Below are positions 1 through 64,000 of a DNA stretch of 64,000 nt, in pieces. Source of the stretch: Acidimicrobiales bacterium (lineage in GTDB: Bacteria > Actinomycetota > Acidimicrobiia > Acidimicrobiales > MedAcidi-G1). The position numbers and the translations under genes are program-made. Below the pieces are notes generated by a model. The model searched no databases and had not been told where the DNA came from. It was given only the letters and a program-made list of their open reading frames with translations. The stretch is taken from assembly GCA_014237715.1 (NCBI GenBank), contig JAAZZG010000002.1:186001-250000 (forward strand), written 5' to 3'. Every line of letters starts with the position of its first letter. Positions within the stretch are counted from its first letter, which is position 1.

Positions 1-15
1 GGCAGAAATCGAAGC

Positions 16-303
16 TCAGGCTGAGGCCTGGCTCTCCTCCTCCTCGTAGCCGAGGTCCCAGGAAATGAGCACGTTCTCGCGCTCGGCGTCTCGGTTGATT
101 CGTTCCCGGTTACGTCGGAACTGCGGATCGTGGGGCGGCAGCAGCATCAGCCGGGCCTGCACACGATCACGGAACAACTCGATCATCTGCGGATCGCCGA
201 AACTGGACCGGACCTCCCAGTGGGGGGCTGACGGACCGAGGTAGACGACGTTCACGTCGCCGACCGGCGGCTGGGGTGGAAGATCGTCGGGGAAGGTGCT
301 CAT
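16..303 (-). CDS. hypothetical protein, 95 aa
   Basis: I do not recognise this family. The protein is small, with a proline-rich N-terminus, a basic middle rich in Arg and Asn, and a very acidic end (YEEEESQASA). It has no cysteines, no signal peptide and no membrane segment, so a cytosolic protein is likely. It lies 71 bp downstream of tatA on the same strand, so it may be co-transcribed with it. No clear Shine-Dalgarno sequence precedes the ATG. The reading frame has the third-position GC bias of its neighbours, which supports a real gene. Confidence 0.6.
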   Translation of the reverse strand: MSTFPDDLPPQPPVGDVNVVYLGPSAPHWEVRSSFGDPQMIELFRDRVQARLMLLPPHDPQFRRNRERINRDAERENVLISWDLGYEEEESQASA

Positions 304-374
304 GGGCGGGGAGTGTACCGGTGGCCCGCCGGGGCTTGGCTGGGGTCGAAAGGTCGGAGCGCCACGTGGGGCGT

Positions 375-575
375 CTACTCCTGGTCCTTCTCCTGTTGGG
401 CCTTCGACTGGTCGTCGGCTTCCGCCTGGCCCTCGGCCAGCCCCCGTTGGAGCTCCTTCTGGGCCTTGCCGAGGTTGCGGGCCAGCTTCGGTATCTGGTT
501 CCCACCGAATAGGACTAGGGCGATGACCGCCACGATGATCAGTTCCTGGGTCCCCAAGAATGCAAGCGTGTTCAT
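375..575 (-). CDS. tatA: Sec-independent translocase TatA, 66 aa
   Basis: TatA forms the oligomeric membrane pore element of the twin-arginine system, which exports folded proteins. One N-terminal membrane helix (about residues 8-21, ELIIVAVIALVLFG) is followed by the family hinge and amphipathic helix (FGGNQIPKLARNLGKAQKEL) and a short acidic, glutamine-rich tail. The length fits short TatA/TatE proteins. tatC is not in the window. The lipoprotein at 51620-52585 carries a twin-arginine-like signal and is a plausible substrate, by inference only. Confidence 0.93.
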   Translation of the reverse strand: MNTLAFLGTQELIIVAVIALVLFGGNQIPKLARNLGKAQKELQRGLAEGQAEADDQSKAQQEKDQE

Positions 576-655
576 GGAGCGACTCTACCTACTGGCCCGG
601 TCACCCGATTGCCCGGTCTCTCTGACGCTCGATGCCGGCCCCGGGGGGACGATCC

Positions 656-940
656 TCAGACAGCCTCGGCGGTCCGGGCAGCAGCCTGCCGTTCAAGGGC
701 CCGCTGGCGACGGATGCGACGACGTTCACGCTCGCTCATACCACCCCAGATGCCAAACTTCTCGCCGTTGGCCAGCGCATACTCCAGGCAGTCCTCCTGA
801 ACGATGCAGCCCCGGCACACCTCCTTGGCTTCCCGCGTGCTCGCCCCACGCTCGGGAAAGAACAGGTCGGGATCCACGCCGAGACAGTTCGACGAATCCT
901 TCCAATCGGTATCCAGGTCGGGTTTTGCGATGATCCCCAT
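656..940 (-). CDS. WhiB-family transcriptional regulator, 94 aa
   Basis: WhiB proteins are actinobacterial 4Fe-4S regulators that bind the primary sigma factor and sense redox state or NO. The four cluster cysteines are visible: SSNCLG, then CRGC, then DCLEYA. The turn motif GIWGG and a basic arginine-rich tail (ERERRRIRRQRALERQ) follow. The frame stays open for 50 more codons upstream, but the ATG at 940 is chosen because AGGCGG lies about 10 nt before it and the protein then has normal WhiB length. It diverges from the MaoC gene across a 300-bp intergenic region. Confidence 0.92.
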   Translation of the reverse strand: MGIIAKPDLDTDWKDSSNCLGVDPDLFFPERGASTREAKEVCRGCIVQEDCLEYALANGEKFGIWGGMSERERRRIRRQRALERQAAARTAEAV

Positions 941-1052
941 GTTGTTGATCCGCCTTTCACCGGTCGATCGACCGGTCGTTCCGGTCGCCGGGGCCAGTCT
1001 CGGTCCCCCCAGAACCCCCGGAAGGGTTCCGTCCATGGAATTACACCACTGT

Positions 1053-1077
1053 GATTCCCTGAATTGCAAGGGAAATC
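1053..1077. promoter_or_regulatory. imperfect inverted repeat in whiB/maoC divergent region
   Basis: The 303-bp stretch 941-1243 between divergent whiB and the MaoC gene has no convincing gene. Its AT-richest part holds an imperfect palindrome: GATTCCCT (1053-1060) facing AGGGAAATC (1069-1077), with one bulged base and an 8-nt spacer. A related GGGATTTTCC follows at once. Position between divergent starts suggests an operator, but this is inference from symmetry and location only. Confidence 0.25.
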
Positions 1078-1243
1078 TGGGATTTTCCAATCAATTCAAC
1101 GTCGGGAGCGAACCGTCCGACGCTGTTCCACAAGGTCCCCAGCACGTCCCCGACCAGCAAGCACCAGTCGACCAGCCCGTAACGTCATCGGTACCACCCG
1201 CCGCGCCTCATCGGACGCGCCCCACACAGACCCGGAAGTGACC

Positions 1244-2089
1244 ATGCCCATCAACCCAGACGCCGTTGGATCAGTCGGCGAACCGACCGAGATCTCCTGG
1301 ACCTCCAAGCAGAGCCTGTTGTACTCCCTCGGTATCGGTGCCGGCGTGGCCGACCCGACCGGCTTCGAACTGGAGTTCACGACCGAGAACTCCGATGGGG
1401 TTCGCCAGCGGGCCTTTCCAACCCAGGGTGTGGTCATGGGCGGAGGCGGCACCCCCGACTTCGGCAGCTTCAACCCGGTCTTCCTGCTACACGCTGAACA
1501 GTCCATCACCTGTCACCGGGAGATTCCCGCCGAGGGCACCGGCATCGCCACTGGGAAGATCGGCCCGATCTGGGACAAAGGCAAGGCGGCGCTCGTCTAC
1601 CTCGAGACCGACGTGACCGACTCCGCCGGCAAACCACTGTGGTCGACCAGCGCAGGGCTCTTTCTGGGCGGTGAGGGCGGCTGGGGCGGGGACCGTGGTC
1701 CGTCAGCCGACTGGGCGGCGCCGGACCGTGACGCCGACCATGTCGTCTCCTACGCCACCCGGGCCGACCAGGCCCTGCTGTACCGCCTCAGCGGCGACCG
1801 CAACCCGCTGCACTCCGACCCGACGTTCGCCTCGGCCGCCGGCTTCGACAATCCGATTCTCCACGGCCTGTGCACCTACGGATTCACCGGCAGGGCCCTA
1901 CTCCACGCGACGTGTGGTTCGGACCCTGCCCGATTCGGCGGCATGGGCGGCCGATTCAAGTCGCCGGTCATGCCCGGCGAGGTACTCGACGTCCATGCAT
2001 GGGAGGTCGACGACGCCACCGTCCTCTTCCAGACTCGGGTCGGCGACCGCGTGGTCTTCGACTCCGGTGTGATGAACCGCCGCTCCTAG
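1244..2089 (+). CDS. MaoC-like dehydratase / enoyl-CoA hydratase 2 type, 281 aa
   Basis: This is a double hot-dog protein of the hydratase-2/MaoC family, which hydrates 2-enoyl-CoA to (R)-3-hydroxyacyl-CoA. The C-terminal hot-dog carries the hydratase motif SGDRNPLHSDPTFA (Asp/His catalytic pair) followed by the conserved PILHGLCTYGFTGRAL. The N-terminal half is the degenerate hot-dog seen in eukaryote-like hydratase 2. ATG 1244 is chosen over upstream in-frame codons because of the GGAAG just before it and the family-like N-terminus (MPINPDAVGS). The GH1-like gene starts 21 bp downstream, probably in the same transcript. Confidence 0.88.
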   Translation: MPINPDAVGSVGEPTEISWTSKQSLLYSLGIGAGVADPTGFELEFTTENSDGVRQRAFPTQGVVMGGGGTPDFGSFNPVFLLHAEQSITCHREIPAEGTGIATGKIGPIWDKGKAALVYLETDVTDSAGKPLWSTSAGLFLGGEGGWGGDRGPSADWAAPDRDADHVVSYATRADQALLYRLSGDRNPLHSDPTFASAAGFDNPILHGLCTYGFTGRALLHATCGSDPARFGGMGGRFKSPVMPGEVLDVHAWEVDDATVLFQTRVGDRVVFDSGVMNRRS

Positions 2090-2110
2090 ACAATCCACGG
2101 TTCCTCGGCA

Positions 2111-3397
2111 ATGAGCCAACCGGACTTCCTATGGGGCGTGACCGACTCGTCCCTGTCGGCCGAGGGGGTGGCACCGACCGCCGACTGGTCGCGCTGGGAA
2201 CGAGACGGACGGGTGCCGACCTCAGGTGACGGAGCCGGGTTCGCCATCGACCACGCCGACGACCTCCGGCTGACAGCCACCCTGGGATTCACCGACGTCC
2301 GCATCACCGTCGAGTGGGCCCGACTCGAACCCCGACCGGGGGTGGTCGACACCGACGCGCTGGACCAGGCCCGCGAGGTGTTGGCTGCCGCCGTCGAGGC
2401 AGGACTACGACCATGGGTCACGTTGGTCCACGGGACGCTCCCCGGCTGGTTCGCTGACGACGAGCGAGGGTTCGCCGAGCCAACGAGTCGAAGCAACTGG
2501 TGGGCCCGCCACGTCGACCGCACCGCCGAAGCCCTCGAGGATCTGGCCGCCGGCTGGGTCCCCATCGAGGACCCCATCGGATCAGCGGTCCGGGGCCACC
2601 TGCTAGGCATCCGCCCCCCCGGCAGGACCGACCCTGAGGCGGCCCGGGTCGCGGTCGAGGGCGCACTCGAAGCAACCTTTGAAGCGTGGCGCCTCCTGCA
2701 GAGCGGTGACGCTCCGGTCATGGGCGTATTCGGCGCACCGTCAGTGTTCGCCGCGTCCCCCGAGGGAGCCACCGGTGAGAACCAGGTTAGGAGCCAGGCC
2801 GGGCAGCAGGCTCTGGACCTGGCCCGCGACCAGGCCCTCCACTGGGAGCAGGTGCTCTGGGATCCGTGGCTGCGGGCCCTGAGCGACGGTGAGATGGCCT
2901 GGCCCTGGCGCTCCCCGGTGGACCGACCGGAGTTGGCCGACGCCTTCGACCTGGTGGGCGTGGTCGTCGACCATCCCGTCGCCGTCGATGGCGACGGGAC
3001 CACGTGGCCCTACCCGGCAGGTGCCCGGGTCGACGCCACCGGTAGCGCGCCCCTCCCCGAGGAACTCGGCGTGGCCCTCCGCAGGATCCACGACCGGCTC
3101 GATGAGCAGAAACTCGTGGTCGCCGGATGGGGCGTGTCCACGACCGACGACGACTGGCGCAACGAGTTACTGCATGACGTCGTCGCTCAGGTCGAATCGG
3201 CGGCGGCCGACGGGATTCCGGTCGTAGGCCTGTTCCACGACGCGCTCCTCGACGGTTACTCCACCGCAGGCTGGGGGCCGGTCCCGGGCTTCGCCGGACC
3301 CCGCGGGCTGGTGACCAGGAATCGACGGCTCAAGGAGAGCGGACGCTGGCTCTCCGAGCACATCACCGGCCGACCACCGGCCGGCTCGCTGTCCTAG
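2111..3397 (+). CDS. GH1-like (beta-glucosidase fold) protein lacking catalytic glutamates, 428 aa
   Basis: The sequence follows glycoside hydrolase family 1 from end to end: FLWGVTDSSLSAEG near the N-terminus, DWSRWE, AIDHADDLRLTATLGFTDVR, and a C-terminal segment ADGIPVVGLFHDALLDGY matching the family's dGvpv.GYf.WSLlDN region. The two catalytic sites differ. The acid/base motif TLNEP aligns with PIEDP (about residue 153), so Glu becomes Asp and Asn becomes Glu. The nucleophile motif TENG aligns with AGWG (about residue 332), so Glu becomes Gly. Normal hydrolysis is therefore unlikely. It sits between the MaoC gene and a GH2-like gene with the same kind of loss. Confidence 0.72.
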   Translation: MSQPDFLWGVTDSSLSAEGVAPTADWSRWERDGRVPTSGDGAGFAIDHADDLRLTATLGFTDVRITVEWARLEPRPGVVDTDALDQAREVLAAAVEAGLRPWVTLVHGTLPGWFADDERGFAEPTSRSNWWARHVDRTAEALEDLAAGWVPIEDPIGSAVRGHLLGIRPPGRTDPEAARVAVEGALEATFEAWRLLQSGDAPVMGVFGAPSVFAASPEGATGENQVRSQAGQQALDLARDQALHWEQVLWDPWLRALSDGEMAWPWRSPVDRPELADAFDLVGVVVDHPVAVDGDGTTWPYPAGARVDATGSAPLPEELGVALRRIHDRLDEQKLVVAGWGVSTTDDDWRNELLHDVVAQVESAAADGIPVVGLFHDALLDGYSTAGWGPVPGFAGPRGLVTRNRRLKESGRWLSEHITGRPPAGSLS

Positions 3398-3515
3398 CGG
3401 CTGGCTCACTCCGGAGCAGGTTCCTCAGGACCCGTCCTATCCGCCACCGCCGGGGCATGGCGGCACCATAGGCAGCGCGCCCTGCTCAGGATCCTGCCGG
3501 GCGTAGCGTCTGGAC

Positions 3516-5654
3516 ATGGTTCATCGGAACATGGAGCCGCCCGGGGCCCTGCCCGGACCATGGCGGGCCATCGAGGCCGACGAGATGCGCCGGCGCGACT
3601 TCCCCCTCGAGGACCTCGACGACGGCGACTGGCCCGAGGTCACGGTGCCCGGTGCATGGCGAAGCACCCCGGCCTTCGCCGACGCCGACGGGCCACTTCT
3701 TTACCGCACCCGCTTTTCCACCCAACCCCTAGGCCTAGATCGGCGAACGTTCTTGGAGTTCGCCGGGGTCACCTTCCAGGGCGACGTGTGGTTGGACGGT
3801 TCGTACCTCGGTCCCACCGAGGGCTCGTTCACCCCCCACCTCCTCGAAGTGACCGAACTGGCCCGGGCCCGCTCCGACCACCTGCTGGCCGTGGAGGCCA
3901 CCTGCCCGCCCGTCGGGAACCCCGACGAGAAACGCACCCTCACCGGGACCACCCAGGGCGGCCGGGGCATCGCCCCGTGGAACCCCGGTGGGATCGGACG
4001 CCCGGTTCGGTTGCGCGAAACCGGACCGGTGCCCCTGCTCCATGTCCGGGTGGTGTGTACCCACGCCACCGAGTCCGTCGCCACCCTGACGTTTCGCGCC
4101 GTGGTCCACGCCGATCGGCCCCGGGCCGCGGTGTTCCACACCCGGGTTCTCGGCGTCGACCACCGCCACCGCCAGTCGTTGGCTGGCGGTGAAAACCGGG
4201 TCGAGTGGTCAGTCCGTATTCCGCGCCCACCACTGTGGTGGCCCGCCAAGATGGGCGATCAGCCACTGCACGACGTGGAGCTCGAGGTGGCCACCGAAGA
4301 CGGTCGGGTCAGCGACCGGGTGGTACGACGCACCGGCTTCCGGTCAGTCCGGATGCACGACCACGTGTGGTCGATAAACGGGGAACGGATCTTCCTCCGA
4401 GGGGCCCTCGTCCCTCCGCTGGACCGAGACCTGTCCCGAGTGACCCACGACTCGGCGGTCGCCGACGTGGCACTGGCCAGCGACGCAGGGCTCAACCTGC
4501 TCCGCTTGGTCGGCCATGTGTCGGCTACCGAGCTGTACACCGAGGCCGACCGGGTCGGGATGCTGGTGTGGCAGGACCTTCCACTAACCGGCGGCTACCA
4601 CCGGGGAGTCCGTGGTCAAGCGGCCCGTCAGGCCCGCGACATGGTCGACCTCCTGGGCCACCACCCGTCGGTGATCGTCTGGTGCGGCCACGACGCCCCC
4701 GATCCCGTGGACCGGACCCGGGCCGTTCCGCGCCAGATGGACCAGCAGCTCCCCACGTGGAATCGGACGGTGCTGGACCGCACGGTTCGCCGCTCCCTCG
4801 ATCAGGCCGATCCTTCCCGCCCGGTGATCAGCCACTCCGGGGTACTGCCCAACCCGCCCCGGGTCGACGACGCGACCGGCCACCTCTGGTTCGGGTGGTA
4901 CAGCGGACGGCGGGGAGACCTCGCCGGATACGTGGATCGGGTACGTCGGGCCGGTCGGTTCGTGTCGGCCTTCGGTGCCCAGTCCGTGCCGGTGGGCTCT
5001 CCGGCCCTGAGCGATGGGACGCTGGACCCCGGATCGTGGCCCATTATCGACTCTGACCGACTGGCCGGCTTCGGAGCCGAGGTCGACGTGCTGGTACGCC
5101 GCGTTCCCCCTGCCAGTTGGTCGGGGCCCGAGGAGTGGGCGGCGGACACTCGTCAACACCAGGACCGCCTACTGCGGATCCAGATCGAGGCCCTGCGCCG
5201 CCGTAAATATCAGCCCACCGGAGGATTCACGCTGGACCGACTCCTCGACGGAGCTCCGGCCATCTCCGGATCTCTGGTCGACCACCTTCGGAACCCCAAG
5301 CCGGCCTACGCCACAGTCACCGCGGCGTGCGCTCCGACCATCGTGGTGGCCGATCCACCGTTGGAGTCCATTGCCCCCCGTTCCACCGTGGCAGTCCAGG
5401 TGGTGGTCGTCCATGACGGTCGGCTCCCTGTCGAACGCTGTCGGGTGGACGCCCGGCTTCGGATCGGCACCGACGGTCCGGTCATCGAACGATCGTGGGG
5501 TGGCGCCCTCGAAGCCGACTCGGTGACCCTGATCGGAACCCTCGAGGTGTCCCTCGGTGACGCCACCGGAGCCGTCACCCTCGAGTTGGACCTGACCATC
5601 GACGGAGCAACCCTCGCCACCAACCGCTACGAGGGTCGGATCGGCGCTGACTGA
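3516..5654 (+). CDS. GH2-like (beta-mannosidase/galactosidase fold) protein lacking catalytic glutamates, 712 aa
   Basis: Domain order resembles glycoside hydrolase family 2: an N-terminal jelly roll (PWRAIEADE, then TFLEFAGVTFQGDVWLDGSYLG), an Ig-like domain ending around PLWWPAKMGDQPLHDVELEV, and a TIM barrel (INGERIFLRGALVPP ... LVWQDLPLTGGYHRG). In the barrel, HPSVIVWCGHDAPD aligns with the family HPSvvlWcGnNE, so the acid/base Glu is Ala. RFVSAFGAQSVP aligns with RFvSEFGfQs.P, so the nucleophile Glu is also Ala. There is no signal peptide. An alternative ATG lies 15 bp downstream. It begins 118 bp after the GH1-like gene on the same strand. Confidence 0.72.
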   Translation: MVHRNMEPPGALPGPWRAIEADEMRRRDFPLEDLDDGDWPEVTVPGAWRSTPAFADADGPLLYRTRFSTQPLGLDRRTFLEFAGVTFQGDVWLDGSYLGPTEGSFTPHLLEVTELARARSDHLLAVEATCPPVGNPDEKRTLTGTTQGGRGIAPWNPGGIGRPVRLRETGPVPLLHVRVVCTHATESVATLTFRAVVHADRPRAAVFHTRVLGVDHRHRQSLAGGENRVEWSVRIPRPPLWWPAKMGDQPLHDVELEVATEDGRVSDRVVRRTGFRSVRMHDHVWSINGERIFLRGALVPPLDRDLSRVTHDSAVADVALASDAGLNLLRLVGHVSATELYTEADRVGMLVWQDLPLTGGYHRGVRGQAARQARDMVDLLGHHPSVIVWCGHDAPDPVDRTRAVPRQMDQQLPTWNRTVLDRTVRRSLDQADPSRPVISHSGVLPNPPRVDDATGHLWFGWYSGRRGDLAGYVDRVRRAGRFVSAFGAQSVPVGSPALSDGTLDPGSWPIIDSDRLAGFGAEVDVLVRRVPPASWSGPEEWAADTRQHQDRLLRIQIEALRRRKYQPTGGFTLDRLLDGAPAISGSLVDHLRNPKPAYATVTAACAPTIVVADPPLESIAPRSTVAVQVVVVHDGRLPVERCRVDARLRIGTDGPVIERSWGGALEADSVTLIGTLEVSLGDATGAVTLELDLTIDGATLATNRYEGRIGAD

Positions 5655-5674
5655 GGCGGAGGCGGAGGCGGAGG
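5654..5674. repeat. short AGGCGG tandem repeat
   Basis: Three tandem AGGCGG units followed by AGG lie immediately after the stop of the GH2-like gene, in the 175-bp leader before sdhC. It is purine-rich and may have arisen by slippage. No function is evident. Confidence 0.5.
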
Positions 5675-5829
5675 TAATTAAGCCGGAGGCCGAGGCGGCC
5701 CGGACCCCTCTCGCCGATCGGGCATCTGAAGTGGCAATCGGCTCGGAGATGGCCATCCCCAGCGCGCTACTCTCACCCCTGCGAACGCCTCACCCCGTCG
5801 CACCGGGGCCATCGCACGAGGAGGGAACC

Positions 5830-6669
5830 ATGGCCCAAACCACTGAGCAGCGCTACCGCGTGACGCCGGTCCGACCGCGAGGCCGCCAGTGGCCCTTCCC
5901 TCTGAACCTGTACCAGAGCGCGGTGGGTCGCAAGTGGGTCATGGCCCTCACCGGCATCGGCCTCATCGGGTTCGTGCTGGTCCACATGATCGGCAACCTC
6001 CACCTGTATGAGGGCCCAGCCCGGATGCACGAGTACGCCGAGTCGCTACGGACTCTGGGCGGAGGCCTGGTACCCAAGGGCGCTGTCCTGTGGCTGATGC
6101 GGGCGGGCCTGCTGACCATGTTCGTCCTGCACCTGCACTCGGCCATCACCCTCAGTCGGATGAGTGGCAACGCCAGTGAGAAGGCCAGCATGGTCAGCGG
6201 AGCCAAGAAGTACGAGGGTGGGCGGGACCACATTGCCGCCACCTTCGCTAGCCGCACCATGCGCTGGACCGGCCCGATCATTGCCCTGTTCATCCTCTAC
6301 CACCTGGCCGATCTGACCTGGGGCTGGTGGCTGGGCGACGACTTTGTGGCCGGCGATCCGTACCACAATGTGGCGACGTCACTCGGGGCCCTACCGGTGG
6401 CCATCCTCTACGTGGTGGCCAATATGGCGTTGGCGTGGCACATCTACCACGGGGCCTGGTCGATGTTCCAGAGCCTCGGTGTGAATAACCCCCGTTACAA
6501 CCACCTGCGGCGCACGTTGGCCACCAGCCTGGCCGGGCTGATCCTCGTCGGGAACCTGAGCTTCCCGATCCTCACCCAAGCCGGCCTAGTCGACGATGAC
6601 GGGCGCCAGTGCCCAGCCGACGCCACACACGTTCTCGAATGCCTGGCCGACCAGGCGTCGGACCACTAG
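5830..6669 (+). CDS. sdhC: succinate dehydrogenase cytochrome b558 subunit, 279 aa
   Basis: This is the membrane anchor of a three-subunit succinate:quinone reductase of the b558 type, in which one five-helix protein replaces separate SdhC and SdhD. Hydrophobic segments include [37 protein letters not shown], a helix near [13 protein letters not shown] and [15 protein letters not shown]. Histidines in [16 protein letters not shown] and YHLADL are heme-ligand candidates by family analogy. ATG 5830 is chosen because GAGGAGGG lies 5 nt upstream; the frame stays open 33 codons further. sdhA starts 23 bp downstream. Confidence 0.93.
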
Positions 6670-6692
6670 GCGACGGATCGGCAGGAGACACC

Positions 6693-8648
6693 ATGAGCAA
6701 CGCAACCCCGCCTGACCAGGCCACGACGAGCCCGGCCCTGAACAGCAAGATCCCTACCGGCGATGTGGCCGACATGTGGGAGAACCACAAGTTCTCCATG
6801 AATCTGGTCAACCCCAACAACAAGCGCAAGTTCGACGTGATCGTCGTCGGTACCGGTCTGGCCGGTGCCTCGGCAGCTGCTTCGCTCGGCGAGTTGGGGT
6901 ACCGGGTGAAGGCCTTTACCTTCCACGACAGCCCCCGACGTGCCCACTCGATCGCCGCACAGGGCGGCATCAACGCGGCGAAGAACTACCCGAACGACGG
7001 CGACTCGGTCCACCGACTGTTCTATGACACCGTCAAGGGTGGCGACTACCGCTCCCGGGAGGCCAACGTCCACCGGCTGGCCGAGGTCTCGGTCAATATC
7101 ATCGACCAGGCCACCGCCCAGGGCGTGCCGTTCGCCCGCGACTACGGCGGCCTGCTCGACAATCGCTCGTTCGGTGGCGCCCAGGTGTCTCGGACCTTCT
7201 ACGCCCGTGGCCAGACCGGGCAGCAGCTACTCATCGGCGCCTACTCGGCCCTGATGCGCCAGGTAGCCGCCGGGACCGTCGAACTGCACAGCCGCGCCGA
7301 ACTGCTCGACGTCGTCAAGAAGGACGGTCGGGCGTGCGGCATCGTCACCCGTGACCTCGTCTCCGGCGAGGTCACGCCCCACTCGGCGCACGCCGTGGTG
7401 CTGGCCACCGGCGGCTACGGCAACGTCTACTTTCTGTCCACCAACGCGATGATGTGCAACGTCACGGCGGCCTGGCGGGCCCACAAGAAGGGCGCCTTCT
7501 TCGCCAACCCCTGCTACACACAGATCCACCCGACCTGCATACCGGTCAGCGACGACTTCCAGTCCAAGCTCACCCTGATGTCCGAATCGCTACGCAACGA
7601 TGGTCGCATCTGGGTACCCGACGCAAACGACGACGCACGTATGGCCGCCGAGATCCCCGAGGCTGAACGCGACTACTACCTGGAACGCAAATACCCGGCC
7701 TTTGGAAACCTGGTGCCACGTGACGTGGCGTCGCGTAATGCCAAAACGGTGTGTGACGAGGGCCGGGGCGTAGGCCCATTGAAGAACGGTGTGTTCCTTG
7801 ACTTCCAGGTAGCCATCGCCCGTGACGGCGTGGATGCCATCTCCGAGAAGTACGGGAACCTGTTCGATATGTACCACCGGATTACCGGTGAGAACCCATA
7901 CGAGCAGCCGATGCGGATCTATCCGGCCATCCACTACACGATGGGTGGCCTTTGGGTGGACTACCACCTGATGACCTCGGTGCCTGGCCTGTACTCGATC
8001 GGTGAGTCCAACTTCTCGGACCATGGCGCCAACCGCCTCGGAGCGAGTGCCCTCATGCAGGGCCTGGCTGACGGCTACTTCGTGCTGCCGTACACCATCG
8101 GTGACGATCTGGCCGGCCTGCTCGGCCAGTCTGCAGTACCTACCAACGACCCGGTGTTCACCGAGGCGATCGCCGGTGTGGCCGATGAGCAGAATCGCTG
8201 GCTGTCCGTCAACGGGACGAAGTCGGTCGATTACTACCACCGGGAACTCGGTCGCATCACCTGGGAACATATTGGCATGGGTCGCACCGGGGCCGGCCTC
8301 ACCCGGGCCCTCTCGGAGATACCGGCCCTGCGCGACGAGTTCCACTCCAACGTGCGGGTGCTGGGCAGCGCAGAGACCCTCAACCAGTCCCTCGAGAAGG
8401 CCGGCCGGGTGGCCGACTTCTTCGACCTGGCTGAACTCATGGCTCGAGACGCCCTGGAGCGGGAGGAGTCATGCGGTGGCCACTTCCGCGAGGAACACCA
8501 GACGGCCGAGGGTGAGGCCCAGCGCGACGACGAAAACTTCGCCCACGTGGCGGCCTGGGAGTGGAACGGCGAGGGCACGGCCCAGACCCGCCACCGCGAG
8601 GAACTGACTTTCGAGAACGTGGCGCTGGCACAGCGCTCCTACAAGTAG
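6693..8648 (+). CDS. sdhA: succinate dehydrogenase flavoprotein subunit, 651 aa
   Basis: SdhA oxidises succinate to fumarate with a covalently bound FAD. The Rossmann motif [19 protein letters not shown] lies near residue 50. The flavinylation region [14 protein letters not shown], the substrate-site stretch [12 protein letters not shown], and the C-terminal [18 protein letters not shown] follow. The capping-domain and helical sequence [18 protein letters not shown] is typical of the fumarate-reductase-like SdhA that pairs with b558 anchors. ATG 6693 follows GGAG by 6 nt and gives the family's extended N-terminus. It is the middle gene of sdhCAB. Confidence 0.96.
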
Positions 8649-8681
8649 GCCCGGGCCAGAGAGGAACAGGGGAAAACCAAC

Positions 8682-9479
8682 ATGTCTTCAGGACCAGTTT
8701 CTTCAGAGCACGGCACCGTTATCAATGTCACCCTCAAGGTGTGGCGTCAGGATGGACCGGACGACGCCGGTCGCTTCGACGTGCACCAGCAGGCCATCAG
8801 CACCGATGCCTCCTTCCTCGAGATGCTCGACCAGCTCAACGAACAACTCAACGACGCCGGCAACGAGCCGGTGGCCTTCGAGAGCGACTGCCGCGAAGGC
8901 ATCTGCGGCACGTGTGGCGTGATGATCAACGGGCGGGCGCATGGTCCGCAGAAAGCCACGGCCACCTGCCAGTTGCACATGCGGGAGTTCCGCGACGGCG
9001 ACGAGATCGTCATCGAACCGTTCCGGGCGGCCGGTTTCCCGGTGCTGCGCGACCTGGCCGTCGACCGTTCACCGCTGGATCGCATCATTGAGGCCGGCGG
9101 CTACATCTCGGTCAACACGGGTGCGGCATCTGACGCCAATCTCACCCCCGTGCCCAAGGTGGCCGCTGACATGGCGTTCGACGCCGCGGCATGCATTGGT
9201 TGTGGGGCCTGCGTGGCGGCGTGTCCGAACTCGGCCGCCCAGTTGTTCACCTCGGCCAAGATCGGCCACCTCGGACTCCTACCCCAGGGCCAGGCCGAGC
9301 GTTGGAGTCGGACCGAGAGCATGGTCGAGACCATGGAGGAGTTCTTCGGCTCGTGCACCAACCACGGTGAGTGCTCCGAGGCGTGCCCGAAGGAGATCTC
9401 GCTGGACTTCATCGCCTTCATGAACCGTGACTACATGAAGGCCAAGGTCAAGAACCGAGCGCTGGCCGGCCAACGCTGA
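8682..9479 (+). CDS. sdhB: succinate dehydrogenase iron-sulfur subunit, 265 aa
   Basis: SdhB carries electrons from the flavin to the membrane anchor through three clusters. A 2Fe-2S ferredoxin domain has [10 protein letters not shown] and a later ATATC. The C-terminal domain has [14 protein letters not shown] (4Fe-4S) and [20 protein letters not shown] (3Fe-4S and 4Fe-4S ligands). Length fits the family. AGGGGA lies about 9 nt upstream of the ATG. It closes the sdhCAB operon, and a multicopper-oxidase remnant begins about 40 bp after its stop. Confidence 0.96.
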
Positions 9480-9519
9480 CCCGGCACCGGGGGCCGGATC
9501 TCGTCCATCTCCCTGCAAG

Positions 9520-9735
9520 GTCGGCTTCCTCCTCAACTATCCGTACCTGACCGACACCATCAACGCGGCGCCCGGCGAGCGCTATCCGGTACTGGTCCGT
9601 TCCGACGAACCCGGTGTCTGGGCATGCCACTGCCACATCCTCAGCCATATAGAACGCAACGACGGGATGTTCGGCATGGTCACCGCCATGATCGTCCAGG
9701 AGGCCTGGGTAACAGCCCATCTCCAGAATCGATGA
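9520..9735 (+). pseudogene. C-terminal remnant of a multicopper oxidase
   Basis: A stop-free stretch of about 71 codons without a start encodes the last part of a multicopper oxidase: DTINAAPGERYPVLVRSDEP, then GVWACHCHILSHIERNDGMF and GMVTAMIV, ending at TGA 9733-9735. The HCHxxxH arrangement plus following Met is the type-1/type-3 copper ligand set of the last cupredoxin domain. Upstream of about 9520 the frame no longer looks like a cupredoxin and runs toward the sdhB stop, so at least 80 percent of the gene is missing. No ribosome site is present. Confidence 0.75.
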
Positions 9736-9892
9736 TGCATCCGGTTGACAGAAGCATGCTCCGGCGCGACGGTTGACGTGCCACCCGATTCCGCGACCAT
9801 CCCGACGCTCCACTGACCGGGGCACCGGGTATACAGCGGATCTAGAGGTGGACGGACACGGCAACGACCACGAGTGAAGGGGAGGAGATCAC

Positions 9893-9991
9893 ATGCAACC
9901 TGAACCCTCCCCCTCGTTGGTCCCGACCCCAACGATCGCCCCGTTCGGGGCATTGACGGGCCCGCCCTGTCGATCACCGCCCAACGGGTGA
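9893..9991 (+). CDS. possible small ORF, 32 aa, strong ribosome site
   Basis: In the otherwise gene-free 9736-10146 stretch, GGGGAGGAG lies 6-8 nt upstream of an ATG opening a 32-codon frame (MQPEPSPSLVPTPTIAPFGA and a further 12 residues). The product is proline-rich with a single cysteine and matches nothing I know. It may be a real small protein, a leader peptide, or the intact start of a decayed gene such as the copper-oxidase remnant's locus. The rest of the gap, 9992-10146, shows nothing I can name. Confidence 0.25.
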   Translation: MQPEPSPSLVPTPTIAPFGALTGPPCRSPPNG

Positions 9992-10146
9992 GTTCGAGGC
10001 CCGCCGAACGAGTTGGTCCCCTCACGCTCTCTCGACCAGAGCCCTACTGGGCCACGGAGAACGTTGACGCGCGACGGCTCGAAACCGGGCCCGGCGATGG
10101 CGGCGTCCTTCCACCCGCCGGAAGGGCGTCGCCTTCGCGTTCAGGC

Positions 10147-11025
10147 TCAACTAGCCCGGTTCAGGTGCATCCGGAGACGAGGCAAGAGTTCGGGCACCAG
10201 GCCGTCGGGTAGCTCATGGCCGAGTTCCTCGACCAGCCAGAGCTCGGCACCCCGGACCCCCTCGGCGAGCGCCAGAGCATGCTCGACGCTGAACACCGGA
10301 TCGGCCGTGCCGTGCACGACCAGCGTGGGTCGCTCGATGCCATCCAGACGATCCAGACGCGACGGCGAGGCACTGACGGCCACACCGTGGCCGGACTCCG
10401 GGTACCAGCAGCGATCCACCTCAGCCACCGCTATCTGGAGCCGATCGGCGGTAGGCACCGGGTGACGAGGCCCGGCGAACCACTCGCCCTGCTCCACGAT
10501 CCACGCCGCCCGGGCCTCTCCGGTCTCGGGAGGCTCGGCGAACAACCTCTCGGTCATCCGATCCACCAACCAGTCGGCAGCCATCGGAAGCCGCTCGTCG
10601 CCCAGGCCGGGGGTCGAACAGACCAGGGTCAGGGTGGCCACCCGGTCGGCATGGTCCAGCGCCAGCAACTGGCCGACCATGCCACCCATGGATCGACCGA
10701 TCACATGGGCCCGGTCAATCCCGTGGGTATCCATCACGGTCAGTGCATCATCGGTCAGATCGTCCAACGTGTAGCCGACATCCGCCGGGACCTTGGTGGA
10801 CAGGCCGCTGTCACGGTGGTCGTAGCGGACCACCCGGTGGCCGAGGGCCGTCAGGGGCTCGATGAGCGCCGGCGTCCAACTGGTGCAGTGGGCGTCAGCG
10901 CCCGCCACCAGCAGGATCGGCAGGGCTGCCGCCTCCCCATTACAGCCGACGGCACCAGCACCGAGGCCCGTCGGCTCGAAGCATTCCGAGAAGATCTCGA
11001 CGGCGAACGACGTCGGCTCAGTCAC
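10147..11025 (-). CDS. alpha/beta hydrolase, 292 aa
   Basis: An alpha/beta-hydrolase fold protein with the nucleophile elbow GRSMGG (about residue 130), the acid in GTADPVFS and the histidine in ELGHELP, giving a complete Ser-Asp-His triad. The oxyanion-side segment VVRYDHRDSGLS is typical of the epoxide-hydrolase/haloperoxidase branch. The substrate cannot be read from sequence. There is no signal peptide. It diverges from the thioesterase gene across 49 bp, so the two probably share a control region. Confidence 0.85.
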   Translation of the reverse strand: MTEPTSFAVEIFSECFEPTGLGAGAVGCNGEAAALPILLVAGADAHCTSWTPALIEPLTALGHRVVRYDHRDSGLSTKVPADVGYTLDDLTDDALTVMDTHGIDRAHVIGRSMGGMVGQLLALDHADRVATLTLVCSTPGLGDERLPMAADWLVDRMTERLFAEPPETGEARAAWIVEQGEWFAGPRHPVPTADRLQIAVAEVDRCWYPESGHGVAVSASPSRLDRLDGIERPTLVVHGTADPVFSVEHALALAEGVRGAELWLVEELGHELPDGLVPELLPRLRMHLNRAS

Positions 11026-11074
11026 GACGTCGAGGGTACCGGTGACCTCCGGGGGCGGGGCTAGCGTCGCCGCC

Positions 11075-11512
11075 GTGTCCCACCGCCACCCCGTGAAGGT
11101 CCGTTTCTACGAGCTGGACCCCTACGGCCACCTGAACCACAGCGTCTACGTGCAGTTGTTCGAAACCGGACGGGTCGAGCTGCTGGACGAGGCCGGTCTG
11201 GGCCTCCAAGGCTTGGAAGGTGAGGGCTACCGCTTTGTGGTCACCCAGATCGCCACGAGGTTCCTGGCCTCTGCAATGGGCGGTGACGCTCTGATCGTGG
11301 AAACCGAGGTGCTGGAGATCCGACGTGCCTCGTCACGATGGGGACAGCGGATCCTGCGGGCTGATCCCGAGACCGGGACCGAACACCTCCTAGCCACTCA
11401 GGAGGTGGTCGCCGCGGTCACTGGGAGCAACGGTCGACCCACCCGCTTCCCGGCGACCATGGCCGACCGCCTCGGTCCGTATCTGGCCGCCGACGCGACG
11501 CCTACGACATGA
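11075..11512 (+). CDS. acyl-CoA thioesterase, YbgC/FadM hot-dog type, 145 aa
   Basis: A single hot-dog thioesterase of the 4-hydroxybenzoyl-CoA thioesterase/YbgC family. The signature is YELDPYGHLNHSVYVQLFETGRVELL, with the Asp of DPYGHLN as probable catalytic residue. The GTG start at 11075 is preferred because upstream in-frame codons run antisense through the alpha/beta hydrolase gene. The stop overlaps the ATG of the DUF368 gene (ATGA), indicating translational coupling. The substrate is unknown. Confidence 0.82.
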   Translation: MSHRHPVKVRFYELDPYGHLNHSVYVQLFETGRVELLDEAGLGLQGLEGEGYRFVVTQIATRFLASAMGGDALIVETEVLEIRRASSRWGQRILRADPETGTEHLLATQEVVAAVTGSNGRPTRFPATMADRLGPYLAADATPTT

Positions 11513-12468
11513 CCGGTCAGGACGGTGGGACCGGCCACCGCGAGAACACCGGCCACCAACGCGCTCCAGGGTTGCGGGAGGCGATGGGAATGGTCGGGCG
11601 GGGGGCGGCCATGGGAGCAGCCGACGTGGTACCCGGGGTCTCGGGCGGCACCGTCGCCCTGCTCACCGGTATCTACGACCGCCTTATCGGCAGCCTCGGA
11701 GACGGCGCCCGAGGACTCGGCCGCCTCGTCCGAGGCGACCTACGGGGAGCCGTCCTCCACCTACGCCAACTCGACTGGACGTTCATCATCCCGCTGCTGG
11801 TCGGCCTGCTGGGTGCCGTGGTGCTGCTCGCCGGAGTGATCGAGGGTGCCCTCATCGACCACCCGGAGCCCATGGCCGGCCTGTTCCTCGGGTTGGTAGC
11901 CGCCTCGGTGATGGTCGCCCAGCGAAAGGTGGCATGGACCGTCGGGCGCCTAGTCGTCGCGGGGATCGTCGGCCTCACCCTGTTCGTGGCCCTCGGCTGG
12001 CAGGGTCCCCCGGTGACCGATCCATCGGCGCTCGCCCTGTTCGCTTCGGGCGCCGTGGCCATCTGCGCCATGGTCCTGCCCGGAATCTCCGGATCGTTCC
12101 TCCTCCTCATGTTGGGCATGTACACCACGGTGATTGACATCGTCGACGAGCGGATGCTGGCCGACGCGGCGATCTTCGGAGCCGGAGCAGTGGTCGGCCT
12201 CTCCTGCTTCTCCACGGTGCTGTCGCGCCTGTTGGACGAGCGGGCAGACGACGTGCTGGCCGTCATGGTGGGCCTGCTCCTCGGCTCGGGCCGGGTGTTA
12301 TGGCCATGGCCCCACGGTGTGGGGGTGGTGAGTCGCCACGCCGGTGATGCTGTCGGAGGTGCCGGGCTGGGTTGGCCCGATACGGCTGGCGGCCTGGCGG
12401 TACCAACCCTGCTGGCCGGTCTGGCCGTGGTCGTGGTGCTGGGCGTGGAACGTCTGGCTCGTCAGTGA
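11509..12468 (+). CDS. DUF368 membrane protein (PopT-type polyprenyl-phosphate translocase family), 319 aa
   Basis: The two DUF368 signatures are clear: GAADVVPGVSGGTVALLTGI followed by YDRLI near residue 40, and MVLPGISGSFLLLMLGMY near residue 190. About eight hydrophobic helices are visible. Some family members (PopT) recycle undecaprenyl phosphate across the membrane for cell-wall synthesis; assignment of that role here is inference. The glycine-rich loop near residue 280 is specific to this protein. It is coupled to the thioesterase gene by an ATGA overlap. Confidence 0.85.
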   Translation: MTGQDGGTGHRENTGHQRAPGLREAMGMVGRGAAMGAADVVPGVSGGTVALLTGIYDRLIGSLGDGARGLGRLVRGDLRGAVLHLRQLDWTFIIPLLVGLLGAVVLLAGVIEGALIDHPEPMAGLFLGLVAASVMVAQRKVAWTVGRLVVAGIVGLTLFVALGWQGPPVTDPSALALFASGAVAICAMVLPGISGSFLLLMLGMYTTVIDIVDERMLADAAIFGAGAVVGLSCFSTVLSRLLDERADDVLAVMVGLLLGSGRVLWPWPHGVGVVSRHAGDAVGGAGLGWPDTAGGLAVPTLLAGLAVVVVLGVERLARQ

Positions 12469-12493
12469 AGTAACCCCTGACCTGATATCGGGC

Positions 12494-13651
12494 TCAGTCG
12501 TAGGGGGGAAATGGATCGGTGTCGGGATCACTGTCCGGCGGATCACCTTCGGCGGTGACCAACGGGTAGAGGTCGTCAGGCGTGTCGCGCGGACACGTCC
12601 AGTCGATCTCGTTGGCCACCCCGGCCAACTCGGCGAAGGGCCGTAGAAAGGTGAAGTAGACGTAGGCCCCGCAGGCGATCCGCTGGTCCCGCTCCATGGC
12701 CACAATGTCGCGGTAGTGCTGCTTCTGAGCCGCTCGGCACGACGCGGCCACCCGGTCGAGATCGTCATCGGTCAGCGGTCGGAGGGACCCATCTGATTCC
12801 CCATCAGGCCCCACCCCGTCAGTGGTCCACAGGCCGAAGCCCACAAGATGGTCCAGATAGTCCTCCGGCGACGACACCGTGGTGCCGTAGTCGGTGATCG
12901 ACACGTCCACTTCTTCGTCCAGCACGAGGGCGGCCGTCAGGTTGGAGAAGGGAACGGCGTCGGCCACGCCGGACCACGCGAAGTCGCTGCGTCCCAGCCG
13001 GAAGTAGTCGCGTACCACCAGTGTGCGTCCGTCACCCAGGGGGTACGGCCCAGTGTCGCCGTGCCCCACCCGGGTGTCGAAGTAGAGGAGGAACAGGTGG
13101 TTGATGATGGTGGCGTTGGCCCGGCGGATCCGGTCCCGACGCTCGTCGTCGACCGGCGTCGTCCCAGCGGTCAGGGCCTTGACCGTCCCAACGTCCATCA
13201 CGTCCAGGCGGTCACCCACCTCGGCCGCGTGGAGGTGATCACCACCGCGGTAGGCCTGCGAGGTCCGGGCCCAGAAATCCAGCACCGTGTCGGCCCGGGC
13301 CAGACCGGCCGGTCCGGCGTCGATCGTCGGCTCGACCATGTTCATGACGTTGCGACCGATCAGGAAGAAGTTGGCAACTCCCCACAGGAACACCGAATCG
13401 GCCTGGCAGCCGGGACGGTGGGCCATGGCCCCAATCTCTTCGGGGGCGCGGGCAGCGGTGATGACCTCGACAGCCGACGGATACCGCAGGAAGGCCTCGA
13501 TACACGAGACCGTTACATACTGGGTAACCGGGATGAGCTGGGATGAATACGCCGTGCGCTCGGCCACCAGGCGCCGGGTGACCGGATTGATGGCCCGGAT
13601 CCGATCGTTGACCCGGTCACGCACAGACGTATCGATCTCCGGTTCGCTCAC
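12494..13651 (-). CDS. protein of unknown function, 385 aa, partner of swivelling-domain protein
   Basis: I do not recognise this protein. It is soluble and lacks a signal peptide, P-loop or visible ATP-grasp motif. It has a conserved-looking core with HRPGCQADSVFLWGVANFF, IGRNVMNMVEPT and a C-terminal Asp/Pro-rich tail (DSDPDTDPFPPYD). Its ATG overlaps the stop of the upstream phosphohistidine swivelling-domain gene (ATGA), so the two are translationally coupled and likely work together, perhaps as donor, acceptor or phosphotransfer partner. The function is not assigned. Confidence 0.75.
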   Translation of the reverse strand: MSEPEIDTSVRDRVNDRIRAINPVTRRLVAERTAYSSQLIPVTQYVTVSCIEAFLRYPSAVEVITAARAPEEIGAMAHRPGCQADSVFLWGVANFFLIGRNVMNMVEPTIDAGPAGLARADTVLDFWARTSQAYRGGDHLHAAEVGDRLDVMDVGTVKALTAGTTPVDDERRDRIRRANATIINHLFLLYFDTRVGHGDTGPYPLGDGRTLVVRDYFRLGRSDFAWSGVADAVPFSNLTAALVLDEEVDVSITDYGTTVSSPEDYLDHLVGFGLWTTDGVGPDGESDGSLRPLTDDDLDRVAASCRAAQKQHYRDIVAMERDQRIACGAYVYFTFLRPFAELAGVANEIDWTCPRDTPDDLYPLVTAEGDPPDSDPDTDPFPPYD

Positions 13652-14049
13652 GGGGTCGCAGTCCGGACCACACCATCGACGCCCGCCCCGTCCAACTCCA
13701 CCACAGTGTCGTTCATCGGCTCAGCCAGACCCTCGGGTTCTCCCTCGAAGACATCGACGGTGTCGAACTCGAAGGCGATGACCCCGGGGATCCGGTATTC
13801 CCTACTGATGATCCCGATGTGGCTCCGGATGGTCCCGCCCGTGCACACCACGCCGGTCAACTCGTCGAAGATGGGGCCCAGGAAGGTGGCCCCAGCATCG
13901 CGGACCACGGCTACCACGCCCTCCGCCCCCGTCTCACAGTCCATAAGGTCCAGAACGTCCTCGGCGTTCTCGAGGCGAAGCCACCGACCGCGCACGGTTC
14001 CGAAGTCGTAAGTCTTCTGTCCCCGGCCGACTTCCCGCTGCTCCGTCAT
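13648..14049 (-). CDS. stand-alone PEP-utilising enzyme mobile (phosphohistidine swivelling) domain, 133 aa
   Basis: The swivelling domain of PEP synthase/PPDK-type enzymes carries the histidine that shuttles phosphate between active sites. Its signature is here: VVCTGGTIRSHIGIISREYR followed by IPGVIAFEF, where the His in RSH is the predicted phospho-acceptor. The protein is only this domain; no ATP-grasp or PEP-binding barrel is fused. Stand-alone forms occur as subunits of multi-subunit synthases such as phenylphosphate synthase. The coupled downstream gene (12494-13651) is not a recognisable partner of that kind. Confidence 0.8.
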   Translation of the reverse strand: MTEQREVGRGQKTYDFGTVRGRWLRLENAEDVLDLMDCETGAEGVVAVVRDAGATFLGPIFDELTGVVCTGGTIRSHIGIISREYRIPGVIAFEFDTVDVFEGEPEGLAEPMNDTVVELDGAGVDGVVRTATP

Positions 14050-14143
14050 CGGGACGGGACCGTAGCCGTGACGACCCGGCTACCGACACCAGACCGACCC
14101 GTACCCTCCCATCAGGCCGTGGCCCGCTCCTAGGCTCCGACAG

Positions 14144-14491
14144 ATGGCCGAACCGCTCACCGATGCATGGATTGAGGCGCTGGCCGACGCGGCCCGCGGA
14201 CGGACGGTGTCCACCGGTATCACCCTGGTCTTGGAGTATCGGGTGGTCGACGGCCCCGCGTGGCACCTGACGGTGGCCCACGGCGAGATCCGGGTGGATG
14301 CCGGTCCGGCCGAAGCGCCCGACGTGTCGTTCCAGGCCGAACGGTCCACTGCCCTGGCCATGGCCGACGGATCTCTGGACCCGCTCCGTGCGGTAATCGA
14401 CGGCGATTTGCTCCTACACGGCGACCCACGCACACTGGTCGCTAACCGCGATGTGCTCGACGACCTCGGCGACCTGTTCGCCAGCTGTTGA
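14144..14491 (+). CDS. SCP2 sterol-transfer-domain protein, 115 aa
   Basis: A small single-domain SCP2-like protein, of the type that binds lipid or acyl-CoA in a hydrophobic tunnel. The pattern LVLEYRVVDGPAWHLTVAHG, then the D/P motif APDVSFQAERSTALAMADGS, and finally a G-D-P segment near the end (LLHGDPRTL) matches the fold. No membrane segment or signal is seen. It diverges from the swivelling-domain gene (94 bp apart) and converges on mdh. Confidence 0.75.
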   Translation: MAEPLTDAWIEALADAARGRTVSTGITLVLEYRVVDGPAWHLTVAHGEIRVDAGPAEAPDVSFQAERSTALAMADGSLDPLRAVIDGDLLLHGDPRTLVANRDVLDDLGDLFASC

Positions 14492-14507
14492 AACGGCAGT
14501 CTTCGAC

Positions 14508-15497
14508 CTAGAGCAGGCCGAGGCCCCGGACCATCTCGCGCTCGGACTCCAGTTCGGCCACCGAAGCGTCGATCCGGACACGGGAGAACTCGTCGAGTTC
14601 CAGACCCTGCACCACCGACCAGCGGCCGTCTGCGCACGTGACGGGCAAGCCGCACAGCAGCCCCTCGGGCACGCCGTAGCTGCCGTCGGATGGCACGCCC
14701 ATGCTCACCCAGTCATCGTCACCGGTGCCCAACACCCAGTCGTGAACGTGGTTGATGGCCGCATTGGCCGCCGACGCGGCGCTCGATGCGCCCCGGGCCT
14801 CGATGATGGCCGCCCCGCGTTGCTGCACGGTGGGGATGAACTCGCCCTCCAGCCACACCTGATCGTCGATGACCGTCGCCGCCGACCGGCCACCCACCTC
14901 GCAGTGGAACAGGTCCGGGTACTGGGTGGCCGAGTGGTTGCCCCAGATCGTCATTCGGGACACATCGGTCACTGGAACGCTCGCCTTCTGGGCCACCTGG
15001 GTCATGGCCCGATTGTGGTCCAGACGCATCATGGCGGTGAAGCGTTCATCGGGAACGTCCGGCGCGCTATTCATGGCGATGAGGCAATTGGTGTTGGCTG
15101 GGTTACCGACCACTAAGACCTTCAGGTCGTCGGATGCGTGATCGTTCAGCGCCCGACCCTGCACGGTGAAGATGGCCCCGTTGGCCTCCAGTAGATCCTG
15201 GCGCTCCATGCCCGCACTCCGGGGGCGGGAGCCGACCAGCAGCGCCACGTCGGCACCCTCGAAGGCGGTACCCGGGTCATCGCTCAGGACCATGTCGGCC
15301 AGCAACGGGAAGGCGCAGTCGTCGAGTTCCATGGCCACGCCGTCGAGCGCGCCCATGGCCGGTGGGATCTCCAGCATCTGGAGGATGACCGGCTGGTCGG
15401 AACCCAGGAGCGCACCACTGGCGATGCGGAACACGAGGCTGTAGCCAATCTGACCGGCGGCGCCGGTGACGGCGACTCGAATGGGGGTGGCGCTCAT
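14508..15497 (-). CDS. mdh: malate dehydrogenase, 329 aa
   Basis: It interconverts malate and oxaloacetate with NAD in the TCA cycle. The sequence is the cytosolic-type MDH of actinobacteria: Rossmann motif [14 protein letters not shown], the nucleotide-site GNPANTNC, and the catalytic histidine in [15 protein letters not shown] 15497 is preceded by AGGAG. The leader contains two imperfect 15-16-bp copies of TTTCTGGGA...ACGGG (15510-15540), probably incidental. It heads no operon but lies in a run of TCA genes on this strand (icd, sucCD). Confidence 0.95.
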
Positions 15498-15637
15498 GGT
15501 GGGCTCCTATTTCTGGGAGACGGGTTTCTGGGACTACGGGTTACTGGAATGCAAGCGGGGCCTGCTCGCAGGAGGTCACACCCGAGGCTACCGATCGGTT
15601 CCCGAGCGGTCCCCACCGCGCCCGGGTGACGGAGGGC

Positions 15638-16459
15638 TCAGGTCCGAGGGCCAGAACGACCGTCAGGCAGCCAGTCGGGCGGGAGAAGGAAGACTTCGGC
15701 GGGGCGGGTGAAGTGGGCCAGAAACTCCGCCGGCAGCACCGGTCGGCGTCCGTCCTCCGGTCGGATCTGGCTGGCGTAGGCGTCGATGCCGGCCCGCTTC
15801 CTGCCCAGCAGGTCGTTGTCAAGGTCGAACCGGGCAGCTTGCGGGAACGGAATCTTCGGACCACTGGGATCGTCCCAGTTCCATGACCAGACCGGAAACG
15901 AAATCAGTGTTACCCCGGCCTCGGCGGCCACAATGGCCGCCACCCGCCCGCACACGTCATGATCCGGATGGCCGTCGCTGGGCCACGGCGCCAGACAGAC
16001 AGACGCTCCATCCAGCAGCGGTGCCAGACCTGTAGCGAGCGCGACGCCCCAGGCGTCGGCATCCCCGTGGGCACCGAAGTCGGGTAGCGACAGTCTCGTT
16101 CGGGTGGGCTCGATCCCCGCGGCCGCGTAGGCCGCTGCAGTCTCGGCTAGACGTCGCTCTACTAGGTCGCGCCGGCCGGCATCGGACAGATACGGATGGG
16201 ACAGCTCGCCGTCGGTAGCGGCCAGCACCCGGATCTCCGTACCGGCGTCGGACGCTGCAGCCAGCGTGGCGCCAGCGGCCAGCAGTTCGTCGTCGGGATG
16301 GGGGGCTACCAGCACGATCGGACCACCAGGTGGCCAGGGGTCTATCTCCGGCAGACGAGCCACCACGTCGTCCCAGTCGGTGGCCGTGCGACCGGCCACC
16401 GGGTCGAGCGGGTCGAGCGATGCCACCATCAGGACAGTTGCCGGGTGCCGCCCAGCCAT
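15638..16459 (-). CDS. PIG-L/LmbE family deacetylase, 273 aa
   Basis: A zinc-dependent N-acetyl-sugar deacetylase of the PIG-L superfamily. The metal motif VAPHPDDELLAAG is near residue 50 and the second motif PSDGHPDHDVCGRV near residue 165. In actinobacteria such enzymes act on mycothiol precursors, mycothiol conjugates or other glycosides; which one cannot be told here. The start overlaps the 3-prime end of the ABC gene by about 31 bp, so it is probably the third gene of the ABC operon. Confidence 0.85.
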   Translation of the reverse strand: MAGRHPATVLMVASLDPLDPVAGRTATDWDDVVARLPEIDPWPPGGPIVLVAPHPDDELLAAGATLAAASDAGTEIRVLAATDGELSHPYLSDAGRRDLVERRLAETAAAYAAAGIEPTRTRLSLPDFGAHGDADAWGVALATGLAPLLDGASVCLAPWPSDGHPDHDVCGRVAAIVAAEAGVTLISFPVWSWNWDDPSGPKIPFPQAARFDLDNDLLGRKRAGIDAYASQIRPEDGRRPVLPAEFLAHFTRPAEVFLLPPDWLPDGRSGPRT

Positions 16460-18213
16460 GAGGCGTACAGGCCGGCGTAGACCCCACCCCGCTCCACCAG
16501 TTCGGTGTGGGGTCCGGACTCGACGATCCGACCATCATCGAACACCAGAACCAGATCCGAACGCTCAGCGGTCGACAACCGGTGGGCCACACTGACCGTG
16601 GTCCGCCCGGCGGCCAGCCGCTCCATGGCTCGCTCCAACGTCGTCTCGGTCTCCGGATCCACCGCCGAGGTCGCCTCGTCGAGCACCAGCAGGCCGGGGT
16701 CGGCTAGCTGCGCCCTCGCCAGGGCCACCAACTGGCGCTCACCGACCGACAACCCCTCGCCCCGTTCACCCACCCGGGTATCCATCCCGTCCACCAGACC
16801 GGACACCCAAGCGGTCAGTCCGAGGGCCTCGACCGCGTCGATCACGTCGGCATCGGTGGCACCCACCCGTCCGTACCGGATGTTCTGGGCGACCGAGGTG
16901 TCAAACAGGAATCCGTCCTGAGGGACCATCCGAATAGAGCGACGGCGATCCTCCGGCGAGACGTCCCGGAGGTCGACCCCACCGACGAGCATCCGGCCCC
17001 CGGTGGGGTCGGCCAGACGGGTCAGCAGGCGGGCGAAGGTGGTCTTTCCTGATCCGGTCTCACCCACCACGGCCACCGACGCGCCGGCGGCCAGATCGAC
17101 GTCGATCCCGTGGAGCACCGGACCACCAGTCCGGTAGCGGAACTCGACTGCCTCGGCCCGCACGGCCAGTGCCCCAACGGGCAGCGGCAGCGGTGTGGAC
17201 GGATCGACCAGATCCACCTCGGTGTCGAGCACATCGAGGATCTTCCACCAGCCGGCCAACGCCGTCTGGGTCTGGTCGAGCACTTCTCCAAGCTCGCTGA
17301 TAGGCGCCACCAGCAGGTTGCACAGGAAGATGAAGGCCACCAACTGGCCTGAGCTCACACCCCACGCATCGCCCCACCACACGCCGGCACCGATGACCGC
17401 GGCAATAGCCGTCACCCCGAATACGTCGCTCAATGGCAGGATCAGCGAGAAATACCGGGCGGCCTTCATCTGCTGGTCGAATTGGGCGTCAATGGCCGCT
17501 CGAACCCGACCCCGCATGGACTCGCGATGGCCGTAGGCCCGGACCACCTCGACCCCGTGGACCGACTCAGAAACGATCCCAAGAGTGTCTGACACCCGGG
17601 TCCGAAGATCCTCGTACGCCACCAGCTGACGGGACTGCATCCACCGCAGGATGGGCAGCAGCGGAAGGTGCAGCACCAGGACCACCACGGTCAGCTGCCA
17701 CGAGTAGACCGCCATGATGATCAGCACGGTAACGATCTGGACCGAGTCGATGATCCAGGCAATGGCCCCCCACTGGGCGAACTGGGTGAGCGTCTCCACG
17801 TCGCTGGTCACCCGGGCGGTGAGCACACCCTTCCGTGATGTCGTGTGCTCGGCCAGGCTCAACCGGTGGAGGTGTTCAAACGTACGGACCCGCAGGCCCA
17901 ACAGGACGTTCTCGGCGGTGCGGACGAGACGGAAGTAGGTCACCTTCCCCAACTGGATGCTGGCCACCACCAGCACCGTGGCCCCAACACAGAGCGCCAC
18001 CGCTCGACCCATGTGTATGCCGTCGTTGGTGATCGACAGGTCCATCACGGCCTGGATGAGCAGCGGAACCAGAAGTTTTCCTCCGGCCACTGACATGGCC
18101 ATGGCCACCGTCTGGGGAAGGCCCACTCGCAGTTCGGGCGAGGCCGCCATGCCGCGGCGCAGCACCGATAGGGCGCTCACCCCCTCGATGCGACGGGGAT
18201 CGGCGTCGCTCAC
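16429..18213 (-). CDS. ABC exporter half-transporter with catalytic Walker B Glu, 594 aa
   Basis: A type I exporter half: six membrane helices (residues about 30-320) then an ATPase domain. Walker A is GETGSGKTT and Walker B/catalytic Glu is LVLDEATSAVD. The signature is non-canonical, LSVGERQ instead of LSGGQ. Paired with the neighbouring half, which has a canonical signature but an Asp in place of the catalytic Glu, this gives one good and one degenerate ATP site, as in TM287/288-type heterodimers. It overlaps the other half by ATGA. The substrate is unknown; drug or lipid export is usual for the family. Confidence 0.9.
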   Translation of the reverse strand: MSDADPRRIEGVSALSVLRRGMAASPELRVGLPQTVAMAMSVAGGKLLVPLLIQAVMDLSITNDGIHMGRAVALCVGATVLVVASIQLGKVTYFRLVRTAENVLLGLRVRTFEHLHRLSLAEHTTSRKGVLTARVTSDVETLTQFAQWGAIAWIIDSVQIVTVLIIMAVYSWQLTVVVLVLHLPLLPILRWMQSRQLVAYEDLRTRVSDTLGIVSESVHGVEVVRAYGHRESMRGRVRAAIDAQFDQQMKAARYFSLILPLSDVFGVTAIAAVIGAGVWWGDAWGVSSGQLVAFIFLCNLLVAPISELGEVLDQTQTALAGWWKILDVLDTEVDLVDPSTPLPLPVGALAVRAEAVEFRYRTGGPVLHGIDVDLAAGASVAVVGETGSGKTTFARLLTRLADPTGGRMLVGGVDLRDVSPEDRRRSIRMVPQDGFLFDTSVAQNIRYGRVGATDADVIDAVEALGLTAWVSGLVDGMDTRVGERGEGLSVGERQLVALARAQLADPGLLVLDEATSAVDPETETTLERAMERLAAGRTTVSVAHRLSTAERSDLVLVFDDGRIVESGPHTELVERGGVYAGLYASWLGGTRQLS

Positions 18214-20069
18214 CGGGGCTCCCCGATCGGTCCGGGTCCGGTCGGGCCCGTCGAACCGGTCGCCACCGAGACCCCGCCCGCCAGTTCGTAGGCCCTGGCC
18301 AGAGCCGCATAGCCCTCCACCTCGAGGAGTTCCTCGTGGGTTCCCGAAGCGGCGATCCGACCGCCGTCGAGGAACAGCACCCGGTCGGCCAACCGAATGG
18401 TGGCCAGACGATGGGCCACCACCAGCAGGGTGGGACGCGCCAGCGGGGAGCTCGCCACTAGCCGATCCGACTCGTGATCGGTGGGGCGACGCAATGCGTT
18501 CAGGATCCCCGCCTCGACCACCGGATCGATGGCCGACGTGGCATCGTCCAGCACCAGCACGGCGGGGCGTCGGAGCAGGGCCCGAGCAATAGCCAGACGT
18601 TGCCGCTGGCCACCCGACAGGGTCACCCCCCGCTCACCGACCATGGTGTCCATCCCCTCGGTAAGGGCGGCCACGAAATCGGTGGCCGCCGCGACGTCTA
18701 GGGCAGCAGCCAACTCCTCGTCACCGACATCGCGACCCAGCGTCAGGTTCGCCCGAACCGTGTCAGCGAACAGGAACGTCTCCTGGAGGACGGTGGCCAC
18801 CGAGACGGCCACCCCCTCGGGACCCAGTGTGGTGGTCGCCTTGGCTCCAATGTGGACCTCGCCGCTACTTGGTGGTACCAGGCCGGCCAGCAGAGCCACC
18901 ATCGTGCTCTTTCCCGAGCCCGTGGCACCGACGAGGGCCACCGACTCGCCGGGTTCTAGTCGCAGGTGGAGGTCACGGAGCACCTCGAGACCGTCGGGAT
19001 GGGCGAAGGCCACGGCCTCGAACTCGACGACGACCGGGCCCGCGTCATGTCGTGCGAAACCCGGGCTGGCCTCGGGACGGGGCTCGGTCGCCTCGGCCAG
19101 CACTCCGTCGATCCGATCCATGGCCACCACGGACCGGGGCATCTCCTGGAACAGGAACCCCAGGATCTCCATGGGCAGGGTCAGGATGCTGAACAACGAC
19201 ATGGCCCGGACCACCTCGCCAATGGTCACCGAGCCGCTGTCGACCAACCACACTCCCACCAGCAGCAGGACGATGATCCCGATCTGGGGCAGCGAATAGT
19301 AGAGGGGGGCGTATCTCGAGCGGAGCCTGCCAACCGCCAGACGGTGGTTCCGGAGATCATTGGCCGCATCGGAGAATCGGTCCACCTCGGCGGCCTCCCG
19401 ACCCAACGTCTTGACGATCAGAACGCCATCCAAGCTCTCGTGGGCAATGCCTGACAAGACGCCAACGGCCTCCTGTCCGGCGGCGGCCGGAGCCTCCACC
19501 TTCCGGGTAAATCGCCGATTCAGAAGAGTCAACGTGGGAAACATCACCACGGCCACCAACGCGAACCACGGGTGGACAACCAGCAGGCTGACGAGAGATG
19601 CCACAGCCAGCACGATCACCGACAACGAGAAGGCCAACGGCTTGAGCATCGAGGTCGCTACCTCCACGTCGGCATCGGCGTGGGCCAGCAACTGGCCGGC
19701 GGGCCGAGCCCGGTGGAAGGCCAGGGGCACATCCAGGAACCGGTCGGTGACCGCCTCACGCCACGTGCGCTGGGTACTCACGGTGGCCAGCATGTTGAAC
19801 CAGCGGCGAACCATGATCGACAGGGCCCTGACCACCCCGACGGCTACCACCACGGCCACAGCGATCAGCAGCGAGCGTCGCGACACGCCGTCGTCATCCA
19901 GCCCAGGGACGATCACCTCGTCGGTGATCCGACCGATCACCACCGTGAAGCCCACCACGGCTAGGGCGAACACGTTGGCCCCCATGATGGCCGCCGCATG
20001 GGACCACGGATGCAGACGCAGTGACCGCCAGATCAGCCGTCCTCCGCGACGCACCACACTCTCGGGCAC
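18210..20069 (-). CDS. ABC exporter half-transporter with degenerate ATP site, 619 aa
   Basis: The partner half-transporter. Six hydrophobic helices start near AAAIMGANVFALAVVGFTVV. Walker A is GATGSGKST, the signature is canonical LSGGQRQRLA, and Walker B reads LVLDDATSAID, so the catalytic Glu is Asp. The start is uncertain: the frame stays open to a GTG at 20129, which would overlap icd by 40 bp, while GTG 20069 (VPESVVRRGG) lies 20 bp beyond the icd stop. Neither has a clear ribosome site. Transcription probably continues from icd or from a promoter inside it. Confidence 0.88.
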   Translation of the reverse strand: MPESVVRRGGRLIWRSLRLHPWSHAAAIMGANVFALAVVGFTVVIGRITDEVIVPGLDDDGVSRRSLLIAVAVVVAVGVVRALSIMVRRWFNMLATVSTQRTWREAVTDRFLDVPLAFHRARPAGQLLAHADADVEVATSMLKPLAFSLSVIVLAVASLVSLLVVHPWFALVAVVMFPTLTLLNRRFTRKVEAPAAAGQEAVGVLSGIAHESLDGVLIVKTLGREAAEVDRFSDAANDLRNHRLAVGRLRSRYAPLYYSLPQIGIIVLLLVGVWLVDSGSVTIGEVVRAMSLFSILTLPMEILGFLFQEMPRSVVAMDRIDGVLAEATEPRPEASPGFARHDAGPVVVEFEAVAFAHPDGLEVLRDLHLRLEPGESVALVGATGSGKSTMVALLAGLVPPSSGEVHIGAKATTTLGPEGVAVSVATVLQETFLFADTVRANLTLGRDVGDEELAAALDVAAATDFVAALTEGMDTMVGERGVTLSGGQRQRLAIARALLRRPAVLVLDDATSAIDPVVEAGILNALRRPTDHESDRLVASSPLARPTLLVVAHRLATIRLADRVLFLDGGRIAASGTHEELLEVEGYAALARAYELAGGVSVATGSTGPTGPGPIGEPR

Positions 20070-20089
20070 GAGGTGCCCGGGTCGCGTAC

Positions 20090-21286
<1,197 letters not shown>

Positions 21287-21402
21287 GGTTTGACCCTACC
21301 GATTCAAGGCCCCGAGGGACCCGTCTGGTCCGGACGGCGATCGATGCGTCAGGCGGGGTCGCGCATGGTGCCGAACCGAACCGAACCGGCCCGACCTGAG
21401 CC

Positions 21403-22254
21403 TCAGGCGCGTTCGGCGGCCTCGACAGTGTTGCGAAGGAGCATGGCCACAGTGGTCGGCCCCACGCCACCAAGGCGCGGCGTGATCCACGAGGCGACCT
21501 CGCCGACCGACTCGTCGACGTCGGCTAAAAGCTTCTTCCCCTCCCAGGAGATCCCGCCGCTCACCACGACCGCACCGGGTTTAACCATCTCGGGCTGGAC
21601 AAAGGACGGCACGCCCAGGGCGGCCACCACGATGTCGGCCTCACGGGTCAGGTCGACCAGGTCGGGCACCGCCGAGTGCACCACGGTCACCGCGGCGTTG
21701 GCCCCCGGTGCCTTGGTGGTCAGGAGCAGAGACAGGGGTCGACCGAGGGTCGGGCCACGCCCGATAACCACCACATGCTTCCCGCTGATCTCGATGTCGT
21801 AGTGGACAAACAGGGCCTGAATGCCCGCCGGGGTGCACGGCACGGGGCCGTCCTCCTGGAGGACGAGGCGACCCAGATTGGTGGGGTGTAGGCCGTCGGC
21901 GTCCTTGGCCGGGTCCATAGCCAACAGGGCGGCGTTGAAGTCGAAACCGTCGGCCACCGGATGCTGGATGATGTAGCCGTGGACCGTCGGATCCTCGTTG
22001 AAATTGGCCACTGCCTCGTCGAGGGCCGCCGGGGGGTCGCCGGCCACCACCTGGATGTGGTGGGACGCGATGCCCACCAACTCGCAGGTCTCATGCTTCT
22101 TGCGGACGTAGCCGGCGCTCGCCCCGTCATCTCCAACGAGGATGGTGCCTAGGCCGGGGGTGATCCCGGCGGCCTTCAGGGCGTTGACCCGGGTACGGAC
22201 GTCGTCGAGGACAGCCTCGGCGACCGGTCCTCCTTCGAGAAGTTGTGCGCTCAT
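21403..22254 (-). CDS. folD: bifunctional methylenetetrahydrofolate dehydrogenase/cyclohydrolase, 283 aa
   Basis: FolD interconverts 5,10-methylene- and 10-formyl-tetrahydrofolate in the cytosol and so supplies the formyl donor used by PurN and PurH encoded just upstream. Family motifs: [17 protein letters not shown] with the catalytic Lys, QHPVADGFD, and the Rossmann segment [17 protein letters not shown]. The standard P-L-P before the second helix appears as VQHPVADG-type spacing. The GC content and codon use match its neighbours. It follows purH by 47 bp on the same strand. Confidence 0.95.
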
Positions 22255-22301
22255 GGCCGGGAACGCTATCGGCGCCCGCCCGGCCCTTTACCTGACGCCG
22301 A

Positions 22302-23888
22302 TCAGTGGCGAAAGTGCCGTTCCCCGGTGAAGACCATGGCCATGCCCTGTTCGTTCGCCGCCGCGATCACCTCGTCGTCGCGCATCGACCCGCCGGGCTG
22401 GACCACCGCGCTGGCTCCCGCCTCGGCCGCCGCGTCCAGGCCATCACGAAACGGGAAGAAGGCGTCACTGGCGCACGCGCCACCAGCGGCCCGCCCGGCT
22501 GCCTTATCCGCGGCGATCCGTCCGGCATCGCGGCGGTTCTGCTGGCCGGCGCCGATGCCCACCGCCCGAAGGCCCTTAGCCAGCACGATGGTGTTGGAGT
22601 TGACCCGGGCGGCAACCCGCCAAGCGAAGACCAGATCGGCCCACTCCCCAACTGTGGGTTCCCGCTCGGTCACCACCTGCCACTGGGACGGCTCGGCGAC
22701 CAGCCGGTCGGCGGTCTGAACCAGCAGGCCTCCGTCGATAACCCGCACGTCGAGTTCCGGCCAGGTGGGCGCCTCGGCCTCGAGGATCCGCAGGTTGGCC
22801 TTCTGCTGGAGGTGGGCTAGGGCATCGGATTCATAGTCTGGGGCTACCACCACCTCGGTGAACACCGTCGACAGCGACTCGGCCATGGCCAGGGTCACCG
22901 GTCGGTTGACGGCCACGATCCCACCGAACGCCGAGACCGGGTCGCACTCGTGGGCCGCCACGTAGGCCTCGGCGATGTCAGCACCGACCGCCGCCCCGCA
23001 CGGGTTGGCATGCTTGATGACCACCGCTGTCGGCTCGTCGGCACCCGCTGTCACGCCGGGATCGCCCAGGGCGTGCACCAGACGCCATGCTGCCTCAGTG
23101 TCGAACAGGTTCAGATACGACATGGCCTTGCCACCGTGTACCACCGCGGTGTCCCACCATCCCGACGAACCGACCGTGCGATACCGGGCCCCCACCTGGT
23201 GGGGGTTCTCGCCGTAGCGGAGGTCCTGAACACGCTCCAGCGCCAGGTGCATCGACGGCTTGAGCGGATCGGGATCACTGGCATCAGACCCGTCCGCATC
23301 GGGCCCGCCGGAATCCGGTCCGTCGAACCACTGGACGATCGCTGCGTCGTAGGCCGCAGTGTGGGCGAAGGCCGCTCGGGCCAGCTGGTGCCGGGTCGCA
23401 TCCGATAGCGCCCCGTCGGCCCGCAGCTCGGCCAGCAGGCCGTCGTAGTCCGCCGGGTCCACGACCACGCCAACGTGAGCGTGGTTCTTGGCCGCGGCAC
23501 GGACCATGGTCGGCCCGCCGATGTCAATCAGTTCGATGCCCGGATCCGACGAGAACGAATAGAGGTTGCCCACCACCAGGTCGATGGGGGTGATGCCCCG
23601 CTCCCGCAGGTCGTGCACGTGGGACGGGTCAGATCGGTCGGCCAGGATCCCCCCGTGGACCATTGGGTGGAGAGTCTTGACCCGCCCACCCAGCATCTCC
23701 GTCATCCGGGTGATCTCAGCCACCTCGATCACCGGAATGCCCTCGCCGGCCAGAAGTGATGCCGTCCCGCCGCTGGACACCAGGTCCCACCCCAGATCCA
23801 CCAGGCCACGGGCCAGGTCCACGATGCCCTCCTTGTCGTAGACCGACAGCAGGGCACGGCGAGGACTGGGCTGGGTGGCGGGGCTCAC
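22302..23888 (-). CDS. purH: bifunctional AICAR transformylase/IMP cyclohydrolase, 528 aa
   Basis: It carries out the last two steps of IMP synthesis. The N-terminal cyclohydrolase domain starts [15 protein letters not shown] and has SSGGTASLL and [16 protein letters not shown]. The C-terminal transformylase has the catalytic KH pair in VIKHANPCG and ends in the [14 protein letters not shown] and [12 protein letters not shown] region. The length is normal. Its start overlaps the purN stop by ATGA, so purN-purH are translationally coupled, and folD follows. Confidence 0.96.
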
Positions 23889-24508
23889 GAGGTGGCTCCT
23901 TCGTTTGCGGGTTCAGAGGCGGATGCGGATCGGGACTGGGCCGACTCGAGCGAGATATCGCCGGCGAGAACCGCCCGCAGGGTGTCGACGTACAGGCGAC
24001 GCTCGACAACCTTGATGCGTTCGTGCAGCGAGACCTCATCGTCGTCGGGACGGACGGGCACCTCCTGCTGGGCAAGGATCGGGCCGGCGTCTACCTCGAG
24101 GGTGGCAAGGTGAACTGTGCAACCCGTGACGTCCACCCCGGCGGCCAGGGCATCACGCACGCCGTGCCAGCCCGGGAAGGCCGGCAGTAGAGCCGGGTGG
24201 GTGTTGAGCACCCGGCCGGCGAAGCGGTCGTGGAAGGGCTGACCAAGGATGGTGCCAAAGCCGGCCATGGCCACCAGGGTCACACCTCGTTCGCCCAGCC
24301 AGTCGGCCAGCATGGCCGAATAGCCGTCACGGTCGAAGTTGTCGCCGAAGGAGTGACGGCGGACCACCACCGCCTCGATGTCGTGTCCGGCGGCCCGTGA
24401 GACCGCGGCGCACGGTCGGTCCGAGACCACGAGGGCCACGGGCAGGCCGGCGTCGACCATTGCATCCAGAATCGAACCGGTACCCGAGACCAGTACCGCC
24501 AGCGACAT
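23885..24508 (-). CDS. purN: phosphoribosylglycinamide formyltransferase, 207 aa
   Basis: It transfers a formyl group from 10-formyl-THF to GAR in purine synthesis. The start SLAVLVSGTGS is the phosphate-binding loop. The catalytic segment VLNTHPALLPAFPGWHGVRD contains the Asn and His, and TLEVDAGPILAQ the Asp. ATG 24508 is chosen because the family begins there; the frame is open 23 codons further, which would overlap sucD. It has an unusual Ser/Ala-rich tail (ESAQSRSASASEPANEG). It lies 61 bp after sucD. Confidence 0.93.
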   Translation of the reverse strand: MSLAVLVSGTGSILDAMVDAGLPVALVVSDRPCAAVSRAAGHDIEAVVVRRHSFGDNFDRDGYSAMLADWLGERGVTLVAMAGFGTILGQPFHDRFAGRVLNTHPALLPAFPGWHGVRDALAAGVDVTGCTVHLATLEVDAGPILAQQEVPVRPDDDEVSLHERIKVVERRLYVDTLRAVLAGDISLESAQSRSASASEPANEGATS

Positions 24509-24569
24509 GTCGACGACCGTACCAGCGACGGTTCGGACGGCTTTCGGGCAGTTCGGCTCAGTGACCCGC

Positions 24570-25460
24570 TCAGCCACCCATTTCAGAAACGATGTCGGCC
24601 ATGTGTTCGCCAGCCTCGGTGGGGTTCAGGCCCACCCGCACACCAGCGTCGCGCAGGGCTTCCATCTTGGCGGCCGCCGTGCCCCGTCCACCAGAGACAA
24701 TGGCCCCGGCGTGGCCCATCTTCTTGCCTGCGGGCGCTGTCACGCCGGCCACGTAGGCGGACACGGGCTTGGTCATGTGTTCGGCAATGAACTCGGCGGC
24801 CTCCTCCTCGGCAGACCCTCCGATCTCACCGATCATCATCACGGCCTTCGTCTCAGGGTCGGCCTCGAAGGCACGGAGACAGTCGATGAACGACGTGCCC
24901 GGAACAGGATCGCCACCAATGCCCACACACGTGGTGCAGCCGATGCCCTTCTCCTTGAGCTCGTACAGCGCCTGGTAGGTAAGCGTGCCTGATCGGCTCA
25001 CAATGCCGACCGGTCCGCCGGGCAGGGCGATGTGGCCGGCGGTGATGCCGATGTTGGCCTGTCCCGGCGAGATAATGCCCGGGCAGTTGGGGCCCAGCAT
25101 CTGGACACCGGGATGGTCCCGCTTCAACCGGTTGTAGAACTCGGCCTCGTCGTGGGCCGGTACACCCTCGGTGATGGCCACGATGAACTCCACGCCACCC
25201 TCGGCAGCCTCCAGCACGGCGTCGCGCACGCCGGGGGCCGGAATGAAGATGCACGAAGCCGTGGCCCCAGTCTCGGCGACCGCCTCGGCGACCGAGGCGT
25301 ACACGGGGATTCCATCCACGTCGGTTCCGGCCTTGCGGGGGTTGGTTCCGGCCACGACCTGCGTGCCGTAGTCACGGTTCAAGAGGCCGTAGTAGCGGCC
25401 CTGGCTGCCGGTCAGGCCCTGGTAGACGACCTTCGTGTCAACGTCGACGAAGATGCTCAT
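24570..25460 (-). CDS. sucD: succinyl-CoA synthetase alpha subunit, 296 aa
   Basis: The CoA-binding subunit of the TCA-cycle ligase. The CoA loop GLTGSQGRYYG is near residue 16, and the phosphohistidine lies in KKMGHAGAIVSGGRGTA near residue 250. The central PNCPGIISPGQANIGI and SRSGTLTYQALYEL segments are typical. The ATG overlaps the sucC stop by ATGA. Downstream on the same strand come purN, purH and folD. Confidence 0.96.
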   Translation of the reverse strand: MSIFVDVDTKVVYQGLTGSQGRYYGLLNRDYGTQVVAGTNPRKAGTDVDGIPVYASVAEAVAETGATASCIFIPAPGVRDAVLEAAEGGVEFIVAITEGVPAHDEAEFYNRLKRDHPGVQMLGPNCPGIISPGQANIGITAGHIALPGGPVGIVSRSGTLTYQALYELKEKGIGCTTCVGIGGDPVPGTSFIDCLRAFEADPETKAVMMIGEIGGSAEEEAAEFIAEHMTKPVSAYVAGVTAPAGKKMGHAGAIVSGGRGTAAAKMEALRDAGVRVGLNPTEAGEHMADIVSEMGG

Positions 25461-26623
25461 CGAGCGCTCCCTTCGTCAGAACCTGCACTGGCCAGACCCA
25501 CTGCCCGACGGGCCGCCTCAAGCATGGTGGGCGCCATCTGCAGGCTGTCGGACAGGTGTGGTTCGAGGATGGCCCGACCCTCGTCGGCGTTGGTGCCGTC
25601 CAAGCGGATGACGATCGGGGCGTCGATGTCGACCCGTTCGAGGGCGCCCACGATGCCGTTAGCGACCTCCTCGCCACGGGTGATGCCGCCGAAGATGTTG
25701 ATGAAGATGGACCGCACGGCCGGGTCGTTGTTGATGACCTCCAGTGCCCCGGCCATGACATCGGCGTTGGCGCCGCCGCCGATGTCCAGGAAGTTCGCTG
25801 GGCTGCCGCCCACCTGGTTGACCACGTCGACCGTGGACATGGCCAGGCCGGCGCCGTTGGCGATCACGCCCACCGAACCGTCCAGCCCCACGTATTGCAG
25901 GCCCCGGGCATGGGCTGCCGTTTCGCGTTCGTCGCGGGTCTGGGTCTCGTCGAAGGCCGCGTAGTCCTCGTGGCGGAACGTTGAGTTGGCGTCGAGTGTG
26001 ACCTTGGCGTCCAGCACGTGGACCCGACCCTCGGGAGTCAGGATCAACGGGTTGATCTCGACCAGGTCGGCGTCGCCCTCGACGTAGGCCGTGTAGAGCT
26101 GCTGGAGGATGGCCACCGTTCCTTCAACGGCGGCTGCGGGCAGGGCAGCGGCGACCACCCATTCGCGCGCCGTGGTCTCGTCGAGCCCGTCCACCGGATC
26201 GATCCACACCTTGGCGATGGCCTCAGGGTTCTTCTCGGCCACCGTCTCGATCTCCACGCCGCCTTCGGCCGACAGCATGCCAAGGTGCTTCTTGGCTGAC
26301 CGGTCCAGGGTGAACGAGGCGTAGTACTCCTCGGCAATATCGGACGCCTTCTCGATCCACACCCGTCCCACCACATGGCCGCTGATGTCTAAGCCGAGGA
26401 TGGACGTGGCGTGGGTACGAACGTCGTCGATTGTTGCGGCGAACTTGACGCCACCGGCCTTGCCCCTCCCGCCGGTATGGACCTGAGCCTTGACCATGAC
26501 CGGGGTGCCGAGACGTTCGGCCGCAGCCACCGCCTCGTCCACCGTGAAGGCGATCTCACCGTCAGAGATGGGCATGCCGTAGCGGGCAAAGAACTGCTTT
26601 CCCTGGTACTCGAACAGATCCAC
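25457..26623 (-). CDS. sucC: succinyl-CoA synthetase beta subunit, 388 aa
   Basis: The ATP-grasp subunit that binds nucleotide and succinate. The protein starts VDLFEYQGKQFFARYG at a GTG, which is preceded by GGGAGG at a good distance; the open frame extends 52 codons further without family similarity. Later motifs include VHTGGRGKAGGVKFA, LVEINPLI and NGAGLAMSTVDVV followed by GGSPANFLDIGGGA. It is the first gene of sucC-sucD. A membrane protein gene diverges from it 160 bp away. Confidence 0.95.
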   Translation of the reverse strand: MDLFEYQGKQFFARYGMPISDGEIAFTVDEAVAAAERLGTPVMVKAQVHTGGRGKAGGVKFAATIDDVRTHATSILGLDISGHVVGRVWIEKASDIAEEYYASFTLDRSAKKHLGMLSAEGGVEIETVAEKNPEAIAKVWIDPVDGLDETTAREWVVAAALPAAAVEGTVAILQQLYTAYVEGDADLVEINPLILTPEGRVHVLDAKVTLDANSTFRHEDYAAFDETQTRDERETAAHARGLQYVGLDGSVGVIANGAGLAMSTVDVVNQVGGSPANFLDIGGGANADVMAGALEVINNDPAVRSIFINIFGGITRGEEVANGIVGALERVDIDAPIVIRLDGTNADEGRAILEPHLSDSLQMAPTMLEAARRAVGLASAGSDEGSAR

Positions 26624-26782
26624 CCGGTCGCCTCCCGACGATTCCAGTCGGCGTGCATCCGCCGACGTCGACCGGTCGATCCTAGGCTCGGGGCCGGATA
26701 GGCCTCCCGTTGGGGAGGTGTGACGTCCACCCCAGCCCACTGACTGCCCACCCACCGAAGATGAGAAGGGAAACCACATCTA

Positions 26783-27277
26783 GTGACCGTGGCTCGAGGA
26801 CTCCAGCTCGACGTGAAACGGGCCCTGATCGTGACCGCGGTTGGTCTCGCCGGTGCTCTGGGAGCCCTGGTGGTTGTCCTGCAGCTCGCCGGATCGTCGG
26901 ACGCCATTGAGGTGCAGTTGGGCGATCCCGACTTCCGGGGCATTCACGCTGCCGATCTGGCCGCCGAGATCGCCGAAAACGGACCCGTCCCCTTCCCCGA
27001 CCTGGTGGGCAACGAGCTCCCAATCTGGGTCCATCACCACGGCGATGATCCGACCGTCGGCTGGGTCACCGTGTCAGCCCGGGTGCCGGGTAGTACCGGA
27101 TGCCTAGTCCAGTGGGACACCGACGGTGGTACGACCGGAGACGGTGTGTTCGTGGACGGCTGTGATTCGACGACTACCTGGCCGGCCGACGGCGCCGGAC
27201 TGGCTCCCCTGGCGTGGACGGTGCTGGCGGGGGAACTCCGCATCGATGTGGCCCGAACCGGCGGAACAAGCCCGTGA
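26783..27277 (+). CDS. small membrane-anchored protein with Rieske-like remnant, 164 aa
   Basis: One N-terminal membrane helix (about residues 13-36, ALIVTAVGLAGALGALVVVL) precedes an extracytoplasmic domain. The end of this domain reads GCLVQWDTDGGTTGDGVFVD, then a GC and a hydrophobic strand LRIDVAR. This resembles the C-terminal sheet of Rieske proteins (C-V-W ... F.DpC ... G.i.V), but the Cys-His cluster ligands are missing, so any relation is remote and inferred. The start is GTG. The stop overlaps the GTG of the next gene (GTGA). Confidence 0.6.
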   Translation: MTVARGLQLDVKRALIVTAVGLAGALGALVVVLQLAGSSDAIEVQLGDPDFRGIHAADLAAEIAENGPVPFPDLVGNELPIWVHHHGDDPTVGWVTVSARVPGSTGCLVQWDTDGGTTGDGVFVDGCDSTTTWPADGAGLAPLAWTVLAGELRIDVARTGGTSP

Positions 27278-27987
27278 CCGAACGTCTCTACCTGCGCGAC
27301 GCGGACCTCCGGTCATTCGAAGCTGAGGTTGTGGCCGTGGACGGTAATCGGATTGAACTGGACCGCACGGCCTTCTACGCCACCAGCGGAGGCCAGCCGC
27401 ATGACACCGGCCACCTGGTGTGGGCCACCGGTGCGGCCAGCGTCACCGACGTTCGCACCGTCGACGGACACCTCCTGCACACGGTGGCCGGTCCGATCCC
27501 CACTGTCGGCACCCCGGTGACTGGCGAGGTGGACGACGAACGACGCCGCCAGATGATGCGTACCCACACGGCAATGCATGTGCTGTGCGGCGTCATGTGG
27601 AAGCACTGGAAGCGGGTGGTGACCGGCGGCAACATGGATGCTCTCTCGGGCCGAATGGACTTCGAGGTCGACCAGTTGCCCGAGGGGTTTGCGGTAGAAG
27701 TCGAGTCTCTGTGCAACGCCGAGATCGCGGCGGACCGGCCCATCGAGGTGTCATTCATCGCTCGCGGTGCCGCCGTACTGGACCGCGAGCTCATCCGCAC
27801 CAAGGTCAGTCTGGTTCCCGCCTCGGTGACCGAGATCCGGGTAGTGGACATTGTTGGCCTGGACAAGCAGGCCGACGGCGGTACCCATGTGTCGTCCACC
27901 GGTCAGGTAGGTCGCCTCGAGGTGGTCAAGACCGAGTCAAAGGGGAAGGGCTTCAAGCGGATCCGGTTCGTCCTCCACGACGCCTGA
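27274..27987 (+). CDS. AlaX-type alanyl-tRNA editing protein, 237 aa
   Basis: AlaX proteins hydrolyse mischarged Ser- or Gly-tRNA(Ala) in trans. The features are FYATSGGQPHDTG (second metal/substrate strand), the zinc motif HTAMH, and a second motif GGTHVSSTGQVG. The usual Cys before GGTH is Asp here (ADGGTHV), leaving three obvious ligands. Length fits AlaX-M. GTG 27274 is chosen because it overlaps the previous stop as GTGA; the open frame extends 20 codons upstream. A 107-bp gap to the convergent MBL gene holds no recognisable feature. Confidence 0.85.
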   Translation: MTERLYLRDADLRSFEAEVVAVDGNRIELDRTAFYATSGGQPHDTGHLVWATGAASVTDVRTVDGHLLHTVAGPIPTVGTPVTGEVDDERRRQMMRTHTAMHVLCGVMWKHWKRVVTGGNMDALSGRMDFEVDQLPEGFAVEVESLCNAEIAADRPIEVSFIARGAAVLDRELIRTKVSLVPASVTEIRVVDIVGLDKQADGGTHVSSTGQVGRLEVVKTESKGKGFKRIRFVLHDA

Positions 27988-28094
27988 CCGACTGTTCCTG
28001 ACTACTGTCTCCGACCTGGTGTTGTGGTCCCTTGACTGGTTGCGACTCGGTGGCCCGGACCGCCGACGTCGAACCCGGCGACCATGTGGCGGGA

Positions 28095-28964
28095 TTAACC
28101 GAGAGTGACCGATGTGAGATCCCGGGCCACCACGACCTCTCCCTCATAGCCACCACGTCGGATCTCGTCGACAAAAAGTGCCTCGTCTGCCGCCGACGTC
28201 GGAGGCGGGATGAGGTGGGTGAGCATCAGGGTCGGCACGTCGAGCTCCTGAGCCTGGCAACCAATCTCCACAGTGTCAGCGTGGTAATCGAGAATGAACC
28301 TCCGGTGCTCCTCTAGCTTCTGGATCTCGCTGAACCGCATCGCCTCGTAGACCAGCACATCGGCTCCGGCGGCCAGCTCTGCCATCTCGTCGCACACCAG
28401 GGTGTCGCCCGAGATCACCACCACCCCGTCTGGCGTCTCGATACGAAAGCCGACAGCCGGGTGCACCGGTTCGTGACGGACCTGACCGGCTACCACCCGG
28501 ACATCACCGGACCGCCAGACCTCAGTGGGTACTGCCGGGTAATCGAAGGGCACGGCATCGACCCGGGGACCTTGCTGGCGCCCGGTGTGGGCCAGGCGCA
28601 CCTCGAGATCCTCAGACCACCGGTCGGCCAGACCCTCGACGAACCGAACACAGGGGCCCGCCGGCACGACCACCGGAAGGGCCGGCAGGTTCTGGTCGCG
28701 GTCCATGACCCATCGGGTCAGCAGCACGTCGTCCAGCCCGACGAGGTGGTCGGAATGGTGGTGGGTCAACAGCACGGCGGCGAGCCCACCCGGGCTGGTG
28801 CCAGCACCCAGCAGACGCATCACCGTCCCCCGACCCGCATCCACCTGGATACGGATCGGATCGCCACCATCTGAAGGCTCCCAGGCCACCAGAACGCCCG
28901 GTCCGGCCCGGTCGGGCGTGGGGATCGGGGTTCCCGTGCCGGTCACTGTCACCGTCGTAGCCAT
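28095..28964 (-). CDS. MBL-fold metallo-hydrolase, RNase Z-like, 289 aa
   Basis: A metallo-beta-lactamase-fold enzyme with the metal motif LLTHHHSDHLVGLDD, a later bridging Asp in ISGDTLVCDE, and a C-terminal His in MLTHLIPPP. The N-terminus VTVTGTGTPIPTPDRAGPG is like RNase Z/arylsulfatase-type members. GGAGGG lies close before the ATG, supporting this start inside the end of the upstream remnant. The substrate cannot be inferred. It has no signal peptide. Confidence 0.87.
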   Translation of the reverse strand: MATTVTVTGTGTPIPTPDRAGPGVLVAWEPSDGGDPIRIQVDAGRGTVMRLLGAGTSPGGLAAVLLTHHHSDHLVGLDDVLLTRWVMDRDQNLPALPVVVPAGPCVRFVEGLADRWSEDLEVRLAHTGRQQGPRVDAVPFDYPAVPTEVWRSGDVRVVAGQVRHEPVHPAVGFRIETPDGVVVISGDTLVCDEMAELAAGADVLVYEAMRFSEIQKLEEHRRFILDYHADTVEIGCQAQELDVPTLMLTHLIPPPTSAADEALFVDEIRRGGYEGEVVVARDLTSVTLG

Positions 28965-29365
28965 GTTCCCTCCGCCCTCGTCGGGTCATGTCGCTCGGGC
29001 AGTCTCGCAACCTCGAGCAGCGTGTCATGAAAGGCAACCGATCCGAGCCGTCGGCCTACCGTCGGGTTGGTCTGGACGTTCACTCCCGGGCCCCACCGTC
29101 CGAACGACCCGAAGGTCGGTTCGCCCTTTGGGGTGCCGGGGATCCGGCGGAGCGGAGTGAGCAGCCGGTCCGGGTCGTGGACCTGGTCGAGGTAACGGTT
29201 CACTCTGATGGACAATTCACCCACCGTGAACGAGTGATCCTCCACGCTCAGCAGTCGCACCGCCCGGCCACCCTCTACGGTGACCTCCCAAGCATGGGTA
29301 TCCGGGCAGTCGTGGTGGCAGGCACCGCGCACTACCTCTGAGTAGTCCGCTAATGCCATCTCCAC
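28949..29365 (-). pseudogene. molybdopterin oxidoreductase (formate-dehydrogenase-like) remnant with internal deletion
   Basis: The first about 85 residues match the N-terminal 4Fe-4S domain of bis-MGD oxidoreductases (GACHHDCPDTHAWEVTVEGG, then a GELS...NRYLDQVHDPDRLL stretch). The third and fourth cluster cysteines are His and Ser. After PKGEPTF the frame jumps to what reads as the extreme C-terminus of the same family (GPGVNVQTNP..., VAFHDTLLEV). Some 600 residues between are absent. The frame is uninterrupted, so this looks like an in-frame deletion derivative that decayed at the cluster ligands. It ends inside the start of the MBL gene. Confidence 0.7.
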
Positions 29366-29431
29366 AGCCTGTCAGAGCGACCCGGTCTTGGCACAGCGCT
29401 GGTGTGCGATGCTCAGCCCATGGAGACCACC

Positions 29432-30208
29432 ATGGGACGACTTGCCGGCAAGGCCACCTTCATCACCGGCGCGGCAGCCGGCATCGGACGGGAGTCAGCG
29501 CTGCTGTTCGCCGCCGAGGGCGCTGCCGTGGCGGTGGTCGACCGGGACGGTGACGGCGCGGCCGACGTGGTAGCCGAGATCACCGAGGCAGGGGGTACGG
29601 CCGTCGGGCTGACCGCTGACGTGGCCGTCGAGACATCGGTCGCCGCGGCGATCAGCGACGCCGAGGAGGCCTTCGGACGCCTCGACGTGGTGTTCAACAA
29701 CGCCGGGATCATGCTCGCTGCCGACGGCGACGCCCAGTCCACCGAGGAGGCCGTCTGGGACCTGACCATGGACGTCAACCTGAAGGGGGTGTGGTTCGGC
29801 TGCCGTCACGGCATTCCGGCGTTGCGCCGAGCCGGTGGCGGGTCGATCATCAACACAGCCAGCTTCGTGGCCCTGGTGGGGGCCGCGACACCACAGCTGG
29901 CCTACACAGCGTCCAAGGGCGGGGTGCTGGCCATGACCCGCGAGCTTGCGGTGACCCACGCTCGGGAAGACATCCGGGTCAATGCCCTGTGTCCGGGACC
30001 GTTGCGAACCGAACTACTGATGTCGTACCTGGACACCGAAGAGATGCGGCAACGTCGCCTTGTGCATGTGCCCATGGGCCGCTTCGGCGAGGCGGTCGAG
30101 ATCGCGGCAGCGGCCCTGTTTCTGGCGTCCGACGATTCGTCGTACGTGACCGGGACCGACTTCTCCGTGGACGGCGGGCTGACCGCCGCCTACGTGACGC
30201 CCGAATAG
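29432..30208 (+). CDS. short-chain dehydrogenase/reductase, 258 aa
   Basis: A classical SDR using NAD(P). It has the cofactor motif TGAAAGIGRE, the stabilising NNAG, and the catalytic Ser...YTASK. VVDRDGDG after the second strand, with Asp, favours NAD. The C-terminus has DFSVDGGLTAAY. ATG 29432 is chosen because GGAG lies 6 nt upstream; another ATG lies 12 bp earlier. The substrate is unknown. It converges on the PhyH gene (28 bp apart). Confidence 0.9.
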   Translation: MGRLAGKATFITGAAAGIGRESALLFAAEGAAVAVVDRDGDGAADVVAEITEAGGTAVGLTADVAVETSVAAAISDAEEAFGRLDVVFNNAGIMLAADGDAQSTEEAVWDLTMDVNLKGVWFGCRHGIPALRRAGGGSIINTASFVALVGAATPQLAYTASKGGVLAMTRELAVTHAREDIRVNALCPGPLRTELLMSYLDTEEMRQRRLVHVPMGRFGEAVEIAAAALFLASDDSSYVTGTDFSVDGGLTAAYVTPE

Positions 30209-30236
30209 TGGACCGGCCCACCGGGACGCTGGACAT

Positions 30237-31022
30237 TCAGGACGTCCGTCCGTAGAAGGTCTGCAGGGCCGAATCCGAGAGGGCCACGTCCGGCTGGTCG
30301 TTGAACGCGAACACCACCAGCAGGCGGGTCACCGAGCCCTCGGTCGAGGTCACCCGGTGCATGGCGTTGCGTCCCCGGAACAGAACTAGGTCGCCGGGAG
30401 CGAAGGCCAGCGTCTCCACGGAATGGTCGCCGTCGAGCACCGCTCCCACCGTGCCAAACGCCATTTCCCCGGCATCGGCGTCGCGCACCCCGGCCACGTA
30501 CTCGAAGGCGCCACCGGCCTCGGGGGCCTGGAGCAGCATGGTCACAGCAAACGAGGAGTTGTCGAAGTGCCAGCCCAGCTCACGTCCGTGGGCCGCAAAG
30601 TGGACGTTGATCGACGACAGCTCGTCGGCGTACGGATAGACGGCGTCGATACCCAGTACCGCACACAGGAACTCCCGGAAGGAAGGGTCGTCGTAAACGG
30701 TCCGTAGCGGGGAGTCGTCCGGGATCTGGTCGTCGGCTATCAGGCCCTTGGACGACACCACCTGACGGTTGAACGGGTGGTCGGCAGCCAGCGCGGGGTC
30801 CGGCGGGGTTAGGTACACGTTGTGGCTCGACGCGGCGTAGTACGCCTCGACCTCCCGGGGCGCCGAGTCGGCCACTACCCGGGCCACGGCCTCGGCGGTG
30901 AAGAAGCCTTCGAGCACCAATGCGCCCTCGGCATCCAACACCTGCCGACAACGCTGCCGGTGGTCCGGATCATCCAGCAGATGGAGCGACCCATCCATCG
31001 GAGAGGGGTCGACGGGGATCAT
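30237..31022 (-). CDS. phytanoyl-CoA dioxygenase (PhyH)-like Fe(II)/2-oxoglutarate oxygenase, 261 aa
   Basis: A double-stranded beta-helix oxygenase. The iron ligands are in LGWHFDNSSFAV (HxD) and NAMHRVTS (distal His), and the 2-oxoglutarate-binding Arg is likely in VTRLLVVF. No signal peptide is present. Its ATG overlaps the holB stop by ATGA, so it is the last gene of a coupled chain MFS-tmk-holB-PhyH. The co-transcription with replication genes says little about its substrate. Confidence 0.82.
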   Translation of the reverse strand: MIPVDPSPMDGSLHLLDDPDHRQRCRQVLDAEGALVLEGFFTAEAVARVVADSAPREVEAYYAASSHNVYLTPPDPALAADHPFNRQVVSSKGLIADDQIPDDSPLRTVYDDPSFREFLCAVLGIDAVYPYADELSSINVHFAAHGRELGWHFDNSSFAVTMLLQAPEAGGAFEYVAGVRDADAGEMAFGTVGAVLDGDHSVETLAFAPGDLVLFRGRNAMHRVTSTEGSVTRLLVVFAFNDQPDVALSDSALQTFYGRTS

Positions 31023-32218
31023 TCCAGGTCCACCCCGACGGCCCGGAGCGCCTCGGCTAGAGCATCGGCTGACGGTAAGTCCAAGAGGAGGGCCTGAAGC
31101 AGCAGGGTCTCGTTGGGATTGCGAACCAGATCACCGGTGGCCGCGGTGATCCGCTCGGTGGCCGACAGGAACGCCTCGGCCCCTGAAGAGAGAACCTCTG
31201 CGGAGAGGTTCTCTGCCAACAGGCCGACCCGCGCCAAGTAGGCGCGACTCAGGGTGGCTAGGCCAAAGCGCAGTTCGTCATCGCGGTGCCGTCGGACCTC
31301 CCGCTTTTGGCGCTCTCCCAGCTCACGGCGACCAGAGCCTCGGGTACCGAACGCTTCCTCGCGCTCGGTCAGGGCCTCAATCTCCTCTCGGTGACGGGCT
31401 TCCAACGGCGTCTGGGCAGCGTCGATGAGCTCCCGCAACTCGTTGACCAGCACGGCCACCGAAGCGCCCGACCCGTCCAACCGATCGGGCACAGAATGCC
31501 AGGCATCCCGCCGGCCTAGGAAAGCCGGGTCGGCGGCCAACAGCCGAGCCCGGGCCACGCTGCCTGCCGCGGCCTCTGCCAACCCGGTGGTCCGATCGGC
31601 GGATACCCCCTCGGCTAGCAGAGTCTCGGCCACCACGACATCGGGTACCGGGGGTAGGTCGACACGGACACAGCGGGAGGCGACGGTCACGTGCTCGTCA
31701 GGAACCTCCTCGGCCAGCAGGACGAATACCGCCGAGGCCGGCGGCTCTTCGATGGTCTTGAGCAGGCTGGCCGCCGCAGACGGTTCGGCAGTGTCGAAGC
31801 GGTCGACCACGATGACCTTGTGGGCGGCCTCGATAGGCGACCGCCAGCCCTCCACGGTGATCCGCTCGGCGTCGGCCACCAACAGCGCCCGGCCCTCAGG
31901 CTCCACCAGGATCAGGTCGGGATGGCGCCCGACGGCGGCCAGACCCCGATGCCGATTCCCCTCCTCGGTAGATCCACCCTCTTCCGATCCAATGGGTGGA
32001 CCGGCGAACCCGTTCCTAGCAAACAGCGAGCCAGCGAAGGCCCGTGCCGCCTCGGCCCGGCCGGCCCCCGGAGGCCCGATCAGCAGGTAGGCGTGGACCG
32101 GGTGCACTGCGGCCCGGCGCAGCAGCGCCACCGCCGACTCCTGACCCACGACCGTGGCCCACAGCGCCGTTTCGTCCAGCAGGGTGGTGGCGGCCAGCGC
32201 ACCAGTGCTGGCGGTCAC
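31019..32218 (-). CDS. holB: DNA polymerase III delta-prime subunit, 399 aa
   Basis: A clamp-loader subunit of the AAA+ fold. WATVVGQESAVALLRRAAVH and HAYLLIGPPGAGRAEAARAF match the family; the P-loop lacks the GKT of DnaX, as usual for delta-prime. Sensor segments VVDRFDTAEPSAAASLLKTI and an SRC stretch (VASRCVRVDL) follow. GTG 32218 is preferred because it overlaps the tmk stop as GTGA; an ATG lies 24 bp further upstream. The C-terminal 200 residues are divergent, which is normal. Confidence 0.88.
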   Translation of the reverse strand: MTASTGALAATTLLDETALWATVVGQESAVALLRRAAVHPVHAYLLIGPPGAGRAEAARAFAGSLFARNGFAGPPIGSEEGGSTEEGNRHRGLAAVGRHPDLILVEPEGRALLVADAERITVEGWRSPIEAAHKVIVVDRFDTAEPSAAASLLKTIEEPPASAVFVLLAEEVPDEHVTVASRCVRVDLPPVPDVVVAETLLAEGVSADRTTGLAEAAAGSVARARLLAADPAFLGRRDAWHSVPDRLDGSGASVAVLVNELRELIDAAQTPLEARHREEIEALTEREEAFGTRGSGRRELGERQKREVRRHRDDELRFGLATLSRAYLARVGLLAENLSAEVLSSGAEAFLSATERITAATGDLVRNPNETLLLQALLLDLPSADALAEALRAVGVDLE

Positions 32219-32841
32219 GAATCCCACCGCGGATTCAGCCAATCGTCGACCGTCCCGGCCACCCGGGCCGCCACCTCGTCGACCGTGCCGTCACCGTCGA
32301 TGATGACCCAGCGGTCCGGGTCGGCCATCGCCATTGCCCGGTACGCGTCAGCCACCACCCCCTGCAGGTCGTCGCCGGCCTGCTCGATCCTGTCCAACTC
32401 CCCTTCGCGGTCGTCACCCAGTCGGCTGCTGGCCACCGGCGCCGACACCTCGATCAGGACCACCAGATCGGGGGCCAACCCGCCGGTGGCGAACTCGTTT
32501 ACCTCGGCCACCGAACCGGCACCAAGTCCACGACCATGGCCCTGGTACGCGATCGACGACGCCACGTAGCGATCCGACACCACGTCACGGCCGGCAGCCA
32601 GCGCGGGTGCCACCACCAAGTCCACGTGCTGTGCCCGGGCGGCCGCCATCAGCAGGGCCTCAGCCCGATCCACTGGCGCCTCGCCAGCCGGGTCCAGCAC
32701 CAGGTCGCGAATCTGCTCGCCTAGCGGCGTTCCCCCGGGTTCCCTGGTGAACAGCGCCCCAAGACGTTCGGCCAGCAACCGGGCCTGGGTGCTCTTGCCC
32801 GTGCCGTCCGCCCCCTCGACGGCGATGAACCGACCAATCAC
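32215..32841 (-). CDS. tmk: thymidylate kinase, 208 aa
   Basis: It phosphorylates dTMP to dTDP. The P-loop is VEGADGTGKSTQARLL, followed by FTREPGGTPLGEQIRD, the DRY motif in VVSDRYVASSIAYQG, and a LID region with Arg/Asp (LGDDREGELDRIE). GTG 32841 is chosen: GGGGAGGA precedes it and it overlaps the MFS stop as GTGA. The open frame runs 50 codons further upstream, which is antifunctional. It is coupled with holB on both sides. Confidence 0.93.
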   Translation of the reverse strand: MIGRFIAVEGADGTGKSTQARLLAERLGALFTREPGGTPLGEQIRDLVLDPAGEAPVDRAEALLMAAARAQHVDLVVAPALAAGRDVVSDRYVASSIAYQGHGRGLGAGSVAEVNEFATGGLAPDLVVLIEVSAPVASSRLGDDREGELDRIEQAGDDLQGVVADAYRAMAMADPDRWVIIDGDGTVDEVAARVAGTVDDWLNPRWDS

Positions 32842-34268
32842 GACACGTCCTCCCCTCGGCGAACGCCAGCTTTCAGAGAGCCGACGGCCAACGCGCCTGA
32901 CGCCAGGATGATCAGCGAAGCCAGCCAAAGTGTCAGGCGTACCCCAGGCACATCGATGCCCACGCCAAACAACTCCACGTGGCGATTCCACAGGACACTA
33001 GACAGCCGGTCCAGTAGATCCTCCATGAGCGGCCCGATGACCAGGGCCAGCAGCACACAGCCCCGGACCAGCAGGTAGAAGGTCGAGAAGATCCGGCCTC
33101 GCAGGTCGTCGTCCACGTTCTCGTGCAAGAGGGTGAACCCGAGGACGTAGACCGCCCCGGCGCAGAGCCCGATCCCGAACACCATGGCCGTCGACACGTG
33201 AACCTGGCTGATCGACGCCGCCAAGGCCAGAAAGATCCCCGCGCCGACCAGAGCCATGCTGAAGGTACGGGCCTTGTCGAGACGCCGCTGCAGCAGTGAG
33301 ATGAGCCCCACGCCGGCGGCCACACCCAGACCGAGTGCCGTAATGAGTACACCCAGACCCGACTTTCCGGCACCCAAGACCTCGTCGGCGTAGATGGCCC
33401 CGAGAGGCACCAACATCCCGCCACCCATGAGGCCGGTGGCCAGACCCATGTTCACGGTACGGACCACCGGGTTCACGAAGGCAAACCTCCAGCCCTCGCG
33501 CAGTTCGGCGATCGGGTGGGACAGGGCGGCCCGACGACTCTTCGCAGCGTCCTTCTCAGCCCGAGGGCGTCTGGGCAGATCCAGTGTCAGAATCAGCCAG
33601 CCGGTGACCAGGAACGAAAGGGCGTTGGCGTAGAAGGCCAGGCCCATGTCGTCAAGTCGCACGTTGTCGGCCCATGACGAATCAAACAGGGCCGTGGACA
33701 GGCGCCCAAACAGGGCCATGAGTAGCGCCCCGAGGGGAAAGGTCCCGTAGGCAGCGACCAGCGACAGGGAGTTGGCCGTGGCCAACTGGTCGGCCGGGAC
33801 CACGTGGGGCACCGATGCCTCCTTGGCAGGACCCCACAACATGGTGAACGCCTCCAGTAACAGCGAGGCGGCGAACAGGCCGATCAGGGTGTCCACGAAC
33901 GGCAGGGCCAGCATCACCATGGCCCGGCCCACGTCACAGGTGACCATGGTGCGCTTGCGGTCCCACCGGTCGACCAGCACGCCGGCCACCGGACCGAAGA
34001 AGAACCCGGGCACGATCCGGGCCGCCAGCACCAGGCTAAGGGCCGCCCCCTCGTTGCCCGAACCCAGCCGGATGGCCAGGATCGAGATGGCTAGAAGCCC
34101 CAACCAGTCGCCGGTCGCCGAGACGACCTGGGCCATCCAGAGGCGGAAGAAGGCCGGGGTGCCGAACAGGCGGGTACGTAGCGGCGGGCGACCCTCCAGC
34201 GGCAGGAACGGAGTGAACTCGTCTCCGGGGCGGGGGTCGCCCGGGTCCCGTCCCGTCGCTCCGATCAC
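32838..34268 (-). CDS. MFS transporter, 476 aa
   Basis: A major facilitator superfamily permease of the MFS_3 (EntS-like) type with about twelve helices. The motif-A loop VLVDRWDRKRTMVTCDVGRA is clear, with the second half beginning near GLATGLMGGGMLVPLG. A shorter hydrophilic loop (PRRPRAEKDAAKSRRA) separates the halves. The substrate is unknown. It is the first gene of the coupled chain leading into tmk, holB and the PhyH gene. Confidence 0.88.
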   Translation of the reverse strand: MIGATGRDPGDPRPGDEFTPFLPLEGRPPLRTRLFGTPAFFRLWMAQVVSATGDWLGLLAISILAIRLGSGNEGAALSLVLAARIVPGFFFGPVAGVLVDRWDRKRTMVTCDVGRAMVMLALPFVDTLIGLFAASLLLEAFTMLWGPAKEASVPHVVPADQLATANSLSLVAAYGTFPLGALLMALFGRLSTALFDSSWADNVRLDDMGLAFYANALSFLVTGWLILTLDLPRRPRAEKDAAKSRRAALSHPIAELREGWRFAFVNPVVRTVNMGLATGLMGGGMLVPLGAIYADEVLGAGKSGLGVLITALGLGVAAGVGLISLLQRRLDKARTFSMALVGAGIFLALAASISQVHVSTAMVFGIGLCAGAVYVLGFTLLHENVDDDLRGRIFSTFYLLVRGCVLLALVIGPLMEDLLDRLSSVLWNRHVELFGVGIDVPGVRLTLWLASLIILASGALAVGSLKAGVRRGEDVS

Positions 34269-34337
34269 CCATCCATTCTATGGGAGAGGAGTCGACCACC
34301 CGGGGGCGGTCGGTCGCCGGCCGCAGCCAGCCGCCGA

Positions 34338-37300
34338 TCAACGCTTCTTCTTGGCTGGGCCCTTCATACGCCGTTCAGCCAACAACTCCGATGCCCGTTC
34401 GTCGGTGAGTTCCTCGACGGCGTCGCCCCGCTTCAACGAGGCGTTGAACTCCCCGTCGGTCACATAGGGGCCCCAGTTGCCGTCCTTGAGGAAGATCGTC
34501 TTCCCGCTCTCGGGATCGGTGCCCAGTTCACGCAGCGGCGGCTTCGGGGCGTTACGACCACGTCGCTTGGGCTGGGCCAGGAGTGCCAGGCACTCCTCGA
34601 GCGTGATCGTAAGGAGCTGCTCCTCAGTCTCGATGTTGCGACTATCCGACCCCTTCCGAAGGTAGGCGCCGTAGGGACCGTTGTGCACGGTGACTTCGAC
34701 CCCGTCAGCTGGATCGATACCCACGGTCCGGGGCAGGCTCAGCAACTCAAGCGCCTCGTCAAAGGTAATGCGATCCAACGTCATGGTCTGGAACAGCGAA
34801 GCCGTCTTGGGCTTCGGGACGTCATCGGCACCGGCCTGGCGGTCTAGTTCATCGAGAAGTGACTCGATGTCCTCGAATCCGTCCACCGCATCAGCCAGCT
34901 TCTCCAGGTTCACGAGGCGAGCCTCGCCACCGTCGTCAGCAGCCCGGATCTCAGTGCCGTAGCCCGAAGATTCCAAAGCCGCCTCGACCACGGCACGCGG
35001 CCCTTCGGATCGCAAGCCAGCTAACTGTTCTCCGAGGGACAGGAAGGCCTCGATGCCGGCACAAGCCTTGGCCGAGACACCGAGGGCCTCAGTGTCTCGC
35101 AGGACCTCCAACACCGGGCGCCCCACTTCGGTCGCCTCGACAACCTTCTTGAGAGCCGCCGCGCTGACCCCGCGCGCCGGCACGTTCAGCACCTTCTTCG
35201 CCGCGGCCAGGTCGAGCCGGCCGGCAGCCAGGCGCAGGTAGCCGAGCGCCACGCCAATTTCCTTGCGGTTGCCCGGTAGGGCCATGAGACGACCGGCCGG
35301 TGACGACGGTGCCGGGCGTTCGGGTGGACGGCCGAGCGACACGTAGGGGCCAAATCGTCCGGAACGAGCCACGACCACCAGCCCCGTGTCGGGATCGGTG
35401 CCCAGCTCCCGGTCAGCCGGAGCGTGCAGGAACTCGAGCGCCCGGGCCACCGTCAGCTCGTCGGGCGGCACGTCATCGGGGATCGACGCCGTCTCGTCGC
35501 CCACCTGAACGTACGGACCGAACTTGCCGAAGCGGGCCACCACCGGCTCGCCGTCGGACGTCGCCCCGAGTTCGACGGTGCTTACCCCACGGGGGTCGAT
35601 CTCGCCGAGGCGGGTCGTGACCTTGGCGTGCAGACCGATGTCAGCGTCGGACCCGAAGTAGAAGGCGTGCAGCCACGGAACGCTCTCCGCCTCACCGTTG
35701 GCGATGTCATCGAGGTCGTCTTCCATTCCCGCCGTGAAGTCGTAGTCGACCAGGCGGGGGAAGTGCTGTTCCAGCAGGTTGGTGACAGCGAAGGCACTCA
35801 ACGTCGGTACCAACGCCGTGCCCTTCTTGAACACGTACTTCCGCTGGATGGTCTCCATGATGGAGGCGTAGGTGGAGGGCCGGCCCACGCCGTGTTCCTC
35901 CATCCCCTTGACGAGCGAGGCTTCGGTGTAGCGGGCCGGGGGCTGGGTGGTGTGGCCTTCTGCGGTTGCCGACACCACGTCGACGGCCTCACCAACGGTC
36001 ACCGCCGGAAGCACCAACTCTGCAGCGTCGCCGTCATCGTCGTCGGTGGCCTCAGCACCCCGACGAGGGGATTCGTCACGGGTCCCCTCGTAAGCCCGGC
36101 GAAATCCTTGATGTTGGATGACGGTACCGCTGGCCGCCAGCGTGGCACGGGAACCGGCCCCGTCGGCACCCGTGCCCGACGCCAGATCGGCCCCCATCCG
36201 GAGGCGAACTGTCTCGCCGATGGCGTCGGTCATCTGGGAGGCAACGGTGCGGCGCCACACCAACTCGTAGACGTCGGCCTCAGACTTCGGAAGCTCGCCA
36301 CGGACCGTATCGGGATGACGGAAGCGGTCGCCGGCCGGCCGAATGGCCTCGTGAGCCTCCTGGGCGTTACGGACCTTGTTGGCGTAGGTCCGGGGCGCGT
36401 CGGGGACGTGGTCGGAACCGAAGCGTTCGGTGGCCTCGGCCCGGGCGGCCCGCACCGCCGTGTCCGACAGCGTGGTGCTGTCGGTTCGCATGTAGGTGAT
36501 GTACCCCTTCTGGTACAGGCCCTGGGCGGCATGCATGGCCCGTGACGCAGAGAGTCTGAGGCGTCGGCCGGCCTCCTGCTGGAAAGTCGAGGTGGTGAAC
36601 GGTGCCGACGGTCTGCGCCGGTACGGCTTGGGTTCAACCGACTCGACGGTGGTGGGTCGCCCCTCCAGATCGTCACGTACGGCGCCCGCTGACGTCTCAT
36701 CTAGGACCAGAACGTCGGCCCGCGACAGGTGCCCGTCATCGCCGAAGTCCCGCCCGAGGGCCACCCTCCGACCGTCAATCTCCAGGAGGCGCGCGGTGAA
36801 GCCCGCTCCCGCGCCCTGTGGGACACGGGTCGCCATGGCGCAAGTCAGGTCCCAATAGCCAGCCGGGTTGAAGGCCATCCGGTCACGTTCGCGTTCTACG
36901 ATCATGCGAGTGGCCACGCTCTGCACGCGACCTGCCGACAGGCCCGCACCGATCATCCGCCAGAGCACCGGTGAAAGCTCATAGCCGTAGAGACGGTCGA
37001 GGATTCGACGGGTCTCTTGGGCGTCGACCAGTCGTCGGTCCAGCTCACGGGTGTTGTCCAACGCTGCGGTGATGGCCCCCTTGGTGATCTCGTGGAAGAC
37101 CATCCGATGGACCGGGACCTTGGGGTTGAGGACCTCAAGCAGGTGCCAGGCAATGGCCTCACCCTCGCGATCCTCATCCGTGGCCAGATATAGGACGTCG
37201 GCCTTCTTCAGCAGGCGCTTGAGATTCGCCATCTGCTGCTTCTTGTCGGCGTTGATGACGTACAACGGCTTGAAGTCGTTGTCGACATCGACGCCCGTCT

Positions 37301-37463
37301 TGGCCCACGGCTCACCCTTGTAGGCGGCCGGAACGTCCGAGGCCCGCATCGGCAGGTCGCGGACGTGGCCGATGGAAGACTCCACGACAAAACCCTCGCC
37401 GAGGTAGCCGGCAATGGTCTTGGCCTTGGCCGGGGACTCGACGATGACGAGTGCGTCACCCAT
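34338..37463 (-). CDS. topA: DNA topoisomerase I, 1041 aa
   Basis: It relaxes negative supercoils. Toprim opens with LVIVESPAKAKTIAGYLG and has the acidic YLATDEDREGEAIAWHL. The catalytic Tyr lies in GYITYMRTDSTTLS. The C-terminal third holds four degenerate repeats with the pattern FGPYV.LG..., a zinc-free form usual in actinobacteria, and a lysine-rich tail (RRMKGPAKKKR) that can bind DNA. An Asp/Glu-rich insertion (EATDDDDGDAAEL) interrupts the barrel region. ATG 37463 overlaps nhaA by 8 bp. Confidence 0.96.
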   Translation of the reverse strand: MGDALVIVESPAKAKTIAGYLGEGFVVESSIGHVRDLPMRASDVPAAYKGEPWAKTGVDVDNDFKPLYVINADKKQQMANLKRLLKKADVLYLATDEDREGEAIAWHLLEVLNPKVPVHRMVFHEITKGAITAALDNTRELDRRLVDAQETRRILDRLYGYELSPVLWRMIGAGLSAGRVQSVATRMIVERERDRMAFNPAGYWDLTCAMATRVPQGAGAGFTARLLEIDGRRVALGRDFGDDGHLSRADVLVLDETSAGAVRDDLEGRPTTVESVEPKPYRRRPSAPFTTSTFQQEAGRRLRLSASRAMHAAQGLYQKGYITYMRTDSTTLSDTAVRAARAEATERFGSDHVPDAPRTYANKVRNAQEAHEAIRPAGDRFRHPDTVRGELPKSEADVYELVWRRTVASQMTDAIGETVRLRMGADLASGTGADGAGSRATLAASGTVIQHQGFRRAYEGTRDESPRRGAEATDDDDGDAAELVLPAVTVGEAVDVVSATAEGHTTQPPARYTEASLVKGMEEHGVGRPSTYASIMETIQRKYVFKKGTALVPTLSAFAVTNLLEQHFPRLVDYDFTAGMEDDLDDIANGEAESVPWLHAFYFGSDADIGLHAKVTTRLGEIDPRGVSTVELGATSDGEPVVARFGKFGPYVQVGDETASIPDDVPPDELTVARALEFLHAPADRELGTDPDTGLVVVARSGRFGPYVSLGRPPERPAPSSPAGRLMALPGNRKEIGVALGYLRLAAGRLDLAAAKKVLNVPARGVSAAALKKVVEATEVGRPVLEVLRDTEALGVSAKACAGIEAFLSLGEQLAGLRSEGPRAVVEAALESSGYGTEIRAADDGGEARLVNLEKLADAVDGFEDIESLLDELDRQAGADDVPKPKTASLFQTMTLDRITFDEALELLSLPRTVGIDPADGVEVTVHNGPYGAYLRKGSDSRNIETEEQLLTITLEECLALLAQPKRRGRNAPKPPLRELGTDPESGKTIFLKDGNWGPYVTDGEFNASLKRGDAVEELTDERASELLAERRMKGPAKKKR

Positions 37464-38793
37464 GGGTTGCCCCCTCGTCAGTGGCTCGGGCACCCAGCAG
37501 AATGACCACGCCGATCAGGGCTGCGACCATCGAGGCTAGGAGGATGCCCACCTTGGCCTCGTCCTGTATCGCCAGGTCGTCGAAGGCCAGGCCGGTCACG
37601 AACAGCGAGACGGTAAAGCCGATACCGGCAATGGCCGAGATGCCGACCACGTGCCGGATAGTCGCCCCCGACGGCAACGCCGAGATGCCCAGCCGCACCG
37701 CTCCCAACGTGAACAGGCTGACGCCCACCACCTTGCCGACCACCAACCCAAGAGCCACGCCGATGGTCACCCCGGAGCCGAGCGCGTCGCGCAACGAGTC
37801 CCCACTAATCTCGATCCCGGCGTTGGCCAGCGCGAAAATGGGGATAATCATGAATCCGGTGATGGGGTGGAGTTGTTGTTCGAGCCGGGCCGCCACCGAG
37901 ACCGACTCATTCATCCGGAACTTGGCCTCCCGGAGGCCGTCGGCATTCAACGACCCGACGTCGATGGGTGCGATCTCGCCCGGCTGGAGGAGGACACCCG
38001 CCGGGGCCAGGAGCCCCATGATCACCCCGGCGATCGTGGCATGCACCCCAGAGCGGAACATGGCGTACCAGAGCACCGATCCCAACACGATGTACAGCGG
38101 CGTGTACCAGACCTTGAACCGGGTCAGGAGGACGACGGCCACCGTGGTGGCGACAGCCAGCACCAGCCACTCGCCGGCCAGGTCGCTGGTGTAGAAGACG
38201 GCGATCACGATGATCGCCCCGATGTCATCGACGATGGCCAGCGACAGCAGAAAGACCTTCAAGGGCGTCGAGATCCGGTTGCCTAGCAGGGACAGCACTC
38301 CGACGGCGAAGGCGATGTCGGTAGCCATAGGGATCCCCCACCCGGCCGAGGTGTCACCCGACGAGTTGAAGGCGAAGTAGATCAGTGCCGGGACGACCAT
38401 GCCGCCTAGTGCCCCAGCCGCCGGGAGCAGGGCGGCCCGCCGGTCGCGCAGATGGCCGGCGACCAACTCACGCTTGATCTCGAGGCCCACCACGAAGAAG
38501 AAAATGGCCATCAGGGCATCGTCCACCAGTTGAACCAGCGTCAGCGGGTGCCCGTGGTGTTCGAGCCGCAGATCGCCGACCCCTAGATGGACCTCGGTGT
38601 GCCAGAAATCGTGGTAGCTCCCCGACCAGGGAGAGTTGGCCCAGATGAGAGCCGCCACGGTGGCCACCATGAGCAGGATGCCGCCGGCCGCCTCGATGCC
38701 CAGGAACCGCATGACAGGCCGGCCGAGGGTGCGCGCCAGAGGACGGTCACTGCCCAGCCACGTAGGTCTCGATGCAGATTGTGGACCTGACAT
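37456..38793 (-). CDS. nhaA: Na+/H+ antiporter NhaA, 445 aa
   Basis: It exchanges cytosolic Na+ for protons. About twelve helices are present. The ion-binding Asp pair is in LAIVDDIGAIIVI, and the preceding segment GIPMATDIAFAVGVLSLLG holds the unwound-helix motif. FFFVVGLEIKRELV also fits. ATG 38793 is chosen because GGAAG lies 5 nt upstream and the protein then has normal length; the open frame runs 34 codons further. It overlaps topA by 8 bp, so the two may be co-transcribed. Confidence 0.92.
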   Translation of the reverse strand: MSGPQSASRPTWLGSDRPLARTLGRPVMRFLGIEAAGGILLMVATVAALIWANSPWSGSYHDFWHTEVHLGVGDLRLEHHGHPLTLVQLVDDALMAIFFFVVGLEIKRELVAGHLRDRRAALLPAAGALGGMVVPALIYFAFNSSGDTSAGWGIPMATDIAFAVGVLSLLGNRISTPLKVFLLSLAIVDDIGAIIVIAVFYTSDLAGEWLVLAVATTVAVVLLTRFKVWYTPLYIVLGSVLWYAMFRSGVHATIAGVIMGLLAPAGVLLQPGEIAPIDVGSLNADGLREAKFRMNESVSVAARLEQQLHPITGFMIIPIFALANAGIEISGDSLRDALGSGVTIGVALGLVVGKVVGVSLFTLGAVRLGISALPSGATIRHVVGISAIAGIGFTVSLFVTGLAFDDLAIQDEAKVGILLASMVAALIGVVILLGARATDEGATHG

Positions 38794-38973
38794 CGTTGCT
38801 TCCAGCACTCCCTCGGGGTTCGTCTCCAGCGGGATCAGGTTGATCTCCACCGCCGTTGCGTCGCCCGAACGGTAACCGGCACCCTGTGGCATCACTATGG
38901 ATGCCCGCCTGTGGACACCGGCTTCGGGACCGGGGGCGCTGTTGTTCCGGTGCGCTGTTCCTCGGGAGACTGG

Positions 38974-39420
38974 TCAGCTGGGGCGGATCGTGAGGCGGAC
39001 CGTCGTGCCGTCTGGACCGCTCTCCACCTCAGCCTTGTCGGCTAGGCGATGCATCAACGCCACACCCAAACCCGACTCGTGGCGAAGCCGCTCCGGGGTC
39101 TCCACATCGGGCAGGTCCGGCACTGCGTCGGGATCGAACCCGGGGCCGTGGTCCATCACCTCGACCAATACCTTGTCGTCCCCCACCCGACACCGGATTA
39201 GGACACGGTCCGGCGCACCGATCGCGCTCTGGGCCTCGATCGCGTTGGTGACTGCCTCGGATACCACGAGTCGGAGGTCGGCCACCCGTCCGGGCTCGAG
39301 CGGTGATTCGGTGCCGCCGCCCGAGACGGCGGCCGCACCCACCACAGCACGTACCAACTGCAGGAATTCAGGATGCGGAGGGACGGTCAACTCGATGCCC
39401 GCCACTGGAACCTCGTTCAT
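38974..39420 (-). CDS. RsbW/SpoIIAB-like anti-sigma ATPase, 148 aa
   Basis: An HATPase_c domain (GHKL) serine kinase of the anti-sigma class. The N-box reads VSEAVTNAIEAQ and the G1 box DHGPGFDP, with RHESGLGVALMHRLAD as the G2 region. Such proteins sequester a sigma factor and phosphorylate a STAS antagonist. The ATG overlaps the stop of the STAS gene (ATGA), a classic antagonist/anti-sigma pair. The matching sigma factor is not adjacent; the sigma gene at 41486 is of primary type and is probably not the target. Confidence 0.85.
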   Translation of the reverse strand: MNEVPVAGIELTVPPHPEFLQLVRAVVGAAAVSGGGTESPLEPGRVADLRLVVSEAVTNAIEAQSAIGAPDRVLIRCRVGDDKVLVEVMDHGPGFDPDAVPDLPDVETPERLRHESGLGVALMHRLADKAEVESGPDGTTVRLTIRPS

Positions 39421-39797
39421 GCCAGCGCCCGCCCGGCCATAGCCGTCGCGGCAGCATCCACGTCCCGGTGCAGAGCGAACACCCGATCCAGGTCGCACAT
39501 CTCGAACACGCGACGAATCCGGGGCTCAGGACACACCACCACCAGATCACCGTCGTGTGTCCGGAGTCGCCGAAGGGCACCGACCACCACGCCGAGCCCC
39601 GCGGAGTCCACGAAGTCGACCGCCGTCAGGTCCAGGACCACCAGGCGAGCACCACTGTCCACCACGGTCACCACGGCCTGACGAAGACTGGGAGCGCCAG
39701 CCATGTCAAGGTCACCCAGCACGGTCAGCACAACGGCGGTCGGACCACCCGAGGCATCGAGCGGACGCAGGTCACGGCTGAGGACGTCGAGTTGCAC
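39417..39797 (-). CDS. STAS-domain anti-anti-sigma factor, 126 aa
   Basis: A single STAS domain like RsbV/SpoIIAA. The phosphorylatable serine is in VDFVDSAGLGVVVGALR, preceded by LVVLDLTAVD. When unphosphorylated it binds the anti-sigma kinase encoded by the coupled downstream gene and frees the sigma factor. A second, unlinked STAS gene lies at 59812-60156. The 458 bp to the HAD gene hold only a doubtful ORF (39912-40226). Confidence 0.88.
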   Translation of the reverse strand: MQLDVLSRDLRPLDASGGPTAVVLTVLGDLDMAGAPSLRQAVVTVVDSGARLVVLDLTAVDFVDSAGLGVVVGALRRLRTHDGDLVVVCPEPRIRRVFEMCDLDRVFALHRDVDAAATAMAGRALA

Positions 39798-39911
39798 CTG
39801 TCTGATTCCCCTCCATGTAGTCGATCCGGCCCGGCCCGGTTCTCCACCAACGCTAGACCACCGATCCGACCCCGGTCCCTCACAAGAACGACCCGGAGGG
39901 CACCTCTGAAG

Positions 39912-40226
39912 TCAGCCCGTCATGTCGGGAGAGGCCCACCTCACTCCAGGAACATCACGGCCGAGGCGGTCAGCACCACATCGGGCAGCGCCGGACCGAT
40001 CTACGGCGTGTCGATCCGAGCCAGGTGGCGGATAGTCACCGTCGACCACCCGCTTGACGTCGATGTCCAGCGGGTTCAAGCCTGCGGAGCCGATCACCGC
40101 GTCCTCCACCCGGCGCAACGGTGACCGTCCGCCGCTACCCGGACCCCTTACGAGCATCGCGTTCCCCCGTCCGCCCTTCACCGGCCAGTAGATCTCCATC
40201 ACCACTCCCACGCGATCGTTCGTCAC
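39912..40226 (-). CDS. doubtful ORF, 104 aa, possibly decayed
   Basis: The only open frame in the 458-bp gap between the STAS gene and the HAD gene. The first about 60 codons (GTG start, VGVVMEIYWPVKGGRGNAML and on) have the strand's usual GC-rich third positions. The rest turns low-complexity (DGDYPPPGSDRHAVDRSGAA), while the next frame over reads protein-like (TVTIRHLARIDTP, stop, GPALPDVVLTASAVMFLE). That suggests a frameshifted remnant or chance. I recognise no family. Confidence 0.25.
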   Translation of the reverse strand: MTNDRVGVVMEIYWPVKGGRGNAMLVRGPGSGGRSPLRRVEDAVIGSAGLNPLDIDVKRVVDGDYPPPGSDRHAVDRSGAARCGADRLGRDVPGVRWASPDMTG

Positions 40227-40255
40227 CGATGGAGGAGCAGGAACCGGTCGGACTC

Positions 40256-41089
40256 ATGACGGTGCCCAGTCCCGACCTGAGGCAGCGCAATAGGATCGGA
40301 TTCGTGGAGGCGGCCTTCTTCGACCTCGACAAGACGGTCATCGCGCGGGCTTCGATGGCCGCGTACGGGCCGGCACTCCATCGAGCCGGCTACCTGAGTG
40401 CGCCGATGGCCCTCCGGGCCGCCTGGGGCCAGGTTCTATTCCGGTTCTTCGGCGCCGATGAGGGGAGCATGGCCCGGGCCCGCCAGACCGCCCTCCGTCT
40501 GGCCGCCGGCTGGGATCAGGAAGCCCTGCAGCGGTTCGCCCGTGACCATCTGGCTGAGGTCATCGAGCCCATTGTCTACGACGAGGCCCTCGACCTCTTC
40601 GCCCACCACCGTGCCGAGGGGCGCCTGCTGATCCTGGTGTCGGCGTCACCAGTGGAGATCGTGGCCCCGCTGGCCGATCACCTCGGCGTCGACGAGTTCA
40701 TCGCCACCACCCCAGAGACCGATGCTGACGGTAAGTACACCGGAGAGGTCGAATTTTACGCTCAGGGCCCAGACAAGGCGAACGCCATCAAACGGCTGGC
40801 TGACGACCGAGGCATCGACCTCGCGGGATCGTGGGGCTATTCGGACTCGGTTACCGACCTGCCGATGCTGGACGTGGTCGGCCATCCGGTGGCCGTGAAC
40901 CCCGACCGGTATCTCCGCCGGACGGCCGAGATCCGGGGTTGGCTGATCCGGGAGTTCGAAAATCCAGTACCCCTGGGGGACCGGGTTCCCATCGATCGGA
41001 ATTGGATCGCGGCGACCACGCTCTCCGCTCTGATCGTGGCCGCCATCGTGGCTCTGGCGCGCCGCATCGGACGCCGGCGGGCCGACTGA
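40256..41089 (+). CDS. HAD-IB family phosphatase with C-terminal membrane helix, 277 aa
   Basis: A haloacid-dehalogenase-superfamily hydrolase of the SerB/HAD-IB group. Motif I is AAFFDLDKTVIA, motif II lies in LILVSASPVEIV, Lys in PDKANAIKRLAD, and motif III GYSDSVTDLPML. One membrane helix closes the protein (ATTLSALIVAAIVALA) with a basic tail. Several starts are possible (ATG 40229, ATG 40256, GTG 40304); none has a strong ribosome site. Related actinobacterial proteins are fused or linked to acyltransferases. The substrate is unknown. Confidence 0.82.
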   Translation: MTVPSPDLRQRNRIGFVEAAFFDLDKTVIARASMAAYGPALHRAGYLSAPMALRAAWGQVLFRFFGADEGSMARARQTALRLAAGWDQEALQRFARDHLAEVIEPIVYDEALDLFAHHRAEGRLLILVSASPVEIVAPLADHLGVDEFIATTPETDADGKYTGEVEFYAQGPDKANAIKRLADDRGIDLAGSWGYSDSVTDLPMLDVVGHPVAVNPDRYLRRTAEIRGWLIREFENPVPLGDRVPIDRNWIAATTLSALIVAAIVALARRIGRRRAD

Positions 41090-41145
41090 ACCGACCGGAC
41101 TGACCGAGCGACAGGACCAACTGGCCCAGCCACCCGTCGGGTGCT

Positions 41146-41220
41146 CTAGATCGAGCGGACCTTCTTGACAGCGACGGCAACCAAGGTGCCGAGCGCAGCC
41201 AACATCACAAGCTTCTTCAT
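41146..41220 (-). CDS. very small membrane protein, 24 aa
   Basis: A 24-codon frame encoding MKKLVMLAALGTLVAVAVKK then VRSI. It has a basic start, one hydrophobic helix and a basic end, so it would sit in the membrane. GAGG lies 4-5 nt before the ATG at 41220; another ATG lies 9 bp upstream. It resembles in layout the very small DLW-39-type actinobacterial proteins but lacks their C-terminus. It lies between the HAD gene and tRNA-Sec. The evidence is composition and ribosome site only. Confidence 0.45.
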   Translation of the reverse strand: MKKLVMLAALGTLVAVAVKKVRSI

Positions 41221-41314
41221 GGTCCTCATGCTAGGTCCGGACCCCGCGTCGCGCACGGGGTGGTTACCCGTCGCGAAGTAGTGGCATCACGCCCGATCCC
41301 GTACCGTCACCGAT

Positions 41315-41410
41315 GGAGGTGTCTGAGTACCTGGTGGGCTCCCCCGCCTTCAAAGCGGGTGGGACGGGCGATCCCCGTCCGGCGGGTTCGATTCCCGTCC
41401 ACCTCCGCCA
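41315..41410 (+). tRNA. selC: tRNA-Sec (anticodon TCA)
   Basis: The gene is 96 nt including an encoded CCA. The acceptor GGAGGTG pairs with CACCTCC. The anticodon loop CTTCAAA sits on stem CCCGC/GCGGG, giving anticodon TCA (41350-41352) that reads UGA. A long variable arm GACGGG...CCCGTC and T-loop TTCGATT follow. The size, the long extra arm and the UCA anticodon together identify selenocysteine tRNA. selA and selB are at 54.9-58.0 kb. Confidence 0.96.
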
Positions 41411-41417
41411 GCCACAG

Positions 41418-41440
41418 CCCGACCCGATGAACGGGTCGGG
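41418..41440. terminator. hairpin between tRNA-Sec and sigma factor gene
   Basis: A perfect 9-bp stem CCCGACCCG/CGGGTCGGG with 5-nt loop ATGAA lies 8 bp after tRNA-Sec and 45 bp after the convergent sigma gene stop. No T-run follows on either strand, so it may act as a bidirectional or rho-assisted terminator or RNA end processing signal. Confidence 0.5.
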
Positions 41441-41485
41441 CGGCCGGCCCGTCGATGGGACGGTCCGAACCCAGTAGCCGGTTTC

Positions 41486-42451
41486 TCAGACCGCCAACAG
41501 GTCGCGTGCGCCGGTATCGCTGCTCGGGTGACGAAGCTTGGACATGGCCCGGGCCTCGATCTGACGGATCCGCTCCCTGGTCAGATTGAAGTGCTCCCCG
41601 ACCTCCTCGAGCGTGCGGGGCTCGCCCCGGTCCAGCCCGAAGCGCAACTTCAGGATCTCCCGTTCACGGGTATCCAGCGGTGCCAATAGACGGCTGATCT
41701 CCTCGGGCAGCAGCGAGGTGGCTGCGACCTCGAACGGCGACTCGGCCGCCCGGTCCTCGACGACGTCACCCAGTTCAGCATCGCCGTCCTCGCGCAACGG
41801 TTCGCTCAGCGACAGCGGTTCGGCCGCGAAGCGCAACGCCTCGGTGACCTTCTCCTCGGGCATCTCGACCTCAGCCGAGAGCTCGGCCAGCGTGGCCTGA
41901 CGTCCGAACTTCAGCTCGAGGCGGGACCGTGCCTTCTGCAGGCGGGCCAGGGTGTCACCGGCATGCACCGGAAGGCGAATGGTCCGCCCGGTGTTGGCGA
42001 TGCCGCGGGTGATGGCCTGACGGATCCACCAAGTGGCGTAGGTGGAGAACTTGAAGCCTTTGCGCCAGTCGAACTTCTCGACGGCGTGCATCAGACCGAG
42101 GTTGCCTTCCTGGATGAGGTCCAGCAACGGCAGCCCAGAGGCCTGGTACTTCTTGGCGATGGAGACGACCAGTCGGAGGTTGGACTGGACGAACGTGCGC
42201 TCGGCCTCCTCGCCCCGCTTGATATTGCGCTTCAGCTCGCGCTTACGGGCCGGCGTAAGGCTGTCGCCCTTGGCGGACATCTCGGCCCGACCCTCGATGC
42301 CCGCTTCGATCTGCTGGGCGAGGCGAACCTCACCCTCCTTGGTCAGCAGTGGATATTGACCAATATCGGTGAGATACAGCCGGACGAGGTCTTCCTCGTC
42401 CCGTTCGACCCGCTCCTTGGCCACCCTCGTCTCCTCCAGCCGGGGGAACAT
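41486..42451 (-). CDS. RNA polymerase sigma factor, sigma-70 primary/SigB-like, 321 aa
   Basis: It has region 1.2 (DLVRLYLTDIGQYPLLTKEG), region 2 (NLRLVVSIAKKYQASGLPLL and FDWRKGFKFSTYATWWIRQA), region 3 (PVHAGDTLARLQKARSRLEL) and region 4 (DTREREILKLRFGLDRGEPR and FNLTRERIRQIEARAMSKLR). It lacks the long N-terminal extension of SigA, so it is either a short primary sigma or a SigB/HrdD-type relative. The 233-bp gap upstream (42452-42684) has no gene; a small hairpin CGCCC-CGAA-GGGCG sits at 42515-42528. Confidence 0.92.
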   Translation of the reverse strand: MFPRLEETRVAKERVERDEEDLVRLYLTDIGQYPLLTKEGEVRLAQQIEAGIEGRAEMSAKGDSLTPARKRELKRNIKRGEEAERTFVQSNLRLVVSIAKKYQASGLPLLDLIQEGNLGLMHAVEKFDWRKGFKFSTYATWWIRQAITRGIANTGRTIRLPVHAGDTLARLQKARSRLELKFGRQATLAELSAEVEMPEEKVTEALRFAAEPLSLSEPLREDGDAELGDVVEDRAAESPFEVAATSLLPEEISRLLAPLDTREREILKLRFGLDRGEPRTLEEVGEHFNLTRERIRQIEARAMSKLRHPSSDTGARDLLAV

Positions 42452-42684
42452 CCGGCCCGTCTTACGGGACCGCCGTTCACCGAATCATTCGCCTGTCAAC
42501 ACACCCGATCGGCTCGCCCCGAAGGGCGGATGGTGGGTCGGATGGCAAAGTTGCCCCCACTCCCCCGATCGACCGTCACCATATCCACGACCCTCTGGAT
42601 GCCAACACGAAAAGGTGACCGCCGTCACGAAGCATGACGATACCGGCGGGACCTGTCATGGATGGCCCGCCATGGAACAACGGC

Positions 42685-43149
42685 TCATGGATGGCGAGGC
42701 CGGTCCGCGAGATCGGCGAGCACCAACCGCAGCACGCGACGCGCCGGCGCATCACCGACCGGCGAGAGTCGATCGGCCAGTCCCACGAGGTGGGCCACCA
42801 CGCCGTCCAGAACCGGGGCGACAGCCGCCGTCCGCGCCGAGGGCGCCACGTCGAGCATGGCCAGCACGGCGGTCAGTCGAACCGGGTCCGAGGCCGCGTC
42901 GCGTACCTCGGCCAACAACACCGACTCGGGGACCTGATCGCGCCACCATCCAGCGTGCTCGGTGAGACGCGCCGAAAGGGAGGCCATCGTGGCGGACGAG
43001 GCGATATCAGCCCCGTCGGTCGACCAGTCTCCCAACTGTCCAGCCAGCGCCTCGCAGAGGTCGGCCAACTGCGTGAACTCGCTGGTCCCACCCTCGGTGG
43101 TGAGTGATGTCGGTCCCTCATGCAACGGTGCATCGGTCACGGCAGTCAC
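42685..43149 (-). CDS. hypothetical protein, 154 aa, coupled to nadE
   Basis: I do not recognise a family. The protein is soluble and almost wholly helical in character, with no cysteine apart from LADLCEAL and no signal peptide. The segment AGWWRDQVPESVLLAEVRDA is the only distinctive stretch. Its ATG overlaps the nadE stop (ATGA), so it is translated with nadE. That context suggests but does not prove a link to NAD metabolism. Confidence 0.65.
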   Translation of the reverse strand: MTAVTDAPLHEGPTSLTTEGGTSEFTQLADLCEALAGQLGDWSTDGADIASSATMASLSARLTEHAGWWRDQVPESVLLAEVRDAASDPVRLTAVLAMLDVAPSARTAAVAPVLDGVVAHLVGLADRLSPVGDAPARRVLRLVLADLADRPRHP

Positions 43150-44873
43150 CCCCGGAAGTGGTTGACGATCGGCATGCGACGGTCGCGGCCGAACCCGCGT
43201 GTGGTCACCTTCGGACCGAGCGGCGTCTGGCGACGCTTGAACTCCGCTCCGTCCACGAGGCGGACCACCTGGTCCACCAGATCAGGATCGTGGCCCTCGG
43301 CCACCAGTTCGGCTCGGGTTCGATTGCCCTCCACGTAGGCCTCCAGCAGCGGGTCCAGCACGTCGTATAGCGGAAGGCTCTGGTCGTCTGTCTGGTCGGG
43401 CCGTAGCTCGGCCGACGGGGGCTTGGTAAGGATGCGTTCGGGAATGACCGGCTGTCCGTCTAGCCCCGGTTCCCCGGCATTGCGCCACCGACATAGGTCG
43501 TAAACCCTGGTCTTGTAGAGATCCCGGATCACCGCGTAGGCCCCCGCCGTGTCGCCGTACAGCGTCGAGTAGCCGACCGCCGACTCGCTCTTGTTGCCGG
43601 TGGTCAGCACCATCCATCCGTGGGCATTGGACAGGCCCATCAGCAGCACGCCGCGGATACGGGCCTGCAGGTTCTCGTCGACGAGGCCGGTCGGGCCCCC
43701 CTCGATGGCCCTGGCCAACACGCCGGTCAGGGCCAAATGGGCCTCTTCGATGGGAAGGACGTGGGCGTCGATTCCCTGAGAGGCGACCAGTGCCCGGGCG
43801 TCGTCCACCGAATGGTCGCTGGAGTACCGAGACGGCATGAGGACCGCGTGGACGTGGTCCGGGCCGAGGGCGTCGGCCGCGACGGTGGCTACCAACGCCG
43901 AGTCCACGCCGCCCGATAGGCCGAGACACACGTCGGTGAAGCCACTCTTGATGACATACCCGCGTGTGGCGGCCACCAGTGCCCCGTAGAGCTCGGCCGT
44001 CTCATCCAGTGGAGCCAGCGCGGGCACCACTAGACGGTCCGACCGTTCGACCGCCTCGGAAACCTCGATCACCGGCAGGGCGGTGCCCTGCGGGGGAACA
44101 CGATCGTTCACGGGGTCGTCTCCACCTCTGGAGACATCCACATCGACGATCACCACGGCCTCATCGAAACGCGGCGCCCGGGCCACGATTCGTCCCGACG
44201 GGTCAGCCACCATCGACCCGCCGTCGAACACCAACTGGTCCTGACCTCCGACCAGGTTCAGGTAGACCACCGGTCGTCCCGAGGAGGCAGCCGAGGCGGC
44301 CACCACCGACTCACGGGCCGCCTGCTTGCCCAGGTGGTACGGCGATCCGTTCACCGTGGCGATGAGGTCGGCACCACCGGCCACCAGGCGTTCGACCGGG
44401 CCACCGGCCACCCACAGGTCCTCACAGATAGCTAGACCCACCCGCACCCCGCCGATGCGGTGAAGCACCAGCGGAGCGGTGCCCGGCGCGAAGTCCCGTG
44501 CCTCGTCGAACACGTCGTAGGTGGGGAGGCACTCCTTGTGGTACGTCCCGATGATCCGGCCACCGTGGCAGACGGCCACCGCGTTGTGGGCCGGGCCGTC
44601 CGGCCCATCGGGCCCGACGTCAGCGAAGCCGACCACCAGGGTGCACGAACCGCTCGCCTCGGCCACCCGTTCGACAGCCTCACGGCTGCGGATCACGAAG
44701 CCGGGCTTGTGGACGAGGTCCTCGAGGGGATACCCGGTGACCGTCATCTCCGGATAGAGCGCCAGGTCGCAGTCGGCCACCTCATCGAGGGTGGCCAGCA
44801 CCCGGTCGACGTTGCCGTCCAGGTCGCCGACGACCGTGTCGATCTGCACCATCGCCAGCCGGACCCGGGTCAT
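43146..44873 (-). CDS. nadE: glutamine-dependent NAD+ synthetase, 575 aa
   Basis: It amidates deamido-NAD with glutamine nitrogen. The N-terminal nitrilase-fold glutaminase domain has the E-K-C triad in YPEMTVTGYPLE, TYHKECLPTYD and LAICEDLWVAGG. The C-terminal synthetase has the PP-loop GLSGGVDSALVATVAADALG, NLQARIRGVLLMGLSN and TGNKSESAVGYSTLYGD followed by AYAVIRDLYKT. ATG 44873 matches the family start (TRVRLAMVQIDT). It is followed by a coupled hypothetical gene. Confidence 0.95.
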   Translation of the reverse strand: MTRVRLAMVQIDTVVGDLDGNVDRVLATLDEVADCDLALYPEMTVTGYPLEDLVHKPGFVIRSREAVERVAEASGSCTLVVGFADVGPDGPDGPAHNAVAVCHGGRIIGTYHKECLPTYDVFDEARDFAPGTAPLVLHRIGGVRVGLAICEDLWVAGGPVERLVAGGADLIATVNGSPYHLGKQAARESVVAASAASSGRPVVYLNLVGGQDQLVFDGGSMVADPSGRIVARAPRFDEAVVIVDVDVSRGGDDPVNDRVPPQGTALPVIEVSEAVERSDRLVVPALAPLDETAELYGALVAATRGYVIKSGFTDVCLGLSGGVDSALVATVAADALGPDHVHAVLMPSRYSSDHSVDDARALVASQGIDAHVLPIEEAHLALTGVLARAIEGGPTGLVDENLQARIRGVLLMGLSNAHGWMVLTTGNKSESAVGYSTLYGDTAGAYAVIRDLYKTRVYDLCRWRNAGEPGLDGQPVIPERILTKPPSAELRPDQTDDQSLPLYDVLDPLLEAYVEGNRTRAELVAEGHDPDLVDQVVRLVDGAEFKRRQTPLGPKVTTRGFGRDRRMPIVNHFRG

Positions 44874-44942
44874 GGTCCCAGCGTACCGACGGGCTTCCAC
44901 CGCCCCAGCCGTGGAGGCGACGAAAGCCCGGGCGGGTTCCCG

Positions 44943-45554
44943 TCAGGAAGCCAGACGGTGCATCGACCGGTGGAGACCGGACGGGCCACCGCGACGGGTA
45001 GGGCTCTCGCCGTTAACCCGGGACGTGGCCCGCTCCTCGGCTCCGGCGAGAATCTCGTCGGCCCGGTCACGGTCCAGCTTCTCGTCGGCGACAGCCTGTT
45101 CGATTCGCTCGGACGCCGTAGCCACCAACTCAGCCACCAACTCGTCAACCCGCTCGCCGGCCAGCTCGGCCAGCGTCGCGCCGTCACGCAGGGCCATACC
45201 GAGGTCTCTCCGATCCATGTCCAGGAAGTCGGCCACCTGGCTGGCGAAGTGGGCCCGTCGGTCCCGCTTCTGCTTCAGCTGGTCCTGGCCACCGGAGCGT
45301 TCGCCGTGGCCGAACTTTTCTCCGACCTTCTCACCCTCATCCGGGCGATCAGCACCCCTGTGATCGGCGAACTGCTCGCGCATCTCGGTCATCCGTGCCG
45401 CCCGGTCCATCGGTGCGTCGGCCCAGGTATCCGCCGGGGTATCCGCCGCCGAATGAGCACCGGCCGTACCGATCGGCGACAGCGTGGCCACCAGAACTGA
45501 TCCCGCCATCAGCGACACCGCGGTAGCGATCACCCTGATCGTCATCTTCTTCAT
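44943..45554 (-). CDS. secreted helical protein of unknown function, 203 aa
   Basis: A signal peptide (MKKMTIRVIATAVSLMAGSV ... AGAHSA) is followed by a charged, helical, Asp/Glu/Arg-rich region. The last part, LAGERVDELVAELVATASER and AVADEKLDRDRADEILAG, resembles the EF-hand-like helical repeats of DUF2680-type secreted proteins. GGAG lies 9 nt before ATG 45554; the open frame runs 83 codons further without sense. It is preceded by the glnII terminator, so it has its own promoter. Confidence 0.75.
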   Translation of the reverse strand: MKKMTIRVIATAVSLMAGSVLVATLSPIGTAGAHSAADTPADTWADAPMDRAARMTEMREQFADHRGADRPDEGEKVGEKFGHGERSGGQDQLKQKRDRRAHFASQVADFLDMDRRDLGMALRDGATLAELAGERVDELVAELVATASERIEQAVADEKLDRDRADEILAGAEERATSRVNGESPTRRGGPSGLHRSMHRLAS

Positions 45555-45699
45555 CGCCTGCTCCTGTTCTCCCAGTCCTCGATGTACCGGGCTCCGTGGC
45601 CACCGTCGGTCGGCGGCATGGAGGCAACGATGCAAGGGCCAGATGAGGAGACGATGAAGGCCAACAGAGGGCCTGATAAAGAAAAACCGCCGAAAACAT

Positions 45700-45744
45700 C
45701 TGTCAAAAAGGCCGATGCCCCCGGGCGTGGAACCCGGGGGCATC
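45700..45744 (-). terminator. rho-independent terminator after glnII
   Basis: A perfect 12-bp stem GATGCCCCCGGG/CCCGGGGGCATC with 7-nt loop (45714-45744) is followed on the minus strand by GGCCTTTTTGACAG. It lies 40 bp after the glnII stop, and stem plus T-run make this the clearest intrinsic terminator in the window. Confidence 0.88.
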
Positions 45745-45783
45745 GAACGGCGGCCGGCAGAACCGGTCGAACGTTTGGACCGG

Positions 45784-46797
45784 TCAGCCGGCGAGGGCCT
45801 CACAACAGGTGTTGGTGATCAGACGGGTGACCACGTACGGATCCATGTTGGCGTTAGGGCGACGATCCTCGATGTAACCCTTCTGGTCGAGATTGACCTG
45901 CCACGGGATGCGGACCGATGCACCGCGGTCCGACACGCCATAACTGAACTGGTCGAAGCGTTGTGTCTCGTGCGCACCGGTGAGGCGCTCCTCGGAACCC
46001 AGGCCATAACCAGCGATGTGCTCCGCCGGCTTACCCTCGGCGCCCAGCGACTCGCACGCCGTGATGATGGCGTCGTAGCCCTCGCGCATTGCGTTGGTGG
46101 AGAAGTTGGTGTGCGCACCGGCACCGTTCCAGTCGCCCTTGATGGGCTTGGCGGCCACCGAGGCGTCCACTTGGAAGTCCTCGGCCACCCGGTACAGCAG
46201 GTAGCGGGCCATCCAGAGTTGATCGGCCACGGCCACGGTGTCGACCGGGCCGACTTGGAACTCCCACTGGCCGAGCATGACCTCGGCGTTGGTGCCCGAG
46301 ATGGCCAGGCCGGCGTCCATGCAGGCCTTGGTATGCGCTTCGACGATGTCGCGGCCGGCGACCTCGATGGCGCCCACGCCACAGTAGTAGGGGCCCTGCG
46401 GCGCTGGGTAGCCCTCAACAGGCCAACCCAGCGGACGGCCCTCCTGGAAGAAGGTGTACTCCTGCTCGATGCCGAAGATCGGCTCCTGGTCGGCGTACTT
46501 CTCGAGTGCCTCCACACAGGCAGCCCGCGTGTTGGTGGGGTGCGGGGTCATGTTCCCGTCGGGGAGGCAGACGTCGCACAGCACGAGGATGTCGTCACCG
46601 CCACGGATCGGGTCCGGGCACGAGAACACGGGCCGCAGTACACAGTCCGAGTTATCGCCGGGGGCCTGATTGGTGCTCGAACCGTCGAAACCCCAGATGG
46701 GGAGGTCCTGCGGGTCCTCGATGATTTTGGTCTTCGAACGAACGTAGGGAAGCGGCTCGGTGCCGTCGATCCAGATGTACTCAGCCCTGATGGCCAT
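45784..46797 (-). CDS. glnII: type II glutamine synthetase (GSII), 337 aa
   Basis: GSII is the decameric, eukaryote-like glutamine synthetase that fixes ammonia onto glutamate. Motifs: YIWIDGTEPLPYVRSKTKI at the start, WGFDGSSTNQAPGDNSDCVL, FGIEQEYTFFQEGRPLGWP, and PYVVTRLITNTCC at the end. ATG 46797 is chosen for its GGAG and family start; an open frame extends 63 codons upstream through the divergent promoter. It is transcribed away from a GSI gene and ends at a strong terminator. Confidence 0.95.
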   Translation of the reverse strand: MAIRAEYIWIDGTEPLPYVRSKTKIIEDPQDLPIWGFDGSSTNQAPGDNSDCVLRPVFSCPDPIRGGDDILVLCDVCLPDGNMTPHPTNTRAACVEALEKYADQEPIFGIEQEYTFFQEGRPLGWPVEGYPAPQGPYYCGVGAIEVAGRDIVEAHTKACMDAGLAISGTNAEVMLGQWEFQVGPVDTVAVADQLWMARYLLYRVAEDFQVDASVAAKPIKGDWNGAGAHTNFSTNAMREGYDAIITACESLGAEGKPAEHIAGYGLGSEERLTGAHETQRFDQFSYGVSDRGASVRIPWQVNLDQKGYIEDRRPNANMDPYVVTRLITNTCCEALAG

Positions 46798-46847
46798 GGT
46801 GATCTCCTGATCCTTGGGTCGGTCGGTCGGCCGCGTTGCCGGACACG

Positions 46848-46886
46848 TGAAACCTACGGGTGGAGTGGTTTCATGACTGTTTTCTA
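46848..46886. promoter_or_regulatory. candidate GlnR-type operator between glnII and glnA
   Basis: The 187 bp between the divergent starts holds an inverted repeat TGAAACC (46848-46854) and GGTTTCA (46867-46873) with a 12-bp spacer. On the minus strand AAAAC and GAAAC occur 11 bp apart, preceded at the same spacing by TTCAC. Streptomyces GlnR boxes are GTnAC-n6-GAAAC units with 11-bp periodicity, so the match is partial. A GlnR-like gene lies next to glnA. Confidence 0.5.
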
Positions 46887-46984
46887 ACTGTGAACGCCAT
46901 GTGAACGACGCGCTCTGGAACTGGCACTCCCGGCTCCGACGGACCCATGCTGGGCCCATGGACACGGAGCAAGTTGGTGAAGAC

Positions 46985-48343
46985 ATGGACGGCGGGCCGG
47001 ATCGCGAACACCGCCAACGCGATCAGCAGGCCTACGTCCTCCGCACGGTCGAGGAACGCGGCGTACGCCTGATCCGACTCTGGTTCACTGACGTCCTCGG
47101 CCGTCACAAGTCGGTGGCCATCTCCCCGGCCGAGCTGGAGACGGTGCTCGACGAGGGCCTGCAGTTCGACGGCTCGGCCATCGACGGCTTCAGCCGCGTC
47201 CAGGAGAGCGACGTGCTGGCCCGGCCAGACCCGTCCACCTTCGAACTCCTTCCGTGGGCCGACCCGGCCGAACCGTCGGGGACAATCTTCTGTGACATCA
47301 CCAACCTCGACGGGACCTCGTTCGAAGGCGATCCACGCCAGGTGCTGCGTCGCAACGTGGATCGGGCCCGGGCCGCCGGCTTCGAGATGTTCTGTGCGCC
47401 GGAGGTCGAGTTCTTCTACTTCGCTGATTCGGGGCCCGACCCCCAGCCGCTCGACCGGGCGTCGTACTTCGACCTGACCACCACCGACGTGGCATCGGAC
47501 CTCCGCAAGCAGACCCTTCACATGCTCGAGGCCCTGTCCATCCCGGTGGAGTACTCCTTCCACGAGGACGGCCCCAGCCAGCACGAGATCGACCTCCAGT
47601 ACACCGAGGCCCTATCCATGGCCGACTCGATCATGACGCTGCGTCTCGCCGTGAAGAAGATCGCCATGGACCGCGGGGTGTACGCCACGTTCATGCCCAA
47701 GCCCCTCAACGGCGTACAGGGCTCGGGCATGCATACCCACTTGTCGTTGTTCCAGAATGGGCGGAACGCCTTCCACGACCCCGACGCGACGGACGGACTG
47801 TCGGCCACCGCGAGGTCGTTCATCGCCGGTCTACTGCACCACGCCCGGGAGATCACCGCGGTCACCAACCAGTTGGTCAACTCCTACAAGCGGATCAACG
47901 AAGGCTACGAGGCGCCGCGCTATGTCTCATGGGCACGTAATAACCGGTCGGCGCTCGTCCGGGTTCCCATTCCCAAGCCGGGGAAGGTGGATTCGACCCG
48001 GATCGAATACCGGGCGTTGGATCCGGCGTGCAACCCGTACCTTGCCTTCTCGGTACTACTGGCCGCCGGCCTCCGGGGCATCGAGGACGACCTGGAGTTG
48101 TCCCCCGAAGCAGCGGTGAACCTCTATGACCTGAGCCGTGACGAGCAGCGCGAAATTGGCGTGGACAGCCTCCCGGACAACCTGAACGAGGCGCTGGACG
48201 AGATGGAGGCCTCTGAGTTGGTGCGCGAAGCCCTCGGCGACCACATCTTCGAGTGGTTCCTGCGAAACAAGCGGGCCGAGTGGAACGAGTACCAGCGGCA
48301 GGTCACGCCGTTCGAACTCGACACGTACCTCCCCAACTGGTGA
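46985..48343 (+). CDS. glnA: type I glutamine synthetase (GSI), 452 aa
   Basis: A bacterial dodecamer-type glutamine synthetase. Motifs: LWFTDVLGRHKSVAI, FDGSAIDGFSRVQESD, CAPEVEFFYF, GSGMHTHLSLF and DPACNPYLAFSVLLAAGLRG. The adenylylation-site tyrosine is retained in VNLYDLS, so regulation by GlnE is possible but cannot be proven. The length fits the GSI-alpha-like class. The ATG at 46985 is preferred by family N-terminus; another lies at 46958. It diverges from glnII and is followed by a GlnR-like gene. Confidence 0.93.
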   Translation: MDGGPDREHRQRDQQAYVLRTVEERGVRLIRLWFTDVLGRHKSVAISPAELETVLDEGLQFDGSAIDGFSRVQESDVLARPDPSTFELLPWADPAEPSGTIFCDITNLDGTSFEGDPRQVLRRNVDRARAAGFEMFCAPEVEFFYFADSGPDPQPLDRASYFDLTTTDVASDLRKQTLHMLEALSIPVEYSFHEDGPSQHEIDLQYTEALSMADSIMTLRLAVKKIAMDRGVYATFMPKPLNGVQGSGMHTHLSLFQNGRNAFHDPDATDGLSATARSFIAGLLHHAREITAVTNQLVNSYKRINEGYEAPRYVSWARNNRSALVRVPIPKPGKVDSTRIEYRALDPACNPYLAFSVLLAAGLRGIEDDLELSPEAAVNLYDLSRDEQREIGVDSLPDNLNEALDEMEASELVREALGDHIFEWFLRNKRAEWNEYQRQVTPFELDTYLPNW

Positions 48344-48454
48344 GTCCGAAAGCGAGGCCCCTCTGGAGGCCTGCCTGAATCCCGGAGAGGCACGGATGGA
48401 GTCGAACAGGCAGACTGGGAGCGCTGGACACCGTCGGTGACCCGCAGAACCACC

Positions 48455-49135
48455 ATGGATCCTCTCCTCGTCTTCCCAAATCCTCCACCGCCGGAACTGG
48501 CCCAATGCCTGGATCTGGATGGCTGGTCCTGGAAAGCCGTTGCTAATGCCGACGCCGCCATGGCCGAGGAACCCGACGAGGGTTGGTCAGGTGCGGTCGT
48601 GGTGGCTGACACCGACCCCGAAGGGGCGTTCGCACTGTGTCGGCGCCTCCGCAAGGTGGAGATGCCCCTGCAGCCGCTGCTGGTCCTAGTGGGAGGTGGC
48701 CAGCTCGACGCCCTCGAACTTCGCGACGATCTCTTCGACGACTTCTGCCTGACCCCGTTGCGTCCTGCTGAACTGCGGGCCCGGATTGAGCACCTGTTCT
48801 CGCGGACTGGCCGTGGCACCCGCCCGGAGTTGGTGGAGTACGGGCCACTCGCCCTGAACCTCGAGACCTACCAGGCCGCCATCGACGGCGAGCCGCTCGA
48901 CCTCACCTACATGGAATACGAGCTACTCAAGTTTCTGGCCGCCCACCCCGGCAAGGTGTTCACCCGCGAGACCCTATTGAGCCGGGTCTGGGGCTACGAC
49001 TACTACGGCGGTGCCCGAACCGTCGACGTCCACATCCGGCGGCTCCGGGCCAAGCTCGGCGAGGAACACGCCAACCTGATCCACACCGTGCGATCGGTGG
49101 GCTACCGGTTCGGCCAGTCCCGCTGGGGCATCTGA
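48455..49135 (+). CDS. glnR: GlnR-like OmpR-type transcriptional regulator, 226 aa
   Basis: An N-terminal receiver-like domain (about residues 1-115) with weak sequence and no obvious phospho-acceptor Asp pocket, and a C-terminal winged helix: LDLTYMEYELLKFLAAHPGK, ETLLSRVWGYDYYGGARTVD and LIHTVRSVGYRFG. This pattern is that of GlnR, the orphan nitrogen regulator of actinobacteria. The position 111 bp after glnA supports the role. GTG at 48437 is an alternative start; neither has a strong ribosome site. Confidence 0.82.
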   Translation: MDPLLVFPNPPPPELAQCLDLDGWSWKAVANADAAMAEEPDEGWSGAVVVADTDPEGAFALCRRLRKVEMPLQPLLVLVGGGQLDALELRDDLFDDFCLTPLRPAELRARIEHLFSRTGRGTRPELVEYGPLALNLETYQAAIDGEPLDLTYMEYELLKFLAAHPGKVFTRETLLSRVWGYDYYGGARTVDVHIRRLRAKLGEEHANLIHTVRSVGYRFGQSRWGI

Positions 49136-49165
49136 CCCCAGTACACGCGGCCAACCCTCTGGCCG

Positions 49166-49351
49166 TTAGCCAGCGGGCCCCGCCCAAGGATCGATCTCGC
49201 TCAGTTCGAGCAGTTCCGAACCCTCATGGGTGGTGTCAACGTCCTTCTTGAGCACGCCACCCAGCAGAACGGCAGCCAACGCGCCGGTCATCAGGATGCC
49301 GACCGGCATCACCACGACAAGCAGAAGGATCATCAGGACGGCGCCGATCAT
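49166..49351 (-). CDS. small membrane protein, 61 aa
   Basis: One or two closely spaced hydrophobic helices (IGAVLMILLLVVVMPVGILM and GALAAVLLGGVL) precede an acidic tail (DTTHEGSELLELSEIDPW). I know no family for it. ATG 49351 is chosen; the longer open frame upstream is arginine-rich and implausible. It lies between the GlnR-like gene (convergent, 30 bp) and ridA on the same strand. Confidence 0.6.
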   Translation of the reverse strand: MIGAVLMILLLVVVMPVGILMTGALAAVLLGGVLKKDVDTTHEGSELLELSEIDPWAGPAG

Positions 49352-49419
49352 GGCCGCAGTCTGCCATCTCGGACCGTGGCCGGCGCACTCCCGCGCCGTC
49401 GACCGCGACGGCCAACGGT

Positions 49420-49794
49420 TCAGCCGACGTGGACGATGGCCTCCACCTCGAAGATGGCGCCCAGGGGTAGGGCGGCCACGGCCACGCACGAACGAGCCGG
49501 ACGGCTGTCACCGAACGCCTCGCAGTAGATCTCGTTCATCGCCGCGAAGTTGCCCATGTCGGTAAGGAACACCGTGGTCTTGACCACCTGATCGAGCCTC
49601 GCCCCGTTTGCCTCCACCTGAGCCCGCAGGTTGGCCAACGCCTGGGTGGCCTGGGCTTCAAGACTGTCCCCGGCGAGGCTGCCGGCGACCGGACCATCAA
49701 CAGTGCTGCCATCGACGATTCCGACCTGCCCACTGACGAACAGCAGATCGCCGGCGCGGACGACGGGGGTGTAGGGGCCAGCGGTGTTGCTCAT
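49420..49794 (-). CDS. ridA: RidA family enamine/imine deaminase, 124 aa
   Basis: RidA hydrolyses reactive 2-aminoacrylate-like enamines. Family features: SNTAGPYTPVVRAGDLLFVS at the start, LANLRAQVEANGARLDQVVK, and the active-site Arg in RPARSCVAVAALPLGAIFEV. ATG 49794 gives normal length; the open frame extends 39 codons upstream. It stands 90 bp downstream of the molybdenum-protein gene. Confidence 0.9.
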   Translation of the reverse strand: MSNTAGPYTPVVRAGDLLFVSGQVGIVDGSTVDGPVAGSLAGDSLEAQATQALANLRAQVEANGARLDQVVKTTVFLTDMGNFAAMNEIYCEAFGDSRPARSCVAVAALPLGAIFEVEAIVHVG

Positions 49795-49883
49795 CGAAGG
49801 ACTCCGTTGCTCGGGGACTGGGCTGCTCGAAAAGGACAGAATTTGTGGTTGGGGTCTGGATCCTTCCACAACCCGACGGGTGG

Positions 49884-51539
49884 CTAGCCGGTCGGCAGGT
49901 CCGGAGGGCACCCCCTATGACACCACGTCGCAGCGGCCACCGCGGCGAACACGGCATCCGATCCGTTGATCGGCGTACCGTCGTCGGGCAGCACCTCGAC
50001 GACGACCGGCGGGGTCTCCGTCGCCCGGACGATGCCGAAAGATCGGATGGTCAGGTCGTGGACAACACCATCACCATCGACCGACAGGCCCTCCGAGGTG
50101 ATCCAGCTCCACGCCATGTGGGCCGCACCGATGCAGTAGGACCGGAGCACTACCTCATCGAGCGGGTCGCCACACCGGACGACGACCCGGATGCCGTCGT
50201 CGTCGACAGTCGCCGCGGCTTCGGCACCTGCGGGTGACACCACGGGTTGGCCGGGCGTCATCGCTCCGGCACCGGTGAGTAGAACCACGGCCTCAGCCCA
50301 GCCGGCAGCCCGCACGTTGGGGCTGGTCGGTGGCCCGACCACGTCAACCTCGACGACATCCAGACCGGGTGCCACGGCAGCCACCGCCTCGACGATCCCC
50401 GAGGTGCGAACCACCCGGAGGATGCCGGTTCCATCCACCAAGGCCCCGCCGGCCACCGGGGGACGCTTGGGACCGAACCGAACGGTGTCCTCCCGCGACG
50501 GGGCGACTAGGACGGTTGAACCATGGGCGGCGGCCAGAACCCGGGCCACCGCGGGCAGTGGAGAATCAACCTTGGCCCCGAAGGCCCCGCCGTTGGCCAA
50601 GGGCCCGACCGGCTCGCTTCCGGGCATGCACCAGGCAGCATCGGTCTCTAGCGGAGCCGGTTCGACCCACGCGGTTCGCAGGACACTGGCCCAATTGCCG
50701 GCGGGGGCCTCCAACGGCGGCACGACGTCGGCCGTGGTCCGACGGCCCTGGACCTTGCCCGCTTCCCGGCGGGCGGCGGCCAGCGTGTCGGCGACCACCC
50801 AGGAGCCGGGATCGTCGACCGGTCCGTCACCGGGCACGGCGACCAGAGCCTCGACCGGGGCGGTGTCGGTCGCGAACCCACCACGACCGAGCGCCACCTC
50901 GGGGCCCACCTTCTGAGGACTACGTCCCTCAAGGGTGGCCCGACGGGCTGAAGCGTCCCGGTCGACGGGTTCGCCGGACGAGATGGCAGACAACGTCCGG
51001 ATGCCAACGCCGACCTCCCAGGCGTCGAGCACGGTCTGCCAGCCGGTACAGCGACAGAGATGGGCGTGCAGGGCGCGGGCTGCACGGTCGCGGTCCGGCG
51101 GAGCCTGATCGCTCAGGGCCCGATTACCCAGAGAATGGTCGCTCGGCAAGTCATCGGGAACCGAGCCCTCCAGTCCGGCGAAACGCATGATGATGCCCGG
51201 CGTGCAGAATCCGCACTGGCTGCCACCGGTAGCGCAGAAGGCGTCAGCCCACCGTTCACCGTCGCCCTCGGGTAGACCGTCCAGCGTGGTAATCGACCGT
51301 CCGGCGACGCGTCGCAACGGGGTCACGCATGACACCCTGGGCTGACCGTCGACCAACACGGTGCAACAGCCACACTGGCCTTGGGGGCTGCACCCGTCCT
51401 TGACCGACCGATTGCCGACCGGACCCCGAAGTGCATCGAGCAGCGTCTGGCCGTCGTCGGTCACCTCGACCGGTTGACCGTCGACGGTCAGACGCACCGC
51501 TCCCCGGTCCAATGGGTCCTCCGGGGTGGGCGTGTCCAT
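49884..51539 (-). CDS. fused 2Fe-2S / molybdenum hydroxylase-like protein, shortened and lacking catalytic Glu, 551 aa
   Basis: The N-terminal 165 residues are a complete CoxS/XdhC-type domain with two 2Fe-2S sites: KDGCSPQGQCGCCTVLVDG and GGSQCGFCTPG ... HLCRCTGW. The rest resembles the xanthine dehydrogenase large subunit (GGAFGAKVDSPLPAVARVLA), but is about 380 residues instead of 700 or more. Where the family has GVGE with the catalytic Glu the sequence reads INGSDAVFAAVAAATW. Function is probably electron transfer or Moco-independent; this is inference. ATG 51539 is preferred; the frame is open 68 codons further. Confidence 0.78.
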   Translation of the reverse strand: MDTPTPEDPLDRGAVRLTVDGQPVEVTDDGQTLLDALRGPVGNRSVKDGCSPQGQCGCCTVLVDGQPRVSCVTPLRRVAGRSITTLDGLPEGDGERWADAFCATGGSQCGFCTPGIIMRFAGLEGSVPDDLPSDHSLGNRALSDQAPPDRDRAARALHAHLCRCTGWQTVLDAWEVGVGIRTLSAISSGEPVDRDASARRATLEGRSPQKVGPEVALGRGGFATDTAPVEALVAVPGDGPVDDPGSWVVADTLAAARREAGKVQGRRTTADVVPPLEAPAGNWASVLRTAWVEPAPLETDAAWCMPGSEPVGPLANGGAFGAKVDSPLPAVARVLAAAHGSTVLVAPSREDTVRFGPKRPPVAGGALVDGTGILRVVRTSGIVEAVAAVAPGLDVVEVDVVGPPTSPNVRAAGWAEAVVLLTGAGAMTPGQPVVSPAGAEAAATVDDDGIRVVVRCGDPLDEVVLRSYCIGAAHMAWSWITSEGLSVDGDGVVHDLTIRSFGIVRATETPPVVVEVLPDDGTPINGSDAVFAAVAAATWCHRGCPPDLPTG

Positions 51540-51553
51540 CCGAGGAGTGTGCC

Positions 51554-51620
51554 CGGTCACCACGACGGTCACCGACCTCACCGCTACGGTCACCGATCTC
51601 ACCACTACGGTCACCAACCA
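51554..51620. repeat. 21-bp tandem repeats with CGGTCACC core, divergent promoter
   Basis: The octamer CGGTCACC occurs four times at 51554, 51566, 51587 and 51608. The last three belong to a 21-bp direct repeat (two full copies and one partial, two differences in the shared part) that ends at the lipoprotein ATG. It lies in the 80 bp between the molybdenum-protein gene and the divergent lipoprotein gene. Spacing of two helical turns suggests stacked binding sites; function is inference. Confidence 0.6.
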
Positions 51621-52585
51621 TGCAGGATCCCACCGGCGCAGAACCACAGCCGACGGGTCGGCGTCAGGTCCTGGTCGGGCTGGCCGCCGGCGCGCTTCTG
51701 GCCGCCTGCGGTGGTCGCTCCGCCAGCACCTCAGCTGGGACATCCGCCCCGGCCGCGACCATCGGTTCGACTGCCTCTGCCGGCTGGCGGCTGGGCGCCC
51801 GGTTCGCCGACGGATACGTGGCCCCCAGCGCCCTGGTCGCCGGTTTGGCCCAGCGCGCGCCCTACGTCCTCCTGGGATCGGACGGCTGGCCCATGGGCAC
51901 CGAGGGGCCGGACCATCTGGACCTCACCGTCCGACGAGCCGGTGTGAACGGCGCCGCCGACGGACCGGTGGTGGCCACCCACACCGTCGAACGCCACGGC
52001 GGCGACCACGCCACCCCGTACTTCCCGCTGGTGTTCCGGGTCGACGACCCGGGCGACTATGTCGTACACCTGGCTACCGGGACCCCCGGAGATGTCGGGA
52101 TCGAGCCCCACCATCTTCGAGTTGTCGGCCGAGGGGAGACCACGCTCATCCAGGTGGGAGACCGACTTCCGGCGGTGGCCACCCCGACTCGGACCGATCC
52201 AGCAGGCGTCGATCCCATCTGCACCGAGCCCAACGGCCCGTGCTCGTTCCATGAGGTCTCCGTCGCCGAAGCGCTGGGCCAACCGGGCCCCGTCGCGCTG
52301 CTGGTCTCCACACCGCGGTTTTGCCAGTCCGATGTCTGCGGACCGACCGTCGGCCTACTCCGCTCGGCTCTGCGGATCCGATCTGAGCCCTGGTCGGCGG
52401 TACATGCCGAGGTCTACATGGCTCCAGAGACCGGGGACTTCACCACCACGCCGACCGTGGCGGCGCTCGGCCTGGCCTTCGAGCCGAGCCTCGTGGTGGC
52501 CGACCTCGACGGGATCGTCACCGCAGCCCTTCACTTCACCATGGACGCCACCGAGGTGGCTGACGCCCTGGCCACCGCTGTCTGA
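51620..52585 (+). CDS. Tat-type lipoprotein with thioredoxin-like CX4C domain, 321 aa
   Basis: The N-terminus GRRQVLVGLAAGALLAACGG combines a twin arginine, a hydrophobic stretch and a lipobox LAAC, so a membrane-anchored extracytoplasmic protein is likely. The middle has an Ig-like beta section (TPYFPLVFRVDDPGDYVVHL). The C-terminal about 110 residues read as a thioredoxin fold with LLVSTPRFCQSDVCGPTVGL, a CX4C pair, and TPTVAALGLAFEPSLVVADL. It is divergent from the molybdenum-type protein, so a shared electron path is possible. An in-frame extension of 63 codons upstream is implausible. Confidence 0.72.
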   Translation: MQDPTGAEPQPTGRRQVLVGLAAGALLAACGGRSASTSAGTSAPAATIGSTASAGWRLGARFADGYVAPSALVAGLAQRAPYVLLGSDGWPMGTEGPDHLDLTVRRAGVNGAADGPVVATHTVERHGGDHATPYFPLVFRVDDPGDYVVHLATGTPGDVGIEPHHLRVVGRGETTLIQVGDRLPAVATPTRTDPAGVDPICTEPNGPCSFHEVSVAEALGQPGPVALLVSTPRFCQSDVCGPTVGLLRSALRIRSEPWSAVHAEVYMAPETGDFTTTPTVAALGLAFEPSLVVADLDGIVTAALHFTMDATEVADALATAV

Positions 52586-52597
52586 AAACCACGAAAG

Positions 52598-52617
52598 CCG
52601 GCGCCATCGGGCGCCGG
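52598..52617. terminator. hairpin between convergent lipoprotein and erpA-like genes
   Basis: A perfect 8-bp stem CCGGCGCC/GGCGCCGG with tetraloop ATCG lies in the 72-bp gap between the two convergent genes. There is no T-run. It may terminate transcription from both sides. Confidence 0.5.
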
Positions 52618-52657
52618 CCGGTGGTCGCCCCGCAGGGCGATCAGAATGTCTGGTTAC

Positions 52658-52978
52658 TCAGCTGAATGACTGACCGCAGCCGCAGGTTCGCTGGGCATTC
52701 GGGTTGTCGATTGAGAACCCGGCCTCGTTTAGGCCGTCCTTGTAGTCCAGCGTGGCGCCCTCGAGCAGTTGGGCACTCGACTGGTCGACCACCACCCGCA
52801 CGTCGCCGTACGCCTTTTCTAGGTCGTCCTCGGCCCGCTCAGTATCGAAGTACATCTCGTAGCTGAAACCCGAGCACCCACCGGGGCGAACGGCCACCCG
52901 CAGAGCCAGGCCCTCTTCAGATTCACTAGCGATGAGCTGACCCACCTTGGTGGTGGCGTCGTCGGTCAACGTGATCAT
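52658..52978 (-). CDS. HesB/IscA/ErpA family iron-sulfur carrier, 106 aa
   Basis: An A-type carrier that receives and passes on Fe-S clusters. The three conserved cysteines are seen in RPGGCSGFSYEM and at the end in RTCGCGQSFS. The core DYKDGLNEAGFSIDNPNA is typical. It is close to Mrp (53097), another Fe-S carrier, and to the cluster-rich molybdenum-type protein; the two carriers diverge from a 118-bp region. Confidence 0.92.
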   Translation of the reverse strand: MITLTDDATTKVGQLIASESEEGLALRVAVRPGGCSGFSYEMYFDTERAEDDLEKAYGDVRVVVDQSSAQLLEGATLDYKDGLNEAGFSIDNPNAQRTCGCGQSFS

Positions 52979-53096
52979 CGATTCCTCCCGAAATTGCGGT
53001 GATTGTCGGTATGAGCAGTGTACTCAGGGCCCTACCCCGATGGCCCACCGAGGATCTGACGCCGTCGGCCGGCGGACATGCTCATAACATGGCGGC

Positions 53097-54293
53097 ATGG
53101 AGCCTGAACCTGGGGATGAAACGCTTCCAGGCGGCGCCAGTCCGACCGAGGCCGATGTCCTCGGCGTGCTCCGGGGCGTCATCGATCCCGAGTTGGGCAC
53201 CGACATCGTCGAGTTGGGCATGGCCCGTGCCGTGGCTATCGACGACGATGGTCGCGTCGACGTCACCATCGCGCTGACCACCTCGGGTTGTCCTCTCCGA
53301 GCCCAGATCCAACGCGACGTCCGGGCCCGGGTCGCCGACCTGCCTGGCGTGTCGTCAGTCCACCTCTCGTGGGATGAACTCAACGCCGAAGAGAAGGCCA
53401 CGGCCATGGCCCGGGCCCGATTCAACGTGAGCCGCAACGCCCCCGACACCGAGGTGCCGGCGACCACCAAGGTCCTGATGGTGGCCTCGGGCAAGGGAGG
53501 CGTCGGCAAGTCGTCAGTGACCGTGAACCTGGCTGCCGCCATGGCCGCCCGCGGCATGACCGTCGGCGTCATGGATGCCGACATCTGGGGCTTCTCGATA
53601 CCACGCATGCTGGGCGTCGAGGGTCGCCTCGGTGGGTCTCCCGAGGTTGGCAAGATCGACCCCATTGAGGTCCCAATCGGGGACGGCGTCGTGAAGGTCG
53701 TGTCGATGGGGCTTCTCGTCGACAACGAGGAGTCGGCCCTCATGTGGCGGGGTCTGATCTTGAACCGGGCCGTCCAGCACTTCTGCGAAGACGTGGCCTG
53801 GGGCCCGATGGACTACCTGCTGATCGACATGCCGCCAGGTACCGGAGACGTGCAGATGGGTCTGGCCAAGATGCTCCCGCAGGCCGAGATGGTGGTGGTG
53901 ACCACGCCGGCCCTAGCCGCCCAGAAGGTGGCCGTGCGGGTGGCCAACATGGGGCGGGCCAACTACCTGCGAATCGTTGGAGTGGTCGAGAACATGAGTG
54001 CCTACGTGGCACCCGACGGCAGCCGCCATGAGCTGTTCGGCGCCGGGGGCGGTGGCGCGCTGGCCCAACAGGTCGGAGCCCCACTGCTCGGCACCATCCC
54101 GCTGGACGGGGCGGTGGCTACCGCCGGCGATACCGGCTGCCCGATCTCCCTCGGCGAGGGTCCGGCGGCCGATGCCTACCGGGAGATCGTGGAACACATC
54201 GTCACCGAGGCGGCTCCACCGGTAGACATGGCGGGCTGCAGCGCCCGGCTTCTGGCCGCCGCCGAGGACGCTCTGGACGCCGCCGGGGCCTGA
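53097..54293 (+). CDS. mrp: Mrp/ApbC-family Fe-S cluster carrier ATPase, 398 aa
   Basis: A DUF59/MIP18 domain (residues 20-95, VIDPELGTDIVELGMARAV) is fused to a ParA-type P-loop ATPase. The deviant Walker A is ASGKGGVGKSSVTVNLA and the Walker B-like stretch is YLLIDMPPGTGDVQMGL. The C-terminal CXXC of many Mrp proteins is absent; the position reads YVAPDGSRHELFG, as in other actinobacterial members. Several in-frame ATGs lie nearby; 53097 is the likeliest. The FxsA gene converges on it. Confidence 0.93.
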   Translation: MEPEPGDETLPGGASPTEADVLGVLRGVIDPELGTDIVELGMARAVAIDDDGRVDVTIALTTSGCPLRAQIQRDVRARVADLPGVSSVHLSWDELNAEEKATAMARARFNVSRNAPDTEVPATTKVLMVASGKGGVGKSSVTVNLAAAMAARGMTVGVMDADIWGFSIPRMLGVEGRLGGSPEVGKIDPIEVPIGDGVVKVVSMGLLVDNEESALMWRGLILNRAVQHFCEDVAWGPMDYLLIDMPPGTGDVQMGLAKMLPQAEMVVVTTPALAAQKVAVRVANMGRANYLRIVGVVENMSAYVAPDGSRHELFGAGGGGALAQQVGAPLLGTIPLDGAVATAGDTGCPISLGEGPAADAYREIVEHIVTEAAPPVDMAGCSARLLAAAEDALDAAGA

Positions 54294-54315
54294 GCCAGAA
54301 TCCGTACGAAACGAC

Positions 54316-54804
54316 TCAGTCGAGCCGATCTGGCTCGTCCAGTCCGTCGGGAGTCCCGTCCTCCCAGGAGCCGGCGTCGATGATTCCTCCGGACGAGGGA
54401 TCCTCGCCACGCCACCCGTGCCGAAAGGTGGTCCGCCCGCTGGCCATCGAACGGGTCAGCCGGCGGGTGGTCATGGCCCGTATCACGGCGCGTGTCGGCG
54501 GGAACAGCAGGGCCAGGCCAACAGCATCGGTTACGAACCCCGGGGTGAGCATGAGAGCACCGGCACCCAGAACCAGCAGACCGTCGACGATCTCGCGGCC
54601 GGGGATCCGACCCTGAGCCGCCTCCTCTTGGGCCCGACGCAGGATGCCGAGGCCCTCACGTCTTACGAGCCACGCGCCCACCACACTGACCAGCACCAGC
54701 AACCCGATGGTGTTCAGGACCCCGGTCGAGCCCGCTACCTGAACGATGACGGCCAACTCCACGATCGGTGTCACTACGAACACCAGGAACAGGATCAGGA
54801 ACAC
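54316..54804 (-). CDS. FxsA family membrane protein, 162 aa
   Basis: FxsA proteins are small membrane proteins; the E. coli one influences exclusion of phage T7 by F. Two hydrophobic stretches start the protein (MFLILFLVFVVTPIVELAVI and NTIGLLVLVSVVGAWLVRRE), followed by the family motif GREIVDGLLVLGAGALMLTP and GFVTDAVGLALLFPPTR. A hydrophilic C-terminal tail closes it. It converges with mrp and diverges from selA. Confidence 0.88.
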   Translation of the reverse strand: MFLILFLVFVVTPIVELAVIVQVAGSTGVLNTIGLLVLVSVVGAWLVRREGLGILRRAQEEAAQGRIPGREIVDGLLVLGAGALMLTPGFVTDAVGLALLFPPTRAVIRAMTTRRLTRSMASGRTTFRHGWRGEDPSSGGIIDAGSWEDGTPDGLDEPDRLD

Positions 54805-54913
54805 GGCCGCATGTTAGAGCGGCCCGATACGGGTACCCCGATGTGGGGGCCCTGTGGAGGGAACACGGCGAGCCGGGCCCGGACGGGAACCATCCGCCTA
54901 TCCTCGCGACTAC

Positions 54914-56296
54914 ATGACCCGCCCCTCAGAAAGTTCCCCCGGCCCGGCCCCTGACCGGCCCCCCAGCGTCGACCGTCTGGCCCGATCGCTGGCCGACATC
55001 GGCCTGCCCCACCCCCTACTGGTCGACGCGGCCCGCACCGCGGTGGCCGAAGCGGTGGCCGCGGACGAACCGGCCAGTGCCCTGATTCGGGCCCGCGAGC
55101 TGGCTGAGGCCACGGCCCGGGCCCTCCTGTCCGACGTGGTCAACGCCACCGGCGTGCTGTTGCATACCAACCTGGGCCGGGCGCCTTGGAGCCCTTCTTC
55201 AGGCGACGATCGGCGCTACACGACGCTGGAGTTCGATCTGGCCAGTGGTTCACGGGGTTCTCGGCAAGATCGGGCCCCCGCGCTGCTGGCCCGGGCGTGC
55301 GGCGCCGAGGCCGCCATGGTGGTCAACAACTGCGCATCCGCTGTCCTGCTCGTGCTGGCTGCTCTGGCCGCCGGGCGGGGAGTGGTGGTGTCACGCGGCG
55401 AGATGGTCGAGATCGGTGGCGGCTTCCGGATCCCCAACGTGATGGCCCAGTCGGGTGCCCGTCTGGTCGAAGTCGGGACCACCAACCGGACCCGCATCGG
55501 TGACTTTTCGGCCGCCATCGCGGCCGACCCCGACGTGGCCCTGACCTTGTCCGTCCACCAGTCCAACTACCGGATCGAAGGCTTCACCGAGTCGGCGTCG
55601 GTGGCCGAACTGGCTGCTCTAGACGTGCCGGTGGTGGCCGACATCGGGTCGGGCCTGTTGGATGCCGCCTGCCCGTGGTTGGCTGACGGTCCACCGGGGT
55701 GGCTGGCCGACGAGCCGGCAGCCCGTCAGACACTGGAGGCCGGAGCGGCGTTGGTGACGTTCTCGGGCGACAAGCTGCTGGGCGGACCCCAAGCTGGGAT
55801 CATCGCCGGTCGAGCGGACCTCATCGCGGCGTGCGCCGCTCATCCGTTGGCCCGGGCCCTTCGCCCGGGAAGCCTCGTGCTGCAGTCTCTTCAGAACCTG
55901 GCACTGGCCTATCTGACCCGGGACGGCTGGGCCATTCCGTTCTGGCGTATGGCCACCGAGCCGGTCTCCGACTTGCGGGCCCGCGCTGGACGGATCGCTG
56001 CCAATCTGACACCCGATCTGGTCGCCGACACGGTGGCCGTGCCCGGCGGGGGAACACTGCCCGGGGTGGAGATCCCTTCGGTCGGGCTGGTCCTCGCCGG
56101 TGACCGGGTGGCTGAGTTGCGTGCCGGTTCACCCCCTGTGGTGGCCCGGGTGACTGACCATTCCACCGTGCTTGACCTCCGGACCGTGCATCCTGATGAT
56201 GACGACGTGATCGCCGCAGCCCTCGCCGGCCTGACACCCGACGCGGCCCCCGTACAGGCGACCGCCGACCGCACCCCCTCCAGCGACAGGCGCTGA
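54914..56296 (+). CDS. selA: L-seryl-tRNA(Sec) selenium transferase, 460 aa
   Basis: SelA converts Ser-tRNA(Sec) to Sec-tRNA(Sec) with PLP and selenophosphate. Visible motifs: VVNATGVLLHTNLGRAPWS, AAMVVNNCASAVLLVLAALA, VSRGEMVEIGGGFRIPNVM, LVEVGTTNRTRIGDF, and the PLP lysine in TFSGDKLLGGPQAGIIAGRA. HPLARALRPGS keeps the two Arg of RALR, but VDK that usually follows is PGS. ATG 54914 is preferred (family start). selB follows with 3 nt between stop and start. Its tRNA partner is at 41315. Confidence 0.93.
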   Translation: MTRPSESSPGPAPDRPPSVDRLARSLADIGLPHPLLVDAARTAVAEAVAADEPASALIRARELAEATARALLSDVVNATGVLLHTNLGRAPWSPSSGDDRRYTTLEFDLASGSRGSRQDRAPALLARACGAEAAMVVNNCASAVLLVLAALAAGRGVVVSRGEMVEIGGGFRIPNVMAQSGARLVEVGTTNRTRIGDFSAAIAADPDVALTLSVHQSNYRIEGFTESASVAELAALDVPVVADIGSGLLDAACPWLADGPPGWLADEPAARQTLEAGAALVTFSGDKLLGGPQAGIIAGRADLIAACAAHPLARALRPGSLVLQSLQNLALAYLTRDGWAIPFWRMATEPVSDLRARAGRIAANLTPDLVADTVAVPGGGTLPGVEIPSVGLVLAGDRVAELRAGSPPVVARVTDHSTVLDLRTVHPDDDDVIAAALAGLTPDAAPVQATADRTPSSDRR

Positions 56297-56299
56297 CCG

Positions 56300-58018
56300 G
56301 TGCACGTCGTTGCTACGGCGGGCCACGTCGACCATGGCAAGTCGACCCTCGTTGAAGCCCTGACGGGAACCGATCCCGACCGGTTCGCCGAAGAGAAGGC
56401 CCGGGGCCTGACCATCGACCTGGGGTTCGCAGCCACCACGTTGCCTTCGGGGGCCGCCCTGTCGCTAGTCGACGTCCCTGGCCACGTCCGGTTCCTCAAG
56501 AACATGCTTGCCGGTGTGGGTGCCGTGGACGCCTGCCTATTCGTGGTGGCGGCCACCGAGGGCTGGAAACCCCAGTCCGAGGAACACCTGCGGATCCTCC
56601 AACTACTGGGTATCGGCCACGGCGTGATCGCCCTGACCAAGGTCGGCACGGCCGACGAGGACCTGGTCGACCTAGCCCGTCTGGAGATCATCGAGCAGGT
56701 GGAGGGCACGTTCCTCGACGGAGCCACGGTGGTGGCCACCGATGCACCGACCGGGCTGGGCCTCGACGATCTGCGAGCCGCCCTCGACACCCTGGTGGCC
56801 GCTACGCCCACCGCTGTGGACCACGGCAGGCCCCGCCTGTGGGTCGACCGTGCCTTCTCCGCTAAAGGTGCTGGCACCGTCGTCACCGGCACGCTCTCCG
56901 GTGGTGCCCTGCGGGTCGACGATGAGTTAGCCATCCACCCCGCGGGCACTGCGGTCCGGGTGCGATCGCTAGAGAATCACCACGCCAGCCACCTCGAGTT
57001 GCCTCCCGGTAGCCGGTGTGCGGTCAATCTGGTCGGGGCCGCCCATGACGAGGTGGTCCGCGGCGACGTACTCGTTCGATCTGACCAGTGGCACCACACA
57101 GCGGTGTTCGACGCCTCGCTCCAGGTGCTGGAGCGGCTCGACCACCCGGTCTCAAGACGGGGCGCCCACGTCCTCTACCTCGGCTCGGGTGAACACCCGG
57201 TGAGGATGCGCATCCTCGGTCCCGATGCCCTCGAGCCGGGGTCCGAGGGATCAGTCCGGATCCACCTGCCCCGACCACTTCCCCTACTCCCCGGCGACCG
57301 GTTCATCCTACGCGAATCGGGCCGGTCGGAGACGGTGGGCGGGGGCGAGGTACTCGACGTAGACCCGACCGAAAAGGCCTCCGCCGCCCGACCCGACCGC
57401 TCCGTGGACCGGGTGGTGAAAGAGCGGGGCTGGGTGGACGCCGACGAGTTGGAACGACTCACTGGCGAACGTCGGGCTCCCGACGTCGACCGTTGGGTCG
57501 TCAATCCCGAGATACTCCATGAGACGCTCGAAAGGTTGCGAGACACCGTCGATTCCGTCGGTCCGCTGGGTCTCGAACTGTCTCGGCTAGATCCCTTCGA
57601 GCGGGCCGTCGCCGGGCTCCTAGGCGATGCGGTGATCGAAGCCGGCCGGCTGGTCCCGGTGGGAACCGTCGATCCGCTGGCCGACCACCCGTTCGTGGCC
57701 GCCCTGGCCGCCTCACCGTTCACCCCACCTGGACCCGACGGGGTCGACCGCGGCGAGCTACGGGAACTGGTCCGACGGGGCGACGTGATCGAAGTGGAGG
57801 GGATCTTCTATTCCACCTCGGCTATCGATGCGGCCGCCCGGCTGGCCGCCCGGCTACTGGTCGACGATCCCGACGGATTCACCGTCTCGGTATTCCGGGA
57901 GGCGGCGGGAAACACCCGCAAGCACGCCATGCCATTGTTGTCCCATCTAGACGGCACCGGTATAACCAGACGGCGCGGCGACGTCCGAATCGCCGGCCCA
58001 CGCCTCCCCGTTCTCTGA
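56300..58018 (+). CDS. selB: selenocysteine-specific elongation factor, 572 aa
   Basis: SelB delivers Sec-tRNA to UGA codons that have a SECIS element. The EF-Tu-like GTPase has G1 GHVDHGKSTLVEALTG, G2 ARGLTIDLGFA and G3 DVPGHVRFLKNML. The G4 motif reads TKVG where TKxD is usual. After three beta domains come winged-helix repeats that bind RNA (FTPPGPDGVDRGELRELVRR and similar). GTG 56300 starts it. Length is near normal. It ends 8 bp before the convergent whiB. Confidence 0.93.
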   Translation: MHVVATAGHVDHGKSTLVEALTGTDPDRFAEEKARGLTIDLGFAATTLPSGAALSLVDVPGHVRFLKNMLAGVGAVDACLFVVAATEGWKPQSEEHLRILQLLGIGHGVIALTKVGTADEDLVDLARLEIIEQVEGTFLDGATVVATDAPTGLGLDDLRAALDTLVAATPTAVDHGRPRLWVDRAFSAKGAGTVVTGTLSGGALRVDDELAIHPAGTAVRVRSLENHHASHLELPPGSRCAVNLVGAAHDEVVRGDVLVRSDQWHHTAVFDASLQVLERLDHPVSRRGAHVLYLGSGEHPVRMRILGPDALEPGSEGSVRIHLPRPLPLLPGDRFILRESGRSETVGGGEVLDVDPTEKASAARPDRSVDRVVKERGWVDADELERLTGERRAPDVDRWVVNPEILHETLERLRDTVDSVGPLGLELSRLDPFERAVAGLLGDAVIEAGRLVPVGTVDPLADHPFVAALAASPFTPPGPDGVDRGELRELVRRGDVIEVEGIFYSTSAIDAAARLAARLLVDDPDGFTVSVFREAAGNTRKHAMPLLSHLDGTGITRRRGDVRIAGPRLPVL

Positions 58019-58025
58019 CGCAGTT

Positions 58026-58280
58026 TCAGATCCCGAGCAGCACCCGACGTTCGGACTCATTGGTCCCACCCCAGATTCCATGGGTCTCGCCACGGCCCAC
58101 AGCGAACTCGAGACACCGTCCGGCCACCACACAACGATCACAGATCGCCTTGGCCCGGAGTTCCCGGAGACGCTTCTCGTCCCGGCCCTCACCGCTACCC
58201 GGCGGGTAGAACACCACAGCCTGCGGTCCTCGACAAGCCGCCTTCACCTGCCACTCTCGGAAGTTGCCGTTAACCGGCAT
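58026..58280 (-). CDS. WhiB-family transcriptional regulator, 84 aa
   Basis: The second WhiB of the window. Cysteines: KAACRG, ICDRC, GRCLEF. The turn HGIWGGTNESERR follows. The N-terminus is short, and the basic tail is reduced to RRVLLGI, unlike the first WhiB. ATG 58280 follows GAGGGG by 7 nt. It converges with selB and follows the NfeD-like gene's downstream side across a 100-bp gap. Confidence 0.88.
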   Translation of the reverse strand: MPVNGNFREWQVKAACRGPQAVVFYPPGSGEGRDEKRLRELRAKAICDRCVVAGRCLEFAVGRGETHGIWGGTNESERRVLLGI

Positions 58281-58380
58281 CCGCACACCCCTCGTGGTCT
58301 GTCGGCCCGTCCGATCGGGCCGTAGACGACGAACCTATGACGCGCGTGCCGGACGGGACAAGGGTGAATTACCAGCCAAC

Positions 58381-59721
58381 TCAGCGACGTCGATAGTCGC
58401 GGGCTGCGCCGTCGACAGGCTCGACCTCCAGCCACAAGCCATCGACCCCGGTCACCCGGATGTCGCCACCGGGTTCCACCGGGGTGGCCCGGTTGGTGGT
58501 GGCCCGCCACACGGCGTCGCGCACGCGGACCGTGCCGTTGGGCGAGAGTTCGTCCTCGGCGGTCCCCTCCTCGCCGATGATCCACTCCCGACCGATGGTG
58601 GGTGTCGAGAACCGGGTCCGGACCATGGTCGGCATTCCACCCACCACACCAGCCACCGTGCCCAGCAGGCCGACAGTCAGAGTGATCCAGGAGAAGGACT
58701 GTCCCTCGAAGAGGAACACCGAGCCGGCCACCAGGGCGATTGTCCCAATGATCGACCAGAGACGCGGTACACCGGCCTGGACGTCGATGGCGAAGCCCAC
58801 GAAGGCGAAGACGAGGATGCCAACCGCCCAACCCCGAGCAGGGAGCACACCGAGGCCATAGGTCGAAAGGAGGAAACATCCGGCGCCGATGACACCGGCG
58901 ATGCCCACGCCGGCCGTGTACAACTCGAAGACCAGCAGGCCCATACCGATCAGCAGGAGCAGGTAGGCCACCGCCGGGCTGGCCACCGTATGGAAGAACT
59001 GGGCCACGACGTCGAGTTGACGAAAGCGGGTTGGGGTGACCGGCTGGACCGACGGGCCGTCGTCGCCGTCGACCGTCCGGACCTCGAAGCCGGGCACGCC
59101 CACCAGCTGTTCTAGAAGTACCGGTGCAGAGCGAGCTAGGCCCCGTTCGATGGCCTCCTCGTAGCCCACGGCCCGGTCCACCAGATCGGTGTCGACGGGC
59201 AGGCCGAACGGAAGGCCGAAGCCACCGCCCAGCACGGAATCGCCCAACGCCCCGAGGTGGGCACCCGGCGCGATGCCGATGTCGTCGCCGAGGGCCACCA
59301 GTCGGGCCATCGGCCCGGTGGCCTCAGCGCCCGACGGGCCGACCCAGAACGAGACCGGAACCGGTGCGGCGACGATCAGTTCGGCGAGACGGACCAGTTC
59401 AGCGTCATCGACCACCGAGGTGGTGCTGTCGACCTGGAAGACCACGGCCACCGTCTCGGCCGGATCGAGGGACTCCAGGACGTCGGCCAGCATGTCGACC
59501 AGTACCGGGTCCAGGAAGCCCTGGACCTCCACGACGTCGACCACGGCCGGTGGGGTGTGCACCTCGCCCTCGTGTTCGGAATGGGCGACAACGGTCGGCG
59601 CGCCCAGCACGATGACGGCCGTCATGGTCAGCAGGACAGCGAGCACACGGCGGAGAAGGGAGAGCGGAGAGAGGGGTCGCATCACGGGTCCGGGAGGAGG
59701 GGAAGACAACGAGTCGGGCAA
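58381..59721 (-). CDS. NfeD-like membrane protein with altered ClpP-class protease domain, 446 aa
   Basis: Long-form NfeD proteins combine an extracytoplasmic serine protease domain, four to five membrane helices and a C-terminal OB fold. A signal sequence (AVLLTMTAVIVLGAPTVVAH) starts this one; helices begin near PAVAYLLLLIGMGLLVFELY; the OB fold is near TVRVRDAVWRATTNRATPVE. In the protease part GPSGAEATGPMARLVALGDD aligns with the family P.GARAASAG, and the catalytic Ser is not there. No Lys that could replace the dyad base is evident. This may be a pseudo-protease with a scaffolding role. Confidence 0.8.
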   Translation of the reverse strand: MPDSLSSPPPGPVMRPLSPLSLLRRVLAVLLTMTAVIVLGAPTVVAHSEHEGEVHTPPAVVDVVEVQGFLDPVLVDMLADVLESLDPAETVAVVFQVDSTTSVVDDAELVRLAELIVAAPVPVSFWVGPSGAEATGPMARLVALGDDIGIAPGAHLGALGDSVLGGGFGLPFGLPVDTDLVDRAVGYEEAIERGLARSAPVLLEQLVGVPGFEVRTVDGDDGPSVQPVTPTRFRQLDVVAQFFHTVASPAVAYLLLLIGMGLLVFELYTAGVGIAGVIGAGCFLLSTYGLGVLPARGWAVGILVFAFVGFAIDVQAGVPRLWSIIGTIALVAGSVFLFEGQSFSWITLTVGLLGTVAGVVGGMPTMVRTRFSTPTIGREWIIGEEGTAEDELSPNGTVRVRDAVWRATTNRATPVEPGGDIRVTGVDGLWLEVEPVDGAARDYRRR

Positions 59722-59811
59722 GCCTACGGACCGTTGTGCGCTGGCAACCTGCCCAGGCCAACCTGCTTCGGCGGGTGGATCTCCGTGGGCAGTATCCCTC
59801 AGAACTACTGG

Positions 59812-60156
59812 TCAGGTACCAGCCTCGCCGAGCGCCAGTGCGGCCTCCTCGACGGTTTCACGCACCGGCACGATCCGATCGAAGCCGGTGGTGTGCAGCA
59901 AGCGAATCAACGCCGGGCGATTGCACGCCACGGCCACGTCTCCGTCGTTCTCCCGGGCACGTCGGATCCCACCGATGAGCGCACCTAGGCCAGCGGAGTC
60001 CATGAACGGGACGTCGGAGAGGTCGACCAGGATGAAGGCCTCGATAGACAAATCGGTCAACGACTCCCGGAACTGGGCCACCGTGTAGGCGTCGAGTTCC
60101 CCGGCTGGTCGGCACAGGACATAGCCATCATGTCGTTCGACCGTGATCTCGAGCAT
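59812..60156 (-). CDS. STAS-domain anti-anti-sigma factor, 114 aa
   Basis: A single STAS domain with the phosphorylatable Ser in VPFMDSAGLGALIGGIRRAR and LVDLSD before it. No kinase gene is adjacent. ATG 60156 (LEITVERHDGYV) gives normal length; the open frame extends 28 codons upstream. It diverges from a receiver-domain gene 108 bp away, so the two may belong to one signalling group. It complements the STAS/kinase pair at 39 kb. Confidence 0.87.
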   Translation of the reverse strand: MLEITVERHDGYVLCRPAGELDAYTVAQFRESLTDLSIEAFILVDLSDVPFMDSAGLGALIGGIRRARENDGDVAVACNRPALIRLLHTTGFDRIVPVRETVEEAALALGEAGT

Positions 60157-60264
60157 CCGGGTCGCCTCCTGACCGATCGACGTGCGCGGAGGGCACGTCC
60201 GTTGGGGGCAACGTAGTCGGCGGCGGGCGGTAACGGTCACCGACCCCCCGGTACGCTCCCGCCC

Positions 60265-60660
60265 ATGAGCGAGACCGCTGCCTCACCGACGGGTTATTTG
60301 ACGGTTCTCGTGGCCACCGATGCCGACCACGTCCACGACGAGGTGGATGCTGCCCTCGAAGGCGACCACACGGTGGTCCGGGTACACACCGGAGCCGAGG
60401 TGCTGGCCGCGGTGGCCGCCCACGAGCCGGCGCTGGTGGTGCTCGACCTCCAGATCGGGAACATGGGTGGCATGGCCACTTGTATGGACCTTCGCCTCGA
60501 GCAGCGGGCCGACCGGATCCCCGAGCAACGGATCGTGATGCTCCTGGACCGCGATGCAGATGCCTTTCTGGCCCAGCGGGCCGAGGCGGACGCCTGGATG
60601 GTCAAGCCGGTCGACGCCCTCATCCTGCGACGCACCGCCCGTGATGTACTCGCCACCTGA
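60265..60660 (+). CDS. stand-alone response-regulator receiver domain, 131 aa
   Basis: A CheY-like receiver without output domain. The phospho-acceptor Asp is in ALVVLDLQIGNMGG, the conserved Lys in AWMVKPVD, and the first strand reads VLVATDADHV, so one of the two acidic-pocket residues is altered. There is no sensor kinase in the window. It is divergent from a STAS gene, and a tRNA-Pro follows 103 bp downstream. Confidence 0.82.
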   Translation: MSETAASPTGYLTVLVATDADHVHDEVDAALEGDHTVVRVHTGAEVLAAVAAHEPALVVLDLQIGNMGGMATCMDLRLEQRADRIPEQRIVMLLDRDADAFLAQRAEADAWMVKPVDALILRRTARDVLAT

Positions 60661-60763
60661 ACACACCCGTGACCCACGGAAGGCGACCTGAACGGGGCCA
60701 TCCGAACTGGCCCGGTGGGCACGACCGGTCCCAGTAGGGCGCCGGTACCCTTGCCCGCTGAAA

Positions 60764-60840
60764 CGGGTAGTGGCGCAGCTTGGTAGCGCGCCTCGTTCGG
60801 GACGAGGAGGTCGTGGGTTCAAATCCCGCCTACCCGACCA
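60764..60840 (+). tRNA. tRNA-Pro (anticodon CGG)
   Basis: A 77-nt cloverleaf with encoded CCA. Acceptor CGGGTAG pairs with CTACCCG. The D-arm contains GCGC...GCGC, the anticodon stem CCTCG/CGAGG has loop TTCGGGA (anticodon CGG), and the T-loop is TTCAAAT. All arms pair. Confidence 0.95.
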
Positions 60841-61040
60841 GGGGGTCTCGGCAGGTTATTGAAAACGGCTCGGCAGGTTTCAACCACCCAAAGTGGTCTC
60901 CTTCGACTTGACCACGGTGTCTGAGGGTTCCCTGGCAAGTGAGTTGGCTGGTGTCCCGTGTCGAGATGGCATGTGAATGCATGCCAAAGACAGTCCAGAG
61001 AAATGCCCTAGGGGCAATGATCTGAGAACTGCAATCCGCA

Positions 61041-61074
61041 GGTTCCGGGTTCGAATCCCAGGGGGCGCACTCCA
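61041..61074 (+). other. tRNA 3-prime-half-like fragment
   Basis: CCGGGTTCGAATCCCAGG, followed by GGGCGCACTCCA, reads as the T-arm and acceptor 3-prime end of a tRNA; one T-stem pair is a C-A mismatch. Upstream (61021-61040) there is only an imperfect anticodon-like hairpin and no D-arm, so no complete tRNA folds. The stretch 60841-61183 holds no other gene; it has short palindromes at 60968-60985 and 61004-61016. A tRNA-end fragment of this kind can mark an integration scar; that is inference. Confidence 0.5.
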
Positions 61075-61183
61075 ACAGCCAGAACGGGACCCAGGTTCCC
61101 GGTCCATCGGACAAGCCCGTTCGGGGCAGCGCGGGCATCGAGGGGTGGAACTCTATAGACGCTGGTCTTGAACCTATTTGCCT

Positions 61184-62029
61184 CTACCCGATCGGCCCCT
61201 TCTGATCAATCTCTTGGTCGCTATCCGACTTCCGAGCCGACCGAATTCGTACGGCGAAGGCGAGAATGGCAGCAAGCCCTAGACCGCCAACTAGACCACC
61301 AACAAGAAACAGACCGCTTGACGATGCATTGTCTGAGTTGTCGGAACGGGACATGTCCGCTGAGGCGTAGAACGAAGTTCGACTCTCGTCTCCGAATAGG
61401 TCTAGTTCCCAGTTGAAAGTAGAACCTTGGGTCGAGTCGGCATTGTGATCGACAGGTGCCCCAGGCAGCGTGACCTCAAAAACCATCTTTGGCTCATCAA
61501 GTGCCAAATCGAACACTTTGGCCATCGCTGCCATTTCTTCAAACGACATGTCCTCGTCGAAGTCTGCGGTTAGGTCGGAAACATCGAGATCGAAGAAAAC
61601 CGTCTGGTTCTCTACCCAGAGGCGGATCGGCATCCCGTCAGCCGTAGAGAGTTCTGTAAGGTCGAAATCTGTAAAGGAGAAGGAAATCTCGGCGCCACAC
61701 CACCCGTCCTTCGAAAGTTCACGCGCCTCGGCACCTGCTGGCATGTCAGACATAGCGGACTCATTGATCATCTCCGCGCAAAGGTCGCCAGCGTCTTCGT
61801 CCGAGAAGGCCTCAGCTAATTCAGTGAGTGTTTCCGAAAGTAACATCTCGATTTCCACGGTCCCGGTGCCGTCAGGTTCAACCCTGATAGCCATATCCAT
61901 TCGGAGACAGCCGGTAGCGGTCGTCAGGACCACCACAACTAAAGCGAGACGTTTCAACCAGCTGGATGAGAAGTTAAACAAGGCGATCACCGCCCCCGAC
62001 CATTTCCCCTGGGGCCATCTCCCCATCAT
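61184..62029 (-). CDS. LppM-like lipoprotein with C-terminal membrane helix, 281 aa, low-GC
   Basis: A hydrophobic signal with lipobox-like TTATGCLRMD (Cys about residue 41) precedes a beta-rich domain (MAIRVEPDGTGTVEIEMLLS) and one C-terminal helix (SGLFLVGGLVGGLGLAAILA) with a basic tail. This resembles the LppM/DUF3153 group of actinobacterial membrane proteins. Base composition is visibly AT-richer, with A/T-ending codons unlike any neighbour. A TTG at 61957 is an alternative start; the first 24 residues of the longer frame are not signal-like. It follows a tRNA-like fragment. Confidence 0.7.
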   Translation of the reverse strand: MMGRWPQGKWSGAVIALFNFSSSWLKRLALVVVVLTTATGCLRMDMAIRVEPDGTGTVEIEMLLSETLTELAEAFSDEDAGDLCAEMINESAMSDMPAGAEARELSKDGWCGAEISFSFTDFDLTELSTADGMPIRLWVENQTVFFDLDVSDLTADFDEDMSFEEMAAMAKVFDLALDEPKMVFEVTLPGAPVDHNADSTQGSTFNWELDLFGDESRTSFYASADMSRSDNSDNASSSGLFLVGGLVGGLGLAAILAFAVRIRSARKSDSDQEIDQKGPIG

Positions 62030-62249
62030 TCCAGACAGGCGTGGCTAGGTAGCCGTTGAACTCCACGGCCATCACACTACGGGCCGACCAGCGACCCTGG
62101 CGGAGTGAGCATGAGCGGTACCGGGACGTGTGGCCAAGGACGACGGTTCGACCGTGCAGGTCTCCAAGTGCCCGAACGACCACGGAAAGATCAAGTCCCC
62201 ACTGTGTTGTGGCGCCGACATGGCGTGCGCTTTCTGAACAGACTCCTGA

Positions 62250-62270
62250 TCCGGACCTGACGGGTCCGGA
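62250..62270. terminator. hairpin after methyltransferase gene
   Basis: An 8-bp stem TCCGGACC/GGTCCGGA with 5-nt loop lies 12 bp beyond the stop of the methyltransferase gene (minus strand). No T-run follows. The rest of 62030-62249 has no gene I can support; a short minus-strand frame there matches nothing. Confidence 0.45.
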
Positions 62271-62282
62271 CGTTCTGACAGG

Positions 62283-62939
62283 TCAGCGAAGACGGAATAC
62301 GGCGACCGGCGACGTCTGGTCAACGTTGGGTCCGGCACCGTAGGTGACCACCCGATGGATGGTCGGCTCGATGATGGTTCCGGCGGCCACATCGTTGGCG
62401 AACCGGGCCTCGAAGCCGTGGGCCGTGAAGTGGTCGGGGTTGATTCCGATGGCGAACAGCGCCCCTGGCCGGGCAATGCGATACAGCTCGTCGAACGCGT
62501 CGGGCCCCACATGGCCATGGGTGAACGTGCCACAACTGACAACGGCCCCGTAGGAATTGCCGACCAGGGGCAGCACGGCTGTCAGGTCGCCCACGTGGAG
62601 ACTCGAGTAGACGGCCTCACCCGACGCTGTCGACTTGGTGCCAGCCTGCTCCAACATCTCCGGCGACAAGTCGAGGCCGTCGAGTGGTGACGGGCAGCGG
62701 TGGTCGAGCCGCAGCGCCTCACCGACCAGACCGGTGCCGCAACCGACATCGAGCACCGGCCCGTCGGAAGGAGTCACCGAGGCGAGAAGGGCCCCTGCCA
62801 CCCCGAGGTGGTACCGGTAGGCGTTCTCCTTGATGAACCCCGATTCGTAGCTGTCGGCCCACCGGGCGTACAAGTTTCGGTTGTCGTCCGGAGTCTCGAC
62901 CGCGTAGGCATCAGCCAGGTCGAAATCGCCGTCACCCAT
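62283..62939 (-). CDS. class I SAM-dependent methyltransferase, 218 aa
   Basis: The Rossmann-like core has motif I VLDVGCGTGLVGEALRL, a motif II-like LDGLDLSPEMLEQAG, and the later GAVVSCGTFTHGHVGPDAFD. The N-terminal YARWADSYESGF is typical of small-molecule methyltransferases related to UbiE and Williams-Beuren homologues. The substrate is not predictable. Its GC and codon use are back to the genome norm after the low-GC gene. Confidence 0.87.
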   Translation of the reverse strand: MGDGDFDLADAYAVETPDDNRNLYARWADSYESGFIKENAYRYHLGVAGALLASVTPSDGPVLDVGCGTGLVGEALRLDHRCPSPLDGLDLSPEMLEQAGTKSTASGEAVYSSLHVGDLTAVLPLVGNSYGAVVSCGTFTHGHVGPDAFDELYRIARPGALFAIGINPDHFTAHGFEARFANDVAAGTIIEPTIHRVVTYGAGPNVDQTSPVAVFRLR

Positions 62940-63081
62940 CTACTCCACCTCTACCTCGAATTGATCATTGAACCCATGCGCTCCCCACAGGAGGGAGAGT
63001 GAAAGATCTATCCGAGGGCTCGGAGTAGCACAAGGCCTCCGAGCTTTCGGAAACGCACCACTTGCCTCCCCGGAACGCGAC

Positions 63082-63107
63082 GGAGCCGGGGCATTGGCCC
63101 CGGCTCC
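63082..63107. terminator. strong GC hairpin after small hypothetical gene
   Basis: An 11-bp perfect stem GGAGCCGGGGC/GCCCCGGCTCC with tetraloop ATTG lies 34 bp beyond the stop of the gene at 63142-63396 (minus strand). There is no T-run. Stability and position suggest a terminator. Confidence 0.55.
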
Positions 63108-63141
63108 GATTCGCGTGTTGGTTCGCCCGAGAGGCGCCCGA

Positions 63142-63396
63142 TCAGGCAGCAAGATCCAAATCGGCGATGTCCCGGTTGGCCTCGGTGTCGGCCGCCTTGT
63201 GAACGGGCGGAACCGGACGCTGCCGGTCAGCCACCATCTGCTGTCCGAGGGACATGATCGTCCGCACGGCCCGGTCGTTGAAACCGGCGAAGTGGCCGTA
63301 GCCGGCAGCCTGGTTCAGGGCCAGAAAGAGGTCCTGCTGTGGGTGCCGGAGGTTGTGGAATGAACGGTTGCTGGAACGCAGCTTGTTGGAACGCAT
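63142..63396 (-). CDS. hypothetical protein, 84 aa
   Basis: I do not recognise it. It is basic and soluble, with an Asn/Arg-rich start (SNKLRSSNRSFHNLRHPQQD), a middle of aromatic and helical residues (ALNQAAGYGHFAGF) and a hydrophilic tail. It has no cysteine, signal or membrane segment. It is followed by a strong hairpin, consistent with a single-gene transcript. The upstream 234 bp (63397-63630) hold no gene; a near-palindrome GGTCACAGGTGACC is at about 63573-63586. Confidence 0.5.
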   Translation of the reverse strand: MRSNKLRSSNRSFHNLRHPQQDLFLALNQAAGYGHFAGFNDRAVRTIMSLGQQMVADRQRPVPPVHKAADTEANRDIADLDLAA

Positions 63397-63630
63397 GGCT
63401 TGCTCTGTTTCACTGTGGTCCGACGGCCGTCGTCCGGATTCAGCCGGGGGGCTCGTCGAAGCTGTTGTTGTGTCTGACCTGCTCCGATGGCCCCTCCATT
63501 TGGAAGTTACCCATCGGTAGATCGCTGCATAGATTCTGGGGTATCAGTCACGCGAATCCACGGCGACTGTGGTCACAGGTGACCCCGGTCGCACCCCAGT
63601 ACTGGGCAACCGACCGTGGCGATCCGACGG

Positions 63631-64000
63631 TCAGGTGCCGAGGACGATCATTCCTCCGGGCAGTGCCAGATGGTCCGAGAGTTCCTGCTCGTCGGTGGCC
63701 ATCCGCCAGTCCAGGAGAGCCGCCGCGTACCCGGCCATCAACGGGTGGTCGCCAAGGGGTTCACACTCGTCCGGATCACCCTCGAGGTCGAAGAAGATCG
63801 GCGCCATCCCGGCGAAGTGCACGTACTTGCCTCGGTGGTCCCGGTGCACCGCGAGGTTGCACCGGTGACCGTCCAGCCCATCCAACTCCCTGGAACCAGC
63901 CCACGCCCGGAAATCAAATTCCCAATGCGCAGCGGTACGCCAGCCGTCCGGCAGACCACCGTCGGCAACCGATCCGTCAAGGAAGGGACGCAGTGATCGG
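63631..64000 (-). CDS. sulfatase, C-terminal part, cut by window edge
   Basis: The frame is open from the right edge (about 38 codons before a TTG that looks like a start) to a stop at 63631. It reads SLRPFLDGS, GLPDGWRTAAHWEFDFR, then CNLAVHRDHRGKYVHFAGM and PIFFDLEGDPDECEPLGDHP. This is the C-terminal subdomain of type I arylsulfatases, which hydrolyse sulfate or phosphonate esters. The catalytic Cys/Ser and metal sites would lie outside the window. The end (ELSDHLALPGGMIV) is specific. Confidence 0.82.
   Translation of the reverse strand, partial: RSLRPFLDGSVADGGLPDGWRTAAHWEFDFRAWAGSRELDGLDGHRCNLAVHRDHRGKYVHFAGMAPIFFDLEGDPDECEPLGDHPLMAGYAAALLDWRMATDEQELSDHLALPGGMIVLGT

Follow-up and report, generated by a model that had tools for sequence, protein, structure and literature searches.

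The window analysed here is a stretch of 64,000 nucleotides (contig positions 186001-250000) of a 2.3 Mb genome that is 92.6% complete and whose nearest named relatives are Acidimicrobiales/Acidimicrobiaceae MAGs and the single-cell genome AG-410-I20. On the forward strand, the genes of interest follow each other in the order MaoC hydratase, GH1-like, GH2-like, sdhC, sdhA and sdhB. The MaoC gene (1259..2089, +) encodes an ordinary enzyme of the MaoC/MFE-2 hydratase-2-like type, as indicated by its profile match and by the complete GDxNPLH motif read in its translation. It is tightly spaced with the GH1-like gene (2111..3397, +), which encodes a GH1-fold pseudoenzyme of 428 aa (Pfam, alignment, model and match to 1vff) that is not a constant partner of the next gene. 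The GH2-like ORF (3516..5654, +) encodes a GH2-fold pseudoenzyme of 712 aa, as supported by Pfam, phmmer, the structural model and a match to 6bye. Directly 3' of it lies sdhC (5731..6669, +), recognized by homology across loci, followed by sdhA (6609..8648, +) and sdhB (8682..9479, +); the first possible start is given for sdhC and sdhA. A putative WhiB-like iron-sulfur regulator gene is located close to this unit (656-1090, -), and a small, apparently related gene was observed near the locus in several relatives.

Fold and catalytic residues of the GH2-like protein

Pfam, NCBIfam and PDB sequence searches agreed in assigning the ORF to GH2. The Pfam domains PF22666 and PF00703 scored above cut-off, the TIM barrel domain scored below it, and the nearest solved relatives by sequence were GH2 beta-mannosidases. 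The true start is likely Met6 (3531), because two orthologues begin there and because the pLDDT of the model falls below 50 in residues 1-6 and nowhere else. The AlphaFold2 model was built from 59 family members (pLDDT 93.4, pTM 0.93), and its best solved match was 6bye, a GH2 exo-beta-mannanase (Z 35.5, rmsd 3.5, 659 residues aligned). The predicted structure presents the domain order and fold of GH2: an N-terminal sugar-binding-like beta-sandwich (approximately aa 12-135; 3549..3920, +), which is kept in truncated relatives; an Ig-like domain (approximately aa 136-278; 3921..4349, +) defined by PF00703 and by strands in the model; a TIM barrel with a lost active site (approximately aa 279-615; 4350..5360, +) defined by phmmer, alignment and model; and a C-terminal beta-sandwich (approximately aa 616-712; 5361..5651, +), the fastest-evolving part of the protein.

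The window protein lacks the acid/base Glu that follows Asn in GH2 enzymes, and presents Asp393 (4692..4694, +) and Ala394 (4695..4697, +) in place of this pair. The nucleophile Glu is likewise absent and replaced by Ala485 (4968..4970, +). In phmmer alignments to two mutants of one GH2 exo-beta-mannanase, WCGHDA paired with WCGNNA of 6byi, which carries E477A at the acid/base position, and VSAFGAQS paired with MSAYGLQS of 6byg, which carries E575A at the nucleophile position. The protein naturally bears both of the Ala residues that were engineered to inactivate a relative, and the family alignment places Ala394 and Ala485 at the same positions. These alignments agree with the original prediction that this gene had lost both its acid/base and its nucleophile. 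The reference motifs used there (CGNNE and vSEFGfQS) were slightly inexact: the family's own intact motif, as read in orthologues that belong to other families in the order, is WCGHNEP...VSEFGAQ. The family alignment and the tree further identified Gly359 (4590..4592, +) as a replacement for the Trp of the PLQWGY motif and Asp393 as a replacement for Asn.

Both Glu were absent throughout the window's family group (29 of 29 non-redundant sequences), which excludes a chance loss. The nucleophile column was Ala in 29/29 of them and the acid/base column was occupied by A, T, G, S, V or N. The D of the segment that reads DPDWNPGG in intact proteins was also lost in this group. Because both catalytic Glu are gone, the reaction of a retaining glycosidase should be impossible, and the window protein is very probably non-catalytic, judging from its residues. 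Many other positions were retained: His334, Asp354, His392 and His456 occur in both intact and dead GH2 groups, the aromatic barrel residues W352, W389, W415 and W461 are fixed, and at 114 positions the intact and dead groups share one residue, conserved to 93% or more in each.

The dN/dS ratios of close-relative pairs were computed by the method of Nei and Gojobori with our own script. Pairs of dead GH2 yielded 0.10-0.24 and intact pairs 0.13-0.18; two dead pairs of family f17 with dS above 1 yielded 0.05-0.07. This comparison, which had been proposed along with the original prediction, therefore returned values near those of intact relatives and not near 1, and the status of a pseudogene under relaxed selection is ruled out by the range of 0.10-0.24. 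We did not find stop codons within the GH2 ORF of any member of the window's family group. When divergence was expressed relative to SdhA, the median ratio was 3.99 for dead and 2.55 for intact GH2 (approximately 1.5 times faster), which indicates that the constraint on dead GH2 is somewhat relaxed, yet far from absent. The acceleration was not found relative to the ATPase gene c5, which is possibly itself relaxed.

Shortened copies were also found. In three genomes of a single genus within family f59, GH2 stops in the middle of the barrel, right after the conserved ADPTRP (L260:6782-8221, L261:6785-8245 and L262:4650-5909). These truncated copies are still under purifying selection, with dN/dS of 0.19-0.27 for the N-terminal domains and of 0.36-0.41 for what is left of the barrel. 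A shrunken GH2 barrel was present in two genomes of family f16.

The adjacent GH1-like gene

The GH1-like protein matched Pfam PF00232 with 68.5 bits (cut-off 22.6). Its model (pLDDT 86.3, pTM 0.89) presents the (beta/alpha)8 barrel of GH1 beta-glycosidases and aligned to 1vff over 387 residues (Z 39.9, rmsd 3.1). The alignment to relatives revealed EDP in place of NEP, with Glu153-Asp154 (2567..2572, +) replacing the Asn-Glu of the acid/base site, and AGWG in place of the (T/A)ENG-type motif, with Gly339 (3125..3127, +) replacing the nucleophile Glu. The protein is also altered at the Gln, Tyr, Trp and second Glu positions of intact GH1 relatives, which carry NEP ... AE-G and occur in other families. 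Two adjacent genes from two glycosidase families have thus both lost their catalytic residues, as had been claimed. These two genes are the only GH1 match and the only GH2 match in the source genome. The dead GH1 of the window's group yielded dN/dS of 0.12-0.19 where dS was measurable. In one same-genus GH1-like gene, L068:12111-13388(-), the acid/base position reads DD but the nucleophile column is again Glu (VVAECG), a possible single-base reversal.

The GH1 gene was missing in 7/17 genomes of the same genus, all of which keep GH2. In family f7, a dead GH1 adjoins a usually intact GH2, and in L280, from a genome of an outgroup order, an intact GH1 lies beside a dead GH2. These opposite combinations indicate that GH1 and GH2 can retire independently. 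A tree-aware test of coupling between the catalytic losses of GH1 and GH2, with three independent contrasts on supported branches, was not significant. The f7 GH1 are shrunken to approximately 316-360 residues (L139:5507-6457, L152:5397-6464 and L184:1960-2961) and present FEAP/K-or-R style losses at both catalytic positions, next to GH2 that mostly keep the nucleophile. The GH2 of L280 independently reached the HDAP/SAFG double-Ala state of the window.

Gene order and repeated losses across the class

GH2 orthologues were found in 36 of the 41 nearest genomes. In the order, 103 of 198 sampled genomes presented a GH2 at E ≤1e-30, and 95 of these were counted as orthologues, distant paralogues being left out. 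Orthologues were also found in other orders of the same class. A phylum-wide sample of 198 genomes contained a single GH2 homologue outside the class, in one genome (L285, G468), which is a candidate for horizontal transfer. Each genome carries one gene of this family, so the losses in GH2 did not follow gene duplication.

The usual order across families is a VWA gene, a MoxR-type AAA gene on the opposite strand, GH2 and sdhCAB, with MaoC and GH1 variable, and the arrangement conserved class-wide is GH2 beside sdhCAB. A same-strand sdhA was found within 1.5 kb after GH2 in 30 of the 46 double-dead loci, and 7 more were on short contigs. In family f7, the sdh genes are on the strand opposite to GH2, and co-transcription of GH2 and sdh is therefore not universal. 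Most sister genomes with GH1 present the opposite-strand MoxR-type ATPase gene between GH1 and GH2, and no match to this gene was found in the source genome. The loss of this intervening gene indicates that the direct adjacency of GH1 and GH2 in the window is derived, most likely the product of a deletion. MaoC was found near 27/46 double-dead GH2 and 1/85 intact GH2, confined to few lineages.

The original prediction proposed that the GH1/GH2 pair forms a conserved non-catalytic system linked to the MaoC gene, and that this gene order would be conserved elsewhere. GH2 is indeed conserved and under selection, both Glu being absent in the entire family group at low dN/dS, but the pair is not the unit since GH1 is absent from part of the genus. 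The link to MaoC was not supported, the constant neighbour being sdhCAB, and the MaoC/GH1/GH2 triad was rejected as a unit because both GH1 and MaoC vary across genomes. The finding is that of a recurrently retired GH2 held beside sdhCAB, not of a GH1/GH2/MaoC system.

Across the 198 sampled genomes of the order, GH2 and the SdhA type of the window were both present in 77 and both absent in 69, with 18 + 34 discordant genomes (odds ratio 8.7, relatedness being ignored). GH2 was missing in 34 of the 111 genomes with the window-type SdhA, one of them 95% complete and from the window's own family group, which indicates that the GH2 protein is dispensable to SDH. A different SdhA type, approximately 28-31% identical to that of the window, sometimes adjoins a GH2 that keeps its nucleophile (L082:11969-13708, L088:12501-14348, L193, L195, L196, L201, L223 and L281). 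The SDH type changes approximately 8 times on the GH2 tree with GH2 staying put, as though one SDH had replaced another at the same site. An association of dead GH2 with the type of the adjoining SDH was considered (raw Fisher p 0.012), and its support disappeared once relatedness was taken into account.

We built a tree from 187 GH2 sequences of the order sample and named loci together with 31 loci from class-level, phylum-level and further f7 genomes. After reduction at 97% identity and exclusion of the catalytic columns, the tree contained 179 rows: 85 with both Glu and 94 without one or both. When the out-of-class homologue G468 served as root and losses could not be reversed, the full tree required 20 losses of the nucleophile; this number fell to 17 when nodes below 80 were collapsed and to 13 when nodes below 95 were. 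Either Glu was lost at least 20 times, and unrooted parsimony yielded 16 nucleophile changes. In the outgroup orders, GH2 is mostly intact, GH1 is intact where it occurs and the gene order is the same. This suggests that the active state is ancestral, the activity being read from the residues.

Asp393 predominates in 14 of the 17 inferred lineages of nucleophile loss compared to 7 of the 101 rows that retain the nucleophile, and Trp359 was lost in 16 of the 17. In rows such as L162 and L199, which still have the nucleophile, residue 393 is already Asp and Trp359 is gone, a state to be expected from an erosion that starts at the sugar-binding site. The convergent change of Asn393 to Asp was considered as proof of a new chemistry and rejected as such. 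The count is striking, but a tree-aware test of independent pairs, which pointed in the same direction with few contrasts, was not significant (median p 0.125).

Role of the retained protein and comparison with known systems

We consider it probable, at approximately 0.7, that the GH2-like protein is a pseudoenzyme that derives from an ancestrally two-function GH2, from which activity was repeatedly discarded and in which a non-catalytic role was kept by selection. As judged from sequence and model, it would be a correctly folded protein of the GH2 beta-mannosidase type that has lost the catalytic reaction. It would descend from an active GH2 that, in the class ancestor, already adjoined sdhCAB and possessed a second, non-catalytic role. 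Many lineages may then have dropped the sugar-cutting activity, each on its own, and purifying selection would have been sustained by the second role. Intact orthologues at the same locus point to descent from an active enzyme, the residues were lost clade-wide and selection is purifying, as in a maintained pseudoenzyme. That a gene present in one copy lost its activity again and again and was nonetheless retained argues for another duty, one without need of the catalytic Glu. We therefore infer that activity was lost and that a non-catalytic role exists; the GH2-like protein probably has a second, non-cutting job, previously undescribed. A literature search returned no published description of this GH2 pseudoenzyme family, in line with the earlier statement that no described family of this kind was known.

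The best lead is a role connected to SDH, the constant neighbour, whose genes usually form one operon-like unit with GH2. A link between the GH2-like protein and succinate dehydrogenase is plausible, and the retained role might be to bind SDH or to act in its assembly or regulation, a proposal that we make tentatively and with the odds somewhat against it. A more specific version is doubtful: that the protein is a new accessory or regulatory factor of SDH of glycosidase origin, which attaches to SDH or to the apparatus that assembles it, possibly together with MoxR/VWA, in a role that predates the catalytic losses in more than a dozen lineages. Linkage to sdhCAB across lineages was found, as such a factor should display; presence whenever that SDH occurs was not.

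Other functions can be envisioned for the same protein. It is possible, although rather unlikely, that it acts as a lectin or sensor whose pocket has kept its affinity for a sugar or a sugar phosphate and which reports this ligand to central metabolism. The full fold is kept, many aromatic residues of the barrel are fixed, and the nearest enzyme still crystallized with an intact structure when its nucleophile or its acid/base residue had been mutated. However, the PLQWGY Trp and the Asn that precedes the acid/base position disappeared in step with the Glu, and the D of DPDWNPGG was lost in the window's group, both of which argue against the original ligand. It is improbable that the pocket was instead re-tooled for a different chemistry. 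Nearly every independent nucleophile loss is accompanied by the change of Asn393 to Asp and of Trp359 to Gly or another residue, and the four polar residues His334 to His456 listed above stay fixed in dead GH2. However, these same residues are also fixed in intact enzymes, the acid/base position varies freely in the window's group, the pair test on Asp393 was not significant, and the mid-barrel truncation in f59 leaves no pocket.

A dedicated complex of the GH1-like and GH2-like pseudoenzymes linked to MaoC is more improbable still. Both proteins are dead and under purifying selection in ten genomes of the same genus, and the MaoC and GH1-like genes are tightly spaced in the window; against this, GH1 is dispensed with by several genomes of the genus, the losses are decoupled in f7 and L280, the tree-aware association was not significant and the adjacency was created by deletion of the intervening MoxR gene. 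Slow decay of a pseudogene, i.e., a leftover ORF kept mainly as the head of the sdh transcription unit, is already disfavoured and very improbable. It would account for the faster divergence of GH2 than in intact relatives relative to SdhA, for the truncated and barrel-eroded copies and for the complete absence of GH2 in some members of the window's family group. It is difficult to reconcile with low dN/dS across a clade that extends down to approximately 50% identity, with ORFs free of stops in every group member and with the 114 positions conserved in both groups.

The preferred reading, an enzyme repeatedly retired from a two-function ancestor, differs from the usual course in which pseudoenzymes are traced to a freed duplicate: here, a single-copy, syntenic bacterial enzyme was retired repeatedly without duplication. 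All stages are visible, from intact proteins to those with altered Asn/Trp, a lost nucleophile, both Glu lost and a truncated barrel, and a comparison of the living and dead forms that occur in nature can test what other role the enzyme has. Should the link to SDH be true, central respiration in a large actinobacterial group would include an unknown component. Annotation pipelines may label such proteins beta-mannosidase or beta-galactosidase and thereby credit genomes with an absent sugar degradation.

The GH2 beta-mannosidases and exo-beta-mannanases (6bye/6byc of Xanthomonas, Man2A 2je8 of Bacteroides and 5n6u of Dictyoglomus) share the architecture and fold of the GH2-like protein (Z 32-36 over approximately 650 residues), and their motif positions align by sequence. 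Unlike them, the GH2-like protein has both Glu changed to Ala and the PLQWGY Trp and pre-acid/base Asn replaced, and it is fixed beside sdhCAB. Klotho is a GH1-fold pseudoenzyme. Heparanase-2 is also a glycosidase-fold pseudoenzyme (PMC12406646), and the pectinase pseudoenzymes of beetles are tied to gene duplication (PMC6549527). All of these have a glycoside hydrolase fold with missing catalytic residues and another use, but they are all eukaryotic and none is a GH2, bacterial or located beside respiratory genes. In the fungal Dis3L2/Ssd1 pseudonucleases, catalytic residues were lost independently at least 4 times in a mostly orthologous protein, and the authors infer a bifunctional ancestor with a conserved non-catalytic role in RNA binding (PMC8097288). 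This recurrent loss in a mostly orthologous protein is a precedent for the logic of a two-function ancestor (PMC8097288), although it concerns another enzyme class, in fungi, with at least 4 losses compared to at least 13 here and with a second function that is known.

In E. coli, RavA-ViaA, a MoxR AAA+ protein with a VWA partner, acts on fumarate reductase (PMC10585395). Genes for a MoxR-type ATPase and a VWA-domain protein lie beside SDH in many of the genomes studied here, a likeness that may be one of analogy, not homology; the window genome differs in having lost its MoxR-type ATPase gene, and the arrangement is absent near positions 1-9500 of the window. In L064, for example, genes for a putative MoxR/Mg-chelatase-type AAA ATPase and a VWA-domain protein, at 8417-9901(-) and 2684-4714(-), are located near GH2 and sdh.
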